Below, piece by piece: positions 1 to 28,826 of a DNA stretch of 28,826 bases (its first letter is position 1; every line of letters begins with the position of its first letter). The translations under genes were made by a program, and so were the position numbers. The DNA comes from a virus. Location of the stretch: positions 1-28,826 of the IMG/VR virus record IMGVR_UViG_3300046777_000265. One strand, 5' to 3'. Under the pieces are notes generated by a model, which saw nothing but the letters and a program-made list of their open reading frames with translations, was not told where the DNA came from and searched no databases.

Positions 1-1
1 T

Positions 2-3000
2 CAGATAGCATTAGAAATGAAAAGATTTAAGCAAAATGCTCAATCTGCAGGAGAGTTTTCTGGCGGAATTCTTGGTCCTAATGCAAACGATATGAAAGAA
101 GATGCCTACTTTGATGCACTAAAGTCTAAGGTAAAAGATGCGTTTAAGGGCACAGGCTTTGAAACAGCAGCAGGAACAACTCTTGCAAAACTATCAAAGT
201 TAAGCGATAAGACAGTAAATCCATTTGATGGAGACAAGACAAAGGGCGGATTTGTAAATCAAACACAGGCTCAAGACTTTGAAGTTAACATGTCTCTTCT
301 TTTGGCAAACAAGGTTTTAAATCCAGAACAAATGGATACATTCTTGCTTATGTTTAAGGGCAAATTGCCAGACCTTAATCAGTTGCTGACTGTAGGAATG
401 CAAAAGCAAGGTTCTGGTCCAACAATAGAGATGCTGGAGTATTTCTCATCATTTGAAAATGGTGAAAAGGCTGTTGAGATTTCTACTAAAATCATTAATA
501 GTGATAAGAAAACATTTAATGAAATAGGCGAAACAATGGCTGTACTTAGAGCAATGGATGGCCATGAAGTTAATATGGAGGCATACATTACAACTGTTGG
601 GTATGCTGGACTCCTTGACCTTTCTAAGGAATTAAAGATAATTGAAGGAATGCCAAAGTCAATAGACAAGGCAATTATCCTTGACTACTTTGTCAATGGC
701 AAGGGCAAGGGTATGGAGGGTATGACAGAAAGCAACCTTCAAACATTATTTAAGCAGTGGAAAGATTTTGATAAACTTCCAGATCTAGCACAAAAGGAAG
801 CAGTTTCAAAATTTAAAACTCTATATGAAACAGTTTTTGCAGATGAAGCATCTAAGTTAGCATTTTACAATAAGTATGCATCAAAGGCAACAGGTGGAGA
901 TACAACGGCTACAGGACACCTTGCATCGCTTATGGCTGGATCAAAAAATGCAGACGACACACTTGTTGACAGAATTGCTGCTAGTACAAAAACATATATT
1001 GGAGAAAATGGAGAGGTAGTTGTAAATGGATCTACTGGCGGAAACGCTGGTGGTGGCGGTGGAAAAAAGGATAATCCACTAGCATTCCTTGACCAACTTG
1101 GTATGAGGTTAAAGAATGTAAGAGACAATGCGTTCAATGCTCTTAAGCCAGTAGACTCACTACTCGCAGCATTTAGAGATAAGAAAACACAGAAAAATGC
1201 ATTCAAACTTTTTGACGGTATACAAAATAGGCTTTTAAGGTTTGGTGTTGGCAAAGACATGAGAGATGCAATTGCATCAATGTCTGCAGAAGATTTTGCA
1301 AAAGTTGCAGCACTTAAGGGTAAGGATGCCTTATTTACTTTTGAAAAGGGTAAGCCAAGATCAAAGGATACAATAACTGGACTTACAGAAACTGGTATGG
1401 CTGCAGATCAAGGCTACAGGGAGGCAAACCTTGGAGAGTTTAATCTTGTAAATGAAGAGACTATTAAAAATGTTCAAGACCAGGATAAAGCCTATAGAAT
1501 TTTAATTAGTAGTGGTCTTACAGCAGCACAGGCTTTAGAGGTAGTGGCAGACCAGGGCCAAGCAGCAGCAATCGCTGCAGGAGCAATTAAAACTTCCGAC
1601 CCAGAGTGGAAGACCTATATCGCAAATATTAAAACTGCAAATACAGAACTTGAACGTCAAGAAGTATTAAATAAAGCAATTAGGGCAAATGAAGAGTTCA
1701 AGATGTATTCAGAAATGCCAAAACTTGTTTCTCAAATGAAGGAACTTGGATATAGCACAGACCAAATTGATGCAGTTCTTGGAGACCCTCAGTTAGCAAA
1801 GTTCTTAGTAGAAGATCTCAAAGACGGCAAACTAGAGGCTAAAGAAATTGCAGAATATTTAAATAATATTGAAGCAAAGAAGATTATCGATATTCAGGTT
1901 GCACTTAATAAGGGAGACCTGAAAGAGGCAAGTGCCAAGGGTAGAGAAATTGTTGATGAGTTATTCGCAGCACAAGAAGGCCTTATTCGTACAGGCCCTG
2001 AAGCAATGCAACTCAAGGCTAATGAAAGACAGATTAGAGACCTTGAAGGACAGATTGCTCCATTCCAAAGACGTATTGCAGAACTAAATGATCAAATTGA
2101 AGATGGTCAAAGAGCAATTGAAGAAAACTATACCAGACCAATTGAAGACTTGAATGAACAGGTTAATGATCTAAACCGTGAACTAGAGATGAATCCTCTG
2201 TTTGGTGATCGTGCAATAAAGAAGATTCAAGATGAAAATAGCATGCTTTCAAATGATCTTGAAATAATTAATCATGCAGCAGAAGAAGTTAACAAGAAGT
2301 ATGACGAACAAGCAGAAGCGCTTTCAAAGGTTCAGGAAATCAATCAAAATATTCTTGAACAACAGCAGCAACAACTTGGTCTTGCTGATGCATTAACTCA
2401 AGGAGATATATCTGCAGCAGCCCAGGCAGCGCAGGGTATGAGAGCAACAAGCGCATCTCAGTTTGCATCAGGTCAACAGGACGCATTAGAACAAGCAAGA
2501 AAGAATGCTCTAGGAAGTTTGGTTGGTCCACAAAGTGGATTGACTGCAGAACAGATAAGTGAAAAGCAGTTCCAGAATTCACAAAAGATCTATCAGATGG
2601 AGACAGACCCACGCAGACTTGAAATATTAAATCAGATTCAAGTTAAGCAGGATGAAATCTATAAACTTGAAGAGGGCAGAGAATCAGCGCTTCGTAAGAT
2701 TAGAGATCTTGAGGATGAGATTTGGGAAATTGAGGAAAACTCTATTGAGCCACTTCAAGAAAGAATTGATGCACTTAACTATGCTAATCGACTACTACAG
2801 GACAGCATTGATAAGCAAATAGAAAACCTTAAGGTTCTTGGTAAGACAAGGGATGAATGGGATAGAATTAATGCAATGCTTGATATGGATGCAGCAGTAA
2901 AGAGAGCAGCAGCACAGTCCGCAGATCTAGCAGCGTTACTTACAGCAGCAGAAGAGTTAAACATGACCTGGGCTGATATTCTTGCAAAGATGGCAGAATA

Positions 3001-3610
3001 TGCAAATGGCGTTCCTGGTTCGGTTAGTGCAGCACGTAATGCAATTGGTGGTGTTGGTGCGGATGCATATGTTGCACCACAAGAAACAGCAGAGACAATA
3101 GCAGCAGCAGAAGAATTTGATGCAACAGTTTCAGAACTTGACGCTGCTCAAGCAGCACTTGATGATGCGTATGATAAAGGTTTATGGGCAAAGTTTGATG
3201 AATTGCAAAGAAGGCTTGCTGCAGCACAAGCAGCATATGATGCAACCTTACCAAAGGTTGATCCAAACAGCAGTCGAGGAGCAGACAACTGGCTTGCTTC
3301 ACAAGCGCTGTCTTCTGGTGGAATAGTTAAACCTAAATATTTTGCAGTAGGTGGAGTTGCACGTGGCACAGATATAGTTCCAGCAATGCTAACTCCTGGA
3401 GAGTTTGTAATGAGCAAATATGCCGTACAGTCTCACGGAATTGATAAGATGAAGTCAATTAATAATGGATCTTCTGTAGGCGACGCAGTGTATAATTATA
3501 GTATTAGTGTTAATGTCAAGTCAGATGCAAATCCAGATGAAATTGCAAGAGTTGTAATGACACAAATAAAAGGCATCGACTCACAAAAACTCAGGGGGAA
3601 TAGATTCTAA
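2..3610 (+). CDS. Tape measure protein, 5' end outside the window
   Basis: Sets tail length and helps DNA ejection in long-tailed phages. The frame is open to the left edge, with no stop before the ATG at 17, so that ATG is probably internal and the gene starts upstream; about 1,200 residues are visible. The first ~600 residues are helical and Ala/Lys-rich. Residues ~660-950 are strongly coiled-coil, rich in Gln, Glu and Leu. The C-terminus carries the typical tape-measure signature: Gly-Gly-Ile-Val, then AVGGVARGTDIVPAMLTPGE, then FVM. I see no lysozyme or peptidase domain in the visible part. The stop overlaps the next ATG by one base, so the tail genes are translationally coupled. Confidence is high for the role; the N-terminus is unknown. 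Confidence 0.92.
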   Translation, partial: QIALEMKRFKQNAQSAGEFSGGILGPNANDMKEDAYFDALKSKVKDAFKGTGFETAAGTTLAKLSKLSDKTVNPFDGDKTKGGFVNQTQAQDFEVNMSLLLANKVLNPEQMDTFLLMFKGKLPDLNQLLTVGMQKQGSGPTIEMLEYFSSFENGEKAVEISTKIINSDKKTFNEIGETMAVLRAMDGHEVNMEAYITTVGYAGLLDLSKELKIIEGMPKSIDKAIILDYFVNGKGKGMEGMTESNLQTLFKQWKDFDKLPDLAQKEAVSKFKTLYETVFADEASKLAFYNKYASKATGGDTTATGHLASLMAGSKNADDTLVDRIAASTKTYIGENGEVVVNGSTGGNAGGGGGKKDNPLAFLDQLGMRLKNVRDNAFNALKPVDSLLAAFRDKKTQKNAFKLFDGIQNRLLRFGVGKDMRDAIASMSAEDFAKVAALKGKDALFTFEKGKPRSKDTITGLTETGMAADQGYREANLGEFNLVNEETIKNVQDQDKAYRILISSGLTAAQALEVVADQGQAAAIAAGAIKTSDPEWKTYIANIKTANTELERQEVLNKAIRANEEFKMYSEMPKLVSQMKELGYSTDQIDAVLGDPQLAKFLVEDLKDGKLEAKEIAEYLNNIEAKKIIDIQVALNKGDLKEASAKGREIVDELFAAQEGLIRTGPEAMQLKANERQIRDLEGQIAPFQRRIAELNDQIEDGQRAIEENYTRPIEDLNEQVNDLNRELEMNPLFGDRAIKKIQDENSMLSNDLEIINHAAEEVNKKYDEQAEALSKVQEINQNILEQQQQQLGLADALTQGDISAAAQAAQGMRATSASQFASGQQDALEQARKNALGSLVGPQSGLTAEQISEKQFQNSQKIYQMETDPRRLEILNQIQVKQDEIYKLEEGRESALRKIRDLEDEIWEIEENSIEPLQERIDALNYANRLLQDSIDKQIENLKVLGKTRDEWDRINAMLDMDAAVKRAAAQSADLAALLTAAEELNMTWADILAKMAEYANGVPGSVSAARNAIGGVGADAYVAPQETAETIAAAEEFDATVSELDAAQAALDDAYDKGLWAKFDELQRRLAAAQAAYDATLPKVDPNSSRGADNWLASQALSSGGIVKPKYFAVGGVARGTDIVPAMLTPGEFVMSKYAVQSHGIDKMKSINNGSSVGDAVYNYSISVNVKSDANPDEIARVVMTQIKGIDSQKLRGNRF

Positions 3611-4266
3611 TGGCAACCAATACATATATGTCTGGTAGAAGAAAGTATTCAAGACCACAGGCAATGCTATTTGCAGATAACCCTGGAACAAAGGTCAATG
3701 GTTTTTATATTCCAGATGGATACGAGATAGGGTCTTACACAGGCTCTGAGGCCAATTCTAAAGACTTTCTAATCCTGTCTGATGATAATAGGTCAGAAAT
3801 AGGTTTCAATACCGTTAGAATTGAAAAGCGTGAAAGAATGATTAATGGTCGCATGAGGTCATACCACATTGCAGACAAACTAAATATTGACGTATCTTGG
3901 GACATGCTGCCATCAAGAGCCTACGACACCAAGGCAGACTTTGATGCAAATGGAAATGCAGACATGGAAGCAACCTTGGCAAGACCAAAGCCATTAGAGT
4001 TTACTTCTGACGGCGGAGCAGGTGGAGTTGAACTGCTTGATTGGTACGAAAATCACAAGGGATCTTTTTGGGTTTATCTTGCATACGATAAGTATACAAA
4101 TTTTCAAGACACTGATAACAGCGAAGTTGATAACAGATTTAATAATGTAAACAAGTATAACGAGATTGTAGAAGTATTTTTCTCAGACTTCAAGTATTCG
4201 GTTGTTAAAAGAAGCGGTCTTAACTTTGACTTTTGGAATGTCTCTTTGACGCTGGAAGAGGCGTAA
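3610..4266 (+). CDS. Distal tail / minor tail protein
   Basis: A 218-residue protein between the tape measure and the giant tail hub protein, the usual slot for a distal tail (Dit-like) protein that joins the tail tube to the tip. It is rich in aromatic and acidic residues and has no signal peptide or membrane segment. I recognise no catalytic motif, so the role comes from position and size. The ATG overlaps the tape measure stop (TAATG), with purine-rich sequence (CAGGGGGAAT) just upstream, and the gene's stop overlaps the next ATG in the same way. Translational coupling suggests fixed stoichiometry with the hub. Structural role likely; exact identity not proven. Confidence 0.7.
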   Translation: MATNTYMSGRRKYSRPQAMLFADNPGTKVNGFYIPDGYEIGSYTGSEANSKDFLILSDDNRSEIGFNTVRIEKRERMINGRMRSYHIADKLNIDVSWDMLPSRAYDTKADFDANGNADMEATLARPKPLEFTSDGGAGGVELLDWYENHKGSFWVYLAYDKYTNFQDTDNSEVDNRFNNVNKYNEIVEVFFSDFKYSVVKRSGLNFDFWNVSLTLEEA

Positions 4267-7200
4267 TGTTTCAGGACAAAGATTTACAAAATCACTTAGA
4301 GACAAGTTCATCTGTTAAAACACAGTCTGCTGTAATCGCAGAATGGAACATGAATATTCCATCAAACATCTCTACCGTTGGTAACTATCGCTATAGACCA
4401 AACACTGATGGCTCTGCTTATAGCGCACTTCCAAACACTTTTGATCCTTCAGATGCTGGAAACTATTACACTGGTGCAACGGATGCAGATGTAAAAATTG
4501 ACGGAGGGTTTGACGATAATGGTGAGCCAACGACATTAACAGCATATAAAGAAAAGTTAAAGATGCTTTACTCTTTAGAGGATTGCCTAAAGCCACAAAG
4601 ACCAAGGTCTGGAATCAATAAGGCAACCTACCTAAATGGAAAGTATCTACATAATCCAAACATTAATATGGCAAAGCGACCAAGATACTACATGGCAGAT
4701 AAAAACGATCCATTTAAGTATTGGACATCTTTCAGAACCGAAAACGGTATCGAGTATGGAATTTCAAATAAAACTATTAATGGTAGAAATAGAATAGAAG
4801 ATGCAGTCCCATTTGTAGTATACAAAGACCATGTTCCAGCAAACAGGCTTATTGTTAAGATGCAAACAAATACTGGAGAACTTGACTATGGTACTTTTTC
4901 AAACTCGGCTGAAACATTTTTGGACCCATACTACGGTGCTACAAATAAGACAACACCAGATAGATGGAAGATTCAGGTTTTAAAAAATAATAATTGGGTA
5001 GACGCTATATCTTTTTCAGATAAAGATAAAAGAAAAGACGGAACGGACATCATCAAGTCTGACGGATATGTTGAAATTTCTTATGGGCTAATAGTTCCTA
5101 AACTATACTTGGATACATTTATTTTTAAGGGTGAACTTTCATCTCTAACACTTAGACCAGATACAGCAGAAGAAGGACATGCATATTTAGTAATACAAAA
5201 TGATGGAGACCTTGGTACCTATTACATATGGCACAAATCTGAGTGGAAGACATTTACACCAACATATGGCTGGAAACTTGAGGAAAGTTCTGTAGATAGT
5301 CTAACAAACTTTGTTACTGATCTAACATCTCCAAAATATTACAACTCTGGGTCTGTAAAAAGATACAAGGAGTTTGAATATATTTCTGGAATAAGAATTG
5401 TTGTTGAAAGTATGAACAAGTTTGACTCAGCATTTGATCTTATAGAAATGTCATCAAGACTGACTGCAGATATATCAGATAGAGTCCTAAACTTTTCAGT
5501 CAACAAGAGCGCATCTGATATCGGAGCCAGCGGTCTGCCAGTAGGACAATTACTTGCGTCTACTGGCAAACTTGAACTATTTGATTTTGATGATGCATTT
5601 AATGCAAACAATACAGACAGTATTATTGGAAAGTATGTATCAAAAAATATTCAGGTAAAACTATATGATGTAGTTGTTGATGTTAATGGAATAGATTATT
5701 ATGTCCCTATTAAGACTATGTATTCAGATGGCTTTCCAAAAACCTCAAACGACTCAAAGCAGGTATCTATTGAACTCAGAGACCTATATTTCTATTTTGA
5801 GTCTCAAACTGCTCCACAGATTCTATCAACCAATACCTCTGTAAGTTCTGCAGTTTCGCTATTGCTAGACTCTATAGGATTTTCTAATTACGTATTTAAA
5901 AGAGTTGAAGGAGAGTCTGAGACTATTATCCCTTATTTCTTTATACCACCAGAAAAAACAGTTGCAGAAATATTAGAAGATATCGCCATCTCTACACAAA
6001 CAGCGATGTTCTTTGACGAGTATAATAATTTTGTAATGATGAGCAGGAACTACATGATGCCATCATTAACAGAAAGACCTACAGACATAGTTTTGTATGG
6101 ATCATCAGACTCACAGGATTCTGGTGTAGTTAAGAACGAAAGAACAAAGACAAAACTTGCAAACATATTAGAGATAACTTCTGAAGATAATGACGTTTAT
6201 AATGACGGAAAGATTATCTATACAACTAGACATATTCAAAGATCTATAGGAAGCATTAAGCAAGCAAGCCTTGTAGATAGTGAAAAAACTTGGATATATA
6301 AGCCAGTTCTATTATGGGAAGTTTCTGGTACAGAAAATACAAAGTCTATTAATGGCGAGGTTGGCAACCAGTCTACATACATGCTAAGCGCAATCCCGCT
6401 AAACTCTACACTGTCAAACGCCGTACCAACTGTTTCTAACAATGTGGTTATTAATAATGTGATGGACCTTGGCGAGGGAGTTTATTGGATCACAAGGTAT
6501 AACGGATACTTTTATTCCAACGGAGAAATAATTAAATACGATGCAGTTCAATATAACATTTCTGGAACTGGAGATGTTTGGATTAATAATGTTCAAGAGT
6601 ATGACAAATACTTTTCATCACTTCCGTTTAATGGAAAGATTTATCCAACAGGTCTTGTAAGAATATATGCTGAGCCAAATTATGAAGAGATATCTGGAAT
6701 TGTGAAGTTGAAGAACGGTGCAGTTGCAAAGCACGGAAGAGGACAATTTGGCACACCAGTAACATCTCATTCTGCTGGACTGAGTTCATACTGGTCAGAC
6801 AATGCAAATGTCCGTGGGTGCACAATGGACTCCAAGTACTTATTCAAAACAGGTCAGACTTCTCCTGAGACACGAGTGTTTGCAGCGGGAGTTAGCAACA
6901 CTCTTGCACAAAAGACAACTAGAAATGGAATTATAAAGAATTTCCTTGCATCAAAATATATCTCAGAGTCAGATACAAATGCAATGCTTGCAACACAGGC
7001 AGGCACAGTACAGTCTTCTGCATTAATTATGAATGGTCCAGGATTTACAACAACTGAATCACCAATTGACTTTATATCGTATGTATATAAGCCCTTAACA
7101 AATAAGTATAAGCACTTTGGAACTAGAATGAGAATTGTAGGAAAGATTGAAAACGATATTAATCGTGGACAAACGCCTGTTGGTGCTTCCACTTACTATA

Positions 7201-7757
7201 CTGTTCCAGGATCTACACCAGATAAGAACATCAGTATTGTTGGTGGATCTGGTGGTCTTGGTGTAATGCTAAATCCAGAAACAAATAACGGATACTATTT
7301 TGAGATTATCGCTCTTGGAGCAAGCAATTTAAACAACTCTCAAAAAGATAATGTCCATAATGTTATATTTTATAAACTAAAGGCTGCATCTACTGGAACA
7401 GCAACAACGTCTGCCATACCAGTTAAATTGTATGAGGGTCTTACAAACATAATTGTAGACGATGGAAAATTCACGGGACAGTACAGAATGGCTGCAGAAG
7501 AAAATCCAACGGTATATGACTTAGCAGTAGAGTACCAAGAGATAGGAACCAGAAGACGATTCTTCCTATACTTAAATAACAACTTAATTGCTACTGTTGA
7601 TGATACAGATCCTCTTCCAATATACAACAATATGGCACTATTTGTGCGTGGATCATCAAGAATTATGTTTGAAAATATCTATGCTTTGGCAAACAATTAC
7701 TCACAAAATACAGCATTCCAGATTGATGCACCAATTAGTTCAGCCTTTGGTGACTAA
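4266..7757 (+). CDS. Tail hub/fibre protein, N-terminal 1163 residues
   Basis: Very large tail-tip protein. I chose the ATG at 4266, which overlaps the previous stop and follows GGAAGAGG, rather than the ATG at 4233 inside the upstream gene. Residues ~360-650 look like the start of a tail hub (gp27/gp44-like) fold: segments such as SDRVLNFSVN and DSKQVSIELRDLYFYF recall proteins of this class. Residues ~940-1145 look like a concanavalin/LamG-like beta-sandwich (LAVEYQEIGTRRRFFLYLNN), probably carbohydrate-binding. The protein stops at TAA-TAA (7755-7760). The frame then reopens, and the in-frame ATG at 7782 leads into what looks like the missing last part of the hub. The gene therefore seems to be the front part of one ~1,420-residue protein. 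Role is likely host recognition at the tail tip. Confidence 0.75.
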   Translation: MFQDKDLQNHLETSSSVKTQSAVIAEWNMNIPSNISTVGNYRYRPNTDGSAYSALPNTFDPSDAGNYYTGATDADVKIDGGFDDNGEPTTLTAYKEKLKMLYSLEDCLKPQRPRSGINKATYLNGKYLHNPNINMAKRPRYYMADKNDPFKYWTSFRTENGIEYGISNKTINGRNRIEDAVPFVVYKDHVPANRLIVKMQTNTGELDYGTFSNSAETFLDPYYGATNKTTPDRWKIQVLKNNNWVDAISFSDKDKRKDGTDIIKSDGYVEISYGLIVPKLYLDTFIFKGELSSLTLRPDTAEEGHAYLVIQNDGDLGTYYIWHKSEWKTFTPTYGWKLEESSVDSLTNFVTDLTSPKYYNSGSVKRYKEFEYISGIRIVVESMNKFDSAFDLIEMSSRLTADISDRVLNFSVNKSASDIGASGLPVGQLLASTGKLELFDFDDAFNANNTDSIIGKYVSKNIQVKLYDVVVDVNGIDYYVPIKTMYSDGFPKTSNDSKQVSIELRDLYFYFESQTAPQILSTNTSVSSAVSLLLDSIGFSNYVFKRVEGESETIIPYFFIPPEKTVAEILEDIAISTQTAMFFDEYNNFVMMSRNYMMPSLTERPTDIVLYGSSDSQDSGVVKNERTKTKLANILEITSEDNDVYNDGKIIYTTRHIQRSIGSIKQASLVDSEKTWIYKPVLLWEVSGTENTKSINGEVGNQSTYMLSAIPLNSTLSNAVPTVSNNVVINNVMDLGEGVYWITRYNGYFYSNGEIIKYDAVQYNISGTGDVWINNVQEYDKYFSSLPFNGKIYPTGLVRIYAEPNYEEISGIVKLKNGAVAKHGRGQFGTPVTSHSAGLSSYWSDNANVRGCTMDSKYLFKTGQTSPETRVFAAGVSNTLAQKTTRNGIIKNFLASKYISESDTNAMLATQAGTVQSSALIMNGPGFTTTESPIDFISYVYKPLTNKYKHFGTRMRIVGKIENDINRGQTPVGASTYYTVPGSTPDKNISIVGGSGGLGVMLNPETNNGYYFEIIALGASNLNNSQKDNVHNVIFYKLKAASTGTATTSAIPVKLYEGLTNIIVDDGKFTGQYRMAAEENPTVYDLAVEYQEIGTRRRFFLYLNNNLIATVDDTDPLPIYNNMALFVRGSSRIMFENIYALANNYSQNTAFQIDAPISSAFGD

Positions 7758-7781
7758 TAAATAAATGAAAACGACTCATTT

Positions 7782-8549
7782 ATGAAGTATGCCATGTCAG
7801 GAGCAGTTCAGTCTACTTACCTGACAGGAATTAGTTCTGCAGAACCTCCAAAATTTAACATGTACTTTGAAGAATTTGGAACGATTATGAGAGAGGCAGC
7901 GTCTTTTAACTTCAAATATGACAAGGCTTATCCAGCGCTATATGCAAAACTGTCTCCAACATTTAATAGACTAAAGGGATATTCTGTCTCAGGCTTCAGA
8001 GCAGGATCGTACGGCGCAGAGTTCCTTGTATTTAATTCTACAGATACAGCACTTAGCCTTGATGAGACAAGTGGAAACTACTTAAGAGTTCAGGGTATTA
8101 CCTTTACTCAGCAATCAGACAATGACCTCACAGTTGATGAATACTTCTCCAAGAATAGCAATTTAGCAGATCCACAATTTGTTGGTGGCACACTTGTTTC
8201 ATACCCTAACAAAATTGCAAAAGACTATGAAGATATAAAGTTAAGCAGAATGGCTTATGGTAAAAAGGATTTCTCATTGCAGGTCCCATATATTCAGTCA
8301 CATGATGATGCAGAAAATCTTTTAGCATGGGTTATTAAAAAAATAATGAAGCCAAGAAAGTCTGTTGGTGTTAAGATTTTTGCAAACCCAATGATTCAAC
8401 TTGGAGATATTGTTTCAGTTGATTATATTGAAAATGGAATAAACAAAGTTGGATCAAAAGATTCAAGGTTTGTCGTATATAATATAGAGTATTCTAAAGA
8501 ACAGGGTGGTCCAGAAATGACCGTATTCCTGAGTGAGGTGCCAGAATGA
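7782..8549 (+). CDS. Tail hub/fibre protein, C-terminal 255 residues (split gene)
   Basis: Same reading frame as the preceding gene, separated only by two TAA codons and seven sense codons (I-N-E-N-D-S-F). No Shine-Dalgarno sequence precedes the ATG at 7782; the upstream bases are AAAACGACTCATTT, whereas most neighbours have a clear site or a start-stop overlap. The last ~70 residues (IQLGDIVSVDY, then SRFVVYNIEYSKEQGGPEMT) resemble the closing domain of tail hub proteins, in which 'xLGDIV' and 'RFVVxxIEyS' elements are common, and the preceding ORF lacks such an ending. I infer a single ancestral polypeptide. It may be made by readthrough, by re-initiation as a separate subunit, or appear split through a sequence error. 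The end overlaps the next start (ATGA). Confidence 0.7.
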   Translation: MKYAMSGAVQSTYLTGISSAEPPKFNMYFEEFGTIMREAASFNFKYDKAYPALYAKLSPTFNRLKGYSVSGFRAGSYGAEFLVFNSTDTALSLDETSGNYLRVQGITFTQQSDNDLTVDEYFSKNSNLADPQFVGGTLVSYPNKIAKDYEDIKLSRMAYGKKDFSLQVPYIQSHDDAENLLAWVIKKIMKPRKSVGVKIFANPMIQLGDIVSVDYIENGINKVGSKDSRFVVYNIEYSKEQGGPEMTVFLSEVPE

Positions 8550-9040
8550 CAACAGATGCAGTAGCAAATCAGCCAGGGTCAACACCTAAAGCAGCAACAA
8601 ACCCAGCAGTGCTTGTTGCAACTCCATCACTCATTGCTCTTAGCAATCCACCTCTTGAAATAGATATTATGGCAGACCTAATATTTGAAAATATAGGTGG
8701 CCAAGAACTTATCAATATATCCAGAAATGATATTATTAATGGGCAAGATGTGGTCTATAGCCCAATTAAAAACCTTCAAAGTCTTCAACTTGACTACAAC
8801 CCTAATAATATAATTAGACTTGAGAGCACCGCAGATACCTACTTTAAGAATTTTCCAATCAGGCTTGAAAATAAGATTCCAGCAGTTGGCTCTGGTCCTA
8901 ACGGAGAGATAGTTTACATAGATGCTGAGACAGGCGACCTAATTATCAATGTAATGAATCTGGAGTCTGACGAGCAGATAGATGTTCAAATATTAAATAG
9001 TGGAGAAATACTTAATGGTACAATATATGGGGCGGTATAA
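8546..9040 (+). CDS. Tail-module protein of unknown function
   Basis: A 164-residue acidic protein. Its start overlaps the hub gene by four bases (ATGA), with GAGGTG just upstream, so translation is coupled. The N-terminal ~40 residues are low-complexity (Thr, Pro, Ala), like a flexible linker, followed by a compact domain with alternating hydrophobic strands ending in LNGTIYGAV. I recognise no enzyme motif, signal peptide or membrane segment. Position between the hub and fibre-like genes suggests a baseplate or fibre accessory role; this is inferred from context only. Confidence 0.6.
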   Translation: MTTDAVANQPGSTPKAATNPAVLVATPSLIALSNPPLEIDIMADLIFENIGGQELINISRNDIINGQDVVYSPIKNLQSLQLDYNPNNIIRLESTADTYFKNFPIRLENKIPAVGSGPNGEIVYIDAETGDLIINVMNLESDEQIDVQILNSGEILNGTIYGAV

Positions 9041-9042
9041 AA

Positions 9043-10161
9043 ATGATAACTAATACAGGTAAGAATATTCTAGCAAAGTACTTAGTGGGTCAAGCACCTG
9101 CTTATGCTTCATATATTGCTATAGGCTGTGGGGCAACACCACTTAATACAGACTCTCAACTAGGAGATTATTCAGATAAGACATCTCTTGATTTTGAGAT
9201 GTTTCGTGTTCCAATCACATCTCGTGGATACGTAACAGAAGATGGGCAGTCCAAGATAGTCTTTACTGCAGAACTTCCTACCGCAGAAAGATATGAGATC
9301 ACAGAGGTTGGCGTATGGTCTGCAGGATCAAACCCTACTGCAGGGTCTTACGATAGCAAGAGCATCTATTCTTTTACATCTAACGAAAACTGGGAATATC
9401 ACGGTACAGATAACGTAACATCGATTCCAGTATATTATACGCCTCTAGACTCAGAAGACAATATCATCAACATTGCAGATCAGGTTTTTCAGACGAATGC
9501 CGATAATAAAATTTTTACAAATCAAGAACGTGCAGACAGATACGAGAGATGCAGATTTCTTAACAACATAATGGTTGTAAGAGGAGACATGACAAATCTT
9601 TCTGTGACCAACGGGCACCTTGTAGTTCCAGCAAACTCAAAGCACATACACTTAACAGGTGCCTCAGTTGACTTCAATAAAAATGCTCCAACAGATGATT
9701 TGAGATTGGCATTTTCTGTAATTAATAAGGATGGAGAGTCAAGCATCCAGCCAGACGAAGTTAGAATTATGTTGGAGTTTGCAGAGTCCGATGTACACGG
9801 CACTGGACAGTGGGCAAGATTTGAAACTGTTATAAAGGAGTCTGATGTTGGTGTGGACTTTGCAACAAATAGATATTTTGTTTCTAAGAAAACATTCCAG
9901 GATCTATATAAGAGCAGTGGCTTTACGTGGAATGTTGTCGATGTTGTAAAGTTTTATGTTTCAGTAATTAAAGATGGGGTTGTCTCAGATGACTACTATG
10001 TTTGTTTAGATGCCCTAAGATTAGAAAACACAACCTCTTCAAACCCAGTCTATGGGCTATCTGGTTATTCTGTAATTAAAAATAATAATGCAGAAACAAT
10101 AACTAAGTTTGCTAATACAACTAATCATATCGAGTTTAGGTTTGGGATGGATGTTGTATAG
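9043..10161 (+). CDS. Putative tail fibre / receptor-binding protein
   Basis: A 372-residue protein. Its N-terminus (KNILAKYLVG, then YASYIAIGCGA) resembles the opening of tail fibre and collar-type proteins that build an N-terminal attachment domain around a 'SYIAIGxG' strand. Residues ~80-110 continue that domain (TAERYEITEVGVWS). The C-terminal half is beta-rich, with a strand such as VDVVKFYVSV and a LDALRLENT segment, like a jelly-roll carbohydrate-binding module. It starts two bases after the previous stop and its stop overlaps the next start. A virion fibre role is likely; the receptor is unknown. Confidence 0.65.
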   Translation: MITNTGKNILAKYLVGQAPAYASYIAIGCGATPLNTDSQLGDYSDKTSLDFEMFRVPITSRGYVTEDGQSKIVFTAELPTAERYEITEVGVWSAGSNPTAGSYDSKSIYSFTSNENWEYHGTDNVTSIPVYYTPLDSEDNIINIADQVFQTNADNKIFTNQERADRYERCRFLNNIMVVRGDMTNLSVTNGHLVVPANSKHIHLTGASVDFNKNAPTDDLRLAFSVINKDGESSIQPDEVRIMLEFAESDVHGTGQWARFETVIKESDVGVDFATNRYFVSKKTFQDLYKSSGFTWNVVDVVKFYVSVIKDGVVSDDYYVCLDALRLENTTSSNPVYGLSGYSVIKNNNAETITKFANTTNHIEFRFGMDVV

Positions 10162-10589
10162 TGGCAGACTCATCAATCAAAAAGGTAATTATAAAAAAAG
10201 AAGATCTGCCAGCGTTTAATGGTGCAACCCAAGCGTACACGGTTAGATACAGGGTTGTATCTGAAGATAAGAACAGAACTTCTCACTGGTCTCCATATTA
10301 TTCTGTAGCAAAAGATTCTCCAGAGCAGGTTACTTGCTCTGTTCAGGTAGTTGAAAATTCTGTAACAATGGTTTGGAAGCAACCAGTATCAGTAACAAGA
10401 CAGTATGACATTTATTTTAAACTAAATAATGGATCATGGCAGTATATAGCCAGTTCATCATCTACACAGTTTTCGACATTAATAGACGAGGGCACTACCA
10501 GCATACAGGTTGCTATCCAACTTCCAACATACCCAAGACAGTACTTCCCACTTGCAGCAATTTTTACGTCAGCACAGATAACCCTTTAG
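10161..10589 (+). CDS. Fibronectin-III-like tail protein
   Basis: A 142-residue protein starting at GTG, whose G is the last base of the upstream TAG stop. Residues ~25-125 have the strand pattern of a fibronectin type III fold: YTVRYRVVSEDKNRTSHWSP looks like an early strand pair, followed by VTMVWKQPVS and the closing ISI-type strands. Such modules decorate phage tails and often bind surface sugars. There is no signal peptide. Fold assignment is from pattern only; virion location is inferred from the neighbours. Confidence 0.6.
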   Translation: MADSSIKKVIIKKEDLPAFNGATQAYTVRYRVVSEDKNRTSHWSPYYSVAKDSPEQVTCSVQVVENSVTMVWKQPVSVTRQYDIYFKLNNGSWQYIASSSSTQFSTLIDEGTTSIQVAIQLPTYPRQYFPLAAIFTSAQITL

Positions 10590-10598
10590 TGGTATAAT
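10590..10598 (+). promoter_or_regulatory. Extended -10 promoter element (TGGTATAAT)
   Basis: A perfect TATAAT with an extended TGn element lies in the only gap between the fibre genes, ending nine bases before the ATG at 10608. No -35 hexamer is visible at 16-18 bases, and the following gene has no Shine-Dalgarno site. Transcription would begin within a few bases of the ATG. Assignment is from sequence pattern only. Confidence 0.4.
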
Positions 10599-10607
10599 TG
10601 ATATACT

Positions 10608-11051
10608 ATGGCAAAAATTCCTTTACCTGAGCGTGGTCAACCACTAGATGTTACTTATATATCTCAGTTGGCCCAGGCAGTTAATGAACTATCAACATCG
10701 ATTTCGCCATCAACTTACAAGTACACATCTATCGATACGCCAAATGCTGGTAAACAAAATATTAAGGCAACAGAGGCTAGAGTTATTGGTGGGTATGTTC
10801 GTGTTGTAAACAGCGGAACAATAACTGCTGGTGAAGAAAAGTCATTTACATATTCTTTCCCAGGGGAGTTTAAGTATTCTCCTATTGCAACTGCTACACC
10901 AATTAATACTGGAAATACAGTTGCTGGTAAAAATGTAACCGTTGTTCTTAAGAGCGTAACAACTTCAGGTCTTGAAGGGGTGGTTAGATTTAACACCTCT
11001 GGAGACGTATCTGTAGATGTTAATCTCATTATCATTGGCGTACCAAACTAA
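10608..11051 (+). CDS. Probable virion-associated structural protein
   Basis: A 147-residue protein. A short helical N-terminus (ISQLAQAVNELSTSIS) is followed by a beta-rich domain (VIGGYVRVVNSG, then VTVVLKSVTTSGLEGVVRFN), an arrangement typical of small phage fibre tips or decoration proteins with a trimerising helix. No Shine-Dalgarno site is seen; a TATAAT box lies nine bases upstream of the ATG. It is the last gene of the tail module, and its stop overlaps the next start. Function is inferred from position and composition. Confidence 0.6.
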   Translation: MAKIPLPERGQPLDVTYISQLAQAVNELSTSISPSTYKYTSIDTPNAGKQNIKATEARVIGGYVRVVNSGTITAGEEKSFTYSFPGEFKYSPIATATPINTGNTVAGKNVTVVLKSVTTSGLEGVVRFNTSGDVSVDVNLIIIGVPN

Positions 11052-11242
11052 TGCTAAAGTGTATAAAATGCAAAGGGAGAATGTTTCTTGATAGACAATA
11101 CAGCACAGTCGGACACCTTGAAACATATTGTATGTCTTGTGGATCAAGAAATTTTTACAACCCACCAGAAAGTTCTGCGGAGGGTTCATGGCTGTTAAAA
11201 AAGGAAGTATTGAGAGCGAAGGCTACAATGTCCTCCCTGTAA
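11051..11242 (+). CDS. Small zinc-ribbon protein
   Basis: A 63-residue protein with two Cys-x-x-Cys knuckles (CIKC near residue 4 and CMSC near residue 27), the layout of a zinc ribbon. Its ATG overlaps the upstream stop. The last ~18 residues share DNA with the start of the next gene in another frame (overlap 11188-11242), so the tail (KKEVLRAKATMSSL) may be constrained by that gene. Zinc ribbons this small usually bind nucleic acid or mediate protein contacts; the target is unknown. Confidence 0.65.
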   Translation: MLKCIKCKGRMFLDRQYSTVGHLETYCMSCGSRNFYNPPESSAEGSWLLKKEVLRAKATMSSL

Positions 11243-11730
11243 TTCCAGGGAATAAAAAGGTTTGGTTTCTAAACGGAGACCTTGTAAGAATTCATCATCT
11301 AAATAAGTCTAATGGCATTATGTCTGTTTACAATATAACAAAGGATCAGATTGAAAGTTGTTTAATATCTGATTTTAAAAAGAAGCGTGAAAGAGCGTAC
11401 ACCGTTAGAGAGACTGCTGATTTAGTTAATCGTCATAAAAAATATATGCCATCGCTAATGAGGCGTGGAGTAATTCCGTTTCCAATGGGATCTCAAAAAG
11501 GTGGAGCAAGAGGCTTTCAGGTAAGATCTTATTACTCAGAATCACAAGTAAGAGAGATTCGTGATATACTTGCTACATACCATATTGGTAGACCAAGAAA
11601 AGACAATTTAATAACAAATGATATCACCCCAAGCAAGCAAGAGTTGACACGAAGAATGGGCGATGGTATACTTACATATACGAGAACTGAAGATGGACGA
11701 TTCATTCCTATCTGGTCTGAATCTATTTAA
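11188..11730 (+). CDS. Predicted HTH DNA-binding protein
   Basis: A 180-residue basic protein. I chose the ATG at 11188, preceded by GCGGAGGG, over the ATG at 11128, whose extra residues read as out-of-frame zinc-ribbon sequence. Residues ~70-130 contain a helix-turn-helix-like segment (AYTVRETADLVNRHKKYMPS, then LMRRGVIPF), resembling the MerR/excisionase-type winged helix, in which a 'ETADLV' helix precedes a recognition helix. It sits at the junction of tail and replication modules, a reasonable place for a regulator. DNA targets unknown. Confidence 0.6.
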   Translation: MAVKKGSIESEGYNVLPVIPGNKKVWFLNGDLVRIHHLNKSNGIMSVYNITKDQIESCLISDFKKKRERAYTVRETADLVNRHKKYMPSLMRRGVIPFPMGSQKGGARGFQVRSYYSESQVREIRDILATYHIGRPRKDNLITNDITPSKQELTRRMGDGILTYTRTEDGRFIPIWSESI

Positions 11731-11744
11731 CGAAGGGTATGAAC

Positions 11745-11951
11745 ATGGAAAACGAAGACACAAAGGTATCTGTTACACTTGGATACACACTTAACCTTGG
11801 CAACTTTCAATCACTAAGACTTGATCTTGGAATTGTTGATTCACGCAAAAATGGAGAAAATATTAATCAAGCATTTGAGCGTGTGTATAAGTTTGTTGAA
11901 GATAAGTTAACTGAAAAGATCAACGAAGCAAAGTCTGAAATCAACGAGTAA
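11745..11951 (+). CDS. Small conserved-looking hypothetical protein
   Basis: A 68-residue acidic protein. I prefer the ATG at 11745 to the one at 11739 because GAAGGG (11732-11737) is then seven bases upstream. The N-terminal half has two strands (VSVTLGYTLNLG, FQSLRLDLGIVDS) and the C-terminal half is a helix (FERVYKFVEDKLTEKINEAK). I recall similar small proteins in actinobacterial phages near replication genes, but cannot name a function. It is coupled to the next gene (stop overlaps start). Confidence 0.6.
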   Translation: MENEDTKVSVTLGYTLNLGNFQSLRLDLGIVDSRKNGENINQAFERVYKFVEDKLTEKINEAKSEINE

Positions 11952-12259
11952 TGGCTGAACGCAAAGACCGTATGGCTTTGCTTTCAAGATACAGCAAGTA
12001 TCATACCGCAAGGTACGAGTCAAAGCCATCACTTAACTTAAACGTAGAGCAGTGGGCATCTGATGCCCTTGTAGAGTCATACGGTATCTCTGGCTGCTAC
12101 GATATACTTGAGTATTACTTTTCAGTTGCAGAGAACCCATCATGGAACTACTTTGCATATAATGCAGAAAAAATATTGCAGGCACAAAAAGATAAAAAGA
12201 AAGACGACGAAGAGAGAGCAGAGCGTAGAAGAATGGCAAAGGAGTGGCTAAGTGAATAA
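11951..12259 (+). CDS. Hypothetical protein upstream of the helicase
   Basis: A 102-residue protein that begins on the previous stop codon and overlaps the helicase start by eight bases. It is helical, with a highly charged Lys/Asp/Glu/Arg C-terminus (QAQKDKKKDDEERAERRRMA) likely to form a single exposed helix. Position directly before a DnaB-type helicase makes a loader or accessory role possible, but no AAA+ motif or other diagnostic feature is present, so this is only a positional guess. Confidence 0.55.
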   Translation: MAERKDRMALLSRYSKYHTARYESKPSLNLNVEQWASDALVESYGISGCYDILEYYFSVAENPSWNYFAYNAEKILQAQKDKKKDDEERAERRRMAKEWLSE

Positions 12260-13472
12260 TACAGAGTCCAAACTGATTACTGCAGTTCTTCAAGACAAGC
12301 AGATTCACGTTCTGCTTCAGGCTAATGTAGACAACTTGTTAAGAACTCATGGAGACATCTGGAACTTTATCAGACTGTACTTTGAGAATAATAAGTCATT
12401 GCCACCTGCAGAACTTGTAACAGAAAAATTTAGAGACTTTTCCCCAATAGCAAATGTTGGTGCAACAAAGCACCACCTTGAAGAGTTGCAGGGTGAATAC
12501 TTAAACGATAGCCTTAAAGATATTTTGAGATCTGCTGCAACTAATGTTCAGAACAATCAGGGAAATATTGCGCTAAATGATTTGATCACACAGACCTCTG
12601 AGTTAAAGAAAAACACTTCAGCAATTCGTGACATTGATGTTACAGACCTTGAGTCAGCAGTGGCATACTTTGAAAACCTAAAGGTACAGCAAGCAGCAGG
12701 GCATGTTGGAATTAAAACTAATCTTCCAGGGTTTGACAACTACCTTCCTTCTGGAATTATGCCAGGACAACTTGGAGTGTTCCTTGCTTATCCAGGTATT
12801 GGTAAGTCATGGATGGCATTGTACTTTGCAGTGCAAGCATGGAAGCAAGGCAAGACACCCTTAGTAATCTCGCTTGAAATGTCTGAGACAGAAGTTCGCA
12901 ATCGTGTCTTTACAATTATGGGTGAGGGTCTTTGGTCACATAGGAAACTAAGTAATGGTGAAGTTGAGTTAGATACACTTAGGGCTTGGCATGCTAAGCA
13001 CTTACAGGGTAAGCCAGAGTTTCACATTATCTCAAATGATCAAGGTGGTGAGATCAATCCATCAGTTCTTCGTGGAAAGATTGATCAGTATAAGCCAGAC
13101 TTTGTAATCGTTGACTACCTTCAGTTGATGGCTCCTAATCAGAAGTCAGACAATGAAACGGTACGAATGAAGAACCTTTCAAGAGAACTCAAACTTATGG
13201 CTATTGGTGAAGAAGTTCCTATTATTGCTATCTCATCTGCTACTCCAGACGATGTTAATGACCTAAGCGGTGTTCCAACTCTGGGTCAGACTGCTTGGTC
13301 AAGACAGATTGCATACGATGCTGACTGGGTAATTGCTCTTGGTAGAGCATCAAATAGCGACATCATTGAGTGTGCCTTCAGAAAGAATCGTAATGGATTC
13401 ATGGGAGATTTTCTGGTACAGGTTGACTTTGACAAGGGATACTACAGATATAAAGACTATGAAGATAAGTAG
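12252..13472 (+). CDS. dnaB: Replicative DNA helicase, DnaB type
   Basis: Hexameric 5'-3' helicase that unwinds the phage replication fork. It starts at GTG with AAGGAG upstream (~12239). It is 406 residues, a little shorter than bacterial DnaB (~450-470). The N-terminal ~140 residues are helical. The RecA-like motor follows, with Walker A PGIGKS (K185) and Walker B FVIVDYLQLM (D288), and the DnaB-like segment 'LVISLEMSETEVRNR' between them. A Gln/Ser/Arg-rich segment near residues 350-360 (GQTAWSRQIAYDADWVIAL) matches the C-terminal DnaB motif with the arginine finger region. Neighbours are a primase, SSB and polymerase, as expected. Confidence 0.93.
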   Translation: MNNTESKLITAVLQDKQIHVLLQANVDNLLRTHGDIWNFIRLYFENNKSLPPAELVTEKFRDFSPIANVGATKHHLEELQGEYLNDSLKDILRSAATNVQNNQGNIALNDLITQTSELKKNTSAIRDIDVTDLESAVAYFENLKVQQAAGHVGIKTNLPGFDNYLPSGIMPGQLGVFLAYPGIGKSWMALYFAVQAWKQGKTPLVISLEMSETEVRNRVFTIMGEGLWSHRKLSNGEVELDTLRAWHAKHLQGKPEFHIISNDQGGEINPSVLRGKIDQYKPDFVIVDYLQLMAPNQKSDNETVRMKNLSRELKLMAIGEEVPIIAISSATPDDVNDLSGVPTLGQTAWSRQIAYDADWVIALGRASNSDIIECAFRKNRNGFMGDFLVQVDFDKGYYRYKDYEDK

Positions 13473-13473
13473 G

Positions 13474-13479
13474 TATAAT
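13474..13479 (+). promoter_or_regulatory. TATAAT box seven bases before a start codon
   Basis: TATAAT lies in the 14-base gap after the helicase gene, with exactly seven bases between it and the ATG at 13487. There is no Shine-Dalgarno site for that gene and no recognisable -35. This is the geometry of a leaderless transcript, common in actinobacteria. Confidence 0.4.
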
Positions 13480-13486
13480 ATGTTAC

Positions 13487-13813
13487 ATGGCAAACTATCA
13501 CCACAAGCCTATCAAGAAGTTCAATTTGAGCGGAGTGATCCACGATGAATCAGCACTTGGTAGACTTAAGCAGGAATATATTAGACTCCTTGAGTCTGAG
13601 ATGCGCCTGTCTGGATATGTGCCAAGGCTTGACATAGAACCAGACTTTACATTAGACTATAACCATAAGAAAAAATATTTTGAATTTGAATTAACAGTAC
13701 ATGGAACATATACGGGGAGAAAACAAAGCGAATGGATAGCAGGAATAGACGGAAGCAAAGTAATCTATACACAAAAGAGCAAATCAAAAGAGTTCTCACA
13801 GGAACAGGTGTAA
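13487..13813 (+). CDS. Hypothetical protein between helicase and primase
   Basis: A 108-residue protein starting MANYHHKPIKKFNLSGVIHD. Residues ~20-40 form a helix (LGRLKQEYIRLLESEMRLSG) and residues ~50-80 an antiparallel beta pair ending in FEFELTVHGTYTG, followed by a basic tail. It overlaps the primase by 82 bases, in another frame. I do not recognise a family with a known function. The constant-looking position between helicase and primase suggests a replication accessory role. Confidence 0.6.
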   Translation: MANYHHKPIKKFNLSGVIHDESALGRLKQEYIRLLESEMRLSGYVPRLDIEPDFTLDYNHKKKYFEFELTVHGTYTGRKQSEWIAGIDGSKVIYTQKSKSKEFSQEQV

Positions 13814-14676
13814 CGATTGAGTCTGAGGTAGACTCAGATTATATTATTTTTTGTCCATACCACAACAACAACCGAACCCCAGCAGGAGAAATAGATAAGA
13901 ACAATGGAACTTTCTTTTGCTTTGCATGCCACCACGTAACTGGATTTATTGAGTTTGTTATGCACATGTCTAATAGGACATACTTTGAGGCTGCTAGATT
14001 TATTAAGAGCAAAGAAACAGAGACAAGCATTGAAACAGATATTGATAAGGCTTTATACAAAAAGCCAGAGTTCACAACCTTTGATGAATTAGTTCTTAAG
14101 CGTTTGCACAACAACCTTCTTGAATCGGATAGAGCAAAGAACTACTTTGCTTATAGAAAGATAACAAAAGATTCTGCATCAAAGTTTTCTTTGGGCTATT
14201 CAGATAAACAGGATATGGTTACAGTGCCAGTACATAGTCCAGACGGTTTGCCAATTGGCTTTGTCGGAAGATCAATTGAAGGAAAAGAATTTAAAAATAC
14301 TCCAGGCCTTCCAAAATCTAAAACGTTATTTAATTTGCACAGAGTAAAGAGTTCTGGAACTGTCTATGTTGTTGAGTCATCATTTGATGCGATTAGACTT
14401 GACCAAGTTGGACTTCCAGCAGTCGCAACACTAGGATCAAATGTATCTAACATACAAATAGAGTTGCTACAAAAGTACTTTAATGATATAATTGTTATTG
14501 CGGATAATGATGAAGCAGGTGGAAATATGAAAACTAAGATAGTTGAAAAACTTGGTTCTCGTGTATCTGTGATACAACTAAATAAACAATACAAAGATAT
14601 AGGCGACATGGACGATACGTCAATCAGAGAACTGGACTTCCAGTTTGACAAATCAATACAGTCTATGCTAAACTAA
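13732..14676 (+). CDS. dnaG: DNA primase, DnaG type
   Basis: Makes RNA primers for the phage fork. The N-terminal zinc-binding domain has C41-x2-H44 and C63-x2-C66, flanked by CPYHNNNRTP and FFCFACHHVTG as in DnaG/gp4 primases. The Toprim core follows, with the catalytic Glu in VVESSFDAIRL (E215) and the metal-binding Asp pair in IADNDEAGG (D258, D260). At 314 residues it lacks the C-terminal helicase-binding domain of bacterial DnaG (~600 residues), so contact with the helicase must be made another way. GGGGAG lies 12 bases before the ATG, rather far, and the start lies inside the upstream gene. Function is secure. Confidence 0.92.
   Translation: MDSRNRRKQSNLYTKEQIKRVLTGTGVTIESEVDSDYIIFCPYHNNNRTPAGEIDKNNGTFFCFACHHVTGFIEFVMHMSNRTYFEAARFIKSKETETSIETDIDKALYKKPEFTTFDELVLKRLHNNLLESDRAKNYFAYRKITKDSASKFSLGYSDKQDMVTVPVHSPDGLPIGFVGRSIEGKEFKNTPGLPKSKTLFNLHRVKSSGTVYVVESSFDAIRLDQVGLPAVATLGSNVSNIQIELLQKYFNDIIVIADNDEAGGNMKTKIVEKLGSRVSVIQLNKQYKDIGDMDDTSIRELDFQFDKSIQSMLN
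14645..14674 (+). promoter_or_regulatory. Candidate promoter for the ssDNA-binding protein gene
   Basis: TTGACA (14645-14650) matches the -35 consensus exactly. Eighteen bases later is TAAACT (14669-14674), fitting the TAnnnT -10 pattern. Predicted transcription would begin near 14681, giving a ~22-base leader with a strong Shine-Dalgarno site (AAGGAGAA) before the ATG at 14703. The -35 lies in the last codons of the primase gene. An extra promoter here fits the high demand for ssDNA-binding protein. Confidence 0.45.
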
Positions 14677-14702
14677 CATAACAATACAAAAGGAGAAAAC
14701 AC

Positions 14703-15356
14703 ATGACAATACTAAGAGGAATCAAGGAAATGACTGCAGTTCTAGATGGACCAAAGTCATCAGATGGACCAAAGGTTAAGTGGCTAAAACTTGCAGATGG
14801 TCAATCTGTAAAGATTAGATTTTTAGAAGAACTTGACGAAGATTCAGCAAACTACAACGCAGAGCGTGGCTTAGCAATTGTAGTTAAGGAACATACAAAT
14901 CCAAAGGACTATAAGCGTAAGGCTGTAGATACAATGGATACAGAGGGCCGTGACTGGGCAGAAGAAATGCATCGCAAGGATCCAAAGGCTGGCTGGAGAG
15001 CACGTCTTCGTTTCTACTGCAACGTTCTTGTAGACGATGGCATCGAAGCGCCATACGTTGCAATCTGGTCAATGGGTATCAGCAAGCAATCATCATTTAA
15101 TACAATTCGTGAGTATGCACTTGAAACAGGAAGCATCTCAAACGTACAATGGAAGTTAAAGCGTAATGGTCAGGGTACTGAAACCAACTACACACTAATT
15201 CCATCTGCACCAGACAAGGAGCCATTCAACTGGGGAGACATTAAGCCTTACCCACTAGAGTCTGCACTACGCAAGGTTCCATACGCAGAACAAGAAGCGT
15301 TCTACTTGGGCTTTGATGGCCCATCATCCACTTCGGCAACAAACGCTGATTGGTAA
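14703..15356 (+). CDS. Single-stranded DNA-binding protein, gp32-like
   Basis: Probably coats ssDNA during phage replication and recombination. It is 217 residues with a very strong Shine-Dalgarno site (AAAGGAGAAAAC). The order of elements (basic N-terminus, KWLKLADGQSVKIRFLEEL, then RARLRFYCNVLVDDG, then NVQWKLKRNGQGTETNYTLI) follows phage gp32-like proteins with an OB fold, in which a zinc site often sits after 'TEGR'. Here that stretch (RDWAEEMHRKDPKAGW) has no cysteine, so the zinc site looks lost. The C-terminus ends in an aromatic residue (NADW), as many SSB tails do, but is not strongly acidic. Position between primase and polymerase supports the call. Confidence 0.75.
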   Translation: MTILRGIKEMTAVLDGPKSSDGPKVKWLKLADGQSVKIRFLEELDEDSANYNAERGLAIVVKEHTNPKDYKRKAVDTMDTEGRDWAEEMHRKDPKAGWRARLRFYCNVLVDDGIEAPYVAIWSMGISKQSSFNTIREYALETGSISNVQWKLKRNGQGTETNYTLIPSAPDKEPFNWGDIKPYPLESALRKVPYAEQEAFYLGFDGPSSTSATNADW

Positions 15357-15357
15357 T

Positions 15358-17820
15358 ATGAACTACGTCGGCTTACATGTCCATACCCATTTTAGTTTGT
15401 TTGATGGGATTGCTACTCCAGAAGAATACGTGAACCGTGCAGTTGAGTTAGGGATGCCAGCAATTGCGATCACTGACCACGGTACTTTATCTGGGCATAG
15501 GGAACTGCACCGTATTGCAAAAGCAAAGGGCATTAAGCCAATTCTTGGGCTAGAGGGATACATGTGTGCAGACATATCTGATACACGAGATAAGTCTGAA
15601 AGAGAAGGTCAGCAAGATCTTGTCTATAACCACATTATCCTTCTAGCCAAGAATAAAATTGGTTTAGAAAATCTAAACAAGATCAGCGAACTATCATGGA
15701 CAGATGGTTTCTTTAAGAAGCCACGATTTGATTTTAGTATATTGGAAAAGTATAAAGAAGGAATCATTGTTTCTTCTGCTTGCCCAAGTAGCGTTTTAGT
15801 TAAAGCACTTGAAGAAGAAGAGTTTGCTCTTGCTAAGAAATATATAGCATGGTTTAAAGAGCGCTTTGCAGATGACTACTATATTGAGGTTATGCCTCAT
15901 AATGAAGCGCATATTAATAAGTATCTTATAGAACTTGCAGACGAGTTTGGCATTAAGGTTATTGTTACACCAGATTGCCACCACGTTGACCCATCACAAA
16001 AAGAGGTTCAAGAGTTTAAGTTGCTAATGAATACACATGGTAAGTTTGTCAAAGATGCAACATATGAGAAGTCAAAGAAGCAACCAGACATGATGAAGCG
16101 CCTGGACTATCTTTATGGTGAAGACCGCCAGATAACATTCAATAAGTTCGATATTCACCTGCTTTCATACGAAGAGATTAAAGCAGCCATGGAAGCGCAG
16201 GGTATTGATAGACCAGACATTTATTCAAATACAATCCTATTAGCAGATACAGTAGGAGACTATGGCATTCAAGAAGGCTTAAATCTACTACCAGTACAGT
16301 ACAAGAGCCCTGACAAAGAACTTGCAAAGGTTGCACTAGAAGGTTTGGCAGAGCGAGGTTTGTCAGAGAATCAGGAATACCTTGAAAGACTTGAAGAAGA
16401 GTTGCAAATTATTAAAGATAAGAAGTTTGCTCCATACTTCCTTGTTGTAAGTAATATGATCAACTGGGCTAAGAAGGAAGAAATTATGGTGGGTCCAGGT
16501 CGTGGATCTTCTGCTGGTTCTCTTGTTTGCTATGCACTAAAGATTACAGACATCGACCCTATTGAGCATAACCTTTTGTTCTTCCGCTTTATTAATCCAG
16601 AGCGTAATGACTTCCCAGATATTGATACAGATATTCAGGATACTCGTCGTGAAGAAGTAAAGGATTATCTTGTTAGACAATATCGACATGTTGCATCTAT
16701 TGCAACCTTCCTTGAGTTTACAGGCAAGGGAATCGTTAGAGACGTTGCACGAGTTTTAAGCATCCCGTTATCAGATGTGAATAAAGTTTTAAAAACTGTA
16801 GATTCATGGGATGATTTCTGCACATCAAAGGCAACCTATGAGTTCCGCCAGAAGTATCCAGAAGTAGAGGTCTATGGTGAGCAACTTCGTGGTCGAATCC
16901 GTGGAACAGGTATTCACGCAGCAGGTGTTGTTACAAGTAAGGAGCCAATCTTTAGATATGCACCACTTGAAACAAGATCATCTACTGGATCCGATGAAAG
17001 AATTCCTGTTGTTGGTGTTGACATGGAAGAGGCTGAGAGAATTGGCTTAATCAAGATTGATGCATTGGGACTTAAAACATTGTCTGTTCTTAAGAATACA
17101 ATTGACATTATTAAAGAACGAGATGGAAAGAAGATTGATCTTCTTAAGATTAAGATGGACGATGCTAATGTTTATCAGATGCTTTCAGATGGTTATACAA
17201 AGGGCGTGTTCCAGTGTGAAGCAGCACCATACACGAATCTTCTTGTTAAGATGGGTGTCAAGAATCTAAATGAACTTGCTGCATCAAATGCTCTTGTTCG
17301 TCCAGGCGCAATGAATACTATCGGAAAGGACTATGTTGATCGTAAGCATGGTCGTCAAAATATTTCTTATACTCACCAAGTATTGAAGCAATTTACGGAG
17401 GACACTTATGGCTGTATTCTTTACCAGGAACAAGTTATGCAAGCATGCGTACACCTTGGCGGTATGTCCATGTCGGAAGCAGATAAAGTTAGAAAGATCA
17501 TTGGCAAGAAAAAGGATGCTAAAGAATTTGATCAGTTTAAAGAGAAATTCGTAGAAGGTGCATCACGATTTGTTTCACCAAATATTGCTCGTGATCTGTG
17601 GCATGACTTTGAGGCTCACGCAGGGTATTCATTTAACAAGTCTCACGCAGTAGCATACTCAACACTGTCTTACTGGACAGCATGGCTAAAGTATCACTAC
17701 CCACTTGAGTTTATGTACTCACTACTAAAAAATGAAAAGGACAAAGATGCAAGAACTGAATACCTTATTGAAGCAAAAAGAATGGGCATTAGCATTAAGT
17801 TACCTCACATTAACGATTGA
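15358..17820 (+). CDS. dnaE: DNA polymerase III alpha (DnaE), N-terminal and catalytic part
   Basis: Replicative polymerase, family C. I chose the ATG at 15358 over 15313, because the earlier residues are out-of-frame SSB sequence. The 820 residues begin with a PHP domain whose metal-binding motifs look intact: HVHTHFS (H7, H9, H11), ITDHG near 40 and PDCHHV near 205. The palm has the Asp cluster FPDIDTDI (D421/D423/D425) and a third carboxylate in GLIKIDALGLKT (D568). Residues 660-700 and the KSHAVAYSTLSYWTAWLKY segment continue the fingers. The frame ends at TGA right after 'LPHIND', in the middle of a conserved stretch; the rest of the enzyme continues in the +1 frame. See the next entry. 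Confidence 0.9.
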   Translation: MNYVGLHVHTHFSLFDGIATPEEYVNRAVELGMPAIAITDHGTLSGHRELHRIAKAKGIKPILGLEGYMCADISDTRDKSEREGQQDLVYNHIILLAKNKIGLENLNKISELSWTDGFFKKPRFDFSILEKYKEGIIVSSACPSSVLVKALEEEEFALAKKYIAWFKERFADDYYIEVMPHNEAHINKYLIELADEFGIKVIVTPDCHHVDPSQKEVQEFKLLMNTHGKFVKDATYEKSKKQPDMMKRLDYLYGEDRQITFNKFDIHLLSYEEIKAAMEAQGIDRPDIYSNTILLADTVGDYGIQEGLNLLPVQYKSPDKELAKVALEGLAERGLSENQEYLERLEEELQIIKDKKFAPYFLVVSNMINWAKKEEIMVGPGRGSSAGSLVCYALKITDIDPIEHNLLFFRFINPERNDFPDIDTDIQDTRREEVKDYLVRQYRHVASIATFLEFTGKGIVRDVARVLSIPLSDVNKVLKTVDSWDDFCTSKATYEFRQKYPEVEVYGEQLRGRIRGTGIHAAGVVTSKEPIFRYAPLETRSSTGSDERIPVVGVDMEEAERIGLIKIDALGLKTLSVLKNTIDIIKERDGKKIDLLKIKMDDANVYQMLSDGYTKGVFQCEAAPYTNLLVKMGVKNLNELAASNALVRPGAMNTIGKDYVDRKHGRQNISYTHQVLKQFTEDTYGCILYQEQVMQACVHLGGMSMSEADKVRKIIGKKKDAKEFDQFKEKFVEGASRFVSPNIARDLWHDFEAHAGYSFNKSHAVAYSTLSYWTAWLKYHYPLEFMYSLLKNEKDKDARTEYLIEAKRMGISIKLPHIND

Positions 17821-18613
17821 GGGTAAAGGTATTCGGTTTGGACTCAGTGCTATCAAGTTCATATCTGACAAAATTGGTGAGAGATACATATCTGCACGAC
17901 CATTCAATTCGTATAAAGAACTTGAAGAATTTACATTTACCAAAGGCAACGGAGTAAACAGTCGTGCACTCCAAGCCCTAAGAGTAATTGGCGCAGCAAC
18001 ATTTAATGATAATCCTAGAAATGACCAGGAGATTAAAGAGAACCTGTATGAGTACTTAAACCTTCCAGAGTTTAACATTACAATACCTTCTCACTACTAC
18101 GCTTTCATTCAGGATATTGTTGACTTTGAAGAAAAAGGATCATACATCTTTATGGGTATGGTAAAATCAATTAAGCGAGGAACAGGATGGTCACGAGTTG
18201 AAATTTTGGACAAAACTGGCAGTGTCGGTATATTTGATGATGAAAATACAACTATTGAGACAGGTCGTTCTTATCTGGTCTTGTGTAATGATAACAGGAT
18301 TGTTTCTTTCATACCTTCAGATGAGATAAAAGAATCGTCACATGCTCTTGTAAAGTTTTTGAGTTATAAGCAGTTGCCATATAAAGATGATGAAATGTTC
18401 GTGGTTTCATTTAAGCCAAGAATTACAAAGACTGGAAAGAAGATGGCATCTCTAACACTTGCAGATACAAGAAGAGATCTTCATTCTATTACGGTTTTCC
18501 CTACATCTTTTGCAAAGGCATACATGCATATTGAAGAAGGAAAGTCATATAAGTTTGATTTTGGAAAGACTAAAGACGGAACAGTAACATTGGAGGATGT
18601 ACATGTCAGTTAG
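17810..18613 (+). CDS. dnaE: DNA polymerase III alpha (DnaE), C-terminal part in the +1 frame
   Basis: About 268 codons that complete the polymerase. TIEGKGIRFGLSAIKFIS is the classic sequence that follows 'LPPDIN..' in DnaE. Next come a helix-hairpin-helix-like segment (ALQALRVIGAATF) and an OB-fold domain (IFMGMVKSIKRG, WSRVEILDKTG), then a second beta-rich region (KKMASLTLADTRRDLHSITV). Together with the first part it gives ~1,085 residues, close to normal DnaE (~1,150). The nearest in-frame ATG, at 17732, only adds residues that are shifted-frame polymerase sequence, and no good start exists near 17810. It is therefore a fragment separated by a frameshift, or needs recoding, rather than an independent gene. 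It overlaps recA by 11 bases. Confidence 0.8.
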   Translation, partial: LTIEGKGIRFGLSAIKFISDKIGERYISARPFNSYKELEEFTFTKGNGVNSRALQALRVIGAATFNDNPRNDQEIKENLYEYLNLPEFNITIPSHYYAFIQDIVDFEEKGSYIFMGMVKSIKRGTGWSRVEILDKTGSVGIFDDENTTIETGRSYLVLCNDNRIVSFIPSDEIKESSHALVKFLSYKQLPYKDDEMFVVSFKPRITKTGKKMASLTLADTRRDLHSITVFPTSFAKAYMHIEEGKSYKFDFGKTKDGTVTLEDVHVS

Positions 18614-19613
18614 CGTAGAAGAAGCATTAGCACAACTTGATCCTAAGTTAAGAAAGAGATTGGGAACTGGGGTTGGTGTCAACTATGAGTATCAGCCTAC
18701 GCCCAGTTATGGTTTAAACCGTGCACTTGGAGGCGGACTGCCGTATGGCAGACAGGTGCTGATTTGGGGATCAAAGTCGTCTGCAAAGTCTTCTATGTGC
18801 CTTCAGATGATTGCTTTAGCCCAAGCAGAGGGCAAGTTGTGTGCATGGATTGACTCTGAGATGTCCTATTCTGAAGATTGGGCCAGATCTCTTGGTGTGG
18901 ATCCAGAAAAACTAATCTACTCACAGGCAAGAACTATTAGCGACATGGTAGATGTAGGTGTAGGCCTAATGAATGCTGGAGTTGATTTAATTGTGGTAGA
19001 CTCTATTACGTCAATGCTTCCTGCAATTTATTTTGAAAAGGACACTGATGAGATGAAGGCTTTGGAAAATACAAAGCAGATTGGAGCAGAGTCTCGTGAC
19101 TTTAGCAATGCTTGGAAGATGCTTAACTACGCTAATAACAAAGTTAAACCAACTCTTCTCGTTCTTATTAGCCAGTCTCGTAACAATATTAATGCTATGT
19201 ATACTAGTCAGCAGCCTTCTGGTGGCCAGGCTACTAAGTTCTATTCTTCTTGTATTATTAAACTTTTTTCATCGGAATCAGACAATCAAGCGATTAAGGG
19301 CAAGATCAAAATAGGAGATAAACTAATTGAAGAAAAAATTGGTAGAACTATTAAGTGGGAACTCCAGTTCTCCAAAACCTCTCCAGGGTTCCAGTCTGGT
19401 GAGTATGATTTTTATTTTAGAGGTGACGATATTGGTCTTGATACCATTGGTGATTTGGTTACTACCGCAGAACTAAACGGTATTGTAGAGCGTACAGGAG
19501 CCTGGTATATTCTTCCTGATGGGACAAAGGTGCAGGGTAAGGAAGCATTTGTTAATCGTGTAAGAGAGGATCTTGACTTGCAAGAATCAATCAAGGCAAA
19601 ACTAAATGGCTAG
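18603..19613 (+). CDS. recA: RecA/UvsX-type recombinase
   Basis: Strand-exchange ATPase. I prefer the ATG at 18603, because GGAGG (18592-18596) is then six bases upstream and would be adjacent to the ATG at 18597. It is 336 residues, close to RecA (~350). The Walker A loop reads GSKSSAKSS (G56 to S64, K62): the usual G-x4-G-K-S/T has Ala for the second Gly. Walker B is DLIVVDSI. The L2-like DNA-binding region follows 'ISQSRNNINAMY' and contains SGGQATKFYSSC, as in RecA. A C-terminal domain is present. It is preceded by the polymerase and followed by nucleases, so recombination-dependent replication or repair is likely. Confidence 0.88.
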   Translation: MSVSVEEALAQLDPKLRKRLGTGVGVNYEYQPTPSYGLNRALGGGLPYGRQVLIWGSKSSAKSSMCLQMIALAQAEGKLCAWIDSEMSYSEDWARSLGVDPEKLIYSQARTISDMVDVGVGLMNAGVDLIVVDSITSMLPAIYFEKDTDEMKALENTKQIGAESRDFSNAWKMLNYANNKVKPTLLVLISQSRNNINAMYTSQQPSGGQATKFYSSCIIKLFSSESDNQAIKGKIKIGDKLIEEKIGRTIKWELQFSKTSPGFQSGEYDFYFRGDDIGLDTIGDLVTTAELNGIVERTGAWYILPDGTKVQGKEAFVNRVREDLDLQESIKAKLNG

Positions 19614-19782
19614 TTATAATGTATATCACGGCAAGTTTGTTTGCCACGAATGCAAGTCTGAGGTTACATCCCTAAGACTTTATGCTGAGACAAAAGAAGC
19701 AACATGGATGTGTAAAGACAAGCATCTTAGCAAGGTTAAGTTTGGCAAGCAGAAATGGAAGGGTAATGACGGAGAAAAGTGA
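19606..19782 (+). CDS. Small Cys/His-rich (zinc-ribbon-like) protein
   Basis: A 58-residue protein, easily missed because of its size. Its ATG lies inside the end of recA (overlap of eight bases) and its TGA lies inside the next gene. It reads MASYNVYHGKFVCHECKSEV, then MCKDKHLSKVKFGKQKW. C13, C16, C38 and a nearby His could make one zinc site. It is strongly basic at the C-terminus, so nucleic-acid contact is plausible. Tight overlap on both sides supports a real coupled gene. Function unknown. Confidence 0.6.
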   Translation: MASYNVYHGKFVCHECKSEVTSLRLYAETKEATWMCKDKHLSKVKFGKQKWKGNDGEK

Positions 19783-20053
19783 GTCAAAGCGTATAGGCGC
19801 TAAACAACATAAGAACTCTGGTCGTAATACCCAAAAGGGCGATGCTTCTTGGAATAATTTTGTAGTAGACTTTAAAGAAGTCGGAAAATCTTTTACTTTA
19901 AATAAAGAGGTTTGGGCAAAGGCTACAACAGATGCTATGAAGAACGGTAAAGACCCAGCCATTGTCGTAGTAATGGGCGAGGGTAATTCCAAGGTCAGGC
20001 TTGCTATAATTGAGATGAGCATCTTAGAACAACTTACAGAGAATGGTGTATAA
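19766..20053 (+). CDS. Small basic protein, possible PD-(D/E)XK-type nuclease/resolvase
   Basis: A 95-residue protein. I chose the ATG at 19766, preceded by GGAAGGG, over the ATG at 19682, whose extra residues are out-of-frame zinc-ribbon sequence. Residues 18-43 (SGRNTQKGDASWNNFVVDFK, then EVGKSF) resemble small phage nucleases in which a 'KGD' Asp is followed by a strand ending in E/D-x-K and then 'T..KSFSL'; here D26, D35 and K37 would be the catalytic set. A helix and two strands follow. The match is from memory of the pattern, so resolvase activity is tentative. It could instead be a DNA-binding accessory protein. Confidence 0.5.
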   Translation: MTEKSESKRIGAKQHKNSGRNTQKGDASWNNFVVDFKEVGKSFTLNKEVWAKATTDAMKNGKDPAIVVVMGEGNSKVRLAIIEMSILEQLTENGV

Positions 20054-20054
20054 T
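20049..20054 (+). promoter_or_regulatory. TATAAT box six bases before a start codon
   Basis: TATAAT overlaps the stop of the upstream gene and ends six bases before the ATG at 20061. A second extended -10 (TGCTATAAT, 20002-20010) lies ~45 bases further up inside the coding region. No -35 is visible for either. It suggests a leaderless or near-leaderless transcript for the oxygenase gene. Confidence 0.35.
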
Positions 20055-20060
20055 AGGAAT

Positions 20061-20744
20061 ATGAATACAGGACACGAACCAAAGAACAAGATAGTTCCAC
20101 ACATAGTTAAAGGGTTTTTTACTGATGAAGAAGTAGAGGTTCTTCTTGCTATAGTAAACTATCAAAAAAAGGCAAAAAACTTAGGAGAGTTTTACTCACC
20201 ACTTGTTTTGCCAAAAATGGCAAGAATGCAGATAGAATTGATGTACCCAATAAGCATACGAAGCAAACTTGAAAGTTATGCGTCTTATCTGGTTGGAGAA
20301 GAAGTTTTTATGTCTCATAACAGTTATTTAAGTTATAACCAAGAGCATAGTCCAGGTGTAAATCCAAAACTACCTCCGCACTACGATTCAGATAACTATT
20401 TTTCTAAACTAACCTTAGACTATCAGTTAGATACCAATATTGACTGGCCAATAGTAATCGAAGGAGAACATTTTAGTCTTGAGTATGGAGACTTGCTTGT
20501 TTTTTGGGGCGCAGGCCAAGCACACTGGAGAGATCCAGTATTGTTTAAAGAAGGAGATAATACTGAGGTTCTTACAATGCACTTTTCAACAATGAAGGAC
20601 TTTCAGGAATTAAACGATTCTTCTAGAGCACAGGAAAAAAGAGATGCAAGACTTGCTAAATGGAAAGAAGATCCTGTGTTTTTAAAATATAATGAAGACT
20701 TTTTTAACAAGGAAGTCGCACTAACCAATAAAGACAACTTTTAA
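20061..20744 (+). CDS. 2-oxoglutarate/Fe(II)-dependent oxygenase
   Basis: A 227-residue non-haem iron enzyme that would hydroxylate a substrate using 2-oxoglutarate and O2. The facial triad is visible: H107-x-D109 in LPPHYDSDNY, and H155 in GQAHWRDPV, with R157 positioned as in viral members that have 'HWR'. Between them lie IDWPIVIEG and LEYGDLLVFWG, the 'WPI...GD...Y/F-x-G' pattern of this family, and a closing LTMHFS strand. I chose the ATG at 20061; an ATG at 20043 in the same frame lies inside the upstream gene. The C-terminal ~45 residues are a charged helix. The substrate may be protein, nucleotide or DNA; the sequence does not say. Confidence 0.75.
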   Translation: MNTGHEPKNKIVPHIVKGFFTDEEVEVLLAIVNYQKKAKNLGEFYSPLVLPKMARMQIELMYPISIRSKLESYASYLVGEEVFMSHNSYLSYNQEHSPGVNPKLPPHYDSDNYFSKLTLDYQLDTNIDWPIVIEGEHFSLEYGDLLVFWGAGQAHWRDPVLFKEGDNTEVLTMHFSTMKDFQELNDSSRAQEKRDARLAKWKEDPVFLKYNEDFFNKEVALTNKDNF

Positions 20745-20756
20745 AAAGGAACAATA

Positions 20757-21062
20757 ATGCAAAATGAAAACACAACCATTGATATGGTTAATGGTCTTGC
20801 AGAAATTGCTGACTACATGGAAGATGAAGAACTTACTATTGCACTAACAATGATTGCTAAGTTAATCGTAAAGCCAGACATTCCAATTAATGTCGCTCAC
20901 GTAGAAATTGTTAGGCTTCAGGCTATTGCAGCAAAGATGGCATTTAAAGCCACCTGGATGGCCAATGTAGATAAGTCGGATCGTGGAAAGAAAAACTTAT
21001 ATTACACAGCAGCAGAGTCAATTAATAACTTGGTCTCAGCATTAAAATATATCACACGCTAA
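20757..21062 (+). CDS. Hypothetical all-helical protein
   Basis: A 101-residue protein with a good Shine-Dalgarno site (AAAAAGGAACAATA). Predicted all-helical, with an acidic N-terminal half (IADYMEDEELTIALTMIAKL) and a basic middle. No motif recognised, no signal peptide or membrane segment. Located between the oxygenase and the Cas4-like nuclease. Being helical and small, it could be a subunit or regulator, but nothing in the sequence decides. Confidence 0.55.
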   Translation: MQNENTTIDMVNGLAEIADYMEDEELTIALTMIAKLIVKPDIPINVAHVEIVRLQAIAAKMAFKATWMANVDKSDRGKKNLYYTAAESINNLVSALKYITR

Positions 21063-21064
21063 TC

Positions 21065-21073
21065 TGCTATACT
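21065..21073 (+). promoter_or_regulatory. Possible extended -10 element (TGCTATACT)
   Basis: TGC followed by TATACT lies in the 36-base gap before the Cas4-like gene, whose own Shine-Dalgarno site is weak. No -35 is visible. If used, transcription would begin near 21080, giving a ~19-base leader. Confidence 0.3.
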
Positions 21074-21098
21074 TATATAGAATAGAAACGAGTAATTA

Positions 21099-21899
21099 AT
21101 GACAAAAAGTTTATTGCAACAAATTATGGTAAAGCAGGAAAAGCCACCAGTTCACTCTATTGATGTTGCTGGTTTGACTGAAAAGATTCAGTCTGGCTAT
21201 ACTGTAAACCGCATTGATAAGCATACACAAAAGAAGACATTTGCACCATCTACAATTGCATATGGTCATGGAGAGTGTCCAAGATATTGGTACCTTGCTT
21301 TTGACGGACAAACATTTGAAGATGATGCTACACCCTATAGTGCTGCTAATATGACAGCAGGCACTAAGTCACACGAAAGAATTCAGGAAGCAATGCGAAA
21401 CGTTCCTGATTTTTTAGTAGACGAAGAGTTTAAGATTACCTACTCAGATCCACCAATCTTTGGGTATGGAGATGTTATGGTTAATTGGCAGGGTGAAGAA
21501 CTTCTTGGTGAAATCAAGACAATGATGAATGAGGGTTTTGAGTATCGTAAGGCTCATATGAAGCCTAAGACTGGACACCTTGTTCAGTTGCTTATCTACA
21601 TGAAGATTCTTAAGAAAGCAAAGGCTGTTCTTATTTATGAAAACAAGAACAATCATGAATTGCTTATTCTTCCTGTAGAAGTAAATGATTATTATCGTCG
21701 GTGGGTAGACCAGACGTTTGAATGGATGAGATCAGTTCGTAAGGCTTGGGTCGACAGAACCCTTCCTGAAAAGAACTATCGCTCAAATTCAAAGATCTGC
21801 AAATCATGTCCTATAAAAAAGGCTTGTGCAGATGCTGGCAAGGGAGACTTTAAACTAAAGTCCTTGGAGCCTATAGATGAAGCATTGTCAATGGTGTGA
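21099..21899 (+). CDS. Cas4/RecB-like PD-(D/E)XK exonuclease with Fe-S cysteines
   Basis: A 266-residue nuclease that likely trims DNA ends during recombination or replication. The catalytic core shows D125 in FGYGDVMVNW and E138-x-K140 in LGEIKTMM. Four cysteines fit the Cas4/AddB 4Fe-4S site: C60 (ECPRYWYL) and C234-x2-C237-x5-C243 (CKSCPIKKAC). The C-terminal Gln motif is plausible in TGHLVQLLIYMKI. There is no CRISPR array or other cas gene in the window, so this is a phage recombination nuclease rather than an adaptation protein. Its end overlaps the next gene by 23 bases. Confidence 0.85.
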   Translation: MTKSLLQQIMVKQEKPPVHSIDVAGLTEKIQSGYTVNRIDKHTQKKTFAPSTIAYGHGECPRYWYLAFDGQTFEDDATPYSAANMTAGTKSHERIQEAMRNVPDFLVDEEFKITYSDPPIFGYGDVMVNWQGEELLGEIKTMMNEGFEYRKAHMKPKTGHLVQLLIYMKILKKAKAVLIYENKNNHELLILPVEVNDYYRRWVDQTFEWMRSVRKAWVDRTLPEKNYRSNSKICKSCPIKKACADAGKGDFKLKSLEPIDEALSMV

Positions 21900-22152
21900 T
21901 AAACAATTTAAAACAGATATAACATATCAAATATATTGTTCGCCAGAGTGTAGAGACATGTCAACAAAAGAAAAGATTGCTGCAAGGTATATAGTTTCTA
22001 GAAGGCAAAAGAGAAAAGGCAAGGAAAGAAATTGTAAATCATGCAAAGAGCCTTTGTCAATATATAATGATGAAAGTCTTTGTGGAAAGTGCAATGTAAA
22101 TCCTTCTGATGTGGCAAAAGCATTAAAAGAAATTAAGGATAACTTGAAATGA
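21877..22152 (+). CDS. Small double zinc-finger protein
   Basis: A 91-residue basic protein. It starts inside the end of the Cas4-like gene, with GGAG upstream near 21866. Two Cys clusters are visible: CQWC with CSPEC (residues ~4-25), and CKSC with CGKC (~49-71), each of which can hold one zinc. The CSPEC form resembles MYM/treble-clef-type fingers. A Lys/Arg-rich linker (RRQKRKGKERN) suggests nucleic-acid binding. It overlaps the RuvC-like gene by four bases (ATGA), so a link to resolution of DNA junctions is possible. Confidence 0.65.
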   Translation: MKHCQWCDKQFKTDITYQIYCSPECRDMSTKEKIAARYIVSRRQKRKGKERNCKSCKEPLSIYNDESLCGKCNVNPSDVAKALKEIKDNLK

Positions 22153-22745
22153 AACTAGCAGAGGCAATAGGGACTAAACTTCCAAAAACTATTTGTGCTA
22201 TCGATGCAAGCACTAATAGCCTTGCCTTTGCTATTTTTGATACTCAGGGAAAAACTTTAGAATCTGTAGGAAAGATTACATTCAAGGGCAATAATACCTA
22301 CGAAAAAGTTATGGATGCAGGACAAAAGGTTAAACTGTTTCTTGATATGTATGGTGGGTTTGAGGCAATAGTGATTGAGCATACAGTATTTATGAATAGT
22401 CCTAAGACTGCTGCTGATCTTGCTTTGGTTCAGGGTGCTATCCTTGGGGCAGCAGGGCAGTCTGGAACAAAGGTAATTGGAAAAGTTGCTCCAATCACAT
22501 GGCAGAACTTTATTGGCAACAAGAAGATTTCTAAAGATGAAAAACTATATATTAAGTCACAAAATCCAGGGAAGTCAGAATCATGGCTCAAGTCCTATGA
22601 AAGAGACCTTCGTAAGCAAAGAACAATAAACTTTATCAATATACAATATGATAGAACAATTAGTGATAATGATGTTGCGGACGCTTGTGGTATTGGCCAC
22701 TGGGCATTAAAGAATTGGGGCAAAGCAATTGGAGTTGACAACTAG
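22149..22745 (+). CDS. ruvC: RuvC-like Holliday junction resolvase
   Basis: Likely cuts four-way junctions and branched DNA before packaging. It is 198 residues, similar to RuvC (~170). The RNase H-fold acidic residues are in order: D19 in CAIDASTNSLAFAIF, E77 in IVIEHTVF, and the D-x-x-D pair D175/D178 in DNDVADACGIGHWAL. The spacing agrees with RuvC (D7, E66, D138, D141 in E. coli) apart from an insertion of ~25 residues before the last motif (KSQNPGKSESWLKSYERDLR). Start overlaps the upstream gene. The phage seems to supply its own junction processing alongside RecA. Confidence 0.85.
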   Translation: MKLAEAIGTKLPKTICAIDASTNSLAFAIFDTQGKTLESVGKITFKGNNTYEKVMDAGQKVKLFLDMYGGFEAIVIEHTVFMNSPKTAADLALVQGAILGAAGQSGTKVIGKVAPITWQNFIGNKKISKDEKLYIKSQNPGKSESWLKSYERDLRKQRTINFINIQYDRTISDNDVADACGIGHWALKNWGKAIGVDN

Positions 22746-22749
22746 TATC

Positions 22750-22905
22750 ATGGCTGCTAAACTATATACAAGTGAAACTTTTATGCGTAAGAGATATCTT
22801 ATAGATAAGAAAACACCAGAAGAGATTGCAAAGGAATGTGGATGCTCTTTAGAGACTGTCTATGTATACCTTGCTAAATTTGGATTAAGGAAATCAAAGC
22901 GATGA
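22750..22905 (+). CDS. Small helix-turn-helix protein
   Basis: A 51-residue basic protein, too short for many gene callers. The second half is a clear helix-turn-helix: TPEEIAKECGCSLETVYVYL, then AKFGLRKSKR. This matches Hin/resolvase-type or sigma-like HTH modules in which 'EEIAKExGCS..TVxxxL' is the core. Its ATG is five bases after the RuvC-like stop, and its TGA overlaps the next ATG (ATGA). It probably binds DNA; as an isolated HTH it could be a regulator or a packaging accessory. Confidence 0.6.
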   Translation: MAAKLYTSETFMRKRYLIDKKTPEEIAKECGCSLETVYVYLAKFGLRKSKR

Positions 22906-23024
22906 AAAAGATTAAATACATTCTGTTTATATTGTCATTAGTAGCAGCAGTTGGTATTTCTTATGCCACCGCAACACTAAAAGGAATGCCAGATACATTT
23001 GAAATGGAAGACGACGATGAGTGA
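22902..23024 (+). CDS. 40-residue single-pass membrane protein
   Basis: A very short gene coupled at both ends by four- and eight-base overlaps. The N-terminus is KKIKY, followed by a hydrophobic segment (ILFILSLVAAVGISYATAT, residues ~7-25) and an acidic end (MEDDDE). Topology would be one transmembrane segment or an uncleaved signal anchor, with a short tail. It could be a membrane-disrupting or exclusion factor, but no family is recognised. The coding evidence is the tight overlap and the orderly charge pattern. Confidence 0.5.
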   Translation: MKKIKYILFILSLVAAVGISYATATLKGMPDTFEMEDDDE

Positions 23025-23259
23025 AAATCTAAATATAACTGTGGATCAGGTAAACCATCCAACTCACTACACAACAGACCCATCTGGCGTAGAGTGTATT
23101 CAGATTACTCGTCATCGCAATTTTAATATTGGTAATGCTTTTAAGTACCTTTGGAGAGCAGGACTTAAAGATGAGTCAAAGACTATTCAGGATCTTGAGA
23201 AAGCAATCTTCTACATTAAAGATGAAATTAATAGGCTAGAGGGTAAGTATGTCAACTGA
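23017..23259 (+). CDS. DUF3310-type protein
   Basis: An 80-residue protein. I chose the ATG at 23017; the ATG at 22999 lies inside the membrane-protein gene and adds a non-family N-terminus. It has the DUF3310 signature: VNHPTHYTTDPSGVECIQIT, then FNIGNAFKYLWRAGLKD and DLEKAIFYIKDEINRL. Members are frequent in phages; the T7 gp1.7 nucleotide kinase carries this domain, but most single-domain copies have no known activity. It may act on nucleotides for phage replication. Confidence 0.75.
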   Translation: MSENLNITVDQVNHPTHYTTDPSGVECIQITRHRNFNIGNAFKYLWRAGLKDESKTIQDLEKAIFYIKDEINRLEGKYVN

Positions 23260-23785
23260 AGATGATTTGGTTAAGCACCTTGATCAAGTAAACCAAGTAG
23301 TAGAAGAATACCTAAAGGGCAATGACCCAACAGTTATCTCTAAGCAACTTGCAATACCAAGACAAAAGGTTGTAACACTTATTAATGAGTGGAAGGTTAT
23401 GGCATCTGCTAATGATGCTATTCGTGCTCGTGCTAAAGAAGCACTGGCTGCTGCAGATACACACTATAGCAAGTTGGTATCTCGTACATATGAAGTTATC
23501 GATGAAGCGTCTATGACTAATAATCTTAGTGCAAAGACTGCTGCAATCAAACTTGTAATGGATATTGAATCCAAGCGTATTGATATGCTGCAGAAGGCTG
23601 GTCTGCTTGAAAATAAAGAACTTGCTGAAGAGATGATGGAAATTGAAAAGCGTCAAGAAATTCTTGTCCTTATATTAAAAGACATTGCTTCTGAGTACCC
23701 ACAGGTTCGTGACGAAATCATGCGTAGGCTTTCTGCATTTGCAAAAGACAATGAGGTGATTACAGTTGTCCACGATGTTCAATGA
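23249..23785 (+). CDS. Terminase small subunit (predicted)
   Basis: A 178-residue, mostly helical protein directly upstream of and overlapping the large terminase. The N-terminal part contains a helix-turn-helix (VISKQLAIPRQKVVTLINEW, residues ~29-48), as expected for a DNA-recognition subunit. Residues 55-140 are long helices suited to the oligomerisation ring (NLSAKTAAIKLVMDIESKRI). Role assigned from the HTH, size and position; sequence similarity among small terminases is poor, so confidence is moderate. Confidence 0.7.
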   Translation: MSTEDDLVKHLDQVNQVVEEYLKGNDPTVISKQLAIPRQKVVTLINEWKVMASANDAIRARAKEALAAADTHYSKLVSRTYEVIDEASMTNNLSAKTAAIKLVMDIESKRIDMLQKAGLLENKELAEEMMEIEKRQEILVLILKDIASEYPQVRDEIMRRLSAFAKDNEVITVVHDVQ

Positions 23786-25547
23786 TTTCCTTGAAGCACT
23801 ACAGGATGATCACTTTAATGAGATACCAGTAGACGCAAGAACATTTGTTGAGGGCGATGCTTTCCTTGGACAGCCACCACTATCAGATATCCAGTATGAC
23901 ATCGTTGAGGCAATGAGTCAGATCTATCGTAGAGAAGATTTGATTAATATCATGGGTGAAGAAAAGGGTACTCAGTACTACAACAAGTATACAAAAAATG
24001 AAATCATCCTGCAACTTGGCAAGGGATCTGGAAAAGACTTCACATCAACCGTAGCATGCTCATACATCGTATACAAACTTCTATGTCTAAAAGACCCAGC
24101 AAAATATTTTGGTAAGCCTTCTGGAGATGCTATCGACCTTATTAACGTTGCTATTAACGCTCAACAGGCTAAGAACGTTTTCTTTAAAGGCTTTAAATCA
24201 AAGATTGAAAGATCCCCATGGTTTGCAGGAAAGTATTACGCTAAGGCTGACTCGATTGAGTTTGATAAATCAATCACAGTTTACTCTGGTCACTCAGAGC
24301 GTGAATCACATGAGGGTTTGAACCTTCTTCTTGCAGTACTTGATGAGATTTCTGGTTTCGCATCTGAAGTTGGAACAGGAAATGAACAAGGAAAGACTGC
24401 TGATAATATCTATAAGGCTTTCCGTGGATCAGTAGATTCTCGTTTCCCAGACCTTGGAAAGGTTGTTCTTCTATCATTCCCAAGATACCCAGGTGACTTT
24501 ATTTCAGAAAGATACGATGACGTAATTGCTGAAAAAGAGGTTATAGAAAGAACGCACAAGTTTACAATTAATCCATTACTTCCAGAGGATAGCCCAGATA
24601 ACACATTTGAAATTTCGTGGGATGAAGATCAGATTACATCATATAAATATCCAGGAGTGTTTGCACTAAAGAGACCTACATGGGAAGTAAATCCAACACG
24701 TAAGATCGATGACTTTATGATTGCATTCATGACAGACCTTGGTGATGCAATGATGCGCTTTGCATGTGTTCCAACCTTTGCTTCTGATGCATTCTTTAAG
24801 CAGGCAGATAAGGTAAGATCATGCATGACATTAAGAAATCCAGTAGATACTTTTAAAAGGTTTGACGAATCATTTAAGCCAGACCCAAACAAAAAGTATT
24901 ACGTTCATGCTGACCTTGCACAAAAGCATGACAAGTGTGCAGTTGCAATTGCTCACGTAGATAAGTGGGTAAACATTCAAGTAATTAATAATTATGAGCA
25001 GGTCGCCCCAATTGTCGTAGTAGATGCAGTAGCATGGTGGGAGCCAAAGGTAGAGGGTCCAGTTAACCTATCAGAGGTAAAGCAGTGGATTCAAAACCTC
25101 AGAAGATTAGGGTTTGATATTGGCCTAGTTTCTTTTGACCGCTGGCAGTCATTTGATATTCAAAATGAGTTGAAGCAAGTAGGAATGAGAACTGATACTG
25201 TTTCTGTTGCCAAGAAGCACTATGAGGATATGGCTATGCTTGTGTATGAAGAAAGACTTGTTATGCCAGCAATCGAACTTTTGTTTGAAGAATTAACACA
25301 GTTAAAGATTATGAAAAATGATAGAGTTGACCACCCACGCAAAAAGTCAAAGGACTTGGCTGATGCTGTGTGTGGTGCTATTTTTGGGGCTATATCTCAT
25401 ACCCCTAAAAATACAGACACTGAAGTAGAGGTTCACACATTTAGGGACAGATCTAAGCGTGTTGACGAACTACCTGAGAACGTGATACAATATAAACCTA
25501 TGCCAGATGACGTAAAAGACTATTTGGATAGATTAAATCTACTATAA
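23766..25547 (+). CDS. terL: Terminase large subunit
   Basis: DNA packaging motor and headful/cos nuclease. I favour the TTG at 23766, because GAGGTG lies six bases upstream; the ATG at 23775 would be 15 bases away. It is 593-594 residues. The ATPase has Walker A LGKGSGKD (G85 to K90) and Walker B LLLAVLDEIS (D193, E194). The RNase H-like nuclease has D383 in HADLAQKHD, D458 in VSFDRWQS and D530/D533 in SKDLADAV. Between the domains is a long linker region. It overlaps the small subunit by 20 bases. The nearest downstream gene is an exported protein rather than a portal, which is unusual. Confidence 0.92.
   Translation: MSTMFNDFLEALQDDHFNEIPVDARTFVEGDAFLGQPPLSDIQYDIVEAMSQIYRREDLINIMGEEKGTQYYNKYTKNEIILQLGKGSGKDFTSTVACSYIVYKLLCLKDPAKYFGKPSGDAIDLINVAINAQQAKNVFFKGFKSKIERSPWFAGKYYAKADSIEFDKSITVYSGHSERESHEGLNLLLAVLDEISGFASEVGTGNEQGKTADNIYKAFRGSVDSRFPDLGKVVLLSFPRYPGDFISERYDDVIAEKEVIERTHKFTINPLLPEDSPDNTFEISWDEDQITSYKYPGVFALKRPTWEVNPTRKIDDFMIAFMTDLGDAMMRFACVPTFASDAFFKQADKVRSCMTLRNPVDTFKRFDESFKPDPNKKYYVHADLAQKHDKCAVAIAHVDKWVNIQVINNYEQVAPIVVVDAVAWWEPKVEGPVNLSEVKQWIQNLRRLGFDIGLVSFDRWQSFDIQNELKQVGMRTDTVSVAKKHYEDMAMLVYEERLVMPAIELLFEELTQLKIMKNDRVDHPRKKSKDLADAVCGAIFGAISHTPKNTDTEVEVHTFRDRSKRVDELPENVIQYKPMPDDVKDYLDRLNLL
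25462..25491 (+). promoter_or_regulatory. Promoter inside the terminase 3' end
   Basis: TTGACG (25462-25467), 18 bases, then TACAAT (25486-25491), with TG one base before the -10 (TGA). Start of transcription would be near 25498, giving a leader of ~65 bases that ends in a strong Shine-Dalgarno site (AAGGAGAA) before the ATG at 25565. This is the best -35/-10 pair I found and would let the exported-protein gene be transcribed separately from the packaging genes. Confidence 0.5.
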
Positions 25548-25564
25548 ACAAGGAGAAATAACGA

Positions 25565-26692
25565 ATGAATTCATTCAAGAAGATCGCACTAGCCGTGGTT
25601 GCAGCCATGACTTTGGGCATGGTCGCCGTAGCACCTGCAAATGCTACAGTAATGACAGTAGCAGTAACACTAGACGGAACAGCAAACACAACTAATGGTG
25701 TACTTGCTACCCCTGCTACACTACCAGTCCCAGCAGACAATACAATTGATGCAGCAGACGCATTGCGTTTTGTAGCAACAGTTGCAGCAGGAACATCAGT
25801 TACTGCAACTGCAACTAACGCAACAATCGTATCTGCACTACACACATCAGCAGCACCAGTAGGAGCATCGTCAGGATCATCATCTTTGACAATTGCAACA
25901 GGTACTGGAACAACTGCAACATTCTTTGTTTACACAAAGACAACAGCAATTGGCACAGTTGTAATCAACAACGGTGGAACAACTCTTACATATTATGTAC
26001 AGGGTACTGCTGGAAAGATCAACAACCTAACAGTTTCAGCACCTGCTACAGGTGCAGCAGGAACTAAGCAGGATATCGTTGTAACTGCAACAGACACATT
26101 TGGTAACAAGGTTTCTGGTAAGTCAATTACAGCAACAGTCTTTGCTGCAACAGCAGTACTAGACACAGCAACAGTAACAACTGGTGCTACACTAACAGAC
26201 TTTGGAACAGCAACCTTTAAGGCAACTCTTCCAACAACTGGAACACGCTCACTAATCACATTTGCTCCAACAACTTCAACAGATGCAACATCTGCAGATG
26301 TAGTTGGTCTACCTGCTCGCACTCTTGCACCATTTGCAGAGATTGCAGTTCGTGACCTAGTGTCAGAACTTGCTGCTGAGAAGGCTGCAAAGGATGCAGC
26401 ACTTGCTGCTAAGGCTGTTGCAGATGCTGCAGTTCTAAAGGCTGCTGCAGATGCTGCTGCTGCTAAGGTCGCTTCAGATGCTGCTCTTGCAGCAGAAAAG
26501 GCTGCTTCAGCAAAGGCACTAGCAGATGCAAAGGTTGCTTCAGATGCAGCACTTGCTGCTAAGGATGCACAGATTGCTAAGTTGACTGCAGACAATGCAG
26601 CAGCAATCAAGTCACTTAAGGATGCTTTCAACAAGTTGGCTCGCCAATGGAATGCAAAGAATCCAAAGGCACGAGTTACTCTCGTTAAGTAA
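25565..26692 (+). CDS. Exported Ig-like/coiled-coil surface protein, host-like
   Basis: A 375-residue secreted protein. Residues 1-27 are a Sec signal peptide (MNSFKKIALAVVAAMTLGMV, ending APANA). Residues ~30-250 are Thr/Ala-rich beta strands; residues ~165-235 fit a bacterial Ig-like (invasin-type) domain (IVVTATDTFGNKVSGKSIT). Residues ~265-350 are an Ala-rich coiled coil with repeated units (VASDAALAAE, then VASDAALAAK). The C-terminus is LARQWNAKNPKARVTLVK. There is no LPXTG or membrane anchor. It has its own candidate promoter and an intrinsic terminator. Base composition (more G+C, GCA/GCT-rich) differs from neighbours, suggesting acquisition from the host. I associate this kind of protein with freshwater actinobacteria. 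Function unknown; it may change the host surface. Confidence 0.75.
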   Translation: MNSFKKIALAVVAAMTLGMVAVAPANATVMTVAVTLDGTANTTNGVLATPATLPVPADNTIDAADALRFVATVAAGTSVTATATNATIVSALHTSAAPVGASSGSSSLTIATGTGTTATFFVYTKTTAIGTVVINNGGTTLTYYVQGTAGKINNLTVSAPATGAAGTKQDIVVTATDTFGNKVSGKSITATVFAATAVLDTATVTTGATLTDFGTATFKATLPTTGTRSLITFAPTTSTDATSADVVGLPARTLAPFAEIAVRDLVSELAAEKAAKDAALAAKAVADAAVLKAAADAAAAKVASDAALAAEKAASAKALADAKVASDAALAAKDAQIAKLTADNAAAIKSLKDAFNKLARQWNAKNPKARVTLVK

Positions 26693-26705
26693 TTAGTCCA
26701 ACACT

Positions 26706-26738
26706 AAAGGGGTTGCCAATTATGGTAGCCCCTTTTTT
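26706..26738 (+). terminator. Intrinsic (rho-independent) terminator
   Basis: A 12-base-pair stem (26706-26717 with 26724-26735; two G-U pairs, no mismatch) around a six-base loop, GGGG pairing with CCCC, followed by a run of six T (26733-26738). It lies 14 bases after the stop of the exported Ig-like gene. It is the only strong terminator I can see in the window. Confidence 0.9.
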
Positions 26739-26749
26739 GTGGAATAAAA

Positions 26750-26758
26750 TGGTATAAT
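26750..26758 (+). promoter_or_regulatory. Extended -10 promoter (TGGTATAAT)
   Basis: TGG followed by a perfect TATAAT, 12 bases after the terminator T-run, so the following gene must start a new transcript. No clear -35. Transcription would begin near 26765, right at the palindrome (26767-26781). Confidence 0.55.
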
Positions 26759-26766
26759 CATCCTAT

Positions 26767-26781
26767 CAGACATCATGTCTG
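26767..26781 (+). promoter_or_regulatory. 15-bp palindrome, candidate operator
   Basis: CAGACAT-C-ATGTCTG: perfect seven-base arms with a one-base centre, nine bases after the -10 box. With a one-base loop it is unlikely to form a good RNA hairpin, so a dimeric protein bound at the transcription start is more likely. A strong G-rich Shine-Dalgarno (GGGGGAAGG) follows. Confidence 0.5.
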
Positions 26782-26796
26782 CAAGGGGGAAGGCAA

Positions 26797-28826
26797 ATAA
26801 AACGACTACTACGCATAGCAACAGCCACTATATTAGCCTTTGGATGGCTTCTAATAGCCCCTACGGACGCACACTCTGACGACCCTTTAACAGTTGCAGC
26901 AGGACAGATTCAAAACCTCAATAGCGCAGTAGATAAATTAGACTATAAAGATGGTCTAATAGGGCTAATTGACATAGCAGAGAACAAGTTTCTTTATGCC
27001 AAAAACCTGGGGGATGTAAGAGACGATGCCTATCAAGCCTATGATGATGCAGTAGAGGCAGAAGAATTAGCCTTACAAGAGGTAGAACTTGCTCAGTCAA
27101 ATGTGGATGGGCAGACAGCCACAGTAGCCCTTGCTCTTGAGAATAGAGACAATGCTTTTCAAGATAAGAATGATGCACAGGATGCTCTCAACATAGCCAA
27201 CATTAATCTTCAAACAGCACAATCTAACATGCAATCTGCTGGTGGATCAGGATTTCAATATACTGTCTATAATCTTGCAAGGGTTTGGCCAAGCATAGCA
27301 GTTCCAGATTCTGTTATTTGTTCTGGTACTTGGAACTCAAACTCTATGTACCTTCCAGTTTGTGGAAATAGATATGAAAATATAGTAGTTAAATTCACTG
27401 GCAGAATTACAGTTCCAGATCACTGGACATCTACATATTTTGCAGGGTACACAGATGATGGATTTAAAATGTATATTGATGGACAACTTGCTATCAGTAA
27501 CTGGGTAGAGCAAGGAGTAAGATGGAGTTCCTACTCTCCCACATACGATGTTACTACAGACAAGACATTTGATGTTGAGATTTGGTGGTATAACGGTGGT
27601 GGTCCAGGATCTTATCATCTTGGATGGGCTATTCCTGGAGGATGGACTGGAGCAGGGTGCGACTATACTGGTGGTTGGGGTGTAGGATTTAGTTGTAATC
27701 TTGGAACATTCTCTTCTGGATCAGGACCAACACAGGCACAAATAGATGCTTATAACCAAGCACTTGCAACAAGGAATGCAGCGCAACAAGATTATAACAA
27801 TGCTTTGTCAGAATATAATGACAAACTAAATGTATATAATCAGGCTGTTTCAGAACTAAACTCATTAGCCCAAACATTAACTAACAAAGAATCTGAATAC
27901 GACAATGCAGTAAATGATACAGAAGATGCTTTGTCTGAAAAGAATAATTCTATAAATGATTTTAATAATGCTATCAATGATTTAAATAGTGCAATTGATG
28001 ACGCATGGCGTTATTATGATGAGCAGATGCAGCGAGAGATTCAGAGAGCAATTGCCCAAGCAGCCGCTGCTGCTGCAGCAAATCAGCCAAAGCCAGAGCC
28101 TTCACCAGAACCTAAGCCAACTCTTGAACCAGAGAAGCCAAAGCCTTCACCACCACCAACAGATAAGCCTGAGCCAAAGCCAACCAACCCTACTGCTACA
28201 GAAGAGCCAAAGCCAGTTGATCCTAAACCAGAACCACCAAAGGAAGAGCCAAAGCCTGAGCCAACAAAGCCAGAGGAGCCTAAGCCTACACCTGCCCCAA
28301 GCCCTGAACCAAAGCCAGAGCCTACTCCAGAGCCTCCTGTTGAGCCATCTCCAGAGCCTAAACCACTTCCAAGACCAGACTTTAAGCCAGCAGAAAATAT
28401 TGATCCAGTTATCAAGGATGCAGAGTTGGCAGCACTTATCCCAGAAAAAGGAACTGGTACAGCAGAAGATTTGTCTGGAGTTATTGCTAACCTTACAAGT
28501 AAGGATAATAAATTAGTTAAACTTTCTCCAGAGCAGACAGCAGCAGTAAGCCAGACTCTCAAGTCTTTGACTCAAGAAGCAAAACAAGAACTTGCATCAG
28601 ACCTTGGTATATCAGCAGGCGAAGTTGCAAAGGTAGCGGAGGCAATGAAATCAGATCCTGCAGTAGCATCAGCATTTGTTGAGTTCGCAGAAAGAGCAGG
28701 GGATGCAGGAGAAGCCCCAATGCCATTTACATTAGCAGATGCAGTAACAGAAGTACAAACAGAAGCATTCTTAGCAGATCCACTTGGAGCAGTATTTGAA
28801 GTGGATGTTACAGAACTACTATCTAA
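26797..28826 (+). CDS. Exported PA14/coiled-coil protein, runs off the right edge, probable AUA start
   Basis: The frame is open from 26758 to the window end (>=676 codons). No ATG, GTG or TTG occurs before the signal peptide; the only candidates are AUA at 26797 (six bases after GGGGGA, three after AAGG) and CUG at 26779. From AUA it reads KRLLRIATATILAFGWLL, then IAPTDA (cleavage about residue 25). Residues ~30-145 are coiled coil. Residues ~195-277 are a PA14 domain (FTGRITVPDHW, YTDDGFKMYIDGQ, IWWYN, YHLGW), a sugar-binding fold. Residues ~313-425 are a second coiled coil. Residues ~431-527 are a Pro/Glu/Lys-rich stalk of EPKP-type repeats. Residues 528-676 are a Glu/Ala-rich helical region, truncated by the edge. 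It may be a surface or virion adhesin. Confidence 0.72.
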   Translation, partial: MKRLLRIATATILAFGWLLIAPTDAHSDDPLTVAAGQIQNLNSAVDKLDYKDGLIGLIDIAENKFLYAKNLGDVRDDAYQAYDDAVEAEELALQEVELAQSNVDGQTATVALALENRDNAFQDKNDAQDALNIANINLQTAQSNMQSAGGSGFQYTVYNLARVWPSIAVPDSVICSGTWNSNSMYLPVCGNRYENIVVKFTGRITVPDHWTSTYFAGYTDDGFKMYIDGQLAISNWVEQGVRWSSYSPTYDVTTDKTFDVEIWWYNGGGPGSYHLGWAIPGGWTGAGCDYTGGWGVGFSCNLGTFSSGSGPTQAQIDAYNQALATRNAAQQDYNNALSEYNDKLNVYNQAVSELNSLAQTLTNKESEYDNAVNDTEDALSEKNNSINDFNNAINDLNSAIDDAWRYYDEQMQREIQRAIAQAAAAAAANQPKPEPSPEPKPTLEPEKPKPSPPPTDKPEPKPTNPTATEEPKPVDPKPEPPKEEPKPEPTKPEEPKPTPAPSPEPKPEPTPEPPVEPSPEPKPLPRPDFKPAENIDPVIKDAELAALIPEKGTGTAEDLSGVIANLTSKDNKLVKLSPEQTAAVSQTLKSLTQEAKQELASDLGISAGEVAKVAEAMKSDPAVASAFVEFAERAGDAGEAPMPFTLADAVTEVQTEAFLADPLGAVFEVDVTELLS

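Follow-up and report, generated by a model that had tools for sequence, protein, structure and literature searches.

A gene pair behind terL as a possible host-surface remodelling module in phages presumed to infect small-genome actinobacteria

Why would a phage carry two consecutive genes with export signals immediately behind its terminase gene? The question is raised by a window of 28,826 nucleotides (the whole stretch of DNA analysed; IMGVR_UViG_3300046777_000265, positions 1–28,826), in which terL is followed by g1 and then g2 (cassette region examined, 25565–28826; Table 1). The original prediction had these genes at the point where portal and capsid genes usually begin, which proved wrong for this family: by synteny comparison, the core gene order corresponds to that of Streptomyces phage StarPlatinum (NC_048721), identifying a Stanwilliamsviridae-related phage, and in these relatives the portal and capsid genes lie ~40 kb upstream of terL, the final core gene. 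Because the head genes map elsewhere in the family core, we rejected the idea that g1 and g2 occupy the portal position and encode head proteins. Host DNA at a prophage border was rejected too: the flanking sequence belongs to the phage core, and of 166 testable relatives 163 have g1 in the slot directly behind terL, with divergent exported proteins there in the remaining three. StarPlatinum differs in having HNH and tRNA genes after its terL, where the window has g1 and g2, and a tblastn search of 50,697 phage records recovered no homologues of either gene. A near-identity DNA search against phages and a PADLOC run yielded nothing useful; WhiB was present in all 12 long relatives.

Relatives were surveyed as the best 80 loci per search, taken from at least 600 candidates for g1 (at least 415 confirmed), 182 for g2 (179 confirmed) and at least 600 for terL (at least 600 confirmed). 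Loci were not de-duplicated by contig (L050/L158 and L019/L132/L161 are examples), and alignment A1 leaves out L169 and L218. That the pair might recur in other phages, as the original prediction had suggested checking, was borne out: g1 and g2 co-occur in two lineages of phages that differ in gene order; in the second lineage they lie 4–9 kb apart and in reversed order relative to the window. By the strict count, g1 was found in 11 of 11 g2-fetched lineage-2 loci with at least 10 kb after g2 (a looser count, 19/19, took in some lineage-1 loci), and all 6 lineage-2 loci that were fetched with g1 and extend 9.6 kb or more ahead of it carry g2. The nine g2-fetched lineage-2 loci without g1 all had less than 7.1 kb after g2, and three g1-fetched loci with neither terL nor g2 (L039, L058, L076) had 0.01–5 kb available before g1.

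Table 1. Coordinates of terL, the g1/g2 genes and their predicted signals in the window
Feature	Position	Strand	Basis or conservation
terL (last core gene; g1 promoter near its 3' end)	23766..25547	+	PHROG terminase matches; 55% identity to StarPlatinum terL
g1 promoter inside terL, TTGACG-18-TACAAT, extended -10	25462..25491	+	kept in relatives
g1 Shine-Dalgarno AAGGAG	25550..25555	+	read from sequence
g1, predicted exported Ig-like and coiled-coil protein, counterpart of a host surface protein	25565..26692	+	375 aa, ATG start
g1 signal peptide, 27 residues, inferred cleavage site	25565..25645	+	sequence; conserved start in 155/155 complete g1
Long helix of g1, with FNxLAxxWN motif in the C-terminal tail	26357..26689	+	AF2 model; motif in 154/155 complete g1
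Terminator hairpin between g1 and g2, then T run	26706..26735	+	z -6.0; conserved in relatives
Extended -10 TGGTATAAT upstream of g2	26750..26758	+	TGnTATA(A/C)T in 33/33 aligned sequences
Hairpin CAGACATCATGTCTG near presumed g2 mRNA start	26767..26781	+	four pairs, each kept in 30 to 33 of 33
SD-like AAGGGGG of g2	26783..26789	+	AGGGGGAA unchanged in 33/33
ATA start codon of g2	26797..26799	+	aligned start in relatives ATT/ATA/ATC/TTG
g2, predicted exported PA14 protein, 3' end past window	26797..28826	+	profile and structure matches
PA14 domain (Pfam-matched part) with TDDG motif	27373..27642	+	PF07691 E 5.4e-6; structure matches; DDG in 19/22 rows
Proline-rich stretch of g2	28090..28390	+	sequence; low-confidence coil in L050 model

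The description of g1 as an exported Ig-like beta protein with a coiled coil holds up at the level of prediction. Its N-terminus is a predicted Sec-type signal peptide (MNSFKKIALA..APANA), whose N/K-S-F/L-K-K start recurs in every one of 155 complete g1 sequences, a set that counts the window and may hold the same contig more than once. An AF2 model (mean pLDDT 83.6) contains beta domains and a helix of ~100 residues, and its structural matches are Ig-like, to invasin, intimin and S-layer SbsC, the predicted S-layer likeness being one of fold to SbsC only. PDB sequence matches were weak (E 0.06–0.09) and were set aside.

Insight into g1 comes from actinobacteria with small genomes: their chromosomes encode predicted surface proteins homologous to it, and three types of g1 correspond to three different host genes. 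A Rhodoluna homologue aligns over its full length (1e-5) and shares the FNxLAxxWN tail, while window g1 matches genome G753 at 47% over 157 aa (2.4e-12, small database); the G556 and G753 homologues stand in matching housekeeping surroundings. The g1 proteins of L166, L168 and L169 match the G403 family, present in 57 of 151 genomes, at 1e-28 to 3e-32, and that of L218 matches, among the matches listed, G547 (9e-28) and G529 (3.5e-20), in a search that reached at least 100 of the 151 genomes, mostly through the C-terminal tag. The sigma-factor-linked surface protein of these bacteria (G403, G337, G547), homologous to some phage g1, combines a signal peptide, an Ig-like beta region and an Ala-rich coiled coil, traits that g1 also shows as judged from its sequence and AF2 model; it differs in being chromosomal and mostly longer, with another C-terminal tail in G403 and G337. 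A close host version of the main g1 type is rare in the sample, since a query with alignment A3, which contains Rhodoluna and L249, matched 3 of 151 host-order genomes (one over the signal-peptide region only) and 7 of 394 genomes of the class. A family search around Rhodoluna reached 5 of 299 genomes, with Rhodoluna itself best (2.3e-6) and the others at 0.003–0.006.

Homology to the host's own coat-type protein would also be expected if the phage supplied a surface protein with which the infected cell stayed coated, and so resistant to grazing by protists, up to the moment of burst. This idea draws further support from the S-layer by which planktonic Actinobacteria are said to resist grazing, in a passage of PMC7669872 citing Tarao et al. 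2009. It leaves unexplained, however, both the anchored PA14 protein encoded next door and the divergence of g1 from the host copies, and we consider it unlikely.

That partner, g2, also conforms to its earlier description as an exported lectin-like protein, with a predicted signal peptide, two coiled coils, a PA14 domain and a Pro-rich stretch. The window protein scores 26.7 bits against PF07691, above the cut-off of 24 (the L119 relative falls under it at 23.0), and the domain is backed by the predicted structure of relative L050. A hydrophobic C-terminal segment with a basic tail, a predicted membrane anchor, is present in 102 of 102 complete relatives; because g2 runs off the window, its last ~37 residues, anchor included, are known from relatives only. 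SslE and HAD matches were far under cut-off and were set aside. Among the 151 host-order genomes no full-length relative of g2 was recovered: 29 matched, mostly through the Pro-rich part, and 3 matched its C-terminal part, one of them (G657) itself in the query.

By fold, the modelled PA14 domain comes nearest to adhesins: those of yeast and, in a marine ice adhesin, the domain that binds sugar. Its widely kept DDG motif (Table 1) presumably bears on carbohydrate binding. In some relatives the g2 ectodomain is swapped for another (g2 identities were computed over 18 of 22 alignment rows). All three observations would suit an adhesin, the lectin-type g2 acting with g1 to stick infected cells or debris to other hosts or particles and so aid spread; yet a cell about to burst would gain little from sticking, which makes such a role distinctly unlikely in our judgement.

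Window g2 also weakly matches tape-measure PHROGs (3.7e-6, 1.6e-4), and Ig-like folds do occur in virions, as in the phage Chi neck (8vhx_H, Z 12.7), so g1 and g2 could be ordinary head or tail decorations whose signal peptides go unused. These tape-measure matches, which we set aside, cover coiled-coil and Pro-rich stretches, and the L119 relative shows none of them; the signal peptides are conserved, and the head and tail modules are located elsewhere. Tailed virions are assembled in the cytoplasm, which counts against exported components, and a structural role thus appears most improbable.

The next gene raises a further alternative. In 97 loci a relative of its product, a 95-aa holin-like two-helix membrane protein, is encoded no more than 600 bases behind g2, in another 13 the distance is up to 3 kb, and a weak holin match (phrog_443, 6.8e-4) would fit a module in which the pair works with this protein to open or leave the envelope. 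A much stronger match of the 95-aa protein, however, is to phrog_26427 (4.8e-25), which is annotated as a nuclease, and neither g1 nor g2 carries an enzyme domain, so that we regard an accessory role in lysis or release as very unlikely.

The reading that we favour, at a rough probability of 0.42, is that g1 and g2 together remodel the host surface, most likely to exclude superinfecting phages, from an envelope location that we infer; the basis is gene order, conservation, host homology, aligned start codons and predicted domains. The original prediction of a host-surface module thus keeps its substance, through the host homology of g1, the predicted export signals and the C-terminal anchor of g2, but loses its placement where head genes begin. 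In the remodelling scheme, g1 would be the phage version of a chromosomal surface protein of small-genome actinobacteria, exported by Sec to join or replace the host coat, and g2 would also be exported and anchored in the membrane through its C-terminal segment, with its PA14 sugar-binding-type domain displayed on the proline-rich stretch. Together the two would alter the outer face of the infected cell, most likely to the phage's benefit through superinfection exclusion, with receptors masked or replaced.

Three known systems offer partial likenesses, as far as the available parts of their reports describe them. The lytic methylophage Melnitz, which also infects a streamlined aquatic bacterium, carries a surface-layer-type gene for which its authors postulate receptor change and superinfection protection (PMC9004378); compared by description only, it has one gene in another host and phage, and that part of the report mentions neither a pair, nor a PA14 partner, nor a weak start. 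The Ltp-type superinfection exclusion lipoproteins of TP-J34 (PMC3952083) are likewise phage-encoded, exported to the host surface and horizontally spread, but belong to temperate phages, with other domains and lipoprotein anchoring. A lipobox cysteine of that type is absent from g1 and most g2: no cysteine occurs among the first 45 residues in any of the 155 complete g1, that of the window among them, or in 98 of 102 g2, and window g2 has none near its signal peptide. CwpV of Clostridioides difficile (PMC4737114) is also a surface protein with a variable ectodomain and acts on phages once they have adsorbed, blocking infection in a manner reminiscent of superinfection exclusion, although it is encoded and phase-varied by the host, whereas g1 and g2 are encoded by the phage. 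Phages of small-genome, freshwater-type actinobacteria appear to carry versions of their hosts' variable surface protein; if so, that protein would be a good candidate phage receptor or barrier, and the re-dressing of infected cells by phages a testable idea.

Each gene would be transcribed from a separate conserved promoter, and a terminator stands between the two. The original prediction of a promoter within terL, a terminator and a second promoter is upheld by conservation in relatives; the accompanying palindrome is conserved too but weak when taken alone. Among 107 distinct g1 upstream regions, TTGAC-18-TAxAxT is kept in 78 (0.000 per sequence in mono-nucleotide shuffles) and TGnTA[CG]A[AC]T in 106. 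None of 200 shuffles was as stable as the terminator hairpin, whereas the g2 leader hairpin (z -1.9) was equalled by 9 of 200 and showed slight covariation (-0.23). The conservation of this hairpin was read from alignment A6, in which the window is joined by 32 out of the 42 distinct AUH leaders. Two relatives outside A6, L223 and L224, lack the CAGAC hairpin. A generic scan of the window revealed no excess of promoters (7 against 9.9 expected) or terminators (3 against 4.5) and the g1 terminator and g2 promoter were both missing from its list, so conservation is the evidence for these elements. An upstream UCCU pairs with the SD in the consensus fold; we do not claim sequestration, because the likely transcription start falls about at the UCCU.

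An unusual feature of g2 is its start codon, which by alignment is AUU, AUA, AUC or UUG, and AUG or GUG in none of 96 contexts. For matches beginning at residue 1 the start was aligned to the window ATA; for the rest the nearest ATG/GTG/TTG was taken, which concerned 10 contexts, all giving TTG. L104, L156 and L157, in which no start was found, were left out of this count. In the window, ATG, GTG and TTG are absent at the aligned start, and the first mechanical start is the GTG at 27103. A stop codon directly precedes the start in 25 of 102 complete g2, and 33 of 71 ATH-start genes have no ATG, GTG, TTG or CTG back to the upstream stop; of the others, 34 have only CTG, 3 GTG and 1 CTG plus TTG. 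Among 31 complete TTG-type g2, an ATG lies in frame farther upstream in 6 and a GTG in 5, so their TTG start rests on the alignment. A gene search restricted to ATG/GTG/TTG misses the g2 start, and the signal peptide is then lost.

Judged from sequence, g2 shares the infC-type pattern of a conserved AUU/AUA/AUC start with no usual start available. Such a weak start codon may keep g2 low or conditional, and since it belongs to the class used by host infC (ATC in 11 of 12 genomes of the presumed host type, GTC in one), g2 translation should rise when IF3 is scarce. As the available part of PMC13009471 describes them, infC, ccpN and cvfC1 similarly pair a strong SD with an AUU/AUA-type start that is retained among relatives; they are bacterial genes, whereas g2, known here from its sequence, would encode an exported phage protein. 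The conserved start makes g2 a test case for IF3-sensitive translation in phages. It also enters a broader proposal, possible but doubtful, in which the slot after terL repeatedly captures hypervariable host surface genes and cells are re-coated as a different serotype bearing an anchored lectin, whose translation would be tied to IF3 by its AUU/AUA/AUC start. In 6 of the same 12 host-type genomes, in-frame ATG, GTG or TTG codons lie upstream of the infC start.

The window, a virus contig of 28,826 bases, carries a run of genes for tail proteins, DnaB, primase, SSB, a DnaE-type polymerase and RecA-like, Cas4-like exonuclease and RuvC-like proteins, followed by terL, an order held in common with the Streptomyces phage StarPlatinum and its kin; the window's terL has 55% identity to theirs. 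The original prediction had placed the two exported-type genes after terL (g1 and g2) where portal and capsid genes usually begin; this location was not borne out, as in two long relatives the portal gene precedes terL by ~41 kb (G006) and ~38 kb (G004), while a third (G001) keeps the order unchanged but has its contig opened between portal and terL. Since the portal is so far upstream in relatives with this gene order, terL closes the core, and the stretch 3' of it is accessory. WhiB, suggested as an actinophage mark in PMC10202952, is encoded in 12/12 long relatives, and the window fragment is without it. The DnaE-type polymerase of the window occupies two overlapping frames, 15313-17820 and 17732-18613 (region 15313-18613); in G001, G006 and G004 a single match runs along the whole protein, and the split would reflect either a shift of reading frame or faulty assembly of the window.

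Coordinates of the two exported-type genes in the window
Gene	Start	End	Remarks
g1	25565	26692	ATG start, 17 bases past the terL stop
g2	26797		ATA start; 3' end beyond the window end

Across 226 loci, many of them cut short, terL, g1 and g2 were all present in 157. Among relatives with terL at least 65% identical and 500 bases beyond it (n=166), g1 was no more than 2.5 kb from terL in 163, and no more than 60 bases from it in 157 of those; the other three (L168, L169 and L218) encode a divergent exported protein at g1's place. The pair recurs in a second phage lineage (terL 51-58% identical), where the order is reversed and 4 to 9 kb separate g2 from the g1 behind it: of loci fetched with g2, 11/11 that extend 10 kb or more past it have g1, and of loci fetched with g1, 6/6 that reach back 9.6 kb or more have g2. 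The question originally raised, whether the two genes occur together elsewhere in phages, is answered affirmatively by both groups. Compared with the window over the best segment, second-lineage g1 and g2 are 57-84% and 54-84% identical, well above terL in several loci, which suggests exchange between phages. Homologs of neither gene were found in 50,697 phage records.

In some relatives an extra gene separates g1 from g2, which by eye we take to be sulfotransferase-like (L019, L036, L208) or dioxygenase-like (L151, L221). In one locus (L119:12368-14096), g2 is followed by genes for a membrane protein of 95 aa with two helices, a protein resembling tetrapyrrole methylases and one resembling proteasome/HslV proteins; relatives of the first occur in 112 loci and of the last in 106. 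A nearby gene with a signal-peptide-like start (L119:14327-15136) has relatives in 69 loci, and its product had no match in Pfam.

The predicted protein architectures agreed with the initial description. The g1 protein, foreseen as an exported Ig-like beta protein, has a clear signal peptide, and its predicted model (mean pLDDT 83.6) combines beta domains with a helix of 100 residues and a short tail, the beta part matching bacterial Ig-like surface domains, e.g., of invasin, intimin and SbsC. In relatives of g2 (~710 residues) the signal peptide is followed by a PA14 domain flanked by two coiled coils and then by a Pro-rich stretch, all as predicted; beyond these lie a helical domain and, at the C-terminus, a hydrophobic segment plus basic tail, the segment and tail being retained in 102/102 complete sequences. 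The PA14 part matches yeast adhesins as well as a marine ice adhesin, in the latter the sugar-binding domain, with the DDG motif kept in 19/22 aligned sequences. A 728-aa Ala-rich exported-type host protein (L290:2992-5178, genome G657) has a C-terminal segment in common with g2, a possible shared anchor; two further actinobacterial genomes (G763 and G619) gave similar matches.

The predicted control elements were partly upheld. The promoter inside terL retains TTGAC-18-TAxAxT in 78/107 distinct upstream regions and its extended -10 in 106/107; the terminator 3' of g1 is strong (z -6.0) and conserved, and g2 is preceded by an extended -10 element, a hairpin and the invariant AGGGGGAA. The hairpin is weak taken alone, and a generic promoter/terminator scan of the window does not by itself single out these elements.

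Aligned g2 starts in 96 distinct contexts, including the window, were TTG (35), ATT (30), ATA (25) and ATC (6), with ATG or GTG in 0/96. Of 71 complete genes starting at ATT, ATA or ATC, 33 lack ATG, GTG, TTG and CTG back to the previous in-frame stop; the remainder have CTG only (34), GTG (3) or CTG plus TTG (1), and the next in-frame ATG, GTG or TTG lies 7 to 177 codons downstream. A stop codon immediately precedes the start in 25/102 complete genes, and upstream of the start an ATG or GTG occurs in frame in 11/31 TTG-type genes. In 12 genomes of the presumed host order, infC, the gene for IF3, apparently starts with ATC (11) or GTC (1), ATG, GTG or TTG being absent between this start and the previous stop in six and present in six. 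In Staphylococcus aureus, according to PMC13009471, such starts give ~10% of AUG expression, up to 30% in one case, have extended Shine-Dalgarno sequences, and involve IF3. Given the weak aligned starts, the infC-type starts in the host order and the S. aureus figures, g2 translation looks deliberately held low or conditional, and we infer that it would be IF3-sensitive.

Scanning genome contigs for g1 recovered relatives in two records. The Rhodoluna limnophila chromosome encodes a 324-aa relative with the layout and tail motif of g1, adjoining a sigma factor gene; the other, L249 from a cyanobacterial MAG, is probably a misbinned phage contig because its g1-like gene adjoins an HslV-like gene of the kind present in these phages. 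Genomes of the presumed host order contain three kinds of g1-related gene. The first (G556 and G753, with matching housekeeping surroundings) is related to the common g1 type, which was found in only 3/151 host-order genomes, one via the signal-peptide region only, and 7/394 of the class. The second, which in G403 encodes a protein of 648 aa and follows a sigma factor gene, has matches in 57/151 genomes and is matched by g1 of L166, L168 and L169 (1e-28 to 3e-32); the ectodomain varies strongly among these proteins, and where a match covers nothing but the C-terminal 40 to 110 residues, identity is mostly 56-85%. The third (G547 and G529) is matched by L218 g1 at 41% identity (9e-28 and 3.5e-20), and the loci around the G547 and G403 genes are of one kind. 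No full-length host relative of g2 was found in the 151 genomes; this and the rarity of the common g1 type count against a host-surface reading.

That three different host-type proteins occupy one slot suggests that its job would be to show a host-like surface protein and not one fixed sequence. On the simplest reading, the phage would export a host-type surface protein in a version of its own (g1), add an anchored PA14 protein (g2) alongside, and so alter the infected cell's surface. By analogy, the most likely benefit would be superinfection exclusion, favored by two parallels: an S-layer-type protein of methylophage Melnitz postulated to serve this end (PMC9004378), and the host surface protein CwpV, whose action is reminiscent of it (PMC4737114). 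The altered surface could instead protect infected cells against grazing, which we consider unlikely, or g1 and g2 could serve adhesion, slightly less probable again; a role in lysis is the most doubtful of the three. Phage-encoded surface proteins affecting superinfection have precedents, which makes the kind a known one; the open-access literature searched yielded neither the g1/g2 pair, nor its association with variable host surface genes, nor the conserved AUU/AUA/AUC start.

The g1 protein of L218 (L218:1935-3626) ends in a TCxKGKxxKKVTxxxPxCPxGY tag and has matches in 100/151 host-order genomes, mostly via that tag among the matches listed; the tag may serve these actinobacteria as a general signal for surface sorting or wall binding.
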